Source of the DNA: Brevibacillus sp.
Lineage (GTDB): Bacteria; Bacillota; Bacilli; Brevibacillales; Brevibacillaceae
DNA: 64,000 nucleotides
NCBI GenBank assembly: GCA_017656235.1
Contig: JACDOF010000008.1
Coordinates: 87,036 to 151,035 of the forward strand
Reading direction: 5' to 3'
Made by a program: the position numbers and the translations under genes. This document shows positions 1-64,000 of this stretch, piece by piece. Positions within the stretch are counted from its first letter, which is position 1, and each line of letters starts with the position of its first letter. The notes below the pieces were generated by a model. That model ran no database searches. It was not told the origin of the DNA and saw nothing but the letters and a program-made list of their open reading frames with translations.

Positions 1-591
1 ATCATTCGCGAACTGCGCGAGTTACAAGCGGAAGGTGTCGAGATCAAGGAACATAAACTGATCGAGGCGAAGAAGCGGTTGGACGACGCTGTGCTGGAAT
101 TGGACAAGGAAACGGTCAAAAAGCCTCCCAAGGCTGTGCGCGCGGTAAGGCCGAAAGCGGGCGACGAAGTGATGGTGCACAGCTTCGGCCAGCGCGGTGT
201 CGTGCTGGAACAGGCTTCTGAAGACGAATACCTGGTACAGATCGGCATCATGAAGATGAAAGTGAAACAGAGCGACCTGAGTGTACTCAAACAGTCCCAG
301 AACCAGCCGACGTCCCGGTTTACAGCGGTAAAAGCGAGAAAGGGCAGCGTCAAAATGGAGCTGGATTTGCGAGGGTACCGCGTGGAGGAAGGGTTGGCGG
401 AAGTAGACCGCTATCTGGATGAAGTGCTGCTGGCCGGCCTCCAAACCGTGTCGATCATTCATGGTCATGGCACGGGAGCGCTGCGCAAGGCGGTACACGA
501 TTTTTTGCGCGGCCACCGCAGCGTGAAGTCGTTTCGCCTGGGCGGCCAGGGAGAAGGCGGGGTCGGCGCGACCATTGTCGAGCTGAAATGA
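1..591 (+). CDS. mutS2: endonuclease MutS2, C-terminal part with Smr domain (5'-truncated by window edge)
   Basis: Frame open from base 1; KAGDEVMVHSFGQRGVVLEQ...ELDLRGYRVEEGLAEVDRYLDEVLLAGLQTVSIIHGHGTGALRKAVHDFLRGH is the MutS2 linker plus Smr domain. Confidence 0.93.
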   Translation: MIRELRELQAEGVEIKEHKLIEAKKRLDDAVLELDKETVKKPPKAVRAVRPKAGDEVMVHSFGQRGVVLEQASEDEYLVQIGIMKMKVKQSDLSVLKQSQNQPTSRFTAVKARKGSVKMELDLRGYRVEEGLAEVDRYLDEVLLAGLQTVSIIHGHGTGALRKAVHDFLRGHRSVKSFRLGGQGEGGVGATIVELK

Positions 592-667
592 ACGGCATGC
601 CAGGACGCTGCTTCCCTGGCCCGGCACAGGAAGGATGACGATCTGTTCTCTGGTTGGAGGGGAGAGA

Positions 668-1078
668 ATGCAAGTTCTGTTGAGCAACCCGTATATTGCG
701 ACTGCGGCCTATTACGCTGTCACCGGTCTGGCGATGATCCTGTTTTTGATCCTGTTTGAGCTGGTGACGCGCTACCGGGTATGGGAAGAGATGAAAAAAG
801 GGAACGTCGCTGTAGCCATGGCCACCGGCGGCAAAGTGTTCGGGATTGCCAATGTCTTCCGCTTTTCAATCGAACAGCATGACAGCATTGGACAGGCCCT
901 GATCTGGGGATCGTTTGGCTACCTGCTGCTGCTGATCAGCTACTTTATCTTTGAGTTTATGACGCCCAGCTTTCAGGTAGATGCAGAGATTGGGAGGGAC
1001 AACAGAGCCGTCGGCTTTTTGGCGCTGGTGATTTCCGTCGGCTTTTCGTATGTCATTGGTGCCAGCCTGACATTGTAA
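668..1078 (+). CDS. DUF350 domain-containing membrane protein
   Basis: Start at internal ATG 668; four hydrophobic segments; position after mutS2 is typical of DUF350 proteins in Bacilli. Confidence 0.75.
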   Translation: MQVLLSNPYIATAAYYAVTGLAMILFLILFELVTRYRVWEEMKKGNVAVAMATGGKVFGIANVFRFSIEQHDSIGQALIWGSFGYLLLLISYFIFEFMTPSFQVDAEIGRDNRAVGFLALVISVGFSYVIGASLTL

Positions 1079-1214
1079 CACCTGGAATGGAAAAGGGTGG
1101 GTGGTCCTGCAGCTTTCTGCCCTATTCATTCTTTGGCAGCACAGGTTATAATAGCGTCTGGCGGCATTCGTTTCCGGACAGGGGAACCTTGGCGCAATGA
1201 AGGAGGATTTCACC

Positions 1215-1367
1215 TTGGAAACACTGTACAAGGTGCTGTTCGCAGTCTGTTTGTTGTTTCTCGTCGCGGGGATCATCTACGTCGTGTTCTACCTGCCGCA
1301 GGTTCCGGCGGCGTCGGCTGTTGAAGCCGCTATAGGAAATCTGGAACAGACTGGAATGCATCAATAG
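1215..1367 (+). CDS. small single-pass membrane protein (50 aa)
   Basis: AAGGAGG RBS then TTG start; METLYKVLFAVCLLFLVAGIIYVVFYLPQVPAASAVEAAIGNLEQTGMHQ; below the ORF-track size limit. Confidence 0.6.
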   Translation: METLYKVLFAVCLLFLVAGIIYVVFYLPQVPAASAVEAAIGNLEQTGMHQ

Positions 1368-1391
1368 ACAGGGGAAAAGAGGAGATTTGTG

Positions 1392-2693
1392 ATGAGCACT
1401 AATCCCATGCGTGTAGCGGTAGTCGGACTGGGATTTGTCGGCCTGCCGCTGGCGCTTACTTATGCGATGAAAGGGGCCAGGGTCATCGGGGTTGACGCTC
1501 TGCCAAACGTGGTGGAGGAGATCAATGCCGGCCGCTCACATCATCTGGAGTCCTACGAGGGCAAGACGCTCCCGGAGATTTTGCGTGAGCAGCTGGCGGC
1601 TGGCCGCTTTTTTGCCACTACTTCGTATGAAGAAGCGGCCGCTCACGCCGATTCGTACATCGTAACGGTTGGTTTGCCTGTATACAACGGAGACCCCGAT
1701 CTGGGGCCGTTGAAAAGCTGTGCCCATTCCCTGGGGGGCGTGTTGAAACCGGGGGATACGGTGATGATACGCAGCACCGTCGTGCCGGGAACGACAGAGG
1801 AAGTGATCCTGCCCATTCTGGAAGAACGAAGCGGCTTGACTGCCGGGAAAGATTTTTATTTGACCTACTGTTCCGAAAGGATTGCCGAGGGACGCGCGTT
1901 TGAAGAGTTCATCCACATGCCGCTGGTGTTGGGCGGAGTAAATGAGGAAAGTGCGGAAAAAGGGCGGGAACTGCTTGCCTTTATCAGCGAGGCGGAGGTG
2001 ACGCTCTCCGATATTCGCGTCGTGGAGACGTCCAAAGTGATCGAAAACATCCAGCGTGACGTGAACATCGCCATGGTACAGGAGTTTGCCCGCTTTGCGG
2101 AGGCGTTCGGGATCGACACGTTCGAGCTGATCAAGGTGGCCAACACACACAAGCGGGTCCAACTGCTGACCCCGGGGCCCGGTGTTGGTGGATACTGTCT
2201 GCCCAATGCGCTTTACTACCTTTTGCCCAAGGCAAAAGAACTGGGCGTACCGCTCACGCTTTTGCAAAATGCTCGCCAAATCAATGACGGCGTTCCACAG
2301 GTGCTGACCGAAATGCTGGAGCGTGCCCTGGCGGAAGTGGGCAAAACGATGGCGGGAAGCCGCATTGCCGTACTGGGACTGGCCATGAAAGACTTCTCCA
2401 ACGACGACAGGGTCAGCCCCGTTCACCAGCTGATCGGCCTGTTAACCGCTCGTGGGGCAGAGGTGTCTTCGTACGATCCGGCGGTTCCCGGTCATTACGA
2501 GCACAAGGCGGAATCGCTGTCACAGGCGGTACGGGGAGCCGATGCCGTGCTGCTGACTGCCGTACAGCAGGCGTTTACCGCGATTGATTGGCAGGAGGTC
2601 GTTTCGCAAATGGCAGACCAGCCCATTTTGTTTGATACGAAAAATCGCATCCCGCGCGAACTGGATAAGCTGGTTCGAGTTTTGCGGGTGTAG
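1392..2693 (+). CDS. nucleotide sugar dehydrogenase (UDP-glucose/UDP-ManNAc dehydrogenase family)
   Basis: GxGFVGLPLA Rossmann N-terminus, GPGVGGYCLPNALYYL active-site motif; start at ATG 1389 or 1392. Confidence 0.88.
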   Translation: MSTNPMRVAVVGLGFVGLPLALTYAMKGARVIGVDALPNVVEEINAGRSHHLESYEGKTLPEILREQLAAGRFFATTSYEEAAAHADSYIVTVGLPVYNGDPDLGPLKSCAHSLGGVLKPGDTVMIRSTVVPGTTEEVILPILEERSGLTAGKDFYLTYCSERIAEGRAFEEFIHMPLVLGGVNEESAEKGRELLAFISEAEVTLSDIRVVETSKVIENIQRDVNIAMVQEFARFAEAFGIDTFELIKVANTHKRVQLLTPGPGVGGYCLPNALYYLLPKAKELGVPLTLLQNARQINDGVPQVLTEMLERALAEVGKTMAGSRIAVLGLAMKDFSNDDRVSPVHQLIGLLTARGAEVSSYDPAVPGHYEHKAESLSQAVRGADAVLLTAVQQAFTAIDWQEVVSQMADQPILFDTKNRIPRELDKLVRVLRV

Positions 2694-2750
2694 GGCCAGA
2701 TTGAATACAGCGAGTGTGACAGGAGAGCGGCATTTTCCGCTCGAACGACT

Positions 2751-2889
2751 TTGCCAACCATCCAAGCGGAGCAAGCCCGAAGCGGGGAATACGGGCGCAA
2801 CTTGACCAACGGTTGCAGGAGCGCTGCTTTTGCGCCCGCCCGCTTCGGGTTTGCGAAGCGGACAGTCCGGCTTCACTGGTGGTTGGCAA
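2751..2889. repeat. nested inverted-repeat structure (TTGCCAACCA/TGGTTGGCAA outer arms; CCCGAAGCGGG/CCCGCTTCGGG and GGGCGCAA/TTGCGCCC inner arms)
   Basis: Three perfect inverted repeats read directly: 2751-2760 with 2880-2889, 2776-2786 with 2839-2849, 2793-2800 with 2830-2837. Confidence 0.75.
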
Positions 2890-2968
2890 CGGAGTGAGGA
2901 GAGGAAAATGGCCGTCTCCTCACGTCAAAAGGACAATTCTGCCCCGGCGGAATGGACTGGTACCGAGC

Positions 2969-3193
2969 TCATCTGATTCGCGGAAAAGAGACCAACTGCA
3001 AGAGATTGATTTTTGACTTCTTTCCCGTTTCCCGGACGTGCCCGAAAAAGGTGCCGAGAAAGGTTTCCCACTTGCTTCCGATTTCACGCTTGGCAGCTTG
3101 ATCCTCCGACACCTTGCGCACGCTCATGTTCAGCGCCGACTTCAAGTGAAACATCGCTTTGTCCAAATGATAATCAATGGTTTGTTCATCCAT
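2969..3193 (-). CDS. small helical protein, paralogue of the adjacent small ORF
   Basis: MDEQTIDYHLDKAMFHLKSALNMSVRKVSEDQAAKREIGSKWETFLGTFFGHV...; aligns with MDPEVVGYHLKQATSHLQSAY... encoded at 3198-3371. Confidence 0.65.
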   Translation of the reverse strand: MDEQTIDYHLDKAMFHLKSALNMSVRKVSEDQAAKREIGSKWETFLGTFFGHVRETGKKSKINLLQLVSFPRIR

Positions 3194-3197
3194 CTGT

Positions 3198-3371
3198 CTA
3201 CTGCTCCTTTTCCTGTGTATCACCGAACAACTGCAGCAAAAATTCCTCCCACAGCGGGGCGATCTCGCTTCTGGCCGATTCGTCATCCATGATTTGCTTG
3301 GTCGTCAGATAGGCACTCTGCAGATGGGAGGTGGCCTGCTTCAGATGATAGCCAACCACTTCAGGGTCCAT
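3198..3371 (-). CDS. small helical protein (57 aa), paralogue of the adjacent small ORF
   Basis: MDPEVVGYHLKQATSHLQSAYLTTKQIMDDESARSEIAPLWEEFLLQLFGDTQEKEQ; not in the ORF track (under 60 aa). Confidence 0.6.
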   Translation of the reverse strand: MDPEVVGYHLKQATSHLQSAYLTTKQIMDDESARSEIAPLWEEFLLQLFGDTQEKEQ

Positions 3372-3406
3372 GCAAACACCCCCTTGCGACTTGTTTACGA
3401 GGACTG

Positions 3407-3673
3407 TCAGACTGAATCCTCGCGTTCAACCATCGCCATCTCTCTGTTGATCTGTTTCTTCATCCGTTCAAACTGCGCTTCGGCAATGATGTCTTCCACT
3501 TCTTCGCGGGCGATTTGTGCGAAAGACCTGGTACGGTTGACCACTTCCGTCACTCCCCGCTTTCCGGTTACGGCCAGCGGCCGCAGCGTCGTTTTGGCAA
3601 TGGGCAGCAGGGTGGACGCTGCCAATGCCAATGCGGCTCCCGTAATGATTTTCTCCATATTTTTGGCAATCAT
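3407..3673 (-). CDS. DUF5132-like small membrane-associated protein
   Basis: MIAKNMEKIITGAALALAASTLLPIAKTTLRPLAVTGKRGVTEVVNRTRSFAQIAREEVEDIIAE; RBS AGGAGGAAGGTT; next to the P-type ATPase. Confidence 0.65.
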   Translation of the reverse strand: MIAKNMEKIITGAALALAASTLLPIAKTTLRPLAVTGKRGVTEVVNRTRSFAQIAREEVEDIIAEAQFERMKKQINREMAMVEREDSV

Positions 3674-3736
3674 AACCTTCCTCCTGTCAGTTCTTGTTTA
3701 TCTGTTACCGCACACAGACACGCGTCTATGCCGCGG

Positions 3737-6700
3737 TTATCCGGCCGCGGCACAGACAGGTGAGGCGGGGGATGCCGGTGTGTCCTGAACCGGTTTCTTT
3801 TCGGCTGCGGAAAGTACAAGATTGGAGAGGAACGAAACGGATCCGGCCAACGTCAAGATGGGAATCCAGTAGGCGAGCGGCAGTGGTACCGCATGGAAAA
3901 ACCGTGCTACAGGCGGGATGTATACGGCAGCGGCCAAGGTCAGCCACGAAGCTGTCAGTGCTCCAACCAGGAAGCGATCGCTCGACCAATCGCGGACCGT
4001 TTCTGTTGTGCCTTCCTGTCGCCAGGAGAACGTCTGGATCAGCTGCCCTGCCACCAGGGTGGCAAATGCGACCGTTTGCGCGGTTGCCAAAGAAGCGCCA
4101 AAGGCCAGTGTAGAGGCAAACAAGCCCAGTGAAGCGGCTCCCAGCAGTACCCCTCTGGTGATTACTTTCCGGTACAGATCGCGGTCGACGATATCTGTCC
4201 GGCGGGTTTGTTTGGTTTTGTTTCCGGGATTGACGGCCAAAATCGTCGCCGGCAGAGCGTCGGTGATCAGGTTCATCAGCAGCACCTGGATCGGGATTAA
4301 CGGAATCGGCAGTCCGACGATCACGGCAGCGCTGGTGACGATGATTTCCGCCAGATTGCCGGTCAGCAAACAGCCGATCGCTTTGCGGATGTTGCTGATA
4401 ATGGTGCGGCCGTCCTTCACACCGTCGACGATGGAGCCGAAGTGATCCTCTTTCAGCACCATACCGGCCGTCTGCTTGGTCACTTCCGTGCCGGTCTGGC
4501 CCATGGCTATTCCCACGTCCGCCTGCTTGATGGCGAGCGAGTCGTTTACGCCGTCACCGGTCATGGCAACGGTGTGGCCGTGTCTCTGGAAGGCTTGGAC
4601 GATCCGCAGTTTCTGTTCCGGCGCCACCCGCGCAAACACGGTAACGTCATCCACCACTGCCTCCAATTCTTCATCCGAGAGACGGTCCAGCTCATGGCCG
4701 GACAAGACCTTTTGCGTGCCGTCGTAGATGCCCAGTTGTTTGGCGATGGCAATTGCGGTGATCGGATGATCGCCGGTTATCATAACCGGTTTTATGCCAA
4801 GGGCATGCGCCTCGCGGATGCTTTTTTCCACCTCAGCTTTGGGGGGATCGATCATTCCCGCCAAGCCGACGAAAATCAGCTCTTGTTCCGCACACGGCTC
4901 CTGAGACGCAGCTTTGGGATCGACCGGCCGGTAAGCAAAGGCCAGAACGCGCAGGGCCTTCTCCGACATCCTTTGATTTTGCAGCAAGATCTGCTGTTTG
5001 GCCGCGTCCGTCAGCGGCAATACCTGTTCGGCCGCCTGATAATGGCTGCAATGACGGAGAATCGCCTCGACGGCTCCCTTGGAAAACAGGAAACATTCCT
5101 CACCGGAGCTTGTATCCCGGCAAACCACGCTCATTTTACCGCTCCTTGAATCGAACGGCACTTCAGCACCGCGCTGCCAGTGGTTCAAATCTTGCTGCCA
5201 GATTCCTGCTTTGGCGGCCAGAGTGAGCAAGGCTCCCTCTGTCGGATCACCGATTATGTTCCACTGTCCGTTTTCCAGCTCCAGCTTGCTGTTGTTGCAC
5301 AGGACGCAAATCTGCAGCAGCCGCGCCAGCTCCGGATCAGCGGCAGCAGGCTGGACGTCGGCCGCAGTGTCCGCATCGGCGGCGGCAGCGGCAGCTTCCG
5401 GGATCGTCTCCATAAACGCACCGACCGGATCGTAACCGTTTCCGGTTACCTGCCAGGAGCGGCCCACGGTAGTCACTTCTTTGACGGTCATTTCGTTTTT
5501 GGTCAGCGTGCCGGTCTTGTCCGTGCACACCACCGTCGTCCGCCCCAGTGTCTCCACGGCAGACATTTTGCGAACCAGCGTGTTTTTCTTGGCCATGCGG
5601 AATATACCGGCGGTCAAGCCGATCGTGATCGTCACCGGCAGCCCTTCGGGGATGGCGGAAGCAGCCAGTGTTATCGATGTGGCGATCATCTGGGAGACGG
5701 GAATGCCGCGCAAAAGTCCCGTCAGAAACACGGCTGCGGCTGCAGCGAGAGCCCCTTTGACAAAGGTCTTGCTGACTGCGGTTACTCGTTCCTGCAGCGG
5801 CGTCGACTCCACGCCTTGCGCCTGCAGCACCGATGACAGCTGTCCGATCGCGGTGTCCATCCCCGTATGCACGACGATGCCGATCCCTTTTCCCCGACAG
5901 ACATCCGTCCCCATGTACAGCATGTTTTTTCGCTCGGGCAGCGGACACTCTTCGTTTGCCAGCGTTGGGTCCTTTTCGACGGGCAGCGATTCACCGGTGA
6001 GTGCTGCTTCGTCGACCTGCAGATTCCAGGCCTGGATCAGCCGCAGATCGGCCGGAACCCGATCGCCTGCTTCGAGGCAGACGATGTCGCCGGGAACCAG
6101 CGCGGATGCCGAAAGCTCCACCTGCCGACCCTCGCGAAGTACCCTGCACATTGGTACCTGGTACTGGTTGATGGCGATGACTGCAGCTTCCGCCTTTCGT
6201 TCCTGGATTGTGCTGATCGCCGCATTGGCCAGGATGATCAAGCCCATCGCGATGCCGTCGATCCAACCGCCTGTAAAGGCGACGGCCAGTACGGAGGTGG
6301 CCAGCAGAAGCATGGTGGAAAACTCCTTGAACTGCCGGAGATACGTCACCAGCCACGGAGCTGGCTGTTTTGCCGCCAACTGGTTGCGGCCAAACAGCTC
6401 ACTGAGTACGGTCGCGTGTTCGGCAGACAGTCCCCTGTCGGGGTCTACCTGATAGTGGGCAGTAATCTTTTCCCAGGGGACAGCGTGCCAGGGAATGGCA
6501 GGCCTGGAGAGGGCAGGAGCGGCCGCGGCTGCCACCTCCAACCGGCCGAGGTGCGGCGGTTCCATGGCTGCGGACTGCTGTTTGCCGATCTTCGTCGTCC
6601 TGGCCAGGAAAACCAGGGAGAGCGCATCGGCGATCAGGTTGGTGACGGGTGCCGTGAGCAGGCCCAGGGTGGCCAGCACGCTTCCAGCGGCATTCCAGCC

Positions 6701-8542
6701 TTTGGCTGCGCGTAAGTGGCGGTGTACGGTCTGGTTTACCTGGTCGGCGTAGGCGAACGTCTCTATCAGCCGGGGGAGATCGCCAATCCCGATTGAGGGG
6801 ATTTCCACGGATTGCAGCTCGCGGGGCAGCGTAGACGGCTCGTCCCCTGTAACAAGCAGCACCTGCTCACCCTGCTGCCGCATGGAGGCAATTCGCTCCA
6901 GTACATTCCCCGGCTCCAGAAGCCAACTGGTGGTAAGGCCACAAGCTTCCAGCTTTCCCGCGCCGATACACAAAGAGTCATGCAGCAGGCCGATCCGACA
7001 GCCGCGCTGCCCAAGCATCGCCAGGATGTCGCTGTTTTTGACGGAAATGTCCTGCGGGCGCACCAACAGCCCCAGGCATGTGGTGCTGTTTTCCCCTTCT
7101 TTGGCCAGCCACAGCACATGATGGCCTTGTTTTTGCAGCCGCTTTGCGTCCAGCAGGTAGGGAGCAGGGTCCGTTCCCCGCTGCTGGATGTAGGTCAGTT
7201 CTCCAATGAAGTAACGGGAGTGGTTGATCTGTCCTTCGATCCCCGTCTCCTCCTCGATTACATGAAAGGCGGTTCGCATCGTGCGGTTTGTTTGGCTTGC
7301 TATTTGCAGCACGTCCTCCCGCCAGGGGTGGCTGCTCTTTCTCAGCAGCGACGCAGCCAGACAAATCAGCTTGTCAGGTTCCGCTTCGTTTGTTACACAG
7401 TGGACGGCTCCATCCCGCCTGTCAAAGAGCAGCGAACTGTCTTCGATCAGCACCGTTTTCGTCAGGGCAAGCTGCGACAGGGAGCCGTTCTTTGGCAAGC
7501 GGTAATTCCTGTCCCGTGACACCAGGTCGGCTTGATGCCAGGCCGTTTCCGCCGGCAGCGTGGCTACACGCGGATTGGCTGCCAACAGAACGGCCAGCGC
7601 CCTAAGCGGCTGGCGCGTAACCGCCAGCGTCGCGCCGGCAGCCACCATTCCCCACCTGCCGGCCGCATTGCTGTAACGTTGGATGTCCGGTGACAGCGTA
7701 ACCTGTGACTTTGCCGACAATGCAGCCTGCTTGCGCTTCCATTCGACATACTGCAGGATGCTGATGCCGGCCAATACGAGCAGATTCTCGCGGACGAAGG
7801 CCAGAGCCAGCGCACTTGTTCCCAACAGCAGGTCTGCATTCCATTTTCGTTTCTGGCTGAACTGCTGCAAGCCCCGTTTCAGCATGGGATAGCCTGTGAC
7901 GGCGGCAACAAGGGCTGACAGGTAAAACGGTGCGGGACTCCTGGCCAGCGCAGACGGGCCCATCCATACTTGCTTGATCCCGAGAACGGCCAAGCCGCCC
8001 ATTGACAGGGCGAGCGGAAGCGGGACTTTTTCTTGGGCGGATGGTTTCGCTGACGACAGCCGCGGCATGTACCGGATGCTTTCCTCCACAGGAAGGCCGT
8101 CCTCAGCAAGCGGCTCCCCGTCTGTCTCTGTACCAGGCGAAAACGGGGAATATCCCTCTGCTCCCACCGGAAGAGCATCTGTCTCCATCGTGGCGGCCAC
8201 TTCCCGGTTTATCTCGTCGCGGGGTGGCTTCTCGCAGGCAGAAAGGGGGTGGTCAGGGGGATTTGGTCCAGCGCTGTCTGCTTGCTGTGTCAGCCACTGC
8301 TGTTCTACCGCTTGCACGATTCCAAAGATGGCGCGCGGACCAGTGACGTTTGCGTCATAGGTGACGAGCAAACGGCCGGAGGTCGTGCAAGGTTGGACGC
8401 TGATTACCCCGTTGAGGGCAGCAAACCGGTTTCGCAGCAGCTCCGCCACGCCCTGATTGTGTAACAGCCCGCTCACCGCCAAGCGGATGCGGCCCGGCAG
8501 CATATGTATATATCTTTCTTTGATTTCTGTCGTGTACATCAT
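3737..8542 (-). CDS. large cation-translocating P-type ATPase (HMA-like domain, degenerate P1B-like half, intact P2-like ATPase half)
   Basis: C-terminal half has TGESLPVEK, CTDKTGTLTKNEMTV, MITGDHPITA and MTGDGVNDSLAIKQADVGIAMG; start chosen at ATG 8542 after AGGAG (ORF extends to 8650). Confidence 0.92.
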   Translation of the reverse strand: MMYTTEIKERYIHMLPGRIRLAVSGLLHNQGVAELLRNRFAALNGVISVQPCTTSGRLLVTYDANVTGPRAIFGIVQAVEQQWLTQQADSAGPNPPDHPLSACEKPPRDEINREVAATMETDALPVGAEGYSPFSPGTETDGEPLAEDGLPVEESIRYMPRLSSAKPSAQEKVPLPLALSMGGLAVLGIKQVWMGPSALARSPAPFYLSALVAAVTGYPMLKRGLQQFSQKRKWNADLLLGTSALALAFVRENLLVLAGISILQYVEWKRKQAALSAKSQVTLSPDIQRYSNAAGRWGMVAAGATLAVTRQPLRALAVLLAANPRVATLPAETAWHQADLVSRDRNYRLPKNGSLSQLALTKTVLIEDSSLLFDRRDGAVHCVTNEAEPDKLICLAASLLRKSSHPWREDVLQIASQTNRTMRTAFHVIEEETGIEGQINHSRYFIGELTYIQQRGTDPAPYLLDAKRLQKQGHHVLWLAKEGENSTTCLGLLVRPQDISVKNSDILAMLGQRGCRIGLLHDSLCIGAGKLEACGLTTSWLLEPGNVLERIASMRQQGEQVLLVTGDEPSTLPRELQSVEIPSIGIGDLPRLIETFAYADQVNQTVHRHLRAAKGWNAAGSVLATLGLLTAPVTNLIADALSLVFLARTTKIGKQQSAAMEPPHLGRLEVAAAAAPALSRPAIPWHAVPWEKITAHYQVDPDRGLSAEHATVLSELFGRNQLAAKQPAPWLVTYLRQFKEFSTMLLLATSVLAVAFTGGWIDGIAMGLIILANAAISTIQERKAEAAVIAINQYQVPMCRVLREGRQVELSASALVPGDIVCLEAGDRVPADLRLIQAWNLQVDEAALTGESLPVEKDPTLANEECPLPERKNMLYMGTDVCRGKGIGIVVHTGMDTAIGQLSSVLQAQGVESTPLQERVTAVSKTFVKGALAAAAAVFLTGLLRGIPVSQMIATSITLAASAIPEGLPVTITIGLTAGIFRMAKKNTLVRKMSAVETLGRTTVVCTDKTGTLTKNEMTVKEVTTVGRSWQVTGNGYDPVGAFMETIPEAAAAAADADTAADVQPAAADPELARLLQICVLCNNSKLELENGQWNIIGDPTEGALLTLAAKAGIWQQDLNHWQRGAEVPFDSRSGKMSVVCRDTSSGEECFLFSKGAVEAILRHCSHYQAAEQVLPLTDAAKQQILLQNQRMSEKALRVLAFAYRPVDPKAASQEPCAEQELIFVGLAGMIDPPKAEVEKSIREAHALGIKPVMITGDHPITAIAIAKQLGIYDGTQKVLSGHELDRLSDEELEAVVDDVTVFARVAPEQKLRIVQAFQRHGHTVAMTGDGVNDSLAIKQADVGIAMGQTGTEVTKQTAGMVLKEDHFGSIVDGVKDGRTIISNIRKAIGCLLTGNLAEIIVTSAAVIVGLPIPLIPIQVLLMNLITDALPATILAVNPGNKTKQTRRTDIVDRDLYRKVITRGVLLGAASLGLFASTLAFGASLATAQTVAFATLVAGQLIQTFSWRQEGTTETVRDWSSDRFLVGALTASWLTLAAAVYIPPVARFFHAVPLPLAYWIPILTLAGSVSFLSNLVLSAAEKKPVQDTPASPASPVCAAAG

Positions 8543-8685
8543 GTTGCTCTCCTGTTCTGCCTGCATCGGGTTCGTAGTCAGGTATTGTGTACCTTTTGTC
8601 CTCCAAACATACCGGCCAGATTCACGTATAGATGCAACCTGTTGGGGCACACTTTTTTTAATTCATAGCAAAAGGAGGGGTACGG

Positions 8686-8949
8686 ATGATTAGATCGCCG
8701 TTGGGCATGGCCATCGCCGCTTTCGCAGTCGTGCTTTCCGTCTCGCCCCAGGCGCGCAAGACAGTGCGCCGGGCAGCGGTGAGCGGAACCGCTTTGCTGT
8801 TGGATTTGACCGATCAAGTGCGGAATGTATTAACAGGTTCCGGTGAACAGGGTCAGGCGCAAGCAACGGATCAGCCGCGCAAGTGGAGAATCGGACGACA
8901 CCCCCGCCTGAGGCTGCAATTGGCCCCGAAGATGTTCCGCTCAGTGTAG
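8686..8949 (+). CDS. DUF5132-like small protein, probable frameshift near its 3' end
   Basis: RBS AAAGGAGG; SPQARKTVRRAAVSG resembles LPIAKTTLRPLAVTG of the 3407-3673 gene; coding appears to continue in another frame to 9014. Confidence 0.55.
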   Translation: MIRSPLGMAIAAFAVVLSVSPQARKTVRRAAVSGTALLLDLTDQVRNVLTGSGEQGQAQATDQPRKWRIGRHPRLRLQLAPKMFRSV

Positions 8950-9037
8950 TGCACAATGTGCTGGACGACGATTTTGTCAAGAATCAGCTGGTTGCGCCGC
9001 AACCTGCAAAATAATACGGAAATGAGGAGAGTGCGCG

Positions 9038-9409
9038 ATGTTTCAGGGAGGCTCGGTATGGGCTGGAGTCATTTCAGGAGGGATCAGTCAATTGCAGGAT
9101 ACGCAGTCGCTGATGAAAGGCCAGGTGAAAAGAAGTGATTACTACGTGCGGACCACAGGCAATCTGACCGGTGCGGTGGGCGTGATGGCCGGAGTCGAGT
9201 ACGGCGGCATGTTGGGAACCGCAGTCTTTCCCGGTATCGGAACGGTTGTGGGAGCGGTCCTGGGAGCGATGGCCGGCGACCAGATAGGGCGGACGATTGG
9301 CCGCATGACGGCAAGTGCGCTGTTTCAGCCGGAAGCGGTCCAACCTGTACCCAGGTTGATGGAGCCGTTGGCGCAACCAGTGACGCAGCCTCTTATTACA
9401 AGCAAGTAA
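9038..9409 (+). CDS. glycine-zipper-type small protein
   Basis: AGGAGAG RBS; YGGMLGTAVFPGIGTVVGAVLGAMAGDQIGRTIG glycine-zipper segment. Confidence 0.65.
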   Translation: MFQGGSVWAGVISGGISQLQDTQSLMKGQVKRSDYYVRTTGNLTGAVGVMAGVEYGGMLGTAVFPGIGTVVGAVLGAMAGDQIGRTIGRMTASALFQPEAVQPVPRLMEPLAQPVTQPLITSK

Positions 9410-9443
9410 ACATAAACACAATGGGGAAAACAGACTCACCGTG

Positions 9444-9556
9444 ACAGCCCTCCCAGTGCAGGGAGGGTGCTGCCAGGGGCGTTACGCACTTCTCGCTGGC
9501 GGAGGGCTTAGTATGCGGACAAGCGACTCCAATCAGGCTGGACGAGAAGGGGCGCA
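9444..9556 (+). ncRNA. candidate structured RNA (possible HEARO/omegaRNA-like or IS-derived element)
   Basis: CAGCCCTCCC-AGTGCA-GGGAGGG(T)GCTG hairpin, CTTCTCG/CGAGAAG helix closing a segment with GCGGACAAGCGACTCCAATCAGGC; no ORF. Confidence 0.3.
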
Positions 9557-9981
9557 TTTCTTAAATTTTTCAGATTTTTAATTCAATTTACACTTGATCA
9601 AAAAAACAGTTTTATTTTATGATAGATAATACCAATTTCGAGTGATCACCCACTTTGTTTCTACACCATTTCCATCTTTTGCGTGTAACCCACCAAGAGT
9701 TCCTTCACCACGATCCGGCGGATGATGGTCGTCTGCCTGATTTCCACTATCATAGATGTTTCCCGAATCGGCAAGACAGCGTATTTTACCCCGGCGGCAG
9801 CGTGCGGCCGGAGCCGCGAGCCGTAAAGTTGGTCTAGCTGAACGAGCTGGACAATACATTGAGTAATAACGTTTCCTGAAACATAATGTGCACCAAAAAC
9901 GGCAGCCTCCGACAGGCGACAGTTCCGTTGCCCGGATGAGCGAGGCGCGTTTTTTCATTGGCGTGAAGGAGTGATTGTGAA

Positions 9982-10812
9982 ATGCTGCACATTGTCGCCT
10001 GCATCAAACAGGTGCCGGACACCAAAGTGATCAAGATGAACCCGAAGACCAATACGATGGACCGTTCCAGCGCACCCGCAATCTTGAATCCGTACGACGC
10101 CCATGCGGTGGAAGAAGCGGTTCGGTTAAAAAAGCGCTACGGCGGGACGGTATCCGTCTTGACAATGGGCCCTCCTCCGGCCGTCAAGGCGATTAAAAAG
10201 TGCATCGAAATCGGCGCCGACGAGGGCTACATGATTACAGACCGCGCCTTTGCCGGTGCTGACACTCTGGCTACCAGCTACGCCTTGACCAAAGCGCTTG
10301 AAAAGATCTCCGCCATCAAGCCGATCGACCTGATCATCTGCGGAAAGATGACCATTGACGGCGATACCGGCCAGGTGGGGCCAGGCATTGCCAGACGGCT
10401 GGACATCCCTCCGCTCACCTCTGTGAAGAAAGTGGTGGAGATCAACCGGGAAAGGGGATACGCCCTGATTCACCGCAAGCTGGAAGACGGCTACGAAGTG
10501 GTACAGTCTGCCCTGCCCTGTCTGTTATCGGTGGAAAAAGAGATTAACGAAGTGCCGTACTCCCCTCTGCCCAACATGATCAGGGCCGCCCGATACCAGC
10601 CGACGATCTGGTCCGTGGACGATCTGGAAGGGGTGGACCGCAGCCAGTTGGGACTGAAAGGCTCTCCCACCATCGTGGCCAAGGTATGGCCGCCGGAAAA
10701 ACCAAAAGGGGGGGAGATGCTGGAGGGGGAACCTGCTGAACAGGTGGCGCGGTTGATGGATATTCTGCTTGCCAAACGAGAGTTGTTTCGGGTGAAAGGG
10801 GTGGAACGATGA
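9982..10812 (+). CDS. fixA: electron transfer flavoprotein beta subunit (FixA-type)
   Basis: MLHIVACIKQVPDTKVIKMNPKTNTMDRSSAPAILNPYDAHAVEEAVRLK; first gene of etfB-etfA-fixC-fixX. Confidence 0.93.
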   Translation: MLHIVACIKQVPDTKVIKMNPKTNTMDRSSAPAILNPYDAHAVEEAVRLKKRYGGTVSVLTMGPPPAVKAIKKCIEIGADEGYMITDRAFAGADTLATSYALTKALEKISAIKPIDLIICGKMTIDGDTGQVGPGIARRLDIPPLTSVKKVVEINRERGYALIHRKLEDGYEVVQSALPCLLSVEKEINEVPYSPLPNMIRAARYQPTIWSVDDLEGVDRSQLGLKGSPTIVAKVWPPEKPKGGEMLEGEPAEQVARLMDILLAKRELFRVKGVER

Positions 10813-11840
10813 ACCTCGACGATTACTGCGGAGTATGGGTCTTTTTGGAGCACAAGGAAGGGAAAATCGTGCCCGTTTCGCTGGAACTGCTGGGAGCGGG
10901 ACGGGCGCTGGCCGACAAGCGGGGGGTACCGCTGGCCGGTCTGTTGATTGGTGACGGGGTAAAGCCGCTTGCCGGTGAGGCCATCCGTTACGGAGCAGAC
11001 ATCGTTTACCTTTATGACGATCCGATCTTTCACGACTATCGGACGGAGTCGTACATGAAAGCAGTGATCGCCTGCTGCCAAAAGTACAAACCGGAGATCT
11101 TCCTTTACGGCGCCACATCGACCGGCAAAGATCTGGCCAGCGCTGTCGCTACCGATTTGGCCACCGGGCTGACCGCCGATACCACCATGTTGGATGTTGA
11201 TATCGAGACAGGACTGCTGCTCGCGAGCAGGCCGGCATTTGGCGGCAATATCATGGCCACGATTCTTTGCAAAAAGCACAGGCCGCAAATGGCCACCGTT
11301 CGTCCCAAGGTGATGCGAGCGCTGGAACCCGACCCCGCCCGGCGCGGCCAGGTGATTGAAGAGTCGATCGCGATCAGGGAAGAAGAACTGCGAACCAAGG
11401 TGCTGAAAATTGTCCGTGAGACCACCAGCAAGCTCCGCCTCGACGAGGCTGACGTGATCGTGGCCGGCGGCAAAGGATTGGGCAGTCAGGAGGGCTTTCA
11501 ACTGATTCACCGCTTTGCCGAACGGATCGGCGCGACAGTGGGGGCAAGCCGCGATGCCGTGGAAGCGGGCTGGATTGACCACCAGCATCAGGTGGGCCAG
11601 ACCGGAGTAACGGTGACGCCCAAAATCTACTTTGCGATCGGGATTTCCGGCGCGATTCAGCACCTCGTCGGCATGCAAAACTCCGGTCTGATCATCGCCA
11701 TAAACAAAGACCCTCATGCTCCCATCTTTCAGCATTGTCACTACGGCATTGTTGGGGACGCCTTTGAAATTGTGCCGCTCTTAATGGAGGCGTTTCAGAA
11801 ACTTGTGCAGGAGGAGGTGCCACATGGCGGAAAAGTTTGA
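10809..11840 (+). CDS. fixB: electron transfer flavoprotein alpha subunit (FixB-type)
   Basis: [49 protein letters not shown]-binding signature. Confidence 0.93.
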   Translation: MNLDDYCGVWVFLEHKEGKIVPVSLELLGAGRALADKRGVPLAGLLIGDGVKPLAGEAIRYGADIVYLYDDPIFHDYRTESYMKAVIACCQKYKPEIFLYGATSTGKDLASAVATDLATGLTADTTMLDVDIETGLLLASRPAFGGNIMATILCKKHRPQMATVRPKVMRALEPDPARRGQVIEESIAIREEELRTKVLKIVRETTSKLRLDEADVIVAGGKGLGSQEGFQLIHRFAERIGATVGASRDAVEAGWIDHQHQVGQTGVTVTPKIYFAIGISGAIQHLVGMQNSGLIIAINKDPHAPIFQHCHYGIVGDAFEIVPLLMEAFQKLVQEEVPHGGKV

Positions 11841-13119
11841 TGTGATCGTTGTTGGAGCGGGTCCGGCCGGAACCTCCTGTGCATACACCTTGGCCAAGGC
11901 CGGTGTAAACGTGCTGCTGCTGGAGCGCGGCGAATACCCCGGTTCCAAAAACGTAATGGGGGGTGTCTTGTACCGCAAGATGATGGAAGACATCATCCCT
12001 GGGTTTTACAAGGAAGCACCCGTGGAACGGCCGATTGTGGAGCAGCGGTTCATGATGCTGGACAAAGAGTCGGCGCTCACCTTCAGCTACAAAGGGTTGG
12101 AATGGGGACGGGAACCGTACAACAACTTTACCGTGCTTCGGGCCAAGTTTGACCAGTGGTTTGCGGATCAGGCCGTCCGGCAGGGCGCACTCCTGGTCAA
12201 CGAGACGGTTGTGCTGGAGTGTATCGTCGAGGACGGGCGCGTTGTCGGCGTACGCACGGACCGACCAGACGGGGACGTCTACGCGGATGTGGTCGTCCTG
12301 GCCGACGGGGTGAACTCGCTGTTGGCCAAATCGCTCGGCTTTCACAAGGAATTCCGCCCGGACGAAGTGGCACTGGCGGTCATGGAAGTACTGAAACTGG
12401 ACAAAAAGACGATCGAGGACCGCTTCAATCTGGAGGCAGATCAAGGCTGCACGATTGAGATCTTTGGGGACGCCACCAAAGGCATTCTCGGCACCGCCTG
12501 GCTTTACACCAACAAAGACAGCCTGAACATCGGGGTGGGCACGATGCTCTCCGGGCTGATCAAGCACAAGCTCAAGCCGTACGAACTGCTGGAGTATGTC
12601 AAGCAGCATCCGCTGATTCGGCCGTACATTCAGGGCAGCGAACAGCAGGAATACCTGGCCCATCTCATCCCCGAAGGCGGCTATCGCTCCATGCCCAAGA
12701 TCGTCGGCAGCGGTGTGCTGGTCGTCGGTGATGCTGCTCAACTGGTCAATGCCATCCACCGCGAAGGCTCCAACATGGCGATGACTTCCGGCGTACTGGC
12801 TGCGGAAGCGATTCTCGCCGCGAAGGAAGCAGGCGATTTCTCCGAAAAAGCGCTGGACAGCTACCGCGTCAACCTGATGAACAGCTTCGTCGGTCAGGAT
12901 TTGCAAAAATACAAGGATGCGACCCACCATTTCGAGAAGTTTCCGCACTATTTTGAAGAGTACATTCCGCTGCTTACCCGGGCTGCCAGCCAGATGTTCA
13001 CGGTTGACGGCAGTTCGAAGTGGGATAAGCAGAAAAAAATCTGGCGCGACCTCGGCTCGCCGGGGAAAAAGTTCAAGATTGCCCGCGATATCTACAACGC
13101 ATGGAAGGTGATGAAGTGA
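11824..13119 (+). CDS. fixC: FAD-dependent oxidoreductase, FixC / ETF-quinone oxidoreductase family
   Basis: FDVIVVGAGPAGTSCAYTLAKAGVNVLLLERGEYPGSKNVMGGVLYRKMME. Confidence 0.92.
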   Translation: MAEKFDVIVVGAGPAGTSCAYTLAKAGVNVLLLERGEYPGSKNVMGGVLYRKMMEDIIPGFYKEAPVERPIVEQRFMMLDKESALTFSYKGLEWGREPYNNFTVLRAKFDQWFADQAVRQGALLVNETVVLECIVEDGRVVGVRTDRPDGDVYADVVVLADGVNSLLAKSLGFHKEFRPDEVALAVMEVLKLDKKTIEDRFNLEADQGCTIEIFGDATKGILGTAWLYTNKDSLNIGVGTMLSGLIKHKLKPYELLEYVKQHPLIRPYIQGSEQQEYLAHLIPEGGYRSMPKIVGSGVLVVGDAAQLVNAIHREGSNMAMTSGVLAAEAILAAKEAGDFSEKALDSYRVNLMNSFVGQDLQKYKDATHHFEKFPHYFEEYIPLLTRAASQMFTVDGSSKWDKQKKIWRDLGSPGKKFKIARDIYNAWKVMK

Positions 13120-13415
13120 TGAATGAGCCTGCCAAGGGACAGACGATTGAAGAGAAACAGTACCTGGTTCGGTTTAAGGCAGATACCCGCTCCCATCTGC
13201 ACGTGCTCGACGCCGACATCTGTGCCACCAAGTGTCCCGACAAGATCTGTACCATCTTCTGCCCCGCCGAAGTCTACAAGTGGGAAGGCATCCGCATGCA
13301 TGTCGGTTATGAAGGCTGCCACGAGTGCGGCAGCTGCCGGATCGGCTGTCCCTATGAAAATATCAAATGGGAATATCCTAAAGGTGGTCACGGGATCATC
13401 TTTAGGTTGGCCTGA
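13119..13415 (+). CDS. fixX: ferredoxin-like protein FixX
   Basis: ICATKCPDKICTIFCPAEVYKW...YEGCHECGSCRIGCPYENIKWEYPKGGHGIIFRLA; ATG overlaps fixC stop. Confidence 0.92.
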   Translation: MNEPAKGQTIEEKQYLVRFKADTRSHLHVLDADICATKCPDKICTIFCPAEVYKWEGIRMHVGYEGCHECGSCRIGCPYENIKWEYPKGGHGIIFRLA

Positions 13416-13428
13416 CCGTGAGGCCGTC

Positions 13429-13602
13429 ATGCTTGCTGTCGGGGATTGGGTGAAGTTCGCTTTGGATGGCGCACTGGGAGTCGTGCTGGACGTTCGTGAT
13501 GATCGCTGCCAGGTGATGTGGGAAGATTACTTTGTGAGCTGGGAAAAACGAGAACTCCTGCTCAAGCTGGAACAGGATAAAGAGGAAAAGCTCGGATGGT
13601 GA
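13429..13602 (+). CDS. small hypothetical protein (57 aa, SH3-like)
   Basis: MLAVGDWVKFALDGALGVVLDVRDDRCQVMWEDYFVSWEKRELLLKLEQDKEEKLGW immediately downstream of fixX. Confidence 0.55.
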   Translation: MLAVGDWVKFALDGALGVVLDVRDDRCQVMWEDYFVSWEKRELLLKLEQDKEEKLGW

Positions 13603-13752
13603 TCAAGTCTGTCAGGGTTTACTATCCTGACGGCAGACTGCCGACAAAGTGTCGTGAATAAACGAGGGGGCGTTTTCCGCGCTCACGTAAGGTGGCCGGC
13701 TGGCGAAAAACCGCCCACACTCGTCCCGTGCGTGAGCTTGAAACTTGATCAC
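13599..13752. repeat. dispersed intergenic repeat copy bounded by GTGATCAAGT/ACTTGATCAC
   Basis: 10-bp perfect terminal inverted repeats; internal GTGTCGTGAA..CGTTTTCCGCGCTCACGTAAGGTGGCC..GGCTGGCGAAAAACCGCC shared with 35856-35990. Confidence 0.65.
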
Positions 13753-13813
13753 ACCAGTTGGCAACGGAGTGAAGGGGAAAATGGCTGCTTCTCCCTATCC
13801 AGATACCCTTTGC

Positions 13814-14761
13814 CTACACGATGCCGTCAGGGTTTTCTTCCCTGACGGTTTTCTGATGAAACGCCGCCCACGTGGCGGCAAGACCTTCGCGCAGCGAGAA
13901 GCGCGGCTCCCAACCGAGTGCTGCTTTCATTTTTTCATTGGACAGGCAGCTGTGGCGAATGTCACCCGGCCGTGGCGGGCCGTACCGACGTTCAATCGGT
14001 CTGCCGGAAACGTACTCCAGTTCGTTGATCAACTGATTGATCGAAGTCGGCACCCCTGTACTCAGATTGAGCACGGTGTTGTCTCCCCGTTCAAAAGACG
14101 TGAGGATGGCTTCTGCCACGTCGCCGACGTAGATAAAGTCGCGGGTCTGCTCTCCGTCTCCGTTGATCGTGAGCGGTTTTCCCTGCAGGATTTGTTCCAG
14201 AAAGATGGCGACGACACCGCCATCCGCCTTGGCCAGTTGGCGCGGGCCGTACACGTTGGCAAAGCGGAATGCTGTAAAGGGGAGCCCGTACAAATGATGA
14301 TAGACGGCCAGATATCCTTCGCCAGCGTACTTGCTGACGGCATAGGGGGAGAGCAGGCGGCCGGCCATCTCTTCGACGATGGGGACGCGGTCCGGTTCCC
14401 CGTAAACGGCGGCAGAGGAAGCGTAGATCACTTTTTGCACCTGCTCCTGTCTGGCCGCTTCCAACAGCCTGAGCAGCCCCAGGATGTTCACCCGGGCATC
14501 AAAGCCCGGGTCGCGGACAGAAACCGGTACGACGCTTTGCGCTGCGAGGTGAACGATAATGTCTGGCCGCTCCGCTTTGATGAGGTCATGCAATCCTTCG
14601 TCGCAAATGTCCAAACGGTAGAAGACCGCTCCTTCCGGTATCGACTGCTGCTGCCCGCTGCCCAAATTGTCGACCACAATGGCGCGATGGCCTTCAGCGA
14701 GCAGCCTCTCAACAAGATGGGAGCCGATAAAACCGGCTCCCCCCGTCACCAGCACGTTCAT
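13814..14761 (-). CDS. NAD-dependent epimerase/dehydratase (UDP-glucose 4-epimerase-like)
   Basis: MNVLVTGGAGFIGSHLVERLLAEGHRAIVVDNLGSG; YAVSKYAGE catalytic YxxxK. Confidence 0.9.
   Translation of the reverse strand: MNVLVTGGAGFIGSHLVERLLAEGHRAIVVDNLGSGQQQSIPEGAVFYRLDICDEGLHDLIKAERPDIIVHLAAQSVVPVSVRDPGFDARVNILGLLRLLEAARQEQVQKVIYASSAAVYGEPDRVPIVEEMAGRLLSPYAVSKYAGEGYLAVYHHLYGLPFTAFRFANVYGPRQLAKADGGVVAIFLEQILQGKPLTINGDGEQTRDFIYVGDVAEAILTSFERGDNTVLNLSTGVPTSINQLINELEYVSGRPIERRYGPPRPGDIRHSCLSNEKMKAALGWEPRFSLREGLAATWAAFHQKTVREENPDGIV
13824..13852 (+). terminator. intrinsic terminator for the fix operon direction, lying in the 3' end of the convergent epimerase gene
   Basis: CCGTCAGGG-TTTTCTT-CCCTGACGG followed by TTTT. 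Confidence 0.7.
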
Positions 14762-15939
14762 GGGTTCACACTCCTGTCAGGCAGGCGGCGCTTGGCGGTC
14801 AGGGAACGGTAGAGAGCGACCGTTTGCGCCGTCATCTGTTCAATCGTAAATGATTGTTTCAGCTTGTAAAATGCGGCGGCAGCCAGTTCGGCGCGCAGGT
14901 CAGCATCTTCGGCGATTCGCTGCATTGCCTGCGCCAACTGATCAGCGGAAGCGGACGGGACGAGCAAACCAGTCCGTTCCGGTTCAACGAATTCTTTAAT
15001 GCCGCCGACTGCTGTGGCCACAATGGGTACCTCTGAAGCGACGGCCTCCAGGACTGTGTAGGCCAGCCCCTCGTGCAGCGACGACATCACAAACGCATCA
15101 AAAGTGTGCAGACATGCGGGAATGTCACTGCGAAACCCGGTAAAGACGACTTGTTCTCTTACTCCCAGTCGTTCAGCGGTTTCTTCCAACAGAGAGCGCT
15201 CCGGACCATCGCCGATCATGACCAGCCTTGCGGACAGCGGGGCAAGGCGCTTGGCGGCTTGGGCAAAGGCTTCGATCATGTAGGAAAGCCCCTTGACCGG
15301 TACGAAACGGGCGACTGTACCGTAGACGAAGGCATCTTCGGGGATGCCCCATTCACTGCGCAGCCGGGTCCGGTTCACTTCACGCTGCCCGGTGCAGCGA
15401 AACGGTTTGATATTGATGCCGTTGTAGATCAAACTGACCTTTTCCCGGGCAATCCCTTCTTTATGTAAAATGTCCTGTATTGCCGTGCTGACCGCGATGA
15501 AGTGATGGGATAAAGGGCGTGTCAGCTTCTCCATCAACGAGACGATCAGGTAGGCCAACGGCTGGACATAGTCGTAGCGCAGGTAGCTGTGCACGGTAGT
15601 CAGCACGGCAGAGCCGCTGCCGCGTGCGGCAAGACGGGCAAAGAAGTTGGCTTTTACCCCGTGCGAATGGACGATGTCCGGCTGGTAGCTGCGCATCACC
15701 TGCTTGAGTCCGCCCAGCAGGCGAATGTCAAAACGTCCGTACTGGTTCAGCACAACCACCGGGATGCCGGCGTCGCGCAGTTTGCCGGCAAAGACGGAAT
15801 CGTAGAAACAGACTACCTGTGCCGCAAATTCGTCTTGCGGGATGGACGAGAGCAGGTTGAGAATATGCTGTTCGGCTCCTCCGAATTCTCCTCCACCAAT
15901 CACATGGAGGACGCGCGTTTTGCTGTTCATCTGATCCAC
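14758..15939 (-). CDS. glycosyltransferase family 4
   Basis: VLHVIGGGEFGGAEQHILNLL; SSLHEGLAYTVLEAVASEVPIVATAVGGIKEFVE (EX7E motif). Confidence 0.9.
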   Translation of the reverse strand: MDQMNSKTRVLHVIGGGEFGGAEQHILNLLSSIPQDEFAAQVVCFYDSVFAGKLRDAGIPVVVLNQYGRFDIRLLGGLKQVMRSYQPDIVHSHGVKANFFARLAARGSGSAVLTTVHSYLRYDYVQPLAYLIVSLMEKLTRPLSHHFIAVSTAIQDILHKEGIAREKVSLIYNGINIKPFRCTGQREVNRTRLRSEWGIPEDAFVYGTVARFVPVKGLSYMIEAFAQAAKRLAPLSARLVMIGDGPERSLLEETAERLGVREQVVFTGFRSDIPACLHTFDAFVMSSLHEGLAYTVLEAVASEVPIVATAVGGIKEFVEPERTGLLVPSASADQLAQAMQRIAEDADLRAELAAAAFYKLKQSFTIEQMTAQTVALYRSLTAKRRLPDRSVNP

Positions 15940-16054
15940 CCGAACCTTTCAACAGACCATTTTCACTATAGCAGATGGCAGAGGGATTCGCAATAAAACA
16001 AGAGATATGGTATGGTAATTACGGTACTTACACACGGATGAGGAAGAGCGGACG

Positions 16055-17419
16055 ATGAGTGAAACCAAAAACGTACTGATTGTAGCTTACGGATTTCCGC
16101 CGATTGGCGGCGGCGGGGTACCGCGGCCGCTCAAGATGGCCAAGTACCTGGGTGAGTTCGGGTGGCGCGTGCACGTGCTGACGGTTGATCCGACTTACCA
16201 TGCCACATTGGACCATTCGCTGCTGGCGGAGGTACCGTCTGAGGTAAACATCTACCGGGCCAGGGAACTGCCGCTGCTTCCCCGCCCGGCCCAGCCTGCA
16301 AAAATGCCGGCGGCCGGTTCGCAATCGGCTGGAGGCCTGTCATTTGCAGCCCGCTGCAAACAGCAGGTGATTTCTGTCTTGAAAAAAGCAAAACCGTACC
16401 TGTTGATTCCCGATGACAACATCCTCTGGTATCCGGCCGCTGTGAAGCTGGGACGGGAAATCATGCGCCGGGAGAAGATTGACGTGATTTTCTCCACATC
16501 GGGTCCTGCCACAGACCATTTGGTGGCGCGCAAGCTGGTGGAAGCCCATCCCTGCAAGTGGATCGTCGATTTTCGCGATCCCTGGACGCAGAATATGCAC
16601 CGCTCAGGCATTGCCTGGCGCGACCGGCTGGAAGAGAGGATGGAAGCGGACGTGATCAGTCGCGCTGACGCGGTGACAACGGTTACGGCCAAGTTTGCCG
16701 AGAACTTCCGGCAAAAGTACGGGACCGCGATCAAACGGTTGGAGTTGATATACAACGGCTTTGACCGGGCCGACTTCGCCGACCTCCAGCCGGCCGAACG
16801 GAGCGACGGGAAGTTCCGCGCCGTTTATGCCGGGATTTTCTATCAGAAGCGAAATCCGCGCCTTCTGCTGGAAGCGGTAAAAGAGCTGATCGAGGAAGGA
16901 CGCGTCAAGCGGGAAGAGATCCTGCTTTCGTTTGCCGGAGTGTTTGACTATCCCGGTTATTCCGAAAATGCGGATTGTGTCAATCGTCTGGGCTTGGCCG
17001 ATGTCGTGGAAGTTTTGGGAAACCTGCCCCATAAAGAGGCGCTGCGCTTGATGAAAAGTGCTGACGTACTGCTCCTGGTGGGTGACGTTTCCGAAGATGC
17101 CGGCGCCTACATCCCCGGCAAGCTGTACGAGTACATGGGTGTGGGCAAACCCATCCTCGCTCTCAACATGGCGGGGGAAGCGACGGAAATCGTACAGCGC
17201 TTCCGGCTGGGTCAGGTGGCGGACCCAACTGACAAGGAGGCAGTCAAGCGGGCCTATCTGGAGATGTACGAGGATTGGCGCCGCAGGCGGGACCTGATTC
17301 AGACGGCGGAAGAGGGACAAACCGCCGATGACTTCTCCGAGCGGGTCAAGCCGTACGAACGAAGAGAGCAGGCGAGGCAGCTTGCCCGGTTGATGGACGA
17401 ACTGACGGGCAGGGAGTAG
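16055..17419 (+). CDS. glycosyltransferase (GT4-like)
   Basis: VLIVAYGFPPIGGGGVPRPLKMAKYLGEFGWRVHVLTVDP; KLYEYMGVGKPILAL. Confidence 0.85.
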   Translation: MSETKNVLIVAYGFPPIGGGGVPRPLKMAKYLGEFGWRVHVLTVDPTYHATLDHSLLAEVPSEVNIYRARELPLLPRPAQPAKMPAAGSQSAGGLSFAARCKQQVISVLKKAKPYLLIPDDNILWYPAAVKLGREIMRREKIDVIFSTSGPATDHLVARKLVEAHPCKWIVDFRDPWTQNMHRSGIAWRDRLEERMEADVISRADAVTTVTAKFAENFRQKYGTAIKRLELIYNGFDRADFADLQPAERSDGKFRAVYAGIFYQKRNPRLLLEAVKELIEEGRVKREEILLSFAGVFDYPGYSENADCVNRLGLADVVEVLGNLPHKEALRLMKSADVLLLVGDVSEDAGAYIPGKLYEYMGVGKPILALNMAGEATEIVQRFRLGQVADPTDKEAVKRAYLEMYEDWRRRRDLIQTAEEGQTADDFSERVKPYERREQARQLARLMDELTGRE

Positions 17420-17617
17420 GGGCAAAAAAGGTGGATGGAGAGGATGTGCCAGGCTGTACATCCTCTTTCGTCGTCTATTCCTTCACGGATGGCTGCTCTT
17501 TTGGAATTGTCGTCGGGTCGGATTTTCAATCGACGGCTGATATGGTATTGTAAACAAGTGAGTTTGCTGGAACTGTTGGGTATACGCGAAGTGTTCGGAA
17601 AAGGAGGAACCAAAAAG

Positions 17618-18109
17618 ATGCGCCTGATTGACAACCAAGGCCGACTTTTCGGAAAAGTGAACCTGATCGATTTCCTGCTGATTCTTGTTGTCTTGGGGGC
17701 GGTGGCGTTTGGCGTCTACAAAATGACGCAAGGGGAAGTGGTGATTAACGCCCCGGAAAAAACCGTGACCGTGCAATTCTACGGTAATGCCCTCTATCCG
17801 TTTGTCGTCGAGAATATAAAAGAGGGCGATACCATCCGTTCCCTCGAGTCAAACGATGTGATCGGAAAAATTGTCAAGATTGACGAGGTTAAAGAAGCGA
17901 TCAACCTTGTTTCCACCGCCGACGGACGAACCGTCATCAGCGAAATTCCCGATAAGTACAGTATCTACTTCACTGTGGAAGGAAAAGCGAGTCTGGTCAA
18001 CAACATTTTGCAGGCGGGCAGCACGCCGCTGTTGGCCGGACATGAGCTGAAGATCAAAGGGACAAGCTTTACGATGTTCAGCGTCATTTCCAAGGTGCAA
18101 ACAAAGTAA
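17618..18109 (+). CDS. DUF4330-type membrane-anchored protein
   Basis: MRLIDNQGRLFGKVNLIDFLLILVVLGAVAFGVYKM; start at ATG 17618. Confidence 0.75.
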   Translation: MRLIDNQGRLFGKVNLIDFLLILVVLGAVAFGVYKMTQGEVVINAPEKTVTVQFYGNALYPFVVENIKEGDTIRSLESNDVIGKIVKIDEVKEAINLVSTADGRTVISEIPDKYSIYFTVEGKASLVNNILQAGSTPLLAGHELKIKGTSFTMFSVISKVQTK

Positions 18110-18127
18110 CAAGAGGGAGAAAAGCCC

Positions 18128-18619
18128 ATGCAAAAGTCTGTCCGAATCCGGCCCATCCGGCTGATCTGGCTCGTTTTGCTGCTGTCCGTGCTCGGCTGGT
18201 TGACGGCGGAGAAACTGGCGGTGCGCTCCCACTTGGGGGAAGGTCCCCGTCAGACCCTGATTACCGTCTCGGTCGAAAGTGTACCGAAGTTTGTGGCCGA
18301 CGCGATTCTCGTCGGTGATCGTGTTCACAGGAAAAACGACCAGAACCAACTGTTCGGCACGATCGTTGATGTGCAGGTGAAACCGGCCAAGGTGCCCGCG
18401 GTCAACCAGACGACCGGCGAGACGAAGCTGGGGATTGCCCCCGAGCACTATGACGTGTTTGTGACCATTGAAGCAACCACGTCCCGTTCGCCGTATGGCA
18501 ACACCCTGATTAACAACGCTGTGATCGAACTGAACCAATACCTTCCGCTGTGGACCAATCACGCTTCGATCAAGACGCGCGTGATCGGAATCGAGGACAA
18601 AAAGGAGGGGAGCGGTTGA
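18128..18619 (+). CDS. DUF4330-like membrane-anchored protein (second, diverged copy)
   Basis: N-terminal TM anchor; same size and context as the preceding gene. Confidence 0.6.
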   Translation: MQKSVRIRPIRLIWLVLLLSVLGWLTAEKLAVRSHLGEGPRQTLITVSVESVPKFVADAILVGDRVHRKNDQNQLFGTIVDVQVKPAKVPAVNQTTGETKLGIAPEHYDVFVTIEATTSRSPYGNTLINNAVIELNQYLPLWTNHASIKTRVIGIEDKKEGSG

Positions 18620-18921
18620 TGCTGGAATGGGTGGAACGCGTGATTCGCGCTTCCTGGCAGCAGCGCTTGAAAACGATGCTGACTGCCGATTCGTACTGGG
18701 TGTATGTGGCGGTAGTCGTGTTTGTGACCAGTCTGCTCCACCAGATCGTCCTGTACATGTTTCAAGCCTATGTGATCTCGCTCTTGTTCACACTTGCCTC
18801 GGTAGTGGTCGGTGCGATTTTGTTTGCCATCAGGTACGACAACAGGCGGGAATGGCTGGAGGGAAGCCTGCCAATCCGCACGTGTATCGAGCTTTGGAAC
18901 CACGATGAAGACGAGGAGTAA
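18619..18921 (+). CDS. small membrane protein
   Basis: RBS GGAGGGG; two predicted TM segments; overlaps the upstream stop. Confidence 0.65.
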   Translation: MLEWVERVIRASWQQRLKTMLTADSYWVYVAVVVFVTSLLHQIVLYMFQAYVISLLFTLASVVVGAILFAIRYDNRREWLEGSLPIRTCIELWNHDEDEE

Positions 18922-18926
18922 AGGGT

Positions 18927-20264
18927 ATGTATAACTGGAAAATCGCTTTGCCCGCTCTGCTGTTGATTGCCTTCGGCGTGGTGCAGGGAAAGGTGGAGTT
19001 CACTGTCGAGCTAACCCTGTACGCCGCCTTCTACCTGGCAGGGCTCTATAAAAAGGAATATGCGCTTTACCTGTTCGCGCTCTCGTTTCCCTTTATGACC
19101 TACCGTCCATTGATGTTCTTTCTCTTGGTGATGATCTTCTTGCTGCCGCTTGACGGCGTGGACAGACAGCGGTTGAAGCAGGTGCTGACCAGCAAGGTAT
19201 TCCTCGCCTCCGCTTTCTTTATCCTGGCGGTCGGCATTACCGCCGTGACCTCCGTCGGGCTCAAGGAAAGCATTGGGCAGTTCGTCCTGTACTACATCCC
19301 CAGCCTCCTGCTGTTGGTGGTCATCATGCAGATGATCCACTCCCGGCAGGTGCTGTACCGCTTTATCCTGTGTTTTGTCATTTCCGGAGCGCTGATCTCC
19401 ATCTACGGGCTGGCGCAGTATTTCGTGCTCGACTCCATGCCCGGCAAATGGGTGGATCGGGAAACCAATCCGCTTCTGGACAAGCGCATTTACGCTACAT
19501 TCGGCAATCCCAACATCTTCTCGCAGTTTTTGCTGCTGGTGCTGCCGCTTTCGTTTGTCCTGCTCTATTATGTTCGGGATCTGAAGCAGAAATGTCTGGT
19601 TTTCATTCTGTTCGGTTTGACGGCTCTTGCGCTGCTGTTAACGTTCTCGCGCGGCGCCTGGGTGGCGGCTGCTGTTGCTTTCCTGCTATTGCTGTTGAAA
19701 GTGGACCGCAAACTGATCCTGACCGGGATCATCCTGCTCGGGATCGCGGTGCTGTTCGATCTGCTCCCGGAAGTGATCAAGCAGCGGATTGCCACAATTG
19801 CGCAGCCCATGGAGGATTCATCCTGGGAGTACAGGATCAACTCCTGGATGTCGGCGTTGGCGATTATACGCGACTATTGGCTGACCGGGATCGGCATGGA
19901 TACCGAAACGTTTAACCGCGTATACAGCGACTACCAGATGCCGGAGGTACACGTCTTTCACTTCCACAACCTGTGGATCCAGTGGTTTGTCAACGGCGGT
20001 ATCCTGGGCATCAGTTCGCTTTTGTATCTGTACTACCGGCTGGTGAAAACGAGTGTCACGATTGCCGCCAACCGGCTTCAGAAACGTCTTTCCCTTTTGG
20101 GGATGGGGCTGTTGGCCAGCATGACGGCGATTGCCGTAGCCGGACTGACGGAAGACGTCTTCCACGACTACCGGGTCATGATGGCCTTTTGGCTGATTGC
20201 CGCCGTCATCGGCACTATCGAGATCATTCTGCGACAGGAGCGTCAAGAGAATGAAACAGCGTAA
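18927..20264 (+). CDS. O-antigen ligase/polymerase family protein (Wzy-like)
   Basis: Multi-TM; YATFGNPNIFSQFLLLVLPLS and GIGMDTETFNRVYSDYQ ligase-type motifs. Confidence 0.85.
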   Translation: MYNWKIALPALLLIAFGVVQGKVEFTVELTLYAAFYLAGLYKKEYALYLFALSFPFMTYRPLMFFLLVMIFLLPLDGVDRQRLKQVLTSKVFLASAFFILAVGITAVTSVGLKESIGQFVLYYIPSLLLLVVIMQMIHSRQVLYRFILCFVISGALISIYGLAQYFVLDSMPGKWVDRETNPLLDKRIYATFGNPNIFSQFLLLVLPLSFVLLYYVRDLKQKCLVFILFGLTALALLLTFSRGAWVAAAVAFLLLLLKVDRKLILTGIILLGIAVLFDLLPEVIKQRIATIAQPMEDSSWEYRINSWMSALAIIRDYWLTGIGMDTETFNRVYSDYQMPEVHVFHFHNLWIQWFVNGGILGISSLLYLYYRLVKTSVTIAANRLQKRLSLLGMGLLASMTAIAVAGLTEDVFHDYRVMMAFWLIAAVIGTIEIILRQERQENETA

Positions 20265-21306
20265 AGTGGCCCAGATCGGTGTCTATCCGCCGCCGGTGGG
20301 CGGCATCTCCGTTCACATCCAGCGCCTCTGCCAGGCGCTGGAGGCACGGGGAATTCCCTTTGTCATTTACGACAATACCACCGGCGAAAAGGACCGGGAC
20401 GTGATCTACACCGGGAAGATTGAGACGTGGGCGCTTCGGTACCTGTTTCGCTGCCGGGAGGAAGTGATTCACGTCCATTTTTTGCGCTGGCAGGTCCGTT
20501 TGCTGCTGGCGCTGCTCCGCATGCGCGGAAAACGGGTGATCTTTACCGTGCACAACATGCGCGGCGAGGAGCAGCCTGCTTCCTGGCTGAAGCGAGTGAT
20601 CATCAGGCTGACCAGCCGGCTGGCAGCGGCCTTTATCGTGGTCAATCCCAACTTTGTCAAGAAGCTGGTGGAACTGGGCGTCCAGCCGGACAAGATCGTG
20701 TTTATTCCGCCCTTCATCCGCGGGACACAAGAGGAGGTGCCGCTCTCCCCGGAAGTAGCGGCCTTTCTCGGCGGCACGGAAAACAAACTGCTTTTGGCCA
20801 ACGGCACGATCGGCACCTATCACAATGGCGTCGATCTTTACGGCGCCGACATGATCCTGGAGCTGGCCGAGCGGCTGGCCGCGACTCGCGATGACGTGCG
20901 CGTGATCTACTGCATCACCCACATTGTCGATCCGGTCTACTACGCGAAGTTGAAGGAGCAAGCTGCAAAGCGGGGACTGGAGCGGGTCTTTCGTTTTCTG
21001 CATGCGCCGCGAGAGTACATGACCCTGCTGAAACGCGCCTCCCTGTTTCTTAGACCGACCAACAGTGACAGCTACGGCATTTCGGTGTACGAAGCGCTGC
21101 AAGAAGGAGTACCGGTTGTAGCCAGCGATGCCGACATCCGTCCGCCCCAGGCCATCCTGTTCGCGGATCGCAGCGTCGACGACCTGCTGGTCAAGACGGT
21201 GGGGGTGCTGGACGGTTCAATTGCCGTCGATCTGAAGGCAGAGCCGCTCCCCGACTATGCCGAACAGATCATCGCCTTGTACGGTCTGTCGGGGGGTGCG
21301 AAATGA
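20251..21306 (+). CDS. glycosyltransferase
   Basis: VAQIGVYPPPVGGISVHIQRLCQAL; FLRPTNSDSYGISVYEALQEGVPVVASD. Confidence 0.87.
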   Translation: MKQRKVAQIGVYPPPVGGISVHIQRLCQALEARGIPFVIYDNTTGEKDRDVIYTGKIETWALRYLFRCREEVIHVHFLRWQVRLLLALLRMRGKRVIFTVHNMRGEEQPASWLKRVIIRLTSRLAAAFIVVNPNFVKKLVELGVQPDKIVFIPPFIRGTQEEVPLSPEVAAFLGGTENKLLLANGTIGTYHNGVDLYGADMILELAERLAATRDDVRVIYCITHIVDPVYYAKLKEQAAKRGLERVFRFLHAPREYMTLLKRASLFLRPTNSDSYGISVYEALQEGVPVVASDADIRPPQAILFADRSVDDLLVKTVGVLDGSIAVDLKAEPLPDYAEQIIALYGLSGGAK

Positions 21307-22835
21307 GCCGCTTCCACCGAATCGTTGCGATGGTTTTTGTGCTCTCACTGCTCGGTAGGATTCTTGGCTTCGTGCGCAATTTGTTCGTCTCTTCCACCTA
21401 CGGAACAACCATTGAGGCCAGCGCCTATTACGCCGCCGTGGTCATCCCGATGACGCTCTGGATTATCTTTCCAACCGTGGTGAATTCACTGTATATCCCC
21501 ACGATGAAAGGGCTCCTCACGGCTGGGGAGGAAGCGAGAGGGCGCGAGCTGTACAGCAAGCTGTTTACGCTGACCATCCTCGCCGGAGGCGGGATCAGTC
21601 TGTTTGGATGGCTTTTGACCGTCCCGGTCACCAACCTGCTCGTACCGGGCTTTTCCCCGCAAGCGAAGCAGATGGTAGCGGAACAACTGGCCTGGATGTG
21701 GCCGTCTGTTTTGTTTATTGCCCTGCTCAGCCTCTGGTCCAGCCTGCTGAACGCCCGCGACCGATTTTTTGCCTCGTCACTTAGTACCGTGGTTAACGCT
21801 GCGGTGACCATTCTATGCTTTTTCCTGCTGGTTCCCTTGCTGGGAGCGAGGGGGCTGGCCATCGCCACCACGATCGGTTTCGTGCTGGCGGCGATAACGC
21901 TGCTGCCGTCCATTCTGATGCTGAAAATGCCGTTTCGGCTCAACTTTCACTGGCGAGGCGATCCGTACCTGCACAGCATGGGGGAGCGCTTCGTTCCGAT
22001 CCTGATCGCCCTGATTCTCGGTCAAATCACCGTCTTCTTTGAAAAAATCATCGGCTCCGGGCTGGGAGAAGAGAAGATTTCCGCCTTGGCGTACGCCATG
22101 ACGATCGTGCAGCTGCCGATGATGGTCGTCGGAGCTGCTACCGTCCCCCTGTTTCCGCTGCTGTCGGAGTATGTAAAACAGCGGAATCTGCAGGAGATGA
22201 ACCGGGTGCTCACCTTGGGGCTGCGCTACCTGCTCGTCCTGCTGATCCCGATCAGTGTCGGTTTCTTTTTGCTGGGCAAACCGCTGATTGAAATGCTTTA
22301 TGAAAACAACAACTTCGGTCCCGATGATACCGCCATGACGTATTGGGCACTTATCTTCTACGGTGTCGGGCTGTTTGCGGTTGCTGCCCGGGACTTGTTC
22401 ACCCGAGCCTTCTATGCGCTGGAAAACACGCGCACACCGGTGATCTTTGCCGCCGTTAACGTGGCGGTGTTTATTGTCCTGGGACTGCTGCTGGTTCCCT
22501 GGCTGGATCACGGCGGTATCGCGCTGGCGATGTCTCTGGCGGCCTTTCTCAACATCGCGCTTTTGGCAGCTGGACTAAAGAAGCGAGTCGGCCCGTTTGT
22601 TTCGGTCGAGCTGTACCGGACGGCTGCCAAGACGGTGTTGGCGGCTTCGGTCATGGCGGCAGTTGTGCTGCTGTGCCAATCGTGGCTGCCGCTTCCGTAT
22701 GCGTGGCTTCGCTTTTTCCTGTACACCGGTGTTGGGGCGCTGGCCTACGGCTTCGTTCTCTACCTGACAAAAGAACCGCTGCTTGCCGAAATCCTGGGTA
22801 AAATACGGAGAAAAACGGCAGGGACAGCCCGCTAG
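21303..22835 (+). CDS. murJ: MurJ/MviN-family lipid II flippase-like protein
   Basis: MATE/MVF fold TM pattern, LGRILGFVRNLFVSSTYG...FFEKIIGSGLGEEKISALAYAMTIVQLP. Confidence 0.82.
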   Translation: MSRFHRIVAMVFVLSLLGRILGFVRNLFVSSTYGTTIEASAYYAAVVIPMTLWIIFPTVVNSLYIPTMKGLLTAGEEARGRELYSKLFTLTILAGGGISLFGWLLTVPVTNLLVPGFSPQAKQMVAEQLAWMWPSVLFIALLSLWSSLLNARDRFFASSLSTVVNAAVTILCFFLLVPLLGARGLAIATTIGFVLAAITLLPSILMLKMPFRLNFHWRGDPYLHSMGERFVPILIALILGQITVFFEKIIGSGLGEEKISALAYAMTIVQLPMMVVGAATVPLFPLLSEYVKQRNLQEMNRVLTLGLRYLLVLLIPISVGFFLLGKPLIEMLYENNNFGPDDTAMTYWALIFYGVGLFAVAARDLFTRAFYALENTRTPVIFAAVNVAVFIVLGLLLVPWLDHGGIALAMSLAAFLNIALLAAGLKKRVGPFVSVELYRTAAKTVLAASVMAAVVLLCQSWLPLPYAWLRFFLYTGVGALAYGFVLYLTKEPLLAEILGKIRRKTAGTAR

Positions 22836-23061
22836 ACAGGTGCTCCCTTCCATCGGGGATCTCTCCTGTTTTTGTTTCTCAGCCGTCCTGTCCCGCTCCG
22901 CGTTTTCGTCCCGTGCGTGAGGGGATGGCGGTCTGTCTCCCGCTGCCCGGCCGATGAGCCGATTCGTGCCGCGACTTCCCGCCCTTGTCTTCCGGGAATG
23001 TTTGCGGTAGTATTGATTCGATATTTGTACGTGAAATGGTTTTGCCAAAGGAGCCGTTTCC

Positions 23062-24699
23062 ATGCTTTCAAAAAGTCATTTTCTCAGTGGCGCCCTGATA
23101 CTGGCGGTCGCCGGCGTGCTGTCCAAGGTAATCGGTATGTTTTACCGCATTCCGCTGCAGGAGATCGTGGGCAACAACGGCCTGGGCCTGTATCAGGAAG
23201 TGTACCCGCTTTATCTGACGTTTCTCATTCTGGCTACGGCGGGCGTGCCGGTCGCCTTGTCGCGCATGATTGCCGAAGCTCTGGCTGAGGGGCGGCCGGA
23301 TGACGTGCATCAAATACTGGCCCGCAGCATGTTGATGATGGGTGTAATCGGCCTGCTGCTGTTTGTGGTGTTGTATCTCAGTTCACCGCTGATCGCCTTG
23401 TTGATGGGCAACCCGCATCTCACGCAGCCGATCCGCGCGATTTCCTCTTCCCTTCTGTTTGTGCCGCTGATTGCGGTACTGCGCGGATTTTTTTACGGTC
23501 ATCAAAAGATGCTTTATGTCGGAATCTCTCAAGTTGTTGAACAGACGCTTCGCGTTGCGTTTATTTTGCTGGCTTCGATCTACCTTGTGTCGCTCGGCAA
23601 GGATACCGACACGGTGATCACCGGAGTCAACGTCGGGACGATGATCAGTACGGTGCTCAGCTTGGGGGTGCTGCTCGGGTTCCTCTGTTGGCACAGTCGG
23701 AAAGAGCAGCGGCGCGTCCGCTTTGTCTGGCGGCGGCTGGACTGGTGGGTCGACCGCCGGTTTTATCTGACGATGTGGCGGATTGCCTGGCCGATTTGCA
23801 TCAGTGCGTTGGTGATCCCCATCTTCAGTCTGGTCGATTCCTTCTTTGCCATTAACATCTTTCGTTACGTGTGGCATGTGGACGGGTGGACTGCCGACAG
23901 CTGGTTCGGCATCTACAGTAGAGGGGGGCCGCTATTGCAGTTGGCCAGTCTGTTTGGCTCCTCGATTGCCCTCTCCATCGTGCCCGCGATCGCGGAAGCG
24001 AGGCGGCAGGGTGACGAAGCACGGGTGACCATGCTGATCCGCTTGTCCTATCGTTTTGCCTGGCTGATCGGTCTTCCGGCCGGACTGGGCATCACTGCCG
24101 TCGCGGAAGGGGCCAATCTGGCGCTGTATGGCGATACAGACGGGACGCGGGCGATGGCGATCCTGGGGGTGAGCGCCGTGCCGCTGTCGCTGCTTTTGGC
24201 GACAAACGGGATTTTGCAGGGGCTGGGCAGGGAAAAGCAGCCGGCTGTTCATCTGGCCTGGGGGATTTTGGCCAAAGCGATTGCCACCATCGCCTTTACT
24301 TCCTGGATGGGAATTGACGGCTTGGCTCTTTCCTGGTTGTTAACTACCGCATTTGTCTGCTATCTGAACCACCGGGCGGTCAGCAAGCTGGTGACGCTGG
24401 AGTTGAAGTGGCGTTTTGACATGGTGCTGCCGCTCGTTACCGCCAACGTGATGCTGCTGTTGGCCTGGGGAGCGACGGAGACAGCCGCCTACTTGCTTAA
24501 GTCAGCGGCTTTTGGGGCCCGGCTGCTGGGGGCGGTGGAGACGATTGCCGGGATTTCGGTGGGAGCGGTTGTTTACCTGGGCTTGCTGCTGACGCTGCCG
24601 CTGATTGAGCGCCGGGAACTGGAGTGGATTCCCGGCGGTGGGCGTCTGCAGCAGTGGCTGGACAGCATCGAGAAGCGGACGATCGGGCTGCGCCGCTAG
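23062..24699 (+). CDS. polysaccharide biosynthesis protein, SpoVB/YtgP-like flippase
   Basis: GVLSKVIGMFYRIPLQEIVGNNGLGLYQEVYPLYLTFLILATAGVPVALSRMIAEAL is typical of the SpoVB/YtgP family. Confidence 0.85.
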   Translation: MLSKSHFLSGALILAVAGVLSKVIGMFYRIPLQEIVGNNGLGLYQEVYPLYLTFLILATAGVPVALSRMIAEALAEGRPDDVHQILARSMLMMGVIGLLLFVVLYLSSPLIALLMGNPHLTQPIRAISSSLLFVPLIAVLRGFFYGHQKMLYVGISQVVEQTLRVAFILLASIYLVSLGKDTDTVITGVNVGTMISTVLSLGVLLGFLCWHSRKEQRRVRFVWRRLDWWVDRRFYLTMWRIAWPICISALVIPIFSLVDSFFAINIFRYVWHVDGWTADSWFGIYSRGGPLLQLASLFGSSIALSIVPAIAEARRQGDEARVTMLIRLSYRFAWLIGLPAGLGITAVAEGANLALYGDTDGTRAMAILGVSAVPLSLLLATNGILQGLGREKQPAVHLAWGILAKAIATIAFTSWMGIDGLALSWLLTTAFVCYLNHRAVSKLVTLELKWRFDMVLPLVTANVMLLLAWGATETAAYLLKSAAFGARLLGAVETIAGISVGAVVYLGLLLTLPLIERRELEWIPGGGRLQQWLDSIEKRTIGLRR

Positions 24700-24741
24700 T
24701 CCGCTATGCCCGTCCATACCTGTAACCAGCCGCGATAATGA

Positions 24742-24779
24742 AACCAGCCGCAGAGTGGAGTATCGGCGGCTGGTTTTTT
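24742..24779. terminator. intrinsic terminator between convergent genes
   Basis: AACCAGCCGC...GCGGCTGGTT followed by TTTT. Confidence 0.85.
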
Positions 24780-24782
24780 GCG

Positions 24783-25643
24783 TTACGTTGTTGATTCCGT
24801 TTTGCGGTACACACAGACAACCATTTTGACAAAATACTCGCGCAAGCCGGGCAGTTTGGCCAGCCACGCTACCACGGAGCGAAGGGGAACTTCCCGCTGG
24901 TACACGATGGGATGAGAGATCCCTTGCTGGATGCGGCGGAAGCGGGCAATGGTCATCCGGTTGATGTAGGAGAAATACTCTTCCCCCCGTTCGTTGCGGC
25001 TGATGCGGAAAGCGATTCGCTCCTGTCCGTCCGGCAGCGGCGCGACCAGCCGCTTGTAGGCATCGATCATGGTCCGTTCGGAAAACAGCGAGTGTACCCA
25101 GGGAATGCCGATGGCGTCCGACAGGTGCGCGCCGTAGGGGTGATAGTACGGCGGAAAATTGATGTAGAGATGGCCGCCCGGTTTCAAAACACGGAAGCAT
25201 TCGGCCAAGGTCGCCTCCGGATTGTCCACGTGCTCCATCGCGTCGTTCATGATGATCGTGTCAAAGCTATCGGCCTCGAATGGCATTGCCGAAGCATCGG
25301 CTGTCATGAACTGCGCGACGTCAGCCAGCCCTTTTTCCCGTGCAAACGCATTTCCTTCTTCCGCGTAATGGGGCACGATGTCGATCCCGATAATCTTCGT
25401 GGGCCCAAACGTGGCGTAATAACACGTCTTGCCGCCTCCTCCGCAGCCGATGTCAAGCACCGTCTTTCCCTTGAACATCTGCTGCTGCGAGTGAAAAGGC
25501 AGGAAAAACTGAATCGTTTGCTCCCCTTTTAAAAACTGCCATTCCGTGTAGGTCATTTTGCCGTCGTTTGCCAGATTGAAGGGATGGACCGGCAGGGGGA
25601 ACAGTTTGTTAACCGCCAGCAAAAATGTGGAAGCAAAGGACAA
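24783..25643 (-). CDS. class I SAM-dependent methyltransferase
   Basis: KTVLDIGCGGGGKTCYYATFGPTKIIGIDI; NDAMEHVDNPEATLAECFRVLKPGGHLYINFPPYYHPYGAHL. Confidence 0.87.
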   Translation of the reverse strand: MSFASTFLLAVNKLFPLPVHPFNLANDGKMTYTEWQFLKGEQTIQFFLPFHSQQQMFKGKTVLDIGCGGGGKTCYYATFGPTKIIGIDIVPHYAEEGNAFAREKGLADVAQFMTADASAMPFEADSFDTIIMNDAMEHVDNPEATLAECFRVLKPGGHLYINFPPYYHPYGAHLSDAIGIPWVHSLFSERTMIDAYKRLVAPLPDGQERIAFRISRNERGEEYFSYINRMTIARFRRIQQGISHPIVYQREVPLRSVVAWLAKLPGLREYFVKMVVCVYRKTESTT

Positions 25644-25671
25644 GGTATCTACCTCCTTTTGTTTGCCGTAC

Positions 25672-26775
25672 CTACCGGGCCTTGGACAGCGCCTGGAGAA
25701 CCAGTTTGCTGCTTTTCAGCGCCTCTTCGGCCAACAGTTTGGATCGGTCGGCGACGATGCGCCGCTCCCGCTCCAGATGGGCCAGCCGATCAGCCAACAG
25801 CGGCAGCAGCCGCTCCGCCGTCAGGTCAGTGACATGGCCGGCCACCGGCATCCCGGCTCGTTCGACGAAGCGGTCGATTTTGGGATCGTATGAAATGCCG
25901 GTAAAGGGGATGTTCAGCACACAGGCCAGAATCAGCGAATGCAGCCGCATCCCGACAACATAGTCACACTGCTTCAGCACACTCATGATCTCCCGGAAGG
26001 AGACCGGCTGATCCAACAACCTGGCCCCCTGCTTTCGCATCATGGCCATGATCTGCCGGGATGGCTTCAGGTCGCTGGGATAGTGCATGGGTACAAACAG
26101 TACGCGCCAGCCCTGTTCTATGTAAAAATCGGCTGCCTGGGCGATGACCTGCTTAAACCGCTCTTCCTGCTTCCAGTCACGGACGGAGATCGCCACAAGC
26201 GGTCCCGTGCGCTCGCGAAACAGGCTGTCCACCAAATGTTTGCCCTGTTCGTCGTCAATGTCTTCAGGCCGAATCATCAGCGCGGGGTCGGCCGTTACGT
26301 GGATGGGGGCCTTGGTGACGCCGCACGCTTTAAAATCTTCCCCTGATTCAAAATCCCGCACCGTGATCACATCAACCCGGTTGACCACCTGTTTGATCAG
26401 GAAGCGGCTTGTCCAGCGCAGAATGGGACCAAACCCCTGGGCGTAGAAGACGACCGGTTTCCCCAGCATTTTGGCAAAACTGACGATTCCCAGGTAGTAC
26501 AGGACGCTGCGCGGACTGGTCACGTCCTGCATGAGTGTGCCGCCGCCCATTACCAGCAGGTCGCATCGCTTCAATTCCCGCAGGATGGTGGCGAGCCGCC
26601 AGCGGTTGTAAGCCGGAATTCCGAACAACGACTTCGTACGCTCAGGCTGGTTGGACAGCACGGACAAAGAAATATGCGGTTGTTCCCGTCTGAGCGAGGT
26701 GATGATCCCGTATAGTACGACATCGTCCCCGGCATTGTTAAACCCGTAGTATCCGGAGATGAGAATTCGCGGCAT
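25672..26775 (-). CDS. csaB: polysaccharide pyruvyl transferase CsaB
   Basis: MPRILISGYYGFNNAGDDVVLYGIITSLRREQPHISLSVLSNQPERT; GGGTLMQDVTSPRSVLYYLG. Confidence 0.92.
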   Translation of the reverse strand: MPRILISGYYGFNNAGDDVVLYGIITSLRREQPHISLSVLSNQPERTKSLFGIPAYNRWRLATILRELKRCDLLVMGGGTLMQDVTSPRSVLYYLGIVSFAKMLGKPVVFYAQGFGPILRWTSRFLIKQVVNRVDVITVRDFESGEDFKACGVTKAPIHVTADPALMIRPEDIDDEQGKHLVDSLFRERTGPLVAISVRDWKQEERFKQVIAQAADFYIEQGWRVLFVPMHYPSDLKPSRQIMAMMRKQGARLLDQPVSFREIMSVLKQCDYVVGMRLHSLILACVLNIPFTGISYDPKIDRFVERAGMPVAGHVTDLTAERLLPLLADRLAHLERERRIVADRSKLLAEEALKSSKLVLQALSKAR

Positions 26776-26915
26776 GTAAGAACCTTCTTTCTGTATATAA
26801 CATGCACGAAAGGGGCGAGCGCAGGCTGCCCCCGGATGATAGCAAATCATCCGATTTTGTCCAACGGCTGTGACATGCTCAAGTATAATAGAGACGAGAA
26901 ATGGAGTAAAGCAAT

Positions 26916-27032
26916 CTAGGTGAGGTAGGCAATCCCGCCGATCACCATCAGGATGGCCATCCCGATAAACAGGATGCTCAGCACCAGCATGCCCTTGTTT
27001 TTGCGGCGGCGGTAAAAGAATTCGTCAAACAT
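26916..27032 (-). CDS. 38-aa membrane microprotein
   Basis: MFDEFFYRRRKNKGMLVLSILFIGMAILMVIGGIAYLT; not in the ORF track. Confidence 0.5.
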   Translation of the reverse strand: MFDEFFYRRRKNKGMLVLSILFIGMAILMVIGGIAYLT

Positions 27033-27141
27033 GGCGGTACCCCCGTACATTCCGTTTTTGTCCCTCTTGTATGTTACCACGTAATTGAGTCAGGAGCCAG
27101 TTGCGGCTCTTGCCGGAATGACGAAAAGGAGTGAGCACCAA

Positions 27142-28080
27142 TTGTCCGCAGTCTGGTTGAAATACACGGTACAGCTCGACGCTTCGCTGGAAGAAGCGTT
27201 TGGTGCTGCACTGGAAAGCGCCCCTTATGATCTGGGATGGATGGAACCGGGTATAGAGGTGATTCAAACAAACAATGGCTACGATTACCGGGAAAGTGCT
27301 GACCTGCCGCTGACCGCCTATCTGTTTGAGCCGTTGGCGGATGGAAAAGAGGCCCAGACAGAACGGCTCATCCGCTTTTTGCAGCGCTGGGAGAAGAAGG
27401 CCGTACTCGCCGCTGTGGAGGTGGTTCGGGAAGACGATGAAAGCTGGCGGGAAGCGTATCAGCCGGTTCAGGTGGGCAGTTGGCTGATTGCCCCGTCATG
27501 GATGAAGGAGGACGGGGATCTGCCTTCTGCCCGGGTGCTGTGGATCGACCCGGGAGCAGCTTTTGGCACGGGCTACCACGGCACCACCCAGGACATTCTG
27601 CGGCTTCTGCAGGAGATGCCGCTGGCCGGAAAGCGCGTGCTGGACATTGGGGCAGGATCCGGGATCTTGTCCATCTTTTGTGCCCGCAACGGGGCTGCCT
27701 GGCCGGTATGGGCGGTGGACGTCAATCCGTCGACTCGTTTTCAGGTGGCACACAACAGCATCCTCAACGGCCTGCCGGAAACAGCCATCGAGACCGTAAT
27801 CGGTGACCCGCTGCATCCGGCTGTTATGAAAAATCTGCCGCACCAGGCAGACATGATTCTGATCAACATCGGCGCTGAAGAAGATGTGGCGATGCTGCCG
27901 GTCGTTCGCCGTCTTCTTGCCAAGCAAGGCACGGTGATTCTGTCCGGCATCGTGGAGTGGAACAGGCAGATGGTGGAGCAGGCCTATCGTGAGGCTGGAT
28001 TTCAGCTTGTCGCCGAACGGGTTAGCGGAGAATGGGTGACGCTTGTTACCCGTCTGTGCGATAATGAAAAAAATGGATGA
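27142..28080 (+). CDS. prmA: ribosomal protein L11 methyltransferase-like
   Basis: TTG start after AGGAG; DPGAAFGTGYHGTTQDILRLLQ...VLDIGAGSGILSIF. Confidence 0.85.
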   Translation: MSAVWLKYTVQLDASLEEAFGAALESAPYDLGWMEPGIEVIQTNNGYDYRESADLPLTAYLFEPLADGKEAQTERLIRFLQRWEKKAVLAAVEVVREDDESWREAYQPVQVGSWLIAPSWMKEDGDLPSARVLWIDPGAAFGTGYHGTTQDILRLLQEMPLAGKRVLDIGAGSGILSIFCARNGAAWPVWAVDVNPSTRFQVAHNSILNGLPETAIETVIGDPLHPAVMKNLPHQADMILINIGAEEDVAMLPVVRRLLAKQGTVILSGIVEWNRQMVEQAYREAGFQLVAERVSGEWVTLVTRLCDNEKNG

Positions 28081-28094
28081 GGGGAGAGGGTAAG

Positions 28095-29267
28095 ATGGAG
28101 TCCGTCGTGATTGTCGCTGCCGGACGCACACCGATTGGATCGTTCGGTGGCAGTCTGAAAGATGTAAGCGCTCGCAAACTGGCGGAAGTGGTGATTCGCG
28201 GCGTACTGGATCGGGCCGGACTTGATCCAGACCAGGTGGACGAAGTGATTCTCGGCAATTGTATCCAGCGTACCGATGAACCCAACATCGCCCGTACGGC
28301 GGCGCTTGATGCCGGATTGGGAAAGGAAGTGACCGCCTACACGGTGCAGCGGCAGTGTTCTTCGGGGATGCAGGCAATCGCCAGCGGAGTGGCGCAGATC
28401 CTGCTTGGCGACAGTGACGTGGTCATTGCCGGTGGGGTGGAAAGCATGAGCAATGCGCCTTACGTCTTGAAGAATGCCCGTTGGGGGAAGCGGATCATGC
28501 ATGGCGAGATGACGGATGCGCTGTGGGAGCTTTTGACAGACCCCCATCACCAGATTCTGATGGGAGAGACAGCCGAACGATTGGCCGACAAGTACGGGAT
28601 TACCCGTCAAGAACAGGACGAGATCGCCCTAAGGAGCCACCAGAACGCGATCCGCGCAATCGACAGCGGCGTTTTTCGCGAAGAGATCATCCCGGTTCCC
28701 GTACACAAGCGAAATGAGACAGTATGGGTGGATACCGACGAGCATCCCCGTAGAGACGTAAGCCTGGAGGGACTGGCCGCCCTGAAACCGGCGTTTCGCC
28801 CGGACGGGACGGTTACCGCAGGAAACGCCTCCGGCATCAACGATGGAGCGGCAGCGGTCATCCTGATGAAAGAGGGCCGGGCGCGCGAGTTGGGACTTAC
28901 CCCGCTGGCCCGAATCGTTTCCTATGCCTGGGCCGGGGTGGAGCCGGATTTGATGGGCTACGGTCCGGTACCGGCTGTTCAAAAGGCGCTGGCCAAAGCA
29001 CAGCTCTCCCTCGACCAAATGGAGCGGATCGAAGTAAACGAAGCGTTTGCCGCCCAGTACCTGGCTGTGGAAAAACTGCTGCGGTTGCCGCGTGAGATCA
29101 CCAATGTAAACGGCAGCGGCATCTCGCTCGGCCATCCGGTCGGCTGTACCGGCTGCCGCATCGTCGTCTCACTTCTGTACGAACTTATGCGCAGCGGACG
29201 GAAACGCGGTTTGGCCACCCTTTGCGTTGGCGGCGGCATGGGGATGGCGATGGTGCTGGAACGGTAG
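28095..29267 (+). CDS. thiolase / acetyl-CoA acetyltransferase
   Basis: [66 protein letters not shown]. Confidence 0.95.
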
Positions 29268-29317
29268 ACCCGACGCAGGCGGTATACGGTCCCCTATTCC
29301 GGGCGATACTAACAAGG

Positions 29318-29352
29318 AACCCCATCCAGGCTGACAGCTAGATGGGGTTTTT
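29318..29352 (+). terminator. intrinsic terminator after thiolase
   Basis: AACCCCATC...GATGGGGTT followed by TTT. Confidence 0.85.
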
Positions 29353-29387
29353 CATTCGTACAGGCTCGGCAAAAGGGGGTATGGTCT

Positions 29388-30404
29388 GTGGGTCACTGGT
29401 TGTATCGGAAAGCCAAGTGGATCATCGGCATCCTCATCCTGGGAGGTCTCCTTTCCGTTTTCGGCTATACGCTCTACATCACCAGCCGGTTTCATCACAT
29501 GACCCAGGAATGGTATCAGCCTCTCCCCGACGAGAGGGCCACCTCCCTGGAGCACAAGGCAAAGTCGGCGGCACCGCCCACCGAACCGAAACCTTCCCCA
29601 TTGTTGCCGCCGCCGAAACCGCTCAAGCCGTTCACCCTGCTGCTGGTCGGGGTTGACAGCAGAAAGGGAGAACGTGCCCGATCAGATACGGTGATGTTGG
29701 CTGCCGTTCATCCGGCCAAGCAGCGCGTTCATCTCTTGTCCATTCCCCGTGACACTTATTTGCTGCTGCCGGGCAGAGGGCATGACAAGGTAAACCATGC
29801 GATGGCTTATGGCGGCCCGGCTCTCCTCAAAAAAACGCTGGAACAATTTATTCACCTTTCCATTGACCGGTACATTGTCGTTGATTTTGAAGGCTTTCGT
29901 CAAATCATAGACCAGATGGGGGGAGTTCAACTTGCGGTCAGCAAGAGAATGAGATACACCGATCCGACAGATGGGACCCGCATCGACCTCAAACCGGGTT
30001 TGCAGGTGTTAAACGGCAAGCAGGCCCTGGACTACGCCCGCTACCGCAAAAGTGACACAGGACCGGAAGACAGCGACTACGAGCGCATTGCCCGTCAGCA
30101 GGAAATTCTGCACGCGCTTGCTGCCAAAGGAAGCTCCCTGCAAGGTATGGCCAGGGCAGTTCGTCTGATGGAGATACTTGGCGATCATGTAAAAACAGAC
30201 CTGACCGAAGCAGAAATTGCTTCCCTTTTGCTGACGTATTCTGATTCGGAAGGAAACGTGCTGCTGACCGAGACGTTGAAGGGGCGCGATACGCGAATCT
30301 GGCGAAACGGGATTCTTGGCTGGTACTACCTGGTGTCGGAAGCGGAACAACAGCGTGTCCGGGAATGGTTCCTCCGGGAACTGGCGACAAATACGAGTCC
30401 ATAA
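29388..30404 (+). CDS. LytR-CpsA-Psr (LCP) family cell-wall glycopolymer ligase
   Basis: LLVGVDSRKGERARSDTVMLAAVHPAKQRVHLLSIPRDTYLLLPG...KVNHAMAYGGPALLKKTLE; GTG start. Confidence 0.92.
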   Translation: MGHWLYRKAKWIIGILILGGLLSVFGYTLYITSRFHHMTQEWYQPLPDERATSLEHKAKSAAPPTEPKPSPLLPPPKPLKPFTLLLVGVDSRKGERARSDTVMLAAVHPAKQRVHLLSIPRDTYLLLPGRGHDKVNHAMAYGGPALLKKTLEQFIHLSIDRYIVVDFEGFRQIIDQMGGVQLAVSKRMRYTDPTDGTRIDLKPGLQVLNGKQALDYARYRKSDTGPEDSDYERIARQQEILHALAAKGSSLQGMARAVRLMEILGDHVKTDLTEAEIASLLLTYSDSEGNVLLTETLKGRDTRIWRNGILGWYYLVSEAEQQRVREWFLRELATNTSP

Positions 30405-30412
30405 GCAAACGT

Positions 30413-30448
30413 CCCGTGCGGATGAGAAGCGCGGCACGGGACCTTTTC
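30413..30448 (+). terminator. intrinsic terminator after LCP gene
   Basis: GTCCCGTGC...GCACGGGAC followed by CTTTT. Confidence 0.75.
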
Positions 30449-30575
30449 CCAATCGTGTACAGGTGGAAAAAATGTTGGAAAATACATTTGATTTCGACTA
30501 CAATAGAGCCAGGAAGAGGTTATGGATGCGCTTTCACGGGAGATGTGCCATTCAAAGGACCGGAGGGATTTGCCG

Positions 30576-32282
30576 ATGTCAAATGCCAAGCCTTGGATTG
30601 CCAGTTACCCCGTTGAAGTACCCGCGTCACTGGAATACCCCCGTGTTCCCCTGACGCACTTTTTGGAACAGTCCGCAAAGGACTTTCCCAACCACAATGC
30701 CCTGTACTTTATGGGCAGGCGAATGACCTACTCCCAATTGCTCTCCTATTCGTACCAGTTTGCCAACGCACTGCTCAAACGCGGCGTGAAAAAAGGCGAC
30801 CGTGTGGCCATTATGCTGCCCAATTCTCCGCAAGCTGTCATTTCCTACTACGGCGCTCTGTTTGCCGGAGCCATCGTCGTGCAAACCAACCCGCTCTACA
30901 CCGAACGAGAACTGCTTCACCAGCTGGGCGATTCGGGAGCGGAGGTAATCGTCACACTCGACCTGTTGTATGAGAGGGTGATGAACGTCAAATCGTCCAC
31001 TGCGCTCAAACGCATCATCCTCACCAGCATGGGAGAGTTCCTGCCATTTATCAAAAAGCTTTTTTACCCGCTGGTCCAACGCAGGCAGGGACAAAAGCCG
31101 CGCGTTGAGTACGGCGGAGGAGTGGAAGCGTTATCCGCCCTGCTTGCCGAAAGCGAAGCCACCCCGGTGCAGGTCGAGGTGGACCCTGACGAAGATCTGG
31201 CCCTCCTGCAGTATACGGGCGGCACGACCGGCGTGGCCAAAGGGGTTATGCTGACCCATTCCAATCTGGTTGCCAATGCCGTCCAGACATTAGCGATCAT
31301 CTACAAACTGAAGAAAGGGCAGGAACGGATTCTGGGCGCCCTGCCGTTTTTCCACGTCTACGGGATGACGACCGTGATGAATCTGGGCATTCAGTTGGCG
31401 GCTGAGATCATCCTTATCCCCCGCTTCGATGTCAAGGAGATCCTCAAGACGATTCACCGCGTCAAACCGACTGTCTTTCCGGGAGCACCGACGATGTACA
31501 TCGCACTTATCAATCACCCTGACTTGAAGAAGTACGACTTGTCCTCGATTGAAGCTTGTGTAAGCGGTTCCGCTCCGCTGCCGGTTGAGGTGCAGCAGCG
31601 GTTTGAGGCCTTGACGGGAGGCAGATTGGTCGAAGGTTACGGGCTTACCGAAAGCTCCCCGGTCACTCACTCCAATCCGATCTGGGGCCACCGGATCAGC
31701 GGAAGCATCGGTTTGCCCTGGCCGGATACGGATTGCCGCATCGTTGATCCGGCCACCGGTGAGGACCTGCCGCAAGGGGAAGTGGGTGAGTTGGCTGTCA
31801 AAGGACCGCAGGTGATGCGCGGTTACTGGAACCGTCCGGAAGACACGGCGGCCGTGCTGCGGGATGGGTGGCTGCTAACGGGCGACATGGCTTACATGGA
31901 TGAGAAAGGCTACTTCTACATCGTGGATCGCAAGAAAGACATGATCATCGCCGGAGGGTACAACATCTATCCGCGTGAAGTGGAGGAGGTTTTGTTTGAA
32001 CACCCGGCTGTACTGGAGGCAGCCGTCGTCGGCGTCCCAGATCCCTACCGTGGTGAGACCGTGAAGGTGTTTATCGTTTTAAAGCCCGGTCATTCCGTCA
32101 GCGAGGAAGAACTGGACGCCTTTTGCCGCAAACGGCTGGCTGCTTACAAAGTGCCGCGAATCTACGAATACAGAAGCGAGCTGCCCAAGACGATGGTAGG
32201 AAAAGTTTTGCGCCGACAGCTTCAGGAAGAAAGCCGGAAACAGGCGCAAGGGGAAAAGCCGGCTCAAGAGATGACCCAGTAG
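30576..32282 (+). CDS. lcfA: long-chain fatty-acid-CoA ligase
   Basis: LLQYTGGTTGVAKGVMLTHSNL AMP-binding motif; upstream of fadR/fadB/etfBA as in Bacillus. Confidence 0.93.
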   Translation: MSNAKPWIASYPVEVPASLEYPRVPLTHFLEQSAKDFPNHNALYFMGRRMTYSQLLSYSYQFANALLKRGVKKGDRVAIMLPNSPQAVISYYGALFAGAIVVQTNPLYTERELLHQLGDSGAEVIVTLDLLYERVMNVKSSTALKRIILTSMGEFLPFIKKLFYPLVQRRQGQKPRVEYGGGVEALSALLAESEATPVQVEVDPDEDLALLQYTGGTTGVAKGVMLTHSNLVANAVQTLAIIYKLKKGQERILGALPFFHVYGMTTVMNLGIQLAAEIILIPRFDVKEILKTIHRVKPTVFPGAPTMYIALINHPDLKKYDLSSIEACVSGSAPLPVEVQQRFEALTGGRLVEGYGLTESSPVTHSNPIWGHRISGSIGLPWPDTDCRIVDPATGEDLPQGEVGELAVKGPQVMRGYWNRPEDTAAVLRDGWLLTGDMAYMDEKGYFYIVDRKKDMIIAGGYNIYPREVEEVLFEHPAVLEAAVVGVPDPYRGETVKVFIVLKPGHSVSEEELDAFCRKRLAAYKVPRIYEYRSELPKTMVGKVLRRQLQEESRKQAQGEKPAQEMTQ

Positions 32283-32392
32283 CAACCTTGATTGCTTCAG
32301 AGACAAAGTATCCTGAAGGGGACAAAAGTCCTGCGGTGCTGCCTGGCCAGCAAAGAAGCGCGACTGCCCGCTGCGAACGATCCGCAGGGGAA

Positions 32393-32424
32393 ACCACCGT
32401 TTTTCAGAAAAGACGGTGGTTTTT
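32393..32424 (+). terminator. intrinsic terminator after lcfA
   Basis: AACCACCGT...ACGGTGGTT followed by TTT. Confidence 0.8.
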
Positions 32425-32478
32425 GCCGTTGGGGCGTGGGTATTTCCCCTTACCCAGCAAAACGATTCGGTCAAGGGA

Positions 32479-32507
32479 TTGACAGTACCGGAAACATGTA
32501 TTACACT
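32479..32507 (+). promoter_or_regulatory. sigma-A-type promoter of fadR operon
   Basis: TTGACA - 17 nt - TACACT. Confidence 0.7.
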
Positions 32508-32513
32508 GGCAGT

Positions 32514-32533
32514 ATGAATGAATAGTCATTCAT
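32514..32533. promoter_or_regulatory. FadR operator
   Basis: ATGAATGAATAGTCATTCAT, near-perfect palindrome matching the Bacillus FadR consensus TGAATGAMTANTCATTCA, just downstream of the -10. Confidence 0.88.
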
Positions 32534-32574
32534 TACGCACAAACATCTTTGATTCAGAAAAGTGGAGGTTCAAC

Positions 32575-33180
32575 ATGGCAAAAAAAACGGGGGAAAAGTA
32601 TCAAGCCATTATCGACGCAGCCGTTCGTGTAATCGCGAAGCAAGGATACCACAACGCCCAGGTGTCCCGTATCGCAAAAGAGGCGAAGGTGGCTGACGGT
32701 ACCATCTACCTCTACTTTGAGAACAAAGATGACATCCTCATCTCTTTGTTTAACGAAAAGATGGGACAATTCATCGAGACGTGCCGTCATCGCATCGAAC
32801 AGGCGGACTCGATCGAGGAGAAGGTGTACGTCCTGATTCATGCTCACCTGAGCCAGTTGGCACAGAACCCGGAGTTGGCGATTGTCACCCAGATTGAACT
32901 GCGCCAGTCCAACCCGCTGATTCGCGAAGGCATTGGCGAAGTGATGAAGCGTTACTTCAACCTGATTGACAGCGTGGTACAGGAGGGCATGCAGCAGGGA
33001 GTGTTCCGTCCCGAAATCGACGTCCGTTCTGCGCGGAGGATGATCTTTGGCACGTTGGACCAAGCGGCCACTGCCTGGATTATGAAGCAGTGCAAGTACG
33101 ATCTCGTCTCTCAGGTGAAGCCGATTCATAACCTCTTCCTGCACGGGTTGTTGAAGAGCTGGCCGGAGAAAACGCTTTAA
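32575..33180 (+). CDS. fadR: TetR/AcrR-family fatty-acid degradation regulator FadR
   Basis: EKYQAIIDAAVRVIAKQGYHNAQVSRIAKEAKVADGTIYLYFENKDDILISLF; operator upstream; operon context. Confidence 0.9.
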   Translation: MAKKTGEKYQAIIDAAVRVIAKQGYHNAQVSRIAKEAKVADGTIYLYFENKDDILISLFNEKMGQFIETCRHRIEQADSIEEKVYVLIHAHLSQLAQNPELAIVTQIELRQSNPLIREGIGEVMKRYFNLIDSVVQEGMQQGVFRPEIDVRSARRMIFGTLDQAATAWIMKQCKYDLVSQVKPIHNLFLHGLLKSWPEKTL

Positions 33181-33280
33181 TTGGCAATCGTACTTTGCTA
33201 CAATTAGACATGGCAGCATCAAACAGGTCTTTCCTGAGCGATCGCTCAGGACCCATCTTTTGCAAGTGGGGGGAGAAGTC

Positions 33281-34054
33281 ATGTCGTATCAGAATCTGAA
33301 AGTCGCGATCGAAAACCGTGTCGCCCTGCTGACCATCGATCACCCGCCGGCCAACGCCTTGAACCAGGCAACGCTGGCAGAACTGGAAGCTGCACTAAGT
33401 GCGCTGGAGCAGGATCAGGAGGTAAAAGTTATCGTGCTGAGCGGGGAAGGCCGTTTCTTCGTGGCGGGGGCAGACATCAAAGAGTTTACCGGTCTCAGCG
33501 GCGAAGATGCGGAAGCGATGGCGGTAAGAGGACAGCGTTTGTTTGATCGGATTGAATCGTTCGGCAAACCGGTGATTGCCGCCATCAACGGCGCCTGCCT
33601 GGGTGGCGGACTGGAGCTGGCGATGGCCTGTCACATCCGGTTGGCGGCGGCGGAAGCCAAGTTGGGCCTGCCGGAGTTAAACCTGGGGATTATTCCCGGT
33701 TACGGCGGGACGCAGCGGCTGCCGAGGCTGGTCGGTCGCGGCATGGCGACGAAGATGATTCTCACCTCGGACATGATTGGCGGCGAGGAAGCGCACCGGA
33801 TTGGTCTGGTCGATGCGGTGCATCCACTGGAACAACTGCTGCCGGAAGCACGCAAACTGGCCGCGGCCATTTCTGAAAAGAGCGGCGTGGCACTGCGCTT
33901 GGCCCTGGCGGCGATTCAGGGCAGCACTCTGCCGCTGTCGGACGGACTTGCCCGCGAGGCGAAGCTGTTCCATGAAGCATTTTGCTCGGAAGACATGAAA
34001 GAAGGAGTTGCCGCGTTCCTCGAGAAGCGCAAGCCCCGGTTTAGCGATCGATAA
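33281..34054 (+). CDS. fadB: enoyl-CoA hydratase
   Basis: AGADIKEFTGL; INGACLGGGLELAMACHIRLAAAEAKLGLPELNLGIIPGYGGTQRL crotonase motifs. Confidence 0.93.
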   Translation: MSYQNLKVAIENRVALLTIDHPPANALNQATLAELEAALSALEQDQEVKVIVLSGEGRFFVAGADIKEFTGLSGEDAEAMAVRGQRLFDRIESFGKPVIAAINGACLGGGLELAMACHIRLAAAEAKLGLPELNLGIIPGYGGTQRLPRLVGRGMATKMILTSDMIGGEEAHRIGLVDAVHPLEQLLPEARKLAAAISEKSGVALRLALAAIQGSTLPLSDGLAREAKLFHEAFCSEDMKEGVAAFLEKRKPRFSDR

Positions 34055-34068
34055 GGGAGGCAGATCTG

Positions 34069-34836
34069 ATGAACATTCTGGTGGTAATGAAAGAAACGTT
34101 CGATACAGAAGAAAAAATTGTCATACAAGACGGAAAAATCAGCGAGGATGGAGTCGAATTCATCATTAACCCGTACGACGAGTATGCGGTTGAAGAGGCG
34201 ATCAAGCTGAAGGAGGAACACGGCGGTGAAGTGACCGTCATCTCACTCGGTCCCGACCGCGTGGAAAGCCGGCTGAGAACCGCACTGGCCATGGGGGCTG
34301 ACAAAGCGATCCTGATTGACGACGAGTCGCTGTTCGGCGATGAGTATACCACTGCCAAGGTACTGGCTGCGGCTGCCAGAAGGGTAGGGTTCGACATCAT
34401 CCTCGCCGGGCAGATGGCGGTAGACTCCGGCGCGGGGCAAGGCGGCCCAAGGATTGCGGAAGAATTGGGGATTAACCATGTCTCCACCGCCGTCAAACTG
34501 GAAGTGAACGGCACGGCTGTAAAAGTGGAGCGGGATGTGGAAGGCGACGTGGAAGTGGTGGAAACGTCGCTGCCCGTTCTGATTACGGCCCAGCAAGGGC
34601 TGAATGAACCGCGCTATCCCTCTTTGCCCGGCATCATGAAAGCCAAGAAGAAACCGCTGGAAAGACTGTCAGCAGCCGATCTCGGCCTGTCCGCCGATGA
34701 GGTGAAAGCGAAGACGGAAGTAATAGAGCGGCACCTGCCTCCGAAGAAACAGGCCGGCCGGATTCTTGAGGGAGAGATCAAGGATCAGGTGACAGAATTG
34801 GTGCAATTGCTGCGCAGCGAAGCGAAAGTGATCTGA
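34069..34836 (+). CDS. etfB: electron transfer flavoprotein beta subunit
   Basis: MNILVVMKETFDTEEKI...INPYDEYAVEEAIKLKEEHGGEVTVISLG. Confidence 0.95.
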   Translation: MNILVVMKETFDTEEKIVIQDGKISEDGVEFIINPYDEYAVEEAIKLKEEHGGEVTVISLGPDRVESRLRTALAMGADKAILIDDESLFGDEYTTAKVLAAAARRVGFDIILAGQMAVDSGAGQGGPRIAEELGINHVSTAVKLEVNGTAVKVERDVEGDVEVVETSLPVLITAQQGLNEPRYPSLPGIMKAKKKPLERLSAADLGLSADEVKAKTEVIERHLPPKKQAGRILEGEIKDQVTELVQLLRSEAKVI

Positions 34837-34854
34837 CGGAAGAGGGGATGAACG

Positions 34855-35814
34855 ATGAAAAGAGTACTGGTTCTTGCAGAAGCGCGCGACGGTCAACTGC
34901 GCAACGTTTCCCTTGAAGCGCTTGCGGCTGCCCGACTGATCGCCGAGGGCGGTGAGGTCGTGGCCGCCTCGTTCGGTCCGGGGGCGGATGCTCACGCAGA
35001 GGTGTTGGGCCAGCACGGTGCCAGCAAGCTGTACACGGTGACGGACGACAAGCTCGCCCACTACACACCGGATGGCTACAGCCAGGCGCTGGTTGCGGTC
35101 GTTCGCGAGGTTGATCCTGATGCGGTTATCGCCGGCCACACTGCGATTGGTCGTGATCTGGCACCGAAAGTGGCGGCACGCCTCGGTTACGGCCTGATCT
35201 CCGACGTGACGGCAGTGGAAGCAGGTCCGCTGTTCGTCCGTCCGATCTACGCCGGTAAAGCGTTTGAAAAGCGGCGAGTGATTGAAGGCAAGACGTTCGT
35301 TACGATTCGTCCCAACAACATTCCGCCCGGTGAAGCGGAAGCAGGGAAGACGGCGGAAGTGGTTCCGCTCTCCGTGGAGATCAAAGACATCCGCTCGATC
35401 GTCAGGGAAGTGGTGCGCAAAACCTCCGGCAAAGTGGACCTGTCGGAAGCGAAGGTCATCGTTTCCGGCGGCCGCGGGGTAAAGAGCGCAGAAGGCTTCA
35501 AGCCGCTGGAAGAGTTGGCCGACGTGTTGGGTGCGGCGGTCGGCGCTTCGCGCGGAGCCTGCGATGCGGGGTACTGCGATTACGCCCTGCAGATCGGTCA
35601 GACCGGCAAAGTGGTAACGCCTGATCTGTACATCGCCTGCGGTATTTCCGGTGCCATCCAGCACTTGGCTGGCATGTCCAACTCGAAGGTGATTGTGGCG
35701 ATCAACAAGGACCCGGAAGCACCGATCTTCCAGGTGTCAGATTACGGAATTGTCGGCGATTTGTTTGAGGTGGTGCCGCTGTTGACGGAAGAGTTTAAAA
35801 AAGTGCTGGCATAG
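34855..35814 (+). CDS. etfA: electron transfer flavoprotein alpha subunit
   Basis: [46 protein letters not shown]. Confidence 0.95.
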
Positions 35815-35855
35815 AAAGAGGGGCTGTCCTGAGGACAACTCCTTCAGATTGCAGA

Positions 35856-35990
35856 CAACGTGTCGTGAACACGAGTGAGGCGTTTTTCGCGCTCACGTAA
35901 GGTGGCCAACCTTGCCGCTGCGATTTCCCTGCGGATACGCCGTTTCGCTGGCAGGTTGGCCAAACCGTTCGCTGGCGAAAAACCGCCAAG
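35856..35990. repeat. dispersed intergenic repeat, second copy with an extra palindromic arm
   Basis: GTGTCGTGAACACGAGTGAGGCGTTTTTCGCGCTCACGTAAGGTGGCC, GGCCAACCTTGCC...GGCAGGTTGGCC arm, GCTGGCGAAAAACCGCC; same core as 13599-13752. Confidence 0.65.
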
Positions 35991-36058
35991 TATGTTGATG
36001 AAAACACAAGATCATGCTCCGTAGGGGTAGGCGCGTATCTAATCATACAGTCAAAAAT

Positions 36059-36083
36059 TGAAAACCACCATTCGTGGTTTTCA
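36059..36083. terminator. hairpin terminator
   Basis: GAAAACCACCATTCGTGGTTTTC palindrome between convergent units. Confidence 0.6.
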
Positions 36084-36153
36084 TCCCCAAAGAGGATAAC
36101 AGCTATCCTTATTGGACAACCCCGCTTTTTTCGCAACATGTAAGGCAGCAGGG

Positions 36154-36468
36154 CTACTCCCAGCGGGAAGCCCATTCTCCGATTGCATCTACCACCGCTT
36201 TTAAATCCTTCCCTTTTTCCGTCAGTTCGTACTCAATGCGAACGGGCGTCTCCGGATAAACATGGCGCACGACAATATTGCAGCTCTCCAGTTCCCTCAT
36301 CCGCTCCGTCAGCATACGGTCGCTCATCTCCGGAATCTGTTCCTTTATTTCCTTGAAACGACGGGGGCCGCCCATCAACACACGCATGATCAGACCGGTC
36401 CAGCGTTTGCCGATCAACTCCATTGCCTTCTCAAACTTGGGACACATTTGAGAGTAATCTTGACTCAT
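36154..36468 (-). CDS. HxlR-family winged-helix transcriptional regulator
   Basis: CPKFEKAMELIGKRWTGLIMRVLMGGPRRFKEIKEQIPEMSDRMLTERMRELE. Confidence 0.92.
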   Translation of the reverse strand: MSQDYSQMCPKFEKAMELIGKRWTGLIMRVLMGGPRRFKEIKEQIPEMSDRMLTERMRELESCNIVVRHVYPETPVRIEYELTEKGKDLKAVVDAIGEWASRWE

Positions 36469-36775
36469 ACACGATCACCCGATTACTGCATGCTGTGATG
36501 CTCATGCTTATAACATGATTATGCCATAAAATAAGAAGATGCGCCAAGGGCTTGCAGAGCAAGCAAAGCGGCGGCGGATCAGGGCAGCCACAAAACAGCC
36601 CCTTTCCTTCCCATATGATGTTACCGGCTTGGGCAGAATATGTGTTGTGAGCGAAGATGCGCATGCAGGAAGATGCATAGGCAAAGTGTCGCGAAGCGTG
36701 GTCAATCGAAAAAGAGAGTGGTATACTGTAGAACGTCAGGAACAGACGCTGCTTAAACAAAGGAGGTTTACTGAG

Positions 36776-37093
36776 ATGGCAATTGTGAATGCAACCGATC
36801 AAACCTTTGCCCGGGAAGTGGAGCAAGGGGGTACGGTTCTGGTCGATTTCTGGGCTCCCTGGTGCGGTCCCTGCAAGATGATTGCACCTGTGCTGGAACA
36901 GATCGACGGAGAAGTGGGCGACAAACTGAAGATCGTGAAAGTGAACGTAGACGAAAACCCCGAGTCTTCGGGCCGTTTTGGCATCATGTCGATCCCCACG
37001 CTGTTGGTCTTCAAAGACGGACAACCGGTTGACAAAATCGTCGGCTACCAACCGAAGGAAGCCCTGATGGCCACCCTTGGCAAATACATCTGA
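36776..37093 (+). CDS. trxA: thioredoxin
   Basis: VLVDFWAPWCGPCKMIAPVLEQI; RBS AGGAGG. Confidence 0.96.
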   Translation: MAIVNATDQTFAREVEQGGTVLVDFWAPWCGPCKMIAPVLEQIDGEVGDKLKIVKVNVDENPESSGRFGIMSIPTLLVFKDGQPVDKIVGYQPKEALMATLGKYI

Positions 37094-37110
37094 GCTTGGC
37101 GTGGGCAAAG

Positions 37111-37141
37111 GCAGCATTTGTCGATAGACAATGCTGCTTTT
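37111..37141 (+). terminator. intrinsic terminator after trxA
   Basis: GCAGCATT...AATGCTGC followed by TTTT. Confidence 0.8.
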
Positions 37142-37263
37142 CCCTTTGCCGTTGGGTTGCAGGCAGTATTGGTGATAGTACATAATTGTTTGCGTTTTCA
37201 CAATCTTTGCATTACAATGTATGATACGTTCTGATATTTTTGGCTGTTTTCAAGGGGGTTACC

Positions 37264-38445
37264 ATGAAAAAATCGTCTCGACTCTTACCATCATTGCTTT
37301 CCATCATACTGGGAGCATCACTTTTGGCTGGCTGCGGCGGAGGGTCCACCTCTGACTCCGGCGGTCAGGCGGGTGAGAGCGGCGGAAGCTCCGGCGGTGG
37401 AGAGATTGTGGCGAAGATCGGCGTCGTCAGCTTTCTGTCCGGTTCCGGCGCCGCTTACGGAGAAGCACAGAAGGCCGGTTTGGAGCTGGCCCAGGCCGAG
37501 TTGAACAAAGCGAACGAGGGCAAACTGAAGATCGAATTATTGTTCGAAGATTCTGGTGGAAAGAAAGAGAGCGCGATTAACGCTGTCAACAAATTGATCA
37601 ATCAGGACAACGTGGTCGCGATTATCGGGCCCACCCTCTCCGGTGAGATGTTTGCGGCCGGGCCGATTGCCAACGAAGCGGAAACGCCCATCTTCGGCAT
37701 CTCCAACACGGCCGAAGGCATTAACGACATCGGCGAGTACGTTTTCCGCAACTCACTGCCTGAATCTATCGCCATCCCCACCGCTATGAAGAAGGCGGTA
37801 GACAAGCTTGGTTTAAAGACGGCTGCTTTCATCTACGCAGCCAATGACGATTTCTCCGTCTCCGGCTTTCAGACGATGAAGAAAACGGCGGAGGAATTGG
37901 GGCTTGAGAACCTGGGAGAATCCACCTTCTCCATTGGGGATGTGGACTTTTCCGCGCAGCTGACCAAGGTCAAGGAATTGAATCCCGATGCCCTTCTGAT
38001 TTCCGGCTTGTACAAAGAAGGGTCGATGATCGTCAAGAAGGCGCGTGAATTGGGAATCCAGTCCACGATTATCGGCGGCAACGGCTTTAACAACCCGAAA
38101 GTGTTTGAGATTGCAGGCGATGCAGCGGAAGGTTTGATTGTCGCGACACCGTTTAGCCCGGAAAAGCAGGACGAAAAAGTACAGGCGTTTGTCAAGGCTT
38201 TTGAAGAGAAGTACGGCAAAAAACCTGACCAGTTTGCCGCGCAGGCGTACGACGCCCTGTACATCATGAGTCAATCGCTGCTGCAAGCGGGTGAGGCCGA
38301 CCGCAACAAACTGCGCGATGCACTGGCGCAGTTAAAGGACTTCAACGGCGTGTCCGGCAAACTGTCTTTTGACGAGAACCGCAATCCGATCGGCGAAGCG
38401 GTTGTCGTCGTGGCCAAAGGCGGAAAGTACGTACCGTTCGAGTAA
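37264..38445 (+). CDS. livJ: branched-chain amino acid ABC transporter, substrate-binding lipoprotein
   Basis: Lipobox LLAGCGG; KIGVVSFLSGSGAAYGEAQKAGLELAQAELN; first gene of liv cluster. Confidence 0.92.
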   Translation: MKKSSRLLPSLLSIILGASLLAGCGGGSTSDSGGQAGESGGSSGGGEIVAKIGVVSFLSGSGAAYGEAQKAGLELAQAELNKANEGKLKIELLFEDSGGKKESAINAVNKLINQDNVVAIIGPTLSGEMFAAGPIANEAETPIFGISNTAEGINDIGEYVFRNSLPESIAIPTAMKKAVDKLGLKTAAFIYAANDDFSVSGFQTMKKTAEELGLENLGESTFSIGDVDFSAQLTKVKELNPDALLISGLYKEGSMIVKKARELGIQSTIIGGNGFNNPKVFEIAGDAAEGLIVATPFSPEKQDEKVQAFVKAFEEKYGKKPDQFAAQAYDALYIMSQSLLQAGEADRNKLRDALAQLKDFNGVSGKLSFDENRNPIGEAVVVVAKGGKYVPFE

Positions 38446-38483
38446 ACGCACGATCACGACAGATTTGAAATCGACGCAGGGTC

Positions 38484-38507
38484 ATTGCCCGGGTGCTCCC
38501 GGGCAAT
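38484..38507. terminator. strong hairpin between livJ and livH (partial terminator / 3' stabiliser)
   Basis: ATTGCCCGGG-TGCT-CCCGGGCAAT perfect 10-bp stem; weak U tract. Confidence 0.6.
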
Positions 38508-38563
38508 TCCTTTGTCCGGTGACCCCGGGACGAACCTAATAACCTCTCAAGGAGGGAGACAAC

Positions 38564-39430
38564 GTGTTTTGGCAGCAACTTGTCAACGGACTGACGGTTG
38601 GCAGCACGTATTCGCTGATCGCTATCGGATACACCCTGATCTTCGGGGTACTTGGCATCATCAATATGGCTCATGGACAGATCTTCATTTTCGGTTCCCT
38701 GGTAGGACTCGTCCTGATTACGGAAGCGGACATGCCGCTTGGCGTGGCCTTTCTGGCTGCCGTCGTCGTGTCTGCCATCCTCGGTCTGATCCTGGAATAC
38801 ACGGCGCTGCGGCCGCTGCGCAAAAAGAACGTTCCTCACTTGGCGTCTCTGATCAGCACGATCGGGTTTGCCATTCTGGTGGAGGAAGCCATGCACAAGC
38901 TGTTTGGCGCTGATTCACGGGCTGTCCCGGTGTCGCTTGGCAGCGAAATGTACGACTTGGGCATTGTCCAGGTACGGGGTGTCGACATCATCATTCTGGC
39001 CGTATCCGTGGTGTTGATGTTTGTCCTCCACTTCTGGATCAACCGGACCAAGATGGGAAAAGCGATCCGGGCAACGGCGGAAAACAACGAGACCGCCAGC
39101 ATCCTGGGAATCAACACGAATATGGTGATCGTGACGACGGTGGTGATCGCTTCGGCGCTGGGCGGCGTGGCCGGCTGCCTGATCGGTCTGGCTTATTCCG
39201 CGCTGATTCCCACGATGGGCCTGAACCTCGGCTTCAAAGGGCTGGCCGTGCTCATTCTGGGCGGTGTGGGGAGCATCACCGGCGCGATGGTATGCGGCAT
39301 CATCCTTGGCATTGCCGAAGTGTTTTCGGTCGCCTACGGTGATTCCTCATATCGTGACGCGGTAGCCTTCGGTTTGATCATTCTGATCCTGTTGATCAGA
39401 CCACAGGGTTTATTCGGACGCAAGGTGTAG
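38564..39430 (+). CDS. livH: branched-chain amino acid ABC transporter permease LivH
   Basis: QLVNGLTVGSTYSLIAIGYTLIFGVLGIINMAHG. Confidence 0.94.
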   Translation: MFWQQLVNGLTVGSTYSLIAIGYTLIFGVLGIINMAHGQIFIFGSLVGLVLITEADMPLGVAFLAAVVVSAILGLILEYTALRPLRKKNVPHLASLISTIGFAILVEEAMHKLFGADSRAVPVSLGSEMYDLGIVQVRGVDIIILAVSVVLMFVLHFWINRTKMGKAIRATAENNETASILGINTNMVIVTTVVIASALGGVAGCLIGLAYSALIPTMGLNLGFKGLAVLILGGVGSITGAMVCGIILGIAEVFSVAYGDSSYRDAVAFGLIILILLIRPQGLFGRKV

Positions 39431-39444
39431 GGAGGTGGCAGACG

Positions 39445-40404
39445 ATGGATCTATTCAACCCGTATAACTTGCAGGTCATCACGTTTATCGTGTTGAACGG
39501 CATCTTGGCAATCAGTATCTACATCACCCTGGCCACCGGTCAGCTTTCGCTCGGGCATGCCGGCTTTATGAGCATCGGCGCCTACGTGGCCAGCATCCTG
39601 ACCAAACAGGCGGATGTGCCCCTCATTTTCGCCCTGCTCCTCGGCGGTTTGATTGCCGGTGTGATCGCATTGTTGATAGGTGCCCCGACGCTGAAACTGC
39701 ATGGCCTTTATCTGGCCATCGCCACATTGGGTTTTGGCGAAGTGGTCCGGGTCATCTTTCTCAATATGGAAATAACCAACGGGGCACTGGGCATAACCGG
39801 TCTGAAATCAATCGGAAGCACGCTGTACGATTGGCTGAAGGTGACGGGGCTGACCGGAGATTCTTTCGGACTGTCCGTGCTGCAGATGAAAGCGGTGCTG
39901 ACACTGCTGTTCCTGCTGTTGCTGTTTGGTCTGGTCCTGTTTTTGACCTTGCGCCTGCACCGGTCCCGAATCGGCCGCGCGTTTGAAGCGATCAAGGCGG
40001 ACGAGACAGCGGCCAAAGCGATGGGACTGCCGGTGGCCTATTACAAAATGCTGGCCTTTATCATTGGGGCTGTGCTGGCTGGCTTTTGCGGCGGCTTGTT
40101 TGCCCATATCACCACGACGATCACACCTGACGACTTCAATTACCACAAAGTGGTGGAGATCCTCTCCTTTGCGGTAATCGGCGGCAGCGAAATCGTTTGG
40201 GGACCGTTGTTCGGGGCGTTCATTTTGACCACGCTGCCCGAAGTGCTGCGCGTGCTGGCCGAGTACAAGATGATCATGTACGGAGCGATTATGGTGCTGG
40301 TCATGGCTTTCAGACCACACGGCCTGATTGGTACCGATACGTTTGCCAAACTGTTTGATCGCCGCCGGAAACAGGCTGCGCGGCAGGCAGAGGAGGGAAT
40401 GTAA
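39445..40404 (+). CDS. livM: branched-chain amino acid ABC transporter permease LivM
   Basis: ATGQLSLGHAGFMSIGAYVASILT; order. Confidence 0.94.
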   Translation: MDLFNPYNLQVITFIVLNGILAISIYITLATGQLSLGHAGFMSIGAYVASILTKQADVPLIFALLLGGLIAGVIALLIGAPTLKLHGLYLAIATLGFGEVVRVIFLNMEITNGALGITGLKSIGSTLYDWLKVTGLTGDSFGLSVLQMKAVLTLLFLLLLFGLVLFLTLRLHRSRIGRAFEAIKADETAAKAMGLPVAYYKMLAFIIGAVLAGFCGGLFAHITTTITPDDFNYHKVVEILSFAVIGGSEIVWGPLFGAFILTTLPEVLRVLAEYKMIMYGAIMVLVMAFRPHGLIGTDTFAKLFDRRRKQAARQAEEGM

Positions 40405-40405
40405 G

Positions 40406-41173
40406 ATGCTCTTGGAACTGAACAACGTGGGGAAGAGCTTCGGCGGCATTACCGCTTTGCGCGACGTGACGTTTGGCGTCGCCGAGGGAGAGATTGTCGG
40501 CTTGATCGGCCCCAACGGCGCGGGCAAGACGACGATCTTTAACATGGTGACCGGCATCTTTGAACCCAGCAACGGGCACATCAGCTTTGCCGGGCAGCCA
40601 TTGGCCGGTATCCCGCCGCACAAGATCACGGCGCGGGGGATCGCCCGTACCTTTCAAAACATTCGCCTGTTTGGCCATCTGAGCGCTCTGGAAAACGTGA
40701 AGGTGGGCTGTCACACCTGGACCCGCGCCGGATTTTGGGCGTCGCTGCTCAAGACCCGCAGGCAGCGTGAGGAAGAGCGGGCAGTTGAACAGAAAGCGAG
40801 CGAACTGCTGGCGTTCGTCGGGCTGTCCGATGTGGCCGACCTGCGGGCGGACACACTGCCCTACGGCCAGCAGCGCCGTTTGGAGATCGCCCGGGCGTTG
40901 GCGACGCAGCCAAAGCTGCTGCTCCTGGACGAACCGGCAGCGGGCATGATCGAAAGCGAGACCAAAGAGCTGATGGAGCTGGTCCGCAAGATACGGGATA
41001 ACGGGACTACCGTTCTTTTGGTTGAGCACGACATGGGATTGGTCATGAACCTGTGCGACAAAGTGGTGTGCATTAACTTTGGGGTGAAGATCGCCGAGGG
41101 CACGCCGGATGAGGTGCAGAATCACCCCGATGTGATCGAGGCCTATCTCGGCAAGGAGGAAGAGGCATGTTAG
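40406..41173 (+). CDS. livG: branched-chain amino acid ABC transporter ATP-binding protein LivG
   Basis: IGPNGAGKTTIFNMVTG; LPYGQQRRLEIARALATQPKLLLLDEPAAGM. Confidence 0.95.
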   Translation: MLLELNNVGKSFGGITALRDVTFGVAEGEIVGLIGPNGAGKTTIFNMVTGIFEPSNGHISFAGQPLAGIPPHKITARGIARTFQNIRLFGHLSALENVKVGCHTWTRAGFWASLLKTRRQREEERAVEQKASELLAFVGLSDVADLRADTLPYGQQRRLEIARALATQPKLLLLDEPAAGMIESETKELMELVRKIRDNGTTVLLVEHDMGLVMNLCDKVVCINFGVKIAEGTPDEVQNHPDVIEAYLGKEEEAC

Positions 41174-41883
41174 AGATTCGCGACGTAAGCACCTCCTACG
41201 GACAGATCAAGGCAATTCGCAGCATTTCGCTCGACGTGCCGCAGGGAAAGATCGTCGCGCTGATCGGCGCCAACGGAGCGGGGAAGACGACCACGATGAA
41301 AACGATCACCGGATTGCTTGTACCGGACAGTGGGACGATCCATTTCGAAGGGCGGCGCGTCGATGGACTAAAGCCGCACCAACTGGTAAAGGCTGGTCTG
41401 GCCCTTGTACCGGAAGGGCGGGCCATTCTCGGCCAGATGACGGTGCAGGAGAACCTGGAGATGGGCGCCTTCCAGCGCAACGATACGGCTGGGATTCGTG
41501 AGGATATGGAGAAGATGATGAGCTGGTTCCCCATCTTGAAGGAGAGGTTGAACCAATTGGGCGGCACGCTGTCAGGCGGGCAGCAGCAGATGCTGGCCAT
41601 CGCCAGGGCATTGATGTCGCGGCCCAAACTTCTGCTGCTTGACGAGCCATCGATGGGCTTGGCACCGATCGTGGTCAGCGACATTTTCAAAACGATTCAA
41701 GAGATCAACCGGGAGGGAACGACCGTGTTGATCGTTGAGCAGAACGTCAAACAGGCACTCAAGATTGCCGACTACGGCTACGTGCTGGAAGCGGGACAGA
41801 TTGTGCTGAGCGGGACAGGTCAGGAATTGTTGGCCAACGAGCGGGTAAAAGAAGCGTACCTCGGCGGGCGCAAGGTGCAGTAA
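41167..41883 (+). CDS. livF: branched-chain amino acid ABC transporter ATP-binding protein LivF
   Basis: IGANGAGKTTTMKTITG; LSGGQQQMLAIARALMSRPKLLLLDEPSMGLAP. Confidence 0.95.
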   Translation: MLEIRDVSTSYGQIKAIRSISLDVPQGKIVALIGANGAGKTTTMKTITGLLVPDSGTIHFEGRRVDGLKPHQLVKAGLALVPEGRAILGQMTVQENLEMGAFQRNDTAGIREDMEKMMSWFPILKERLNQLGGTLSGGQQQMLAIARALMSRPKLLLLDEPSMGLAPIVVSDIFKTIQEINREGTTVLIVEQNVKQALKIADYGYVLEAGQIVLSGTGQELLANERVKEAYLGGRKVQ

Positions 41884-41957
41884 CGGTCCAAGTTCGGCGG
41901 CATAGCGGCACTGCTTTCATGGCATGGGCAGCGCCCTTTAAACGGATCAGACGACAA

Positions 41958-41994
41958 GAGAGCGGCAGGCAAGTTCACTTTGCCGCTCTTTTTT
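41958..41994 (+). terminator. intrinsic terminator after liv operon
   Basis: GAGAGCGGCA...TGCCGCTCTT followed by TTTT. Confidence 0.8.
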
Positions 41995-42049
41995 GCTTTG
42001 TTCCGCGCTGCTGCTTTTGTGTAGAATGGACATGAAAGGGAGGAAAACC

Positions 42050-42700
42050 ATGAAACGTGTTATCACCATCTTCATCGTCTTGCTATTACTTGGCATGTCC
42101 TTGTCTGCCTGTACACAGACAGAGCCGGATCCGGCCCGACCTGCTCCGGGTGAGCAGCCGGCCTCTGAGGAGGGGGGCGTTCTTCTCATTCAACCGTTCA
42201 ACCTGTTTGAAGGAGAAGGGACCCGGTTTAAACCGTTTTTCGACTGGGCAGGCGCTGTCAAGTTGAAGTACAGCGGCACGAAGCAGGAGATTCATGTCGC
42301 ATGGGAATTGTGGGAAAACGGGGTCAGGCAGCAGACCCTGTCCTCTTCCGGTACAATCATGGATCAAAAAGATGATGGCACAACAGCCTATGAAGGCGAG
42401 CTGATCCTCTCCATCGACAGGTATGAACATGATGGAATGCCGCAGTACCTGACCAAAGCCGCCTTTGTCGATGAGAGTGGACATTCACTGATCGAAAACA
42501 GCACCGCCGGGCGGGAAGCATTCCAGGCACAAGCCACGATTGAGCTGCACGAGCCGCTTAAGATCACGGAGGGCCAGAGAGCGATCGTCTGGGGCGTTCA
42601 GGCGACCGATGAGAATGTGATCCGCTCCCATGGAACGGTGGAGGAGACCGTCAAGCAAGCGAAATGGGCGCTGGTTGCTGTCGTTTCCCTGGGTGATTGA
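42050..42700 (+). CDS. lipoprotein of unknown function
   Basis: [27 protein letters not shown] signal/lipobox; RBS GGGAGG. Confidence 0.75.
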
Positions 42701-42840
42701 CACCGCCGGGGTGGTGGAGGAAGAATCAACAGCTCCGCCAACGAGAACATTTGTGCTATGATAGTGTTGCGGCTGAAGGAACAGCACGGACCCCGATTCA
42801 TGCTGGTCGGTACCGGCTGCCCGGGAAAGGAGAGAACATT

Positions 42841-44616
42841 GTGAGCGGAATCAAGGAGAAGCTGGCCGTACTGCCTGACAAACCTGGATGCTACCTGATG
42901 AAGAATGCGGACGGCGAGATCATCTACGTGGGCAAGGCCAAAGTGTTGAAAAACCGCGTCCGCTCTTACTTCACCGGCAGTCATGACGGCAAGACGCAGT
43001 TGTTGGTCAGTGAGATCGCCGATTTTGAATACATCGTCACCTCTTCGCCGATTGAAGCGCTGCTTTTGGAGTGCAACCTGATCAAAAAGCACAATCCACG
43101 CTACAACGTGATGCTGAAGGACGACAAAACCTATCCGTACATCAAGATCACCAACGAGAAGCATCCGCGCCTGGAGATTACCCGCCAGATCAAGAAGGAC
43201 AAGGGCAAATACTTCGGACCCTATGCCAATGCCGGAGCGGCCCAGGCGGTCAAGAAACTGCTGGACCGCCTCTACCCGCTGCGCAAGTGCAAGACCATGC
43301 CTAAACAGGTGTGCCTTTACTACCATCTTGGACAGTGCCTCGCGCCTTGTGTCTACGAGGTGGACCAGGCGGAAAACGAGCGGATTGTGGGAGAGATTTC
43401 CAAATTTCTGGACGGCGGCCATGAAGCCATGAAACAGCAGTTGACGGAAAAGATGATGGAAGCCGCCGAGAAGCTGGATTTCGAGCGGGCGAAAGAACTG
43501 CGCGACCAGATACGCCACATCGAAGCGGTCATGGAGCAGCAAAAAGTGACGCTTTCCGATACGGTCGACCGGGATGTCATTGGCTTTGCCGTGCAGAAAG
43601 GCTGGATGTGCGTGCAGGTTTTCTACATGCGGCAGGGAAAGCTGATCGAACGCGACACCACCACCTTTCCCTATTACGGTGAAGAACGGGAAGACTTTAT
43701 GTCCTACCTGACCCAGTTTTACTACGATAAGCAGAATGCCCTGCCGCGGGAGATACTGCTGCCGGAAGCAAGTGAACCGGAACTGCTGGCCCAGTGGCTT
43801 GGGGTGAAGGTATTGACACCGAAGCGGGGGAAAAAAGCGGAGCTGGTCAAGATGGCCTGTGAAAACGCGCGAATCGCCCTGGACGAGAAGTTTGCCCTGA
43901 TGTCAAAAGACGAGGCCCGCACCATCCAGGCCATCCACAACCTCGGCCACATCCTGGGGATCGGTACGCCTCACCGGATTGAGGCGTTTGACAACTCCAA
44001 CATCCAGGGAACGGATCCTGTTTCGGCCATGGTTGTGTTTACGGATGGACGGCCTGACAAGAAAGAGTACCGGAAGTTCAAGATCAAGAGTGTGGAAGGC
44101 CCCGACGACTACGGTTCGATGCGCGAAGTGATTCGTCGGCGCTATACGCGGGTGCTGCGGGAAAATCTGCCGCTGCCTGATCTGATCGTGATCGACGGAG
44201 GAAAGGGTCAGATCAGCGCGGCAATGGATGTGCTGGAGAACGAGCTGGGACTGTTTATTCCGGTTTGCGGCCTGGCCAAGGACGAGAAACACAAGACAGC
44301 CCAGTTGTTGTTTGGCGATCCGCCACAGCCGGTGGAGCTGAAGCGGGACAGTTACGAATTTTACCTGCTGCAGCGCATTCAGGACGAAGTGCACCGTTTT
44401 GCCATCACGTATCACCGCCAGACGCGCAAGAAAACCCTTTTGTCGTCGCAGTTGGACGAAATCCCTGGCATCGGTGAACGGCGCCGCAAGAAGCTGTTTC
44501 AACATTTTGGATCAATTTCCAAAATGAAACAGGCAACCCTTGAAGACTTCCGTCAGTTGGGGATTGGCGACAAGCTGGCCAGGGAAATTATTGCCCATTT
44601 GCAAAAAATCAATTGA
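42841..44616 (+). CDS. uvrC: excinuclease ABC subunit C
   Basis: GTG start after [55 protein letters not shown]; HhH at C-terminus. Confidence 0.95.
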
Positions 44617-44686
44617 ACCTCCTCACAGGTCATGTTATAATCCCACCTAAGTGAATAATCTAGTAGCCTCACTTCCCAAACGTGAA

Positions 44687-44872
44687 GTGAGGTAGAGGCG
44701 CGAAAACCATCAGTACCTTCCCTGAGAAGCGGGAGACGATGACGGGAGTGGGAAAGGGGAATTCGCCGAAGTGCAGGTGGCTTGCCCGAAAACACCTGTG
44801 CTGGGTCTGCGTCGAACAGGCGCAGAACTGTCACCTGCGCGCACCCACGCTGCAGGTGGAGAGCTATCTCAC
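44687..44872 (+). ncRNA. lysine riboswitch (L box)
   Basis: GTGAGGTAGAGGCGCGAA...GGGAAAGGGGAATTCGCCGAAG...GCTGGGTCTGC...AACTGTCACCTG...GGAGAGCTATCTCAC; P1 GTGAGGTAG/CTATCTCAC; upstream of lysC. Confidence 0.93.
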
Positions 44873-44937
44873 CGGGGATGGGCAGGGTTCTGTTCGTCTG
44901 CGTGAAGGGGAAGGGGGATCGGTGCATGTCTATTCAG

Positions 44938-44974
44938 GGCAGCGGCAGGTCATCTCCTTGTCGTTGCCTTTTTT
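44938..44974 (+). terminator. lysine-riboswitch-associated intrinsic terminator
   Basis: GGCAGCGGCAGG-TCATCT-CCTTGTCGTTGCC (with G-U pairs) then TTTTTT. Confidence 0.75.
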
Positions 44975-45066
44975 GCAAATAGTCACAAACGTGTACGTAC
45001 AAGCTGGACAAAAGCTGTTTTCAGAAGATACCATGAGAATGGGAGACAAAGGGGAGAGGAACCACA

Positions 45067-46308
45067 ATGGGGTTGATCGTGCAGAAGTACGGGGGCACCT
45101 CCGTAGGAAGCATTGAGCGCATTCAGCGTGTGGCGGAGCGCATCGTCGAGTACAGGCAGGCCGGACACGATCTGGTGGTTGTCGTCTCGGCAATGGGAAA
45201 ATCGACTGACGTGCTGGTGGATATGGCGAAGCAGATCGCGCCTTTTCCGTCCGAGCGTGAGATGGATATGCTCTTGACTACTGGTGAGCAGGTTTCGATT
45301 GCCCTGCTGACGATGGCGCTGCATCAAAGAGGCTGCGACGCCATCTCGCTGACCGGATGGCAGGCAGGCGTCCATACCGAATCGGTACACGGGCGGGCAC
45401 GGATTCAGGAAATTGACAATCGGCGCATCCTGGCCGAACTGGAAAAAGGGCGTGTGGTTGTCGTGGCCGGCTTCCAGGGGATCTCCCGGGAAGGGGAGAT
45501 TACCACACTGGGACGAGGCGGTTCGGACACGTCGGCCGTCGCGCTGGCCGCCAGTCTGAAAGCGGAGAAGTGCGAGATTTTTACCGATGTGGCCGGTGTT
45601 TTTACGGCGGACCCGCGCGTTGTTCCGTCGGCACAGAAGCTGCCCAGCATTTCTTACGACGAAATGCTGGAGTTGGCCAACCTGGGGGCGGGTGTGCTTC
45701 ACCCCCGTTCGGTTGAGGCAGCGAAAAAATACAAGGTGGATCTGGTCGTCCGATCCAGTTTTACCAACGAAGAAGGGACGTATGTAAAGGAGGTTGCCGA
45801 TATGGAAACAGGTAGAGTAGTGAGTGGCGTTGCACATGATGAGGATGTGGCAAAGATTACGGTCATCGGCATGCCGGCCAGCGGCGGCACTCTGTCCAAG
45901 TTGTTCAATACCCTTGCGGCACAACAGGTGAACGTAGACATCATCATCCAGGGTTCGTATGATTCCGAACTGACCAACATTTCGTTCACTGTCTCCGCAG
46001 ATGATTTGCACAAGGCGCTTGAGACGCTTTCGGCCAATCAGGCTGCGTTGGGTTTTGAACGGGTGGAGCACGAGACCGGTTTGTCCAAAGTATCCATCGT
46101 AGGAGCGGGCATGATCAACAACCCCGGTGTGGCCGCGGAAATGTTCCGCCAACTGGCTGACCAGGATATTTCCATCAAAATGGTCTCCACTTCCGATATC
46201 AAGGTTTCCTGCGTCATCCCGGCTGAACATACGGGCCTGGCCGTACGTACGCTGCACACCGCGTTTGGTCTGGACGTGAAGGAACAGGCGGTCGTCCACG
46301 GCAGCTAG
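45067..46308 (+). CDS. lysC: aspartate kinase (lysine-sensitive)
   Basis: VQKYGGTSVGSIERIQRVAERIV; GRGGSDTSAVALAASLKA; C-terminal ACT domains. Confidence 0.95.
   Translation: MGLIVQKYGGTSVGSIERIQRVAERIVEYRQAGHDLVVVVSAMGKSTDVLVDMAKQIAPFPSEREMDMLLTTGEQVSIALLTMALHQRGCDAISLTGWQAGVHTESVHGRARIQEIDNRRILAELEKGRVVVVAGFQGISREGEITTLGRGGSDTSAVALAASLKAEKCEIFTDVAGVFTADPRVVPSAQKLPSISYDEMLELANLGAGVLHPRSVEAAKKYKVDLVVRSSFTNEEGTYVKEVADMETGRVVSGVAHDEDVAKITVIGMPASGGTLSKLFNTLAAQQVNVDIIIQGSYDSELTNISFTVSADDLHKALETLSANQAALGFERVEHETGLSKVSIVGAGMINNPGVAAEMFRQLADQDISIKMVSTSDIKVSCVIPAEHTGLAVRTLHTAFGLDVKEQAVVHGS
45802..46308 (+). CDS. predicted aspartokinase beta subunit from an in-frame internal start
   Basis: AAAGGAGG followed at 8 nt spacing by ATG (codon 246 of lysC), as in B. 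subtilis LysC. Confidence 0.65.
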   Translation: METGRVVSGVAHDEDVAKITVIGMPASGGTLSKLFNTLAAQQVNVDIIIQGSYDSELTNISFTVSADDLHKALETLSANQAALGFERVEHETGLSKVSIVGAGMINNPGVAAEMFRQLADQDISIKMVSTSDIKVSCVIPAEHTGLAVRTLHTAFGLDVKEQAVVHGS

Positions 46309-46394
46309 GTCTTTTCGCCAAGTGAGTGCATTTGGGTTGACAGTGCATCCCCTGCAAGCGTATGATGGTGACAAATGACAATTGAACAGACGAT

Positions 46395-46505
46395 TCTTAT
46401 CGAGAGTGGTGGAGGGACTGGCCCTATGAAGCCCGGCAACCCCGCTGTATGCGGAGAGGTGCTAATTCCAGCAGGTGCAGGCGTTGCGGCATCTGGAAGA
46501 TAAGA
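46395..46505 (+). ncRNA. SAM-I riboswitch (S box)
   Basis: TCTTATCGAGAGTGGTGGAGGGACTGGCCCTATGAAGCCCGGCAACC...GGTGCTAATTCCAGCAG...GATAAGA; upstream of metX. Confidence 0.97.
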
Positions 46506-46528
46506 TCGGGAGCTGTTACCGTACGGTT

Positions 46529-46563
46529 GCCCCCTCTTCTCTTTCAGAAGAGGGGGCTTTTGC
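46529..46563 (+). terminator. S-box intrinsic terminator
   Basis: GCCCCCTCTTCT-CTTTC-AGAAGAGGGGGC then TTTT. Confidence 0.92.
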
Positions 46564-46623
46564 TTGAACGGTGTGACTTGCCGTCGCCATGTTTTTGCTG
46601 GCCGACTCGGGGGGGATGAACCA

Positions 46624-47685
46624 ATGAAGAAACTGGCGATTGGGGACGTGGTGCTGGAATCGGGTGAAGTTCTCAAACAAGTGGAGGTAGGGTACCAAAC
46701 CTACGGGACGTATGATCGGGAAAAAGGAAACGCTGTTCTCGTCTGCCACGCCCTGACGGGAGATGTCTACGCGGCTGGCGACGCATCAAGGGCTGGTTGG
46801 TGGGAAGGGTTGATCGGTCCGGGAATGCCGATCGATACCAACCAGTACTACGTCATTTGCAGCAACGTATTGGGCGGCTGTTACGGCACGACCGGACCAG
46901 CCAGTATCAATCCGGCGACCGGCAGGCCTTATGGTTCCGCTTTTCCGATGGTTACAATCCGGGACATGGTCCGCACGCAGTACCTTTTCCTTAAGCAACT
47001 GGGGATAGATCGGCTGTATGCGGTGATTGGCGGTTCCATGGGCGGCATGCAGGTGTACGAGTGGGCAATCAGTTACCCGGACTACATGAAACTGGCGGTG
47101 CCGATTGCGACCTGTACCCGCTTCTCGGCGATTGCCATCGCCTACAACGATGTGGGTCGGCAGGCGATCATGAACGATCCCGCCTGGCAGGGGGGGGACT
47201 ATTACCCGGGGCCGGGGCCGACGCGCGGATTGTCGGTCGCCAGGATGCTGGGCATGATCACCTACCGGACGGCTGAACTGTTTGAAGAACGGTTTGGCCG
47301 CTCCCTGCAAGGCGAGCCGGACGGCCACTTGTTTGATACTCCTTTTCAAATTGAAAGCTATCTGCGCTACCAGGGAGAGAAGCTGGTGGAGCGGTTTGAC
47401 GCCAACAGCTATCTCAGCTTGCTGAAGGCGATGGATACGCATGACGTCGGGCGGAACCGCGGGGGGATTGAGCAGGCCCTGTCACGGATCAAGACGCAGG
47501 TGGTAGGGATCGGAATCAGCAACGATCTGCTCTATCCGCTTGAGCACCAGCGGGAGATGGTCGATATCATGCGTTCCCACGGTGTTCGTGCAGAGTTTTA
47601 TACGATTGACTCAAAATACGGACATGACGGGTTTCTGGTTGAGTTTCACAAGATGGCCCAAATTCTCTCCCCGTACTTTGCCTAA
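46624..47685 (+). CDS. metX: homoserine O-acetyltransferase
   Basis: NAVLVCHALTGDVYAAGDASRAGWWEGLIGPG; YAVIGGSMGGMQVYEWA nucleophile elbow; S box upstream. Confidence 0.94.
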   Translation: MKKLAIGDVVLESGEVLKQVEVGYQTYGTYDREKGNAVLVCHALTGDVYAAGDASRAGWWEGLIGPGMPIDTNQYYVICSNVLGGCYGTTGPASINPATGRPYGSAFPMVTIRDMVRTQYLFLKQLGIDRLYAVIGGSMGGMQVYEWAISYPDYMKLAVPIATCTRFSAIAIAYNDVGRQAIMNDPAWQGGDYYPGPGPTRGLSVARMLGMITYRTAELFEERFGRSLQGEPDGHLFDTPFQIESYLRYQGEKLVERFDANSYLSLLKAMDTHDVGRNRGGIEQALSRIKTQVVGIGISNDLLYPLEHQREMVDIMRSHGVRAEFYTIDSKYGHDGFLVEFHKMAQILSPYFA

Positions 47686-47732
47686 ACAGGCTGCCCACCG
47701 CCATCATTCCGGACGGTAACACGTTCGGTACG

Positions 47733-48206
47733 CTACTCTGCCTTATCCAGCTGGACGGTAATGACCGCCTCCAGCCTTTTTTCTTTTCCATTCCGAATCC
47801 CCAGTGTGGCTTCTGCCCGCCTCGTCTGCCAGGCTCCGACCGCTCCAGCCAACAGCCCCGCTTCCAGGGAAAGGGTACGCACCAGCCTGTCCGGCGGGAT
47901 GTAGTCATAGGCAGAGTGGCTGAGCCTAAAGCGCAGATGGCTGTCTGTTTGTTCCATGATCTCCAGCCTGCCCAGACCGAGCCGGATAAAGGTCATGACG
48001 AGATCTGCGGCAGAGCCAACGGCCATCTGCCTGCCCAGATCCTTGCCTGTCCAGTAGAGAATTGGTGCTTCACTCTCGCCGAGCAGTCGGATGCTCAGAG
48101 TTTCCCGAAGCAGGTGGTAGCCGAGGTACGGCATGTTCATCTGCTCAATGTGCGAAATCGTCGCAGAGGAAAGAAGGGGGGCTAACGGATCGCCGGTTCG
48201 GTTCAT
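47733..48206 (-). CDS. yslB: DUF2507 / YslB-like protein
   Basis: YLGYHLLRETLSIRLLGESEAPILYWTGKDLGRQM; synteny between lysC and sdhC. Confidence 0.82.
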   Translation of the reverse strand: MNRTGDPLAPLLSSATISHIEQMNMPYLGYHLLRETLSIRLLGESEAPILYWTGKDLGRQMAVGSAADLVMTFIRLGLGRLEIMEQTDSHLRFRLSHSAYDYIPPDRLVRTLSLEAGLLAGAVGAWQTRRAEATLGIRNGKEKRLEAVITVQLDKAE

Positions 48207-48327
48207 GGATCGCTCTCCTTTTTCTTAAAGGATTACACTAGTAACATATGATAGAAAGCAGAGAGACATGCCTGGTTGCTGCGTCGACTAAGTTGATTCC
48301 AACGTTGGATTAAGTCTACCGATCGGC

Positions 48328-48356
48328 TTGACGCTGTATGTTGACAGGAGTACAAT
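48328..48356 (+). promoter_or_regulatory. sigma-A-type promoter upstream of sdhCAB
   Basis: TTGACG - 17 nt - TACAAT. Confidence 0.6.
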
Positions 48357-48604
48357 GGTTTTGGTCACATACTGTACTTCATTTTGCCATACTTTTGACA
48401 CAATTTGCCAACATTCCGCAGCACCGCAGGCTGACCTGGCGGCCGCCAACTTCGACGTCGAAAGCGCAGTTTTGGCCGGTGATCTGGCGGAATGGAGGCG
48501 AATGGTGTCTAACCGACTCTCCATTGGGACAGGATAGAGAAGAGCAAAGAGGGGTTACAGGGGGACAAGACTGGATCACAGACTATTAAAGGAGGGACCC
48601 ATGC

Positions 48605-49222
48605 ATGGCTAGCAACAGCCGGGATTTTTTCAACCACAAGCTTCATTCTCTATTAGGCTTGTTTCCGGTGGGCGTGTTCTTGTTGTTCCACCTGACGGCC
48701 AACTACCAGGCAACCAAGGGGCCGGAAGCGTACAATGAGACCGTAGCCTTCATCGAGAATTTTCCGTTTGTGCTCGTACTGGAGTTTGTCCTGATCTACA
48801 TTCCGATTCTCTTTCATGCAATCTTCGGACTTTACATTGCCTTTCAGGCGAAGCATAACGTTGGCAACTTCGGCTACTTCCGCAATCACATGTTTTTGTG
48901 GCAGCGCATTACAGGGATTATCACCCTGATTTTTATTGCCTGGCATGTCTGGGAGACACGGATCCAAAAAGCGCTCGGTACGGCTGAAGTAAACTACGAC
49001 ATGATGGCCAACATCCTGAGCAATCCAGTCATGGTTGCATTTTACACGATTGGGATCTTGTCCGCCGTCTTTCACCTTTCCAATGGAATCTGGTCATTCC
49101 TCGTACACTGGGGCATAACGGTAGGTCCGCGTTCGCAGCGTGTCGCCACTTACTTCACGATGGGTGTGTTCGTGGTCGTATCGTTTATCGGCTTGCGGGC
49201 GATGGCAGCATTTATTCAATAG
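48605..49222 (+). CDS. sdhC: succinate dehydrogenase cytochrome b558 subunit
   Basis: FFNHKLHSLLGLFPVGVFLLFHLTANY; operon with sdhA/sdhB. Confidence 0.94.
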   Translation: MASNSRDFFNHKLHSLLGLFPVGVFLLFHLTANYQATKGPEAYNETVAFIENFPFVLVLEFVLIYIPILFHAIFGLYIAFQAKHNVGNFGYFRNHMFLWQRITGIITLIFIAWHVWETRIQKALGTAEVNYDMMANILSNPVMVAFYTIGILSAVFHLSNGIWSFLVHWGITVGPRSQRVATYFTMGVFVVVSFIGLRAMAAFIQ

Positions 49223-49240
49223 GGATAGGGGGCAGTTAAC

Positions 49241-50995
49241 GTGGCAAAAGGGAAAATCATCGTTGTCGGCGGCGGCCTGGCAGGGCTGATGGCGACAATC
49301 AAAGCAGCAGAAAAAGGTGTGCCTGTCGATCTGTTCTCCCTTGTACCGGTGAAGCGTTCTCACTCCGTCTGTGCGCAGGGCGGCATCAACGGTGCCGTCA
49401 ATACAAAAGGAGAAGGCGACTCGACGTGGGAACACTTTGACGATACGATTTACGGCGGGGATTTCCTGGCCAACCAGCCGCCGGTTAAAGCAATGTGCGA
49501 CGCCGCTCCCGGCATTATCTACATGCTGGACCGGATGGGCGTCATGTTTAACCGCACGTCTGAAGGGCTGCTTGACTTCCGCCGCTTTGGGGGCACCAAG
49601 CATCACCGCACGGCGTTTGCCGGCGCGACGACTGGTCAGCAGCTCCTGTACGCGCTGGATGAGCAGGTCCGCCGCTATGAAGTGGAAGGTTTGGTCACCA
49701 AGTACGAATACTTTGACTTCCTCGGAGCCGTTCTTGACGATGCCGGTGTCTGCCGGGGAATTGTCGCGCAAAACATGCGTACCAGTGAGATCGCCGCATA
49801 TGCCGCTGACGCGGTCATCCTGGCGACGGGCGGACCGGGTATTATCTTTGGCAAGTCGACCAACTCGATGATCAATACCGGTACGGCTGCTTCGGCAGCA
49901 TATCAACAGGGCGTCATTTACGCCAACGGGGAGTTTATTCAGATTCACCCGACGGCCATTCCGGGTGACGACAAACTGCGGCTGATGTCCGAGTCGGCAC
50001 GCGGGGAAGGCGGCCGCATCTGGACCTATCGCGACGGGAAACCGTGGTATTTCCTCGAAGAAAAGTACCCGGCGTACGGAAACCTGGTGCCGCGTGACAT
50101 CGCGACACGGGAAATCTTCCATGTCTGCGTCGACCTGAAGCTGGGGATCAACGGCGAGAACATGGTTTACCTCGACCTGTCGCACAAGGATCCGAAAGAA
50201 CTGGACGTCAAACTGGGCGGGATTATCGAAATCTATGAGAAGTTCATGGGGGACGACCCGCGCAAGGTGCCGATGAAGATCTTCCCGGCTGTACACTACT
50301 CGATGGGCGGCATGTGGGTCGACTACAATCAGATGACCAACATCCCCGGGCTGTTCGCTGCCGGTGAATGCGACTACTCGCAGCACGGCGCAAACCGTCT
50401 GGGAGCCAACTCGCTCCTCTCCTCGATCTACGGCGGAATGGTCGCCGGCCCGAAAGCGATCGAGTACATCAACGGTCTGGACAAATCGTCGGCAGACCTG
50501 CCGAGCACGCTGTTTGAAGGATACGTAAAGAAAGAGCAGGAGAAATTCGACAACATTCTCAAGATGGACGGTACGGAAAACGCCTACGTGCTCCATCGCG
50601 AACTGGGCGAGTGGATGACAGACAATGTCACCGTGGTGCGTTACAACGACCGTCTGAAGAAGACCGACGAAAAGATCCAGGAACTGATGGAGCGCTGGAA
50701 AAAGATCAACATCAACGATACGCAGCGCTGGAGCAACTCTGGTGCGCAGTTTACCCGCCACCTGTGGAACATGCTGATTCTCGCCCGGGTCATTACGATT
50801 GGGGCGCTGATGCGCAATGAAAGCCGCGGTGCCCACTACAAACCGGAGTTCCCGGAACGCGATGACGAGAACTTCCTGAAAACGACAATGGCCAGGTTTA
50901 ATCCGGAAACACTGGCTCCTGACATTTACTACGAAGATGTGGATATTTCGCTGATTCCGCCGCGGAAGCGCGACTACAGCAAAAACAAATCGTAA
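49241..50995 (+). CDS. sdhA: succinate dehydrogenase flavoprotein subunit
   Basis: IIVVGGGLAGLMATIKAAEKG; HSVCAQGGINGAVNTKGEGDS. Confidence 0.96.
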   Translation: MAKGKIIVVGGGLAGLMATIKAAEKGVPVDLFSLVPVKRSHSVCAQGGINGAVNTKGEGDSTWEHFDDTIYGGDFLANQPPVKAMCDAAPGIIYMLDRMGVMFNRTSEGLLDFRRFGGTKHHRTAFAGATTGQQLLYALDEQVRRYEVEGLVTKYEYFDFLGAVLDDAGVCRGIVAQNMRTSEIAAYAADAVILATGGPGIIFGKSTNSMINTGTAASAAYQQGVIYANGEFIQIHPTAIPGDDKLRLMSESARGEGGRIWTYRDGKPWYFLEEKYPAYGNLVPRDIATREIFHVCVDLKLGINGENMVYLDLSHKDPKELDVKLGGIIEIYEKFMGDDPRKVPMKIFPAVHYSMGGMWVDYNQMTNIPGLFAAGECDYSQHGANRLGANSLLSSIYGGMVAGPKAIEYINGLDKSSADLPSTLFEGYVKKEQEKFDNILKMDGTENAYVLHRELGEWMTDNVTVVRYNDRLKKTDEKIQELMERWKKININDTQRWSNSGAQFTRHLWNMLILARVITIGALMRNESRGAHYKPEFPERDDENFLKTTMARFNPETLAPDIYYEDVDISLIPPRKRDYSKNKS

Positions 50996-51012
50996 AGGGG
51001 AGGGAATAGACG

Positions 51013-51762
51013 ATGGCTGACAAGTATGTCCACCTGATTATCACCCGTCAGGACAGTCCTGACAGTACACCGTACAAGGAAGAGTTCAAGATTCCCTACC
51101 GTCCCAACATGAATGTGATTTCCGCGCTGATGGAGATTCAGCGAAATCCCGTCAACGCAGAAGGGCAAAAAACCAAACCGGTACAATGGGAGTCCAACTG
51201 TTTGGAAGAGGTGTGCGGTGCCTGCTCGATGGTCATCAACGGAAAACCGCGTCAGGCCTGTACCGCACTGATCGATAAACTGGAGCAGCCGATCCGGCTG
51301 GCGCCGATGAGCACCTTCCCGGTGATGCGCGACCTGTCGGTTGACCGCAGCCGCATGTTTGACGCACTGAAGCGTGTCAAGGCGTGGATTCCAATCGATG
51401 GTACCTACGATCTGGGACCGGGTCCGCGGATGCCGGAAGTGGATCGCCAGTGGGCGTATGAGCTTTCCAAGTGCATGACCTGTGGCGTATGCCTGGAAGC
51501 TTGCCCCAATGTAAACGAAAAATCTCCGTTTATCGGACCGTTTGCGATTTCGCAGGTTCGCCTGTTTAACGAACATCCAACCGGAAAGATGAACAAACAC
51601 GAACGCCTGGAAGCGCTGATGGAGGAAGGCGGCATTGCCGACTGCGGCAACTCGCAAAACTGCGTGCAGTCCTGTCCGAAAGGCATCCCGCTGACAACTT
51701 CCATCGCCCACATGAACCGGGAGACGACCAGGCACGCGATCAAATCGTTTTTCTTCTCCTGA
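51013..51762 (+). CDS. sdhB: succinate dehydrogenase iron-sulfur subunit
   Basis: ESNCLEEVCGACSMVINGKPRQAC; SKCMTCGVCLEACPNV; NCVQSCPKGIPL. Confidence 0.96.
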   Translation: MADKYVHLIITRQDSPDSTPYKEEFKIPYRPNMNVISALMEIQRNPVNAEGQKTKPVQWESNCLEEVCGACSMVINGKPRQACTALIDKLEQPIRLAPMSTFPVMRDLSVDRSRMFDALKRVKAWIPIDGTYDLGPGPRMPEVDRQWAYELSKCMTCGVCLEACPNVNEKSPFIGPFAISQVRLFNEHPTGKMNKHERLEALMEEGGIADCGNSQNCVQSCPKGIPLTTSIAHMNRETTRHAIKSFFFS

Positions 51763-51774
51763 TGGCAAACAGAC

Positions 51775-51812
51775 AACTCCGATCGGTGCTGCTACCGATT
51801 GGAGTTTTTTTT
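51775..51812 (+). terminator. intrinsic terminator after sdhB
   Basis: AACTCCGATCGGT-GCTGCT-ACCGATTGGAGTT then TTTTTT. Confidence 0.88.
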
Positions 51813-51897
51813 GTTTTCGTATGCGCTGAATAGGGTCAACTCCTGGATGGAAAACTATTGTAGATGAAGATATGACCTGTGCAGGAGGAGACCAACA

Positions 51898-54800
51898 TTG
51901 AAGAAGCATCTGGTTTGTTACGGACTGGCATTATCCGTATTTTTTTTTCCTTTCTCGCTTCAACTGAACAGCTATGTCGAACAAAAAGGGAAGGATGTGG
52001 CCGGAACCGGCCGTCAAGCGGAAGAGTGGCGGACGAGGGTGCTGAACGATCTCGTGCAGGCCGCATCCGCCGAGGAACCATTCCCGTCTGCTTCTCCCTT
52101 TGGTCAGGCGGGAGCAGAGCAGGGCAGAGGAAAGCACAGCGTATCTCCTGATGGAGCGGATGAATGGGCTGAAGTAAGCCAGGTGATTGTCGGTGAGAAG
52201 CTGCCGCAGGGGCCCGTCTCCACCCTTGAGATGATTGAAGCGACCAAGGCGTGGGAAGAAGCCGGAATCAAAGGAGAAGGAATGTTGATATCGATCATCG
52301 ATACGGGGATTAATCCCGCGCATCCGGATCTGCCCAAGCCGCGCGACACGCAGGCTGCCCGGCGCAAAACCGGTTCCACCGCCAAAGTCATCCCCGGGTA
52401 CAACTGGGCGGACCGGAACCAGGTGACAAAAGATGTCGGTGAGTCACAGCATGGGATGCATGTGGCGGGAATCGCTGCCGCCAACGGCAAAGTAAAGGGC
52501 GTGGCTCCGGAAGCGCAGTTGTTGAGCGAAAAAGTGTTCAGCAACTACCAGGGTGAGGTTTCCGGGCTAAGTGAATCGATTTTGTTCGCGATTAACGATT
52601 CGATCGAGAAGAAAGCGGACGTGATCAACCTAAGCCTCGGTTCCCCGGCAGGGTATGTCGACCAGCTCAGCGTGGAGCAGCAAGCGATCAAGCGGGCTGT
52701 TGACCACGGCGTCATCGTCGTGGCCGCCGCCGGGAATGACGGATACTTTGGCAGCGACAAGGTGAAACAGGAAAATCCTGATGTGGCGATGATCGGGTCA
52801 CCGGGGGTGGCGCCAGATGCGCTGTCGGTTGCCTCGGTCAACGCCACGACAATGGCAGGGGTCAGTTTTCGTGTGTGGGGTGTTGCTGGACTGGAACGGG
52901 TTGTCTACCTGCCGGCTCGCCCTGCAGAAGGTGTGCCGGTAAACCCGGTACAGGCATTGGCTGCCCCCAAGGAACTTGTCTACGTAGGAAAGGGAACGAA
53001 AGAAGATTACCAGGTACAGGTGAAGAACAAGCTGGTGCTGATCGAGCGCGGGAGCATTTCTTTTGATGAAAAACTGCGGCTGGCTCGGGAAGCGGGCGCA
53101 GTGGGAGCAATCGTATACAACAACGAACCCGGTCCAATGCTGATGAGTGCCAATGAAGCGAGACAATTCCCCGCTGTGACCATCCTGAAGTCGACCGGCG
53201 AAGCGTTAGCCGCTCAATTGAAACAAGGGAAAACGATACAGGTTCAGTTTGATGGCGAGTATGCGCAAAACGGACTGCCGTATCCCAACGGCGGCACCAT
53301 TTCTGCCTTTTCTTCCTGGGGACCTGCCCCGGATCTTCAGTTTAAACCGGAGATTGCTGCACCAGGGGGCGGGATATTGTCCACCGTGATGCAGCATGAT
53401 TACGCTGTCAAAAGCGGTACCTCGATGGCTACTCCCCATGTGGCCGGGGGGATGGCACTGCTGAAACAAGCATATCAGAAGATGGGGCGCAGGCTGGAAG
53501 GGAGGGACTTGGTGGAAACACTAAAAGCGGTGGTGATGAACACGGCCCAGCCCATTCTCGATCCGCGGGATATCGCAGCCACTTCCAGCGAAGGAAGGAA
53601 AGGTCCCTATCCTTATTCTCCGCGTGTACAGGGAGCAGGATTGATGCAGGTGGCCAAAGCGATCAGAACGCCGGTTCTGATCACCGATGCCAAGGGGAAA
53701 GCAGGCGTTTCGCTGGGGGAAATCGGACGCAGTACAACTTTTTCTCTCTACGTGGACAACCGTTTTGGCCAAGAACCGCTTACCTACAAGATGAAGGACG
53801 CCTATGGCGTCCTGACCGACTTCTGTCGGGACGGGATCAATTATCTGACTTCTGTTCCGCTGCAGGGAGCCAAGCTCAGCTTTTCACCGGACAAGGTGAC
53901 GGTTGCTCCAGGCAAGCGGCAGGAAGTCAAAGTGACGTTGAGTATTCCGGAAAGCGCGCCGCGCAACATCTTCAGCGAAGGATTCATTGCCTTTGTGCCG
54001 GAGGATGAGGCATTGCCGGTTCTCCACGTGCCCTTTTTCGGCTTTTACGGGGATTGGGAGGAACCGCGGGTCATGGACGCACCGATGTGGCAGGCAGAAA
54101 GCCAGGAGAAGCGCACAGGGGTCAAGACCACGTGGTACCATGACAAGCAGAACGACAAAAAGAAATACCGCGATTACCTTGGTGTCACCGGGGTGGATGA
54201 AAACGGTCGGGTAAAGGTCGATCCGGACAAGATCGCTTTCTCACCCAATGGTGACGGACATTATGATGTCGCTTCCCCGTCGGTTACGTTTTTGCGGCAT
54301 GCCCGGCAAGTCTCGATTGATGTGGTCGATTCCTCAGGGAAAGTCGTCCGTTCGCTTGTGCGCGACGAGAAGGTGAGCAAATACGATCAGTCCAAACTGG
54401 GCATTCCCTACTACTACACCGAGAAGGAGGAGTGGGCTTGGGACGGCACTGCTTATTCAGCTCAGACAGGCACGTACGTGCAGGTTCCGGATGGCGCCTA
54501 TCGTTTTGTCGTCAGGGCCAAGAGTGGGGGAAAGAATGCCCACTGGCAGACGATCAGTCTTCCTGTTCGGGTGGACAGGCAGGCACCTCGGGTACAGGCA
54601 TCTCTTGACGGCAGCCGCCTGCGGTGGAACAGCCGCGACGGCGATGTGCAGGGCTATTTGTTATATGTGGAGGGCAAAAAAACAGGCGGTCCGTTTTCCG
54701 CCTCTGTCACCAGCACGATGATCTCCCAGCCGCATCGCGCGGTGACGCTGGTCGCCTACGATTACGCGGGCAACATTACGGTTGTTCCGGTAAACGGGCA

Positions 54801-55707
54801 GAGCGATACGGTGCCGCCGTACATCCAGTTTCCCGACGATTTGTTTGAACAGGTGGTGGTACGCAATCAGCCATATGTGGCCATACGCGGACGGATTGGC
54901 GGCGAGGATATGGTGGATCGGGTAAAGCTGTCCATCCACGGACAGCCGGTGCCAGTGCAGGTGGACGGCAGCTTTGAGACCATTCTGCACCTTGGGGAAG
55001 GACTCCATTACGTTACCTACAGCGCAACCGACGTGTACGGCAACAACCGGCAGTTTACGCAGCGGATCATCATCGATCAGACACCGCCGGAACTGACGAT
55101 CACCAACGACGGCACGGAACAGGCCTGGATTGACCCTGCGACCCGCAGAGCGGTGCTGCCCATTCGCTTCCGATACCGCGACCAGACGTTTAAGGGCAGT
55201 GTCAGCATCAACGGTCAGATGATTGCCAACTGGGAGGAAGAGCAGCTGGACGTTCCCGTAGAGCGCAGCTTTTCCCATCTGGTGACACTGCCCCAGGGAG
55301 AGAACCGGATATTGGTGGAAGGATGGGATGAAGCCGGCAATCTGACGGTGAAACGATTGACTGTCACGCTGGATGTGTCAGCCGACAGCCTGGTTCTCAA
55401 GCAGGATGAACAGCGAGTGGTTTATACAGCCAAGCAGGCTCCTCCACTGTCCATCAGGTTGGCGCAGGAGGAGTTTCAAGCAGCAGCTGGAGAAGCGGTT
55501 ACCGTAACCGGCCTGGTCAGCGGAATCGGTCCGTTCAAGGTGCAGGTCGGATACACTGGACAGCAGTTGGAAGCGGATGTGAACGATCTCGGACAGTTTC
55601 GCTGTGCTCTCCCCAACGTCGCGGCAGGCAAAGGGAAACTGAGCGTGGTTGTCACCGATGCTTTGGGGCGAGAAAACAAAATCGAGACACGAGTGATCGG
55701 CAGGTAA
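51898..55707 (+). CDS. secreted S8 (subtilase) serine protease with PA domain and C-terminal Ig/Fn3-like repeats
   Basis: TTG start with RBS; signal peptide; IIDTGINPAHPDL (Asp), HGMHVAGIAAANG (His), SGTSMATPHVAGGMALLKQ (Ser); PA-domain-like insert; tandem beta domains. Confidence 0.93.
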   Translation: MKKHLVCYGLALSVFFFPFSLQLNSYVEQKGKDVAGTGRQAEEWRTRVLNDLVQAASAEEPFPSASPFGQAGAEQGRGKHSVSPDGADEWAEVSQVIVGEKLPQGPVSTLEMIEATKAWEEAGIKGEGMLISIIDTGINPAHPDLPKPRDTQAARRKTGSTAKVIPGYNWADRNQVTKDVGESQHGMHVAGIAAANGKVKGVAPEAQLLSEKVFSNYQGEVSGLSESILFAINDSIEKKADVINLSLGSPAGYVDQLSVEQQAIKRAVDHGVIVVAAAGNDGYFGSDKVKQENPDVAMIGSPGVAPDALSVASVNATTMAGVSFRVWGVAGLERVVYLPARPAEGVPVNPVQALAAPKELVYVGKGTKEDYQVQVKNKLVLIERGSISFDEKLRLAREAGAVGAIVYNNEPGPMLMSANEARQFPAVTILKSTGEALAAQLKQGKTIQVQFDGEYAQNGLPYPNGGTISAFSSWGPAPDLQFKPEIAAPGGGILSTVMQHDYAVKSGTSMATPHVAGGMALLKQAYQKMGRRLEGRDLVETLKAVVMNTAQPILDPRDIAATSSEGRKGPYPYSPRVQGAGLMQVAKAIRTPVLITDAKGKAGVSLGEIGRSTTFSLYVDNRFGQEPLTYKMKDAYGVLTDFCRDGINYLTSVPLQGAKLSFSPDKVTVAPGKRQEVKVTLSIPESAPRNIFSEGFIAFVPEDEALPVLHVPFFGFYGDWEEPRVMDAPMWQAESQEKRTGVKTTWYHDKQNDKKKYRDYLGVTGVDENGRVKVDPDKIAFSPNGDGHYDVASPSVTFLRHARQVSIDVVDSSGKVVRSLVRDEKVSKYDQSKLGIPYYYTEKEEWAWDGTAYSAQTGTYVQVPDGAYRFVVRAKSGGKNAHWQTISLPVRVDRQAPRVQASLDGSRLRWNSRDGDVQGYLLYVEGKKTGGPFSASVTSTMISQPHRAVTLVAYDYAGNITVVPVNGQSDTVPPYIQFPDDLFEQVVVRNQPYVAIRGRIGGEDMVDRVKLSIHGQPVPVQVDGSFETILHLGEGLHYVTYSATDVYGNNRQFTQRIIIDQTPPELTITNDGTEQAWIDPATRRAVLPIRFRYRDQTFKGSVSINGQMIANWEEEQLDVPVERSFSHLVTLPQGENRILVEGWDEAGNLTVKRLTVTLDVSADSLVLKQDEQRVVYTAKQAPPLSIRLAQEEFQAAAGEAVTVTGLVSGIGPFKVQVGYTGQQLEADVNDLGQFRCALPNVAAGKGKLSVVVTDALGRENKIETRVIGR

Positions 55708-55736
55708 AGGGAAAGGTGAGGGATGGAGTAAAAAGC

Positions 55737-56111
55737 ATGTTTTATCACGGGATCAACCGGGAATATGTATACAAGTATTTTCCCGTCTTGTCGGCACGCA
55801 GAAGCGTTTCTCAGAAAAACGACACACAGTTGGCGGATCGACGCCATCTGCTGGAGCTGATTGGGCTTGAGCCGATTCATCTCCTTGAGGCCGATGCCGA
55901 TTTTCCGCCGCAGCGCTGTATTAAGGAATGCTTGGCGTATGGAGACACTGTCTTCGCTTTTCAGACGTTGGATCTCCCTTTCTGGCAGTTGAGCCGCAGG
56001 GAAATTGGCATACCCGTACTTGATTTGCGCCGTGCTGCTGCTGTTTACACCAGATGTGCCGATCAAAGTCTGCGTGACTTGTTTCAAGGCGTCCCGATCT
56101 ATATGCTCTGA
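55737..56111 (+). CDS. hypothetical protein
   Basis: Only sizeable plausible ORF between subtilase and cheX-like gene; no recognised domain. Confidence 0.45.
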   Translation: MFYHGINREYVYKYFPVLSARRSVSQKNDTQLADRRHLLELIGLEPIHLLEADADFPPQRCIKECLAYGDTVFAFQTLDLPFWQLSRREIGIPVLDLRRAAAVYTRCADQSLRDLFQGVPIYML

Positions 56112-56171
56112 GGTGAAGGCAGGAGGAGGTCGTCAGCGCTCAAAAAACGCGACGAAGGAGTTTTGGAACCA

Positions 56172-56630
56172 ATGAAGACTGAGTACATCACACCCTTTCT
56201 CGAATCAGCGGTGACCGTGATCGAACAGACATGCAATGTCGCCCCGCTGCGAGGAGATGTGGAAATGACGGAAGTCACCCTTCGCGACGAACACATCTGG
56301 ATTGTAATCGGACTGGCCGGTCAGTTAACCGGCGATGTCCTGTTCGGCATTCACAAGCAGGTGGCGTTGAAGATCGTTTCGGCGATGATGGGTGGCTTTC
56401 CGGTAACGTCGCTGGACGAGATGGGCAAGAGCGCCATCTCCGAATTGGGCAACATGATTTCCGGCAATGCCAGCATGCTGCTCTACAACCAGGGAATTCA
56501 GATTGACATTTCCCCGCCGCGATTGTATGACGAATCAGAGTTGCTGCCAATAAAAGGAAAGGCTATCAGCGTTCCGCTCGCACTGGGCGAGCTGGGGAGG
56601 CTGGATGTGCAGGTGAAGATTAGCGGGTAA
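56172..56630 (+). CDS. cheX: CheX-like chemotaxis phosphatase
   Basis: VIGLAGQLTGDVLFGIHKQVALKIVSAMMGG...DEMGKSAISELGNMISGNASMLL. Confidence 0.85.
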   Translation: MKTEYITPFLESAVTVIEQTCNVAPLRGDVEMTEVTLRDEHIWIVIGLAGQLTGDVLFGIHKQVALKIVSAMMGGFPVTSLDEMGKSAISELGNMISGNASMLLYNQGIQIDISPPRLYDESELLPIKGKAISVPLALGELGRLDVQVKISG

Positions 56631-56820
56631 GCATGGTCTCTGCCGCTCAATTGCCCACAAATATTGGACCTCCTGATGTCCGGGGTATCCCGTGGACAAG
56701 AAGGGGGTCTTTTGGTGTTATCGTCCCGCTGTACAAAAAGAAGTGGGGAAAGCGCTGGAACCCTACGCCCATTTTCTGAATAGGATGTAAGGCAATAGCC
56801 TAAAATCCTTGTCACTCCGG

Positions 56821-56849
56821 CACCACCACTACCCCTTGAACATAGGATA
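56821..56849 (+). promoter_or_regulatory. candidate sigma-K-type promoter of gerE
   Basis: CACC - 16 nt - CATAGGATA, fits -35 AC / -10 CATANNNTA. Confidence 0.5.
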
Positions 56850-56907
56850 AGGTGACTGTAATCCCTCAACCTTGTTCCTGTAGAGCCCACAAGGAGGGGT
56901 GGCACGA

Positions 56908-57114
56908 TTGAAGGGTAGCGACCAAACCAAACCATTGTTGACGAATCGCGAAAGAGAAGTGTTTGAGCTTTTGGTCCAAGACAAGACGACAAAAGAGATA
57001 GCCGGACAACTCTTCATTAGCGAAAAGACAGTACGAAATCACATAAGCAATGTGATGCATACCATTCGCGTATTAAAAAGAGGAGCGCACTCACGCTCCT
57101 GCCTTTTTTATTGA
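56908..57114 (+). pseudogene. gerE: gerE, interrupted (N-terminal ~51 codons intact; C-terminus replaced by prophage-derived sequence)
   Basis: KPLLTNREREVFELLVQDKTTKEIAGQLFISEKTVRNHISNVMH matches GerE almost to identity, then diverges to TIRVLKRGAHSRSCLFY-stop; downstream of sdhCAB as in Bacillus. Confidence 0.85.
57080..57112. terminator. intrinsic terminator at the prophage left boundary
   Basis: AGGAGCG-CACTCA-CGCTCCT then GCCTTTTTT. Confidence 0.75.
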
Positions 57115-57908
57115 TCGTTTTCGTCTGCGACTCCAAACAAAATTCCCAATCCTTCAGTTGCAGTAAAGTGATACCTTAACCCATTTCTCGTAGTGTTTGT
57201 GTTCAGTCCCATCAAGTCTTCCCCGCTGGTCAACCCAAGATCATCTAGTATGCCGCCGCGCTCTTCGACTGCCAGATCGGGGTTGGTTGCTACGATGAGG
57301 ACACCCATTGCAATAATGATGTCTGCCCCTGACTTGAACGTACCATCACCTGTCGCCATGATCATAACATCTCGCACGCTGCCGTCAGCCTTATTAACTG
57401 TTCCGACCAATGCAATATTATCGGTCAGCATGTATTGGAACGTATCTTGTGCCTCGCCTTCCTGAACGGTTATCTTGTCGATCGTGAAGCCCGCAGAGAC
57501 TTCTTGTGATGCCTTGTTGAAGGCTGCTCTAAACTCTTCTGGATTAATGCCAATCGTGCCAGGAATCTTACTATCTTCTGGCTTCGTCTCAGTATCCGCT
57601 GGCTTCGTTTCACTCTCCGCAGCACTCTGTTGCGGTTCGGTTTTTTCCTCTTTTTGGGTTGGTTGTGGATTTGAAACCGACTCCTGTTTGGTCTCAGATT
57701 CTGGAGCACTTGCAACTTGTTCTGGCTGTACTGGACTCGTTGATGCTGGTTGAGTATCCGTTTTCTGGCCGGTTACTGCAACGGCCAGTATGATTGCTGC
57801 CCATACAACACCCGCAGTTCTTCTTGGGTTGTCTAACTTCTTCCACTGAAATAGGATCATTATGTACGGGATGATCAACCACCCGATCACTTTCAGTACC
57901 TTCATCAT
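57108..57908 (-). CDS. membrane-anchored protein of unknown function, prophage boundary gene
   Basis: N-terminal two-TM segment, long Q/P/E/K/T-rich linker, C-terminal globular domain ending LGILFGVADENDQ. Confidence 0.75.
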   Translation of the reverse strand: MMKVLKVIGWLIIPYIMILFQWKKLDNPRRTAGVVWAAIILAVAVTGQKTDTQPASTSPVQPEQVASAPESETKQESVSNPQPTQKEEKTEPQQSAAESETKPADTETKPEDSKIPGTIGINPEEFRAAFNKASQEVSAGFTIDKITVQEGEAQDTFQYMLTDNIALVGTVNKADGSVRDVMIMATGDGTFKSGADIIIAMGVLIVATNPDLAVEERGGILDDLGLTSGEDLMGLNTNTTRNGLRYHFTATEGLGILFGVADENDQ

Positions 57909-58018
57909 TCTACCCCCATCCTATATTGGTATACCTATCATTATATAGCAATCACATGAAATATTTGGTCGGTTTTTCCGTCTTATTCTGACATTATTCG
58001 ACATGGTATGATCGCCGT

Positions 58019-58414
58019 ATGCAAGACTACAACATGAATCAGGCAGCAAGGAGACTGGGTAGAACGATTCGGCAGGCAAGGAGAAATAAACGTCTGTCGC
58101 AACAAGCAGCGAGTTCGTTGGCTGGTATCAGCCTCAGCCACTATAAAAATATTGAAGCTGGGCGTTCGATCCCAGGGTTATCGGTGCTTGACGCGATCAT
58201 CGGGGCCGTATCCGCAAATAGAGGGTGTCTATATTCTCTATACCTCCCCTTGCTAGTGACACCAGGACAGTGTTTGGAGTATTTGCTTTGGTGTTGGGAA
58301 CAAGGGCTGATCCGACAGGCTTACGCCGCCGCTGACAAGCTATACCACTTGACTAAAGAAGGAAAAATTTCTACGCGATCAGTTGACATAATTATTGTAT
58401 TTTTCGACAAATAG
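58019..58414 (+). CDS. XRE-family HTH regulator
   Basis: LGRTIRQARRNKRLSQQAASSLAGISLSHYKNIEAGRSIPGLSVLDAI HTH_3. Confidence 0.8.
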   Translation: MQDYNMNQAARRLGRTIRQARRNKRLSQQAASSLAGISLSHYKNIEAGRSIPGLSVLDAIIGAVSANRGCLYSLYLPLLVTPGQCLEYLLWCWEQGLIRQAYAAADKLYHLTKEGKISTRSVDIIIVFFDK

Positions 58415-58619
58415 CGAGATTCATAGTCGTTGCTTGTCGAAGTCTTGTCGAAATGGCTACTCCCTATGGAATCGTGTGTGACAATTCATGGCTATGAGAC
58501 GCGACAGTGACAGAAATATCTGTTATTTTTCTAGTATGACCTGTCAGTATTTGTCTTGCGGTAGGCGTATCGATGAGGGATAATAAGAACAAGTGTTCCT
58601 GTATCGGGGAGGGGTCACA

Positions 58620-58796
58620 TTGGAGGGTAAAGAAAAGTTGGTGTCTACAGTTCAGGATGGGCGTTCAATGGTGGCCGTCATCACAAAGGAAGAAGTTGCA
58701 CTGGTGGAGAGAGCGTTGGTAGTCGGTTTGACGACCAGTGATGTTGACAAGATCATAAGAAGTATTAAAGAAAACCGATCACCCATTATTGGATGA
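58620..58796 (+). CDS. small prophage protein
   Basis: RBS GGGAGGGG; TTG start; MEGKEKLVSTVQDGRSMVAVITKEEVALVERALVVGLTTSDVDKIIRSIKENRSPIIG. Confidence 0.5.
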   Translation: MEGKEKLVSTVQDGRSMVAVITKEEVALVERALVVGLTTSDVDKIIRSIKENRSPIIG

Positions 58797-59147
58797 TCGG
58801 TTTTGTGCTTCATACCCGGCGATTGTAACTTTCATCTGTTCAAAGAACAATCTTTGTTGCTCAGGAGTAAGTGTAGCAACTTTATCAAGGATTTTTTTTG
58901 CTTCATCGGATATTTCGGGATCCTTTCTGTAGTCGTAGGGAGCCTTTGGGTCGTCAGTTCTGCCGAGTAAGTAATCAATGGAGACACCAAAAAAATCAGC
59001 CAGTTTTTGGAGAGTTTCGTTATCCGGCTCGCGCTTTTGTGCTTCGTAGTTTGCGTAGGTGCCCCTGTGGATTCCAAGCAGTTTTGAAATGCTTGCTTGC
59101 GTTTGTTTCCGTGCCTTTCTTAGTTCGGCGAGACGTTTTCCTAACAC
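58779..59147 (-). CDS. cI-like phage repressor (XRE family)
   Basis: GTG start; MLGKRLAELRKARKQTQASISKLLGIHRGTYANYEAQKREPDNETLQKLADFFGVSIDYLLGRTD. Confidence 0.88.
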   Translation of the reverse strand: MLGKRLAELRKARKQTQASISKLLGIHRGTYANYEAQKREPDNETLQKLADFFGVSIDYLLGRTDDPKAPYDYRKDPEISDEAKKILDKVATLTPEQQRLFFEQMKVTIAGYEAQNRSSNNG

Positions 59148-59200
59148 GAAACCACCCCCTTTGACTTGATTATATCGTTTCAAAATGAAGCAAAAAATAT

Positions 59201-59281
59201 ATGCTTCAATTCGACGATTTTTGTATTGACATGCGTCGTAACGAAGCATATAATGAAATCAAAAGATGCTTCGATTCGACG
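59201..59281. promoter_or_regulatory. phage repressor operator array (three 16-bp sites) overlapping the cro-side promoter
   Basis: ATGCTTCAATTCGACG (59201-59216), CGTCGTAACGAAGCAT (59234-59249, inverted), ATGCTTCGATTCGACG (59266-59281). Confidence 0.8.
59226..59254 (+). promoter_or_regulatory. consensus promoter of the phage early/Cro-like gene
   Basis: TTGACA - 17 nt - TATAAT. Confidence 0.85.
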
Positions 59282-59301
59282 CAAAAAAGGAGGTGTAACA
59301 G

Positions 59302-59514
59302 ATGAGGAAATGGCTCGTGGAAATGCGTGGCGAACTAACACAAGAGCAGGTCGCAAAACAAATCGGGATTAGTCGCGGCGCATATTCCAATATCGAAAAC
59401 GGAAAAAGAGACCCAAGCGTTTCTATGGCAAAGCGTATTGCTTCGGTGTTGGGCTTCGATTGGATGCTTTTTTTTCAAGACGATTGCGTCGAAACGAAAC
59501 AAAAACCCGCATAG
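59302..59514 (+). CDS. Cro-like XRE-family regulator
   Basis: MRKWLVEMRGELTQEQVAKQIGISRGAYSNIENGKRDPSVSMAKRIASVLGFDWMLFF. Confidence 0.87.
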   Translation: MRKWLVEMRGELTQEQVAKQIGISRGAYSNIENGKRDPSVSMAKRIASVLGFDWMLFFQDDCVETKQKPA

Positions 59515-59523
59515 GAGGTGGCC

Positions 59524-59730
59524 ATGATGTCAGGGCAGTCCACCCGTCCAACCCACATATGGTCACTACATGGGGGTGGTGACATGGCACGTAAGAAGAC
59601 AACTCTGCAGGTCGGGAAGGTCACCTACGGTGACAAGGACCCGCAAGAGGCATTTACGGAAGCATTCGCCCCATACTTTGCACAGGCTGCCGAGCAAAAG
59701 CAAGAATCCAAGAAGGTGGTCGGCAGCTAA
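59524..59730 (+). CDS. small prophage protein
   Basis: RBS AGGAGG before ATG; ...MARKKTTLQVGKVTYGDKDPQEAFTEAFAPYFAQAAEQKQESKKVVGS. Confidence 0.55.
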   Translation: MMSGQSTRPTHIWSLHGGGDMARKKTTLQVGKVTYGDKDPQEAFTEAFAPYFAQAAEQKQESKKVVGS

Positions 59731-59821
59731 GCAGGCCGGGGGAACCCGGCAGATTGGACAACCCTACAAACATCATTCCCACTATTACGAATCGTTATAC
59801 ATGCCTGAAAGGAGCGATAGC

Positions 59822-60598
59822 GTGACCCAACTACAAAGCATCTTCCACTATGACGGCGCAAAGCTACGAGTCGTCACCAAGAATGGCGAACCGTGGTTCG
59901 TAGCCAGAGACGTATGCGACATCTTGGAGATCAACAACCCAAGCCAAGCATTGGCGAGGCTGGACGATGACGAGAGGGGTCTCATTTCAACTGACACCCC
60001 TGGAGGCAAGCAAGAAATGGCGGCTGTCAACGAGCCTGGGCTATACTCACTGATCCTCGGCAGCAGGAAGCCAGAAGCCAAAGCATTCAAACGGTGGATC
60101 ACACACGAAGTCATACCATCCATTCGCAAGCACGGTGCCTACATGACACCAGAAACTATCGAGAAAACGCTGAGCGATCCAGATTTCATCATCGGACTAG
60201 CCTCAAGGTTGAAAGAGGAGAAGGAAGCCCGGATGAAGCTGGAGGCCAAGGTGGAAGCAGACCGACCGAAAGTCATCTTTGCCGAAGCGCTGGAGGTATC
60301 AGAGACCAGCATCCTGGTTGGTGAGTTGGCCAAGCTGTTGCGGCAAAACGGCATCCAGATCGGACAAAACAGACTATTCCACTGGCTTCGCACCAACGGA
60401 TACCTCGGAAACAAGGGTGACTATTACAACCTGCCGACTCAGAAGGCGATGGAGATGGGCCTCTTCGAGATCAAGACCAGAACCATCACCAACCCGGACG
60501 GCAGTGTGAGAACAACCAGAACAGCGAAAGTGACCGGCAAAGGCCAGATATATTTCATCAACAAGTTTATGTCTCTCCAGAAAAAGCCCCCGGCATAA
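59822..60598 (+). CDS. phage antirepressor (BRO-N domain plus KilAC/ANT C-terminal domain)
   Basis: GTG start after AAAGGAG; GEPWFVARDVCDILEINNPSQALARLDDDERGLIS; LRQNGIQIGQNRLFHWLRTNGYLGNKGDYYNLPTQKAMEMGLFEIK. Confidence 0.92.
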   Translation: MTQLQSIFHYDGAKLRVVTKNGEPWFVARDVCDILEINNPSQALARLDDDERGLISTDTPGGKQEMAAVNEPGLYSLILGSRKPEAKAFKRWITHEVIPSIRKHGAYMTPETIEKTLSDPDFIIGLASRLKEEKEARMKLEAKVEADRPKVIFAEALEVSETSILVGELAKLLRQNGIQIGQNRLFHWLRTNGYLGNKGDYYNLPTQKAMEMGLFEIKTRTITNPDGSVRTTRTAKVTGKGQIYFINKFMSLQKKPPA

Positions 60599-60673
60599 CC
60601 AGGGGGTGGAAGATGAGCACAACTTTATCTTACATCGAAAACCAAATAACGCCAGTAAAGGAGGAACGAACAC

Positions 60674-61225
60674 ATGAGCGCAAATGACTACAGCTACCAG
60701 CTTGGGCAAGCGCTCATGGAGAAAGGAATGACGCAGCTTAGTTTCAGCTTCGAGGCACATGTCAGCCCGGAATCCGTGAGCGCATACAAAAACGGGAGGG
60801 CAATTGCTCCGCCGGATGTGAAATCGAAGTCGATCATCGCAACTGACAATCCGTTTCTGGCTATGGCGGCAGCGCATGAGTCTACAGCAGGGACAAGCCC
60901 GCCGATTCTGGACGGCGAGAATGTCGAACTGAACAGACATACAGCGGTCGCTAAAACGGTGGAGGAGATCGAGGAGCTACTGGCGGCGATCAAGCGAGCG
61001 CAGCCTATCCTGATCAAACCGCCCCGTACACTATCACCACTGGAAAGACAGCAGATTGAGCATCTTGTCCAAGAGACCTTAGACGTGGCTACCTCTACGA
61101 CGAACATGGCGGCTGTTGTATGCCGGGAAGCCAAGATGTCATGGACATGCCAGTGGAGCCTACATAAAGCGAAGCTGGTCAAGAACGGCTTCCTCAAGAT
61201 GATGAAGGAGGTGACAAAAGGGTGA
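60674..61225 (+). CDS. prophage protein with HTH-like N-terminus
   Basis: AAGGAGG RBS; LGQALMEKGMTQLSFSFEAHVSPESVSAYKNGRAIAPPDV. Confidence 0.7.
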   Translation: MSANDYSYQLGQALMEKGMTQLSFSFEAHVSPESVSAYKNGRAIAPPDVKSKSIIATDNPFLAMAAAHESTAGTSPPILDGENVELNRHTAVAKTVEEIEELLAAIKRAQPILIKPPRTLSPLERQQIEHLVQETLDVATSTTNMAAVVCREAKMSWTCQWSLHKAKLVKNGFLKMMKEVTKG

Positions 61226-61374
61226 AACAGTGCTGGAACCAACGCCTGCTAGAGGTGCTGGAGAAGACCTACCAGTATGATGCTGAACTGATGACCCCGC
61301 AATGCAAGCAGGCAGTAGATGACTACCGGGCACGACTGGACGAGTACAGAAGGAAGATCGAAGGGAGGGAATAG
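61222..61374 (+). CDS. small prophage protein (50 aa)
   Basis: GTG start overlapping previous stop; MKQCWNQRLLEVLEKTYQYDAELMTPQCKQAVDDYRARLDEYRRKIEGRE. Confidence 0.5.
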   Translation: MKQCWNQRLLEVLEKTYQYDAELMTPQCKQAVDDYRARLDEYRRKIEGRE

Positions 61375-61375
61375 C

Positions 61376-61501
61376 GTGAAGCTCTACACGACCAAGCAGA
61401 AGCCCACAACGGGTGTATGGATCGGAATGGCCGGTAAGGTTCGGGAGATTCGGGAGTACCTGAAAAAAGAAAAAACCGCCCGCAGTGAACGGACGGCATA
61501 A
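61376..61501 (+). CDS. small prophage protein (41 aa)
   Basis: GAGGG RBS, GTG start; MKLYTTKQKPTTGVWIGMAGKVREIREYLKKEKTARSERTA. Confidence 0.45.
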   Translation: MKLYTTKQKPTTGVWIGMAGKVREIREYLKKEKTARSERTA

Positions 61502-61551
61502 CTTCAACCATCATCTAAAGCATACCAAACCAAACGGGGGAGGGCAAGAGC

Positions 61552-61770
61552 ATGACCAAGTGGGAACTGAAACGACAATTGGAACGTTGTGAGGAGCATA
61601 GATTGGAAGCCGAAAAGATATTGGCCGCGCTGCATGAAGAGCGACGCCGTTTGGACAAAGAGATCATCAAGGCACAGGATAACGTGAACCACTGGAGCAT
61701 GATGGTGGACGACACGATCAACGATATACGGAAGTTGGAGGAGGGAGAACGCCATGCAGCCAGCGCCTAA
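61552..61770 (+). CDS. coiled-coil small prophage protein
   Basis: MTKWELKRQLERCEEHRLEAEKILAALHEERRRLDKEIIKAQDNVNHWSMM. Confidence 0.6.
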   Translation: MTKWELKRQLERCEEHRLEAEKILAALHEERRRLDKEIIKAQDNVNHWSMMVDDTINDIRKLEEGERHAASA

Positions 61771-61933
61771 CCTGGACAGGTTTTCGCGGCGAATGGCATG
61801 GGAACCACGACCACCTGATCCCATGCTGATGAAGGTGTATGCGGCACTGAACAGGGGCAGGCAGAACGAACTGGGCGAGATCAGAGGCGACCTGCCTTGC
61901 CCGCCATATCTGATGGAGGAGGATGGTCGATGA
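61754..61933 (+). CDS. small prophage protein (59 aa)
   Basis: GGAGGGAG RBS; MQPAPNLDRFSRRMAWEPRPPDPMLMKVYAALNRGRQNELGEIRGDLPCPPYLMEEDGR; overlaps neighbours. Confidence 0.5.
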   Translation: MQPAPNLDRFSRRMAWEPRPPDPMLMKVYAALNRGRQNELGEIRGDLPCPPYLMEEDGR

Positions 61934-62397
61934 CCAAACGCGATGCTGCTGCCGACTTGGCCATGTGTGAGGCGGCAACTCCGGGGCCTTGGAAATGGGT
62001 AGGGCTACAACACCCAACATGCGGATCAATGTATTCACCGCCTGAGCCGTATTATCCCGCAGAAGTCTACGTCGAGCTAGATGATGATCGATTGCTGAGC
62101 GACGACATGGTTGCTATCGCCAGATTGGATGACCCCGTGTATCTGGTTGAGACAGACGAAGAAGGAGACACAGGGGAACGTTACCTTGGGACGGCTAACG
62201 ATAACGCCCGTTTCTTCGCTGAAGCTCGCGAAGCCCTGCCGTACTGGATTCGGCGAGCGGTAGAGGCAGAGAAAGAGAACAATTCACATCGTGCGGTGAT
62301 GGAAGAGGCTGTCGCAAGGTTGATGTGGGGAGATCCCGAGAACGCCATAGATGTAGTGGTGGACATACTGAAGCGTCATCTTGCAATGAAAGATTAA
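61930..62397 (+). CDS. hypothetical prophage protein
   Basis: GGAGGA upstream; MTKRDAAADLAMCEAATPGPWKWVGLQHPTCGS...DNARFFAEAREALPYWIRRAVEAE. Confidence 0.7.
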   Translation: MTKRDAAADLAMCEAATPGPWKWVGLQHPTCGSMYSPPEPYYPAEVYVELDDDRLLSDDMVAIARLDDPVYLVETDEEGDTGERYLGTANDNARFFAEAREALPYWIRRAVEAEKENNSHRAVMEEAVARLMWGDPENAIDVVVDILKRHLAMKD

Positions 62398-62485
62398 CGC
62401 GGGTTCCTTCCCGCGCCGGGGACGCAGAAATAAAAAATCAGGCTTCCTCTCTCATCTGCGTCTTCGGCGGAGGAATGAACCTCCC

Positions 62486-62635
62486 GGGGCGGTGGCGGAA
62501 GGGTAGACGCACCCCGGAAGTTTGATGCCTGGCTGTACAGCGGGCTGAGACACCTAACCCATGTGAAAAGGCGCGATCAGCATGGGGAGGTCCGGGGCGG
62601 GGAGCGCCGTGCAGGTTCGAGTCCTGCCCGCCCTG
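62486..62635 (+). tRNA. tRNA-like RNA (class II, Leu-like D arm) with ~70-nt insertion in the anticodon loop; decoding function doubtful
   Basis: Acceptor GGGGCGG/CCGCCCT, T8G9, D arm GCG-GAAGGGTAGA-CGC, anticodon-type stem CCCCGGA/TCCGGGG, variable arm, T arm GCAGG-TTCGAGT-CCTGC. Confidence 0.7.
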
Positions 62636-62662
62636 CAACTACATACGAGAGGGGGGGATAGT

Positions 62663-62821
62663 GTGAAGGAGTGTGTCAACTGCGGTGACAGCTTTGTTGC
62701 GGGCGAAGGCTACCCTGAGGAGCAAGAACACAAGTGGGAGTGCTGCTGTTCGGAAGAGTGCTGGAAACGGTTCTGCGGTGTAGGCGATGACGAAGACCTG
62801 GTGTTCGTGGAAATGAAATGA
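62663..62821 (+). CDS. small Cys-rich (zinc-ribbon-like) prophage protein
   Basis: MKECVNCGDSFVAGEGYPEEQEHKWECCCSEECWKRFCGVGDDEDLVFVEMK; GTG start. Confidence 0.6.
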   Translation: MKECVNCGDSFVAGEGYPEEQEHKWECCCSEECWKRFCGVGDDEDLVFVEMK

Positions 62822-62922
62822 CCCCGCGCGGCAACGCGGGGCCTCGGTGAAACGCTTCGAGAAAAACTATCACCTTCATCGTAGCGGAGTAGCCAGAAAA
62901 ACGCAAGAGGGAGCGAGCATCC

Positions 62923-63402
62923 ATGCATCTATACGAGTTAGCCGAGAAGTACGCTGAATTGCAACGGCTGGCGGAAGAAGGGGATAGCGAAGCGATCATT
63001 TCCACGCTGCAAGCACTGGAGGACGCAATCGAAGAGAAGGCAGAGAACATCGCCAAGTGGATGCGAAGTCTGAAAGTGGAAAACGAGGCGATCCGCGCAG
63101 AGGAAAAGCGACTGGAGCAGCGTCGCCGAGCCAACGAAAAGCTACACGACAAGCTGGAGAAGTACCTCCAAGAGCAGATGCAGAAGGCAGGGAAGCAGAA
63201 GATCAAGTTACCGACGTTTACGGTGTATCTCCAAAGGAACCAGCCTGCCGTCCAAGTGCTGGACGAGCTTGAGATACCGCCAGTGTTCTGGATATACCCT
63301 CAGCCGAGGTTGGACAAGGCAACGTTGGCGGAACGCCTCAAGGCAGGCGAGCAGATACCGGGTGTGTGTCTCACACAAGAGACCACACTACGGATACGTT
63401 AG
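62923..63402 (+). CDS. Gp157-family siphovirus protein
   Basis: MHLYELAEKYAELQRLAEE...LEDAIEEKAENIAKWMRSLKVENEAIRAEEKRLEQRRRANEKLHDKLEKYLQEQM...IPPVFW. Confidence 0.88.
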   Translation: MHLYELAEKYAELQRLAEEGDSEAIISTLQALEDAIEEKAENIAKWMRSLKVENEAIRAEEKRLEQRRRANEKLHDKLEKYLQEQMQKAGKQKIKLPTFTVYLQRNQPAVQVLDELEIPPVFWIYPQPRLDKATLAERLKAGEQIPGVCLTQETTLRIR

Positions 63403-63411
63403 GGGGGGACG

Positions 63412-64000
63412 ATGATGAGTGAAACAAAATCGCTGGTGAAGAAGCTGGCGCTTGTGATGAAGGAAGTTAAGTACATCCAAAAGCGTGGTTACAACTCATT
63501 CCACAAGTACAAGTACGCGACAGAAGCTGATGTAGCGGAAAAAGTTAGAGAAATCCTTGCGGAGCAAAATGTTATCCTGATCCCCAATATGACAAGCCAC
63601 AGCGTGAGAGAACATACCACCAGCAAAGGAAACAGGGAATATATCGTTACGGTGAGTATGGAGTTTCGGTTCATCGACGGAGATACCGGTGAAACGATCA
63701 CCTTCAACATGACAGGAGAGGGACAGGATAGCGGTGACAAAGGCACCTACAAAGCGATCACAGGCGCACAGAAATACGCACTGATGAAAGCCTTCCTGAT
63801 ACCCACCGGGGACGATCCAGAGGCAGACGAAGGCGCAGACGAACGCAACGCAGCACAAAAAACGAACGGAAAAAAAGAACAAGAACCGTCGCCAGCCCTG
63901 AAAGCCAAGTGGGAGATGCTGGCTGGCACCGTAGACGGGTTCGATGAATGGTACCAAAAACAACGGCAAAACGGCGCGAGCGAAAAAGACATGAACAACT
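63412..64000 (+). CDS. ERF-family single-strand annealing recombinase (3' truncated by window edge)
   Basis: HKYKYATEADVAEKVREILAEQNVILIPNM...VTVSMEFRFIDGDTGETITFNMTGEGQDSGDKGTYKAITGAQKYALMKAFLIPTGDDPE. Confidence 0.9.
   Translation, partial: MMSETKSLVKKLALVMKEVKYIQKRGYNSFHKYKYATEADVAEKVREILAEQNVILIPNMTSHSVREHTTSKGNREYIVTVSMEFRFIDGDTGETITFNMTGEGQDSGDKGTYKAITGAQKYALMKAFLIPTGDDPEADEGADERNAAQKTNGKKEQEPSPALKAKWEMLAGTVDGFDEWYQKQRQNGASEKDMNN

Follow-up and report, generated by a model that had tools for sequence, protein, structure and literature searches.

The tRNA-like element and its locus

The window (the whole 64,000-nt stretch of Brevibacillus sp. DNA analysed here) includes the early region of a prophage, with a repressor gene on the minus strand (58779-59249), an antirepressor gene (59570-60598), a Gp157/Gam-like gene (62923-63402) and an ERF recombinase gene starting at 63412. 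Among the small genes of this region, downstream of the antirepressor and upstream of the Gp157/Gam-like gene, lies a tRNA-like element on the plus strand (62486-62635), in agreement with the first-pass annotation, which had called it phage-encoded. The chromosomal part of the window carries a lysine riboswitch ahead of an aspartokinase-like gene (44685-44874) and a SAM riboswitch ahead of a homoserine acetyltransferase-like gene (46394-46506).

All the outer parts of a canonical tRNA (7-bp acceptor, D arm and T arm) are present, at the positions first assigned to them. The acceptor 5’ strand GGGGCGG (62486-62492) pairs with CCGCCCT (62628-62634), including a G1.U72 wobble. It is followed by U8 (62493) and by a D arm of the tRNA-Leu type, GCG-GAAGGGTAGA-CGC (62495-62510), in which the A14, A15 and G18G19 positions are retained. 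On the 3’ side, a two-base linker GT (62609-62610), whose T62610 corresponds to position 48, the partner of A15 in tRNA, leads into the T arm GCAGG-TTCGAGT-CCTGC (62611-62627), with a stem of 5 bp here versus 6 bp in the four nearest relatives. The acceptor 3’ strand, the final base of the element (N73, a G) and a C74-A75-A76 trailer complete the frame (62628-62638). The base at N-1 is a C, opposite G73, and tRNA-Leu has A73 as its discriminator instead.

What is absent from the element is a 5-bp anticodon stem with a 7-nt loop, U33 and an anticodon. In its place a longer helix closes 72 nt, and we see no anticodon loop that removal of this insert would yield, nor do tRNA-sized relatives have one. 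The analysis thus confirms that 62486-62635 has a tRNA-Leu-type acceptor, D arm and T arm and no anticodon arm. ARAGORN reports 0 tRNA and 0 tmRNA genes over the window, and the earlier statement that this is not a decoding tRNA stands. Rfam has no match to 62486-62635 at gathering level, and a partial RF00005 (tRNA) match at 62594-62635 scores 19.4 bits, below the cut-off of 29. The folding energy of the element is ordinary (z -0.75); since folding energy alone is not unusual, the case for a conserved structure must rest on relatives.

The centre of the element

The helix in the place of the anticodon stem, which we name helix i, is formed by CCCCGGA (62512-62518) and TCCGGGG (62591-62597). 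The region that it encloses (62519-62590) has hairpins of its own, and one hairpin loop presents GGCGC (62570-62574), which can pair with GCGCC (62604-62608) to form a second helix, j, ending two bases 5’ of the T stem. Helix i had been placed correctly from the sequence; helix j had been overlooked. Because helix j crosses helix i, the centre of the window element is a predicted pseudoknot. When the centre is shuffled 100 times, 4 of the shuffled versions reach its crossing score. BLAST finds no homologue of this centre with which to assess covariation, and the support for the pseudoknot comes from an architecture common to the relatives, many of which have one like it with centres of other sequence; helix i is weak in two of them (G007 and L456).

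A class of phage RNAs with a tRNA frame

By pattern scans of IMG/VR and GTDB genomes we assembled at least about 300 distinct relatives, found in prophages, IMG/VR contigs and four cultured phages. The cultured phages are D6E, Geobacillus phage PK3.5, Enterococcus phage EH-TP1 and Leuconostoc phage phiLM33_01, and the members are unannotated in all four. Only short frame queries gave matches in cultured phages. BLAST with 500 bases of the locus against cultured phages and plasmids, and with one whole Bacteroidota-type element against cultured phages, returned no match; such long queries match nothing because the centre varies. The first viral pattern tried, GGGCGGTGGCGGAA, matched mostly unrelated sequence and was rejected, and several apparent members that proved to be genuine tRNA-Leu genes were excluded. 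One contig that matched the frame pattern (L299) also carries an ordinary-looking phage tRNA-Leu, with a TTA anticodon according to ARAGORN (a possible UAA suppressor).

The relatives show that the class keeps a tRNA-Leu-like frame in which an exchangeable centre replaces the anticodon and variable arms. The window element has the features that define the class: P1, the D arm, the T arm and a structured centre in place of the two missing arms. Among the matches listed, the commonest frame is AGTCAGG-TGGCGGAA...GACGC-[centre]-ACAGG-TTCGAAT-CCTGT-CCTGACT, and members with other acceptors occur on contigs filed under Firmicutes, Bacteroidota and Nostoc and in further MAGs. Commonly, the centre takes the form of a pseudoknot of crossing helices, with i following the D arm and j stopping two bases short of the T arm. 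In phage EH-TP1, for instance, i (GAGGGA/TCCCTT) crosses j (GAGTACA/TGTACTC), which is followed by AT and then the T stem. Element lengths among the matches listed run continuously from about 70 to about 370 nt, and members of 86 nt, the size of a tRNA, still have no anticodon arm. The frame is constant across the class and the centre is hypervariable and portable between frames. The centre that we call A is not tied to one frame: besides the usual one, it occupies frames whose acceptors carry compensated changes and, in L527, a tRNA frame of quite another kind. One record can hold several copies, up to at least seven frame matches, and centres differ within one phage. Some members carry extra hairpin modules in the D loop (L158, L175, L172, L240, L303 and L555); one centre occurs with differing D-loop hairpins, and these modules have apparently recombined independently of the centre. 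The centre family that we call C has mostly lost the D-loop GG and largely lost the T-loop consensus, and keeps U8, A14, A15 and U48. Rfam identifies no family other than plain tRNA, and that only in some members (for example RF00005 at 38.4 bits in L138).

Several members and neighbours depart from the common form. The centre of one element (L088, plus strand, about 2664-2830) seems to hold the D arm and T arm of a further tRNA-like unit, as though one tRNA were nested within the frame of another. A Lachnospiraceae/Clostridia subclass (L353, L366, L377, L386 and L439) has the frame CCGGCGG and a conserved centre hairpin, TTTCATGTCTGTGGAA, followed by another tRNA-like sequence. Two Nostoc/Trichormus members on cyanobacterial contigs (L356 and L370) have the frame TAGCGGG and near-identical centres. 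One phage that carries an element also has a DUF3800-VIII RNA (RF03075, 42.5 bits; L009, 792-947, minus strand) adjoining a tRNA-Trp.

Covariation and crossing helices

Most scan patterns included portions of the frame, which makes its conservation partly a built-in feature of the collection. Families A and C were therefore gathered with patterns lying inside the centre only, and since both were found in this way, their constant frame is not an artefact of the search. Family C adopts a four-arm form in which hairpins i and j stand side by side and do not cross. In an alignment of 17 of its sequences, both partners change in 12 of 25 pairs, and the covariation score is 0.261 against 0.113+-0.012 in shuffles, kinship among the 17 sequences being ignored in both figures. 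Pairing holds in 99.5% of cells, compared with 20-53% in slid structures. Over all 30 sequences of the family, again ignoring kinship, every pair of helix i and helix j varies with compensation; helix i, for example, appears as CATT/AATG, CATC/GATG, ACCC/GGGT and AATC/GATT. In family A the helices cross (i is AAGGTTA/TAACCTT, j is GATAAC/GTTATC), and the covariation score is 0.115 (shuffles 0.063+-0.005, kinship ignored), although helix i itself shows no covariation. The GT/AT linker before the T stem is found in 30/30 family C and 28/28 family A sequences, and the centres of both families contain conserved loop sequences. Over the whole set, the crossing of i and j falls in the best 20% of its own shuffles for 87 of 170 non-redundant centres, against 34 expected. 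Compensatory changes in both centre families thus support the predicted fold. The covariation check in homologues proposed in the first-pass annotation has therefore been run and gives the expected compensatory changes, which support its idea of a structured RNA that mimics tRNA.

Flanks, placement and probable maturation

The elements are placed like tRNA genes. In 182 of 183 cases their strand is also that of the neighbouring tRNAs, they are closer to tRNAs than chance would place them, and they are mostly intergenic (22% overlap long frames, against 76% at random places). C74 follows 96% of AGTCAGG-type elements and 97% of the real tRNA genes of the same phage loci, and a U-1 bias and CAA trailers are likewise common to both. 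From flanks, strand and placement resembling those of tRNA genes we infer that the elements, too, are probably cut at the 5’ end by RNase P and at the 3’ end by RNase Z and released as stable RNAs, for which these genomic comparisons give good support.

The discriminator position departs from this likeness. A73 is present in 88% of AGTCAGG-type elements, but N73 is not A in 67 of 318 elements overall and in 38 of the 82 with other frames, while true tRNA-Leu genes have A73 in 25/25 cases. In the non-AGTCAGG frames, N-1 can pair with N73 in 51/82 elements, against 34.0+-3.6 by chance. Such pairing, which includes C-1/G73 of the window, is unusual for an RNase P substrate. With a variable N73 that tends to pair with N-1, these frames often have an acceptor of 8 bp, and charging with leucine is an unlikely general function.

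Leader, downstream domain and the hammerhead slot

The element is preceded in the window by a structured leader (62398-62485, plus strand), made of the hairpin CGCGGG-TTCCTT-CCCGCG (62398-62415), a long hairpin (about 62416-62468) and the hairpin GGAGG-AATGAA-CCTCC (62469-62484); the outer loops of the leader are partly complementary. It is followed by the remnant of a downstream structured domain, ACTACATACGAGAGG... (62639-62662, plus strand). The four nearest relatives (G007, G053, L456 and L463) come from two viral contigs and from prophages in bacteria of the same family. They have a homologous frame in a similar place, with a compensatory change in the acceptor (AGGGCGG/CCGCCCT versus AGGTCGG/CCGACCT), and each has a different centre. 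The leader is thus found in 5/5 loci with five different centres behind it, and the downstream domain in 4/5, the window retaining its first bases only. An ordinary tRNA at this locus in relatives, which the first-pass annotation had named as a refuting observation, was also looked for, and none of the relatives carries one here. Rfam gives no convincing match for the leader of a sister prophage; the leader might itself be a cleavage or antitermination element.

The downstream domain, ACATAGCGAGG...CCTCGTGAC, consists of two hairpins (about 3285-3370 in L463; also in G016, G047, G053 and others). A search with L463 recovered it in further prophages of the family, and it is common to at least about 15 prophage loci. 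Three arrangements occur in front of it: the leader by itself, the leader followed by the tRNA-like part, or a type II hammerhead ribozyme. Rfam reports type II hammerheads (RF02276) once in G003 and twice in G016, and they stand directly before the domain in L581, L596 and L591 (about 1398-1502) and, by eye, also in L584 and L585. The leader occurs without the tRNA-like part in L586, L588, L589, L590 and L592. Of two related prophages, G053 has an element and G016 a hammerhead: their upstream proteins are 92% identical and the downstream RNA domain is common to both. The earlier account of the locus had the arms of the element in the right places and missed the leader, the size of the class and the hammerhead in the same slot.

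Prophage hammerheads have been proposed to cut long phage transcripts (PMC3088659). Since a hammerhead occupies the same slot in related prophages, we read the tRNA-like part as a cut mark. A long early phage transcript would carry the element between the upstream gene and the downstream domain; RNase P would cut before the frame and RNase Z behind it, host enzymes thus taking the place of self-cleavage, and in sister prophages a self-cleaving hammerhead would do the same job. The product would be a stable tRNA-shaped RNA incapable of decoding, a natural version of the laboratory ‘tRNA scaffold’. That the element serves chiefly as a cut mark in the long early transcript of this prophage family is the more tentative part of the proposal. 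Class membership, tRNA-like excision and a cut-site role in this family, taken together, make up an account that is probably right, if by no means securely so. In some sister prophages the leader and the downstream domain are both present and the tRNA-like part and the hammerhead both missing, which implies that the cut in the slot is perhaps dispensable or is supplied by the leader. Conserved loops in the centres of families A and C also indicate that the centre matters, and it would be superfluous for a mere cut site. The leader-only type and the conserved centres favour a further role for the RNA once freed.

Alternative explanations

The freed RNA could itself be the product that matters. 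In the general form of this idea, phages use the tRNA frame as a display scaffold whose swappable pseudoknot ‘heads’ work on host factors in trans, for instance by serving as decoys or RNA antitoxins in phage-host conflict; we take this as a serious possibility that falls short of an even chance. For the window element, a trans-acting RNA, with the frame serving stability and tRNA-like recognition and the variable centre binding host factors, is possible but on the doubtful side. It might act as a decoy for tRNA-attacking defence enzymes, offering them no anticodon to cut, and tRNA-cutting phage defences have been described (PMC13096335). The several copies with differing centres in one phage, the centres that are common to different phages and movable between frames, the conserved loops within covarying helices, and a fast-changing centre on a stable frame, as an arms race would predict, all argue for action in trans. 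Against it, no partner gene or target was found, and the T-loop consensus is largely gone in family C, so some members can do without tRNA-like recognition.

A role in cis, as a regulatory switch or antiterminator in the 5’ leader of downstream early genes, is improbable. The nearest downstream gene is on the same strand in 76% of cases, and this prophage family does have a structured leader and a downstream domain; but elements precede many unrelated genes, tRNA genes among them, and have flanks resembling those of tRNA genes. Still a little less probable is an RNA charged with leucine for use outside translation. LeuRS does not read the anticodon, so the element may be leucine-charged, and both the D arm of tRNA-Leu type and the A73 frequent in AGTCAGG-type elements would suit it. 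The G73 of the window and the other non-A discriminators, the tendency of N73 to pair with N-1 and the missing variable arm of tRNA-Leu tell against it.

Two further explanations we find scarcely credible. An intron of unfamiliar kind in a tRNA-Leu gene would fit the insertion at the usual site of tRNA introns, and a mini-intron had been entertained at first; it is contradicted by the continuous lengths, by the tRNA-sized members that lack an anticodon arm, by the occurrence of one centre in different frames, by helix i taking the place of the anticodon stem and by the absence of any Rfam intron family. The earlier exclusion of a group I intron holds, as the insert has 72 nt and Intron_gpI has no match at gathering level in the window or at E up to 5 in the locus. 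A decaying, once-disrupted and functionless tRNA gene, to which the genuine tRNA-Leu genes as closest tRNA relatives and the lack of a BLAST homologue of the window centre might point, conflicts with the compensatory changes in frame and centre of the relatives and with its retention, each time with a different centre, downstream of one and the same leader in five prophages or phage contigs.

Comparison with known RNAs and significance

The class resembles bacterial tRNA-Leu in its D arm, T arm, U8/A14/A15/U48, U-1 and C74 flanks, strand and tRNA-gene neighbourhood, and differs from it in having crossing helices instead of an anticodon arm or ordinary variable arm, in its variable N73 and, often, in a 6-bp T stem or a paired N-1:N73. 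Like tmRNA (ssrA), it joins tRNA-like ends through pseudoknotted RNA without anticodon decoding; unlike tmRNA, it has a full D arm, no coding tag and no G3.U70 for alanine, is phage-borne and mostly of 70-200 nt with a hypervariable centre, and has no ARAGORN or Rfam tmRNA match. The window element, with G3-C70 and no ARAGORN tmRNA, is accordingly not a tmRNA. In sister prophages the type II hammerhead (RF02276) takes up the same slot, with the same gene upstream and the same RNA domain downstream, but the two are non-homologous; the hammerhead cuts itself, whereas cutting at the tRNA-like part would depend on RNase P and RNase Z. GOLLD and ROOL are also ornate phage RNAs, often near tRNA islands (PMC12286853); they are hundreds of nucleotides long and have no tRNA frame, and neither matches here in Rfam. 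The tRNA-Other of Bacillus cereus is a tRNA-like RNA that serves outside translation (PMC3399842), but it has a Trp anticodon, a larger chromosomal transcript and a single locus, with no phage class.

A further parallel is man-made. In the engineered tRNA scaffold, a foreign RNA is inserted at the anticodon-loop site and is matured and protected by the tRNA frame; the phage class follows the same insertion principle, but it is natural and its insert evolves.

We found no description of the class in the open-access literature, and these decoding-incapable phage RNAs are apparently previously undescribed. The class numbers hundreds of members, and the phages concerned have Bacteroidota, Firmicutes and others as hosts; it has apparently escaped notice because programs that look for tRNAs either pass over such elements or report a tRNA with a gap. 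Its existence suggests that in nature the tRNA frame serves as a carrier in which other RNA folds are matured, and the loci of this prophage family suggest that a tRNA-like part and a hammerhead ribozyme are interchangeable in one slot. With the class defined, the role of many odd phage ‘tRNAs’ becomes directly testable.
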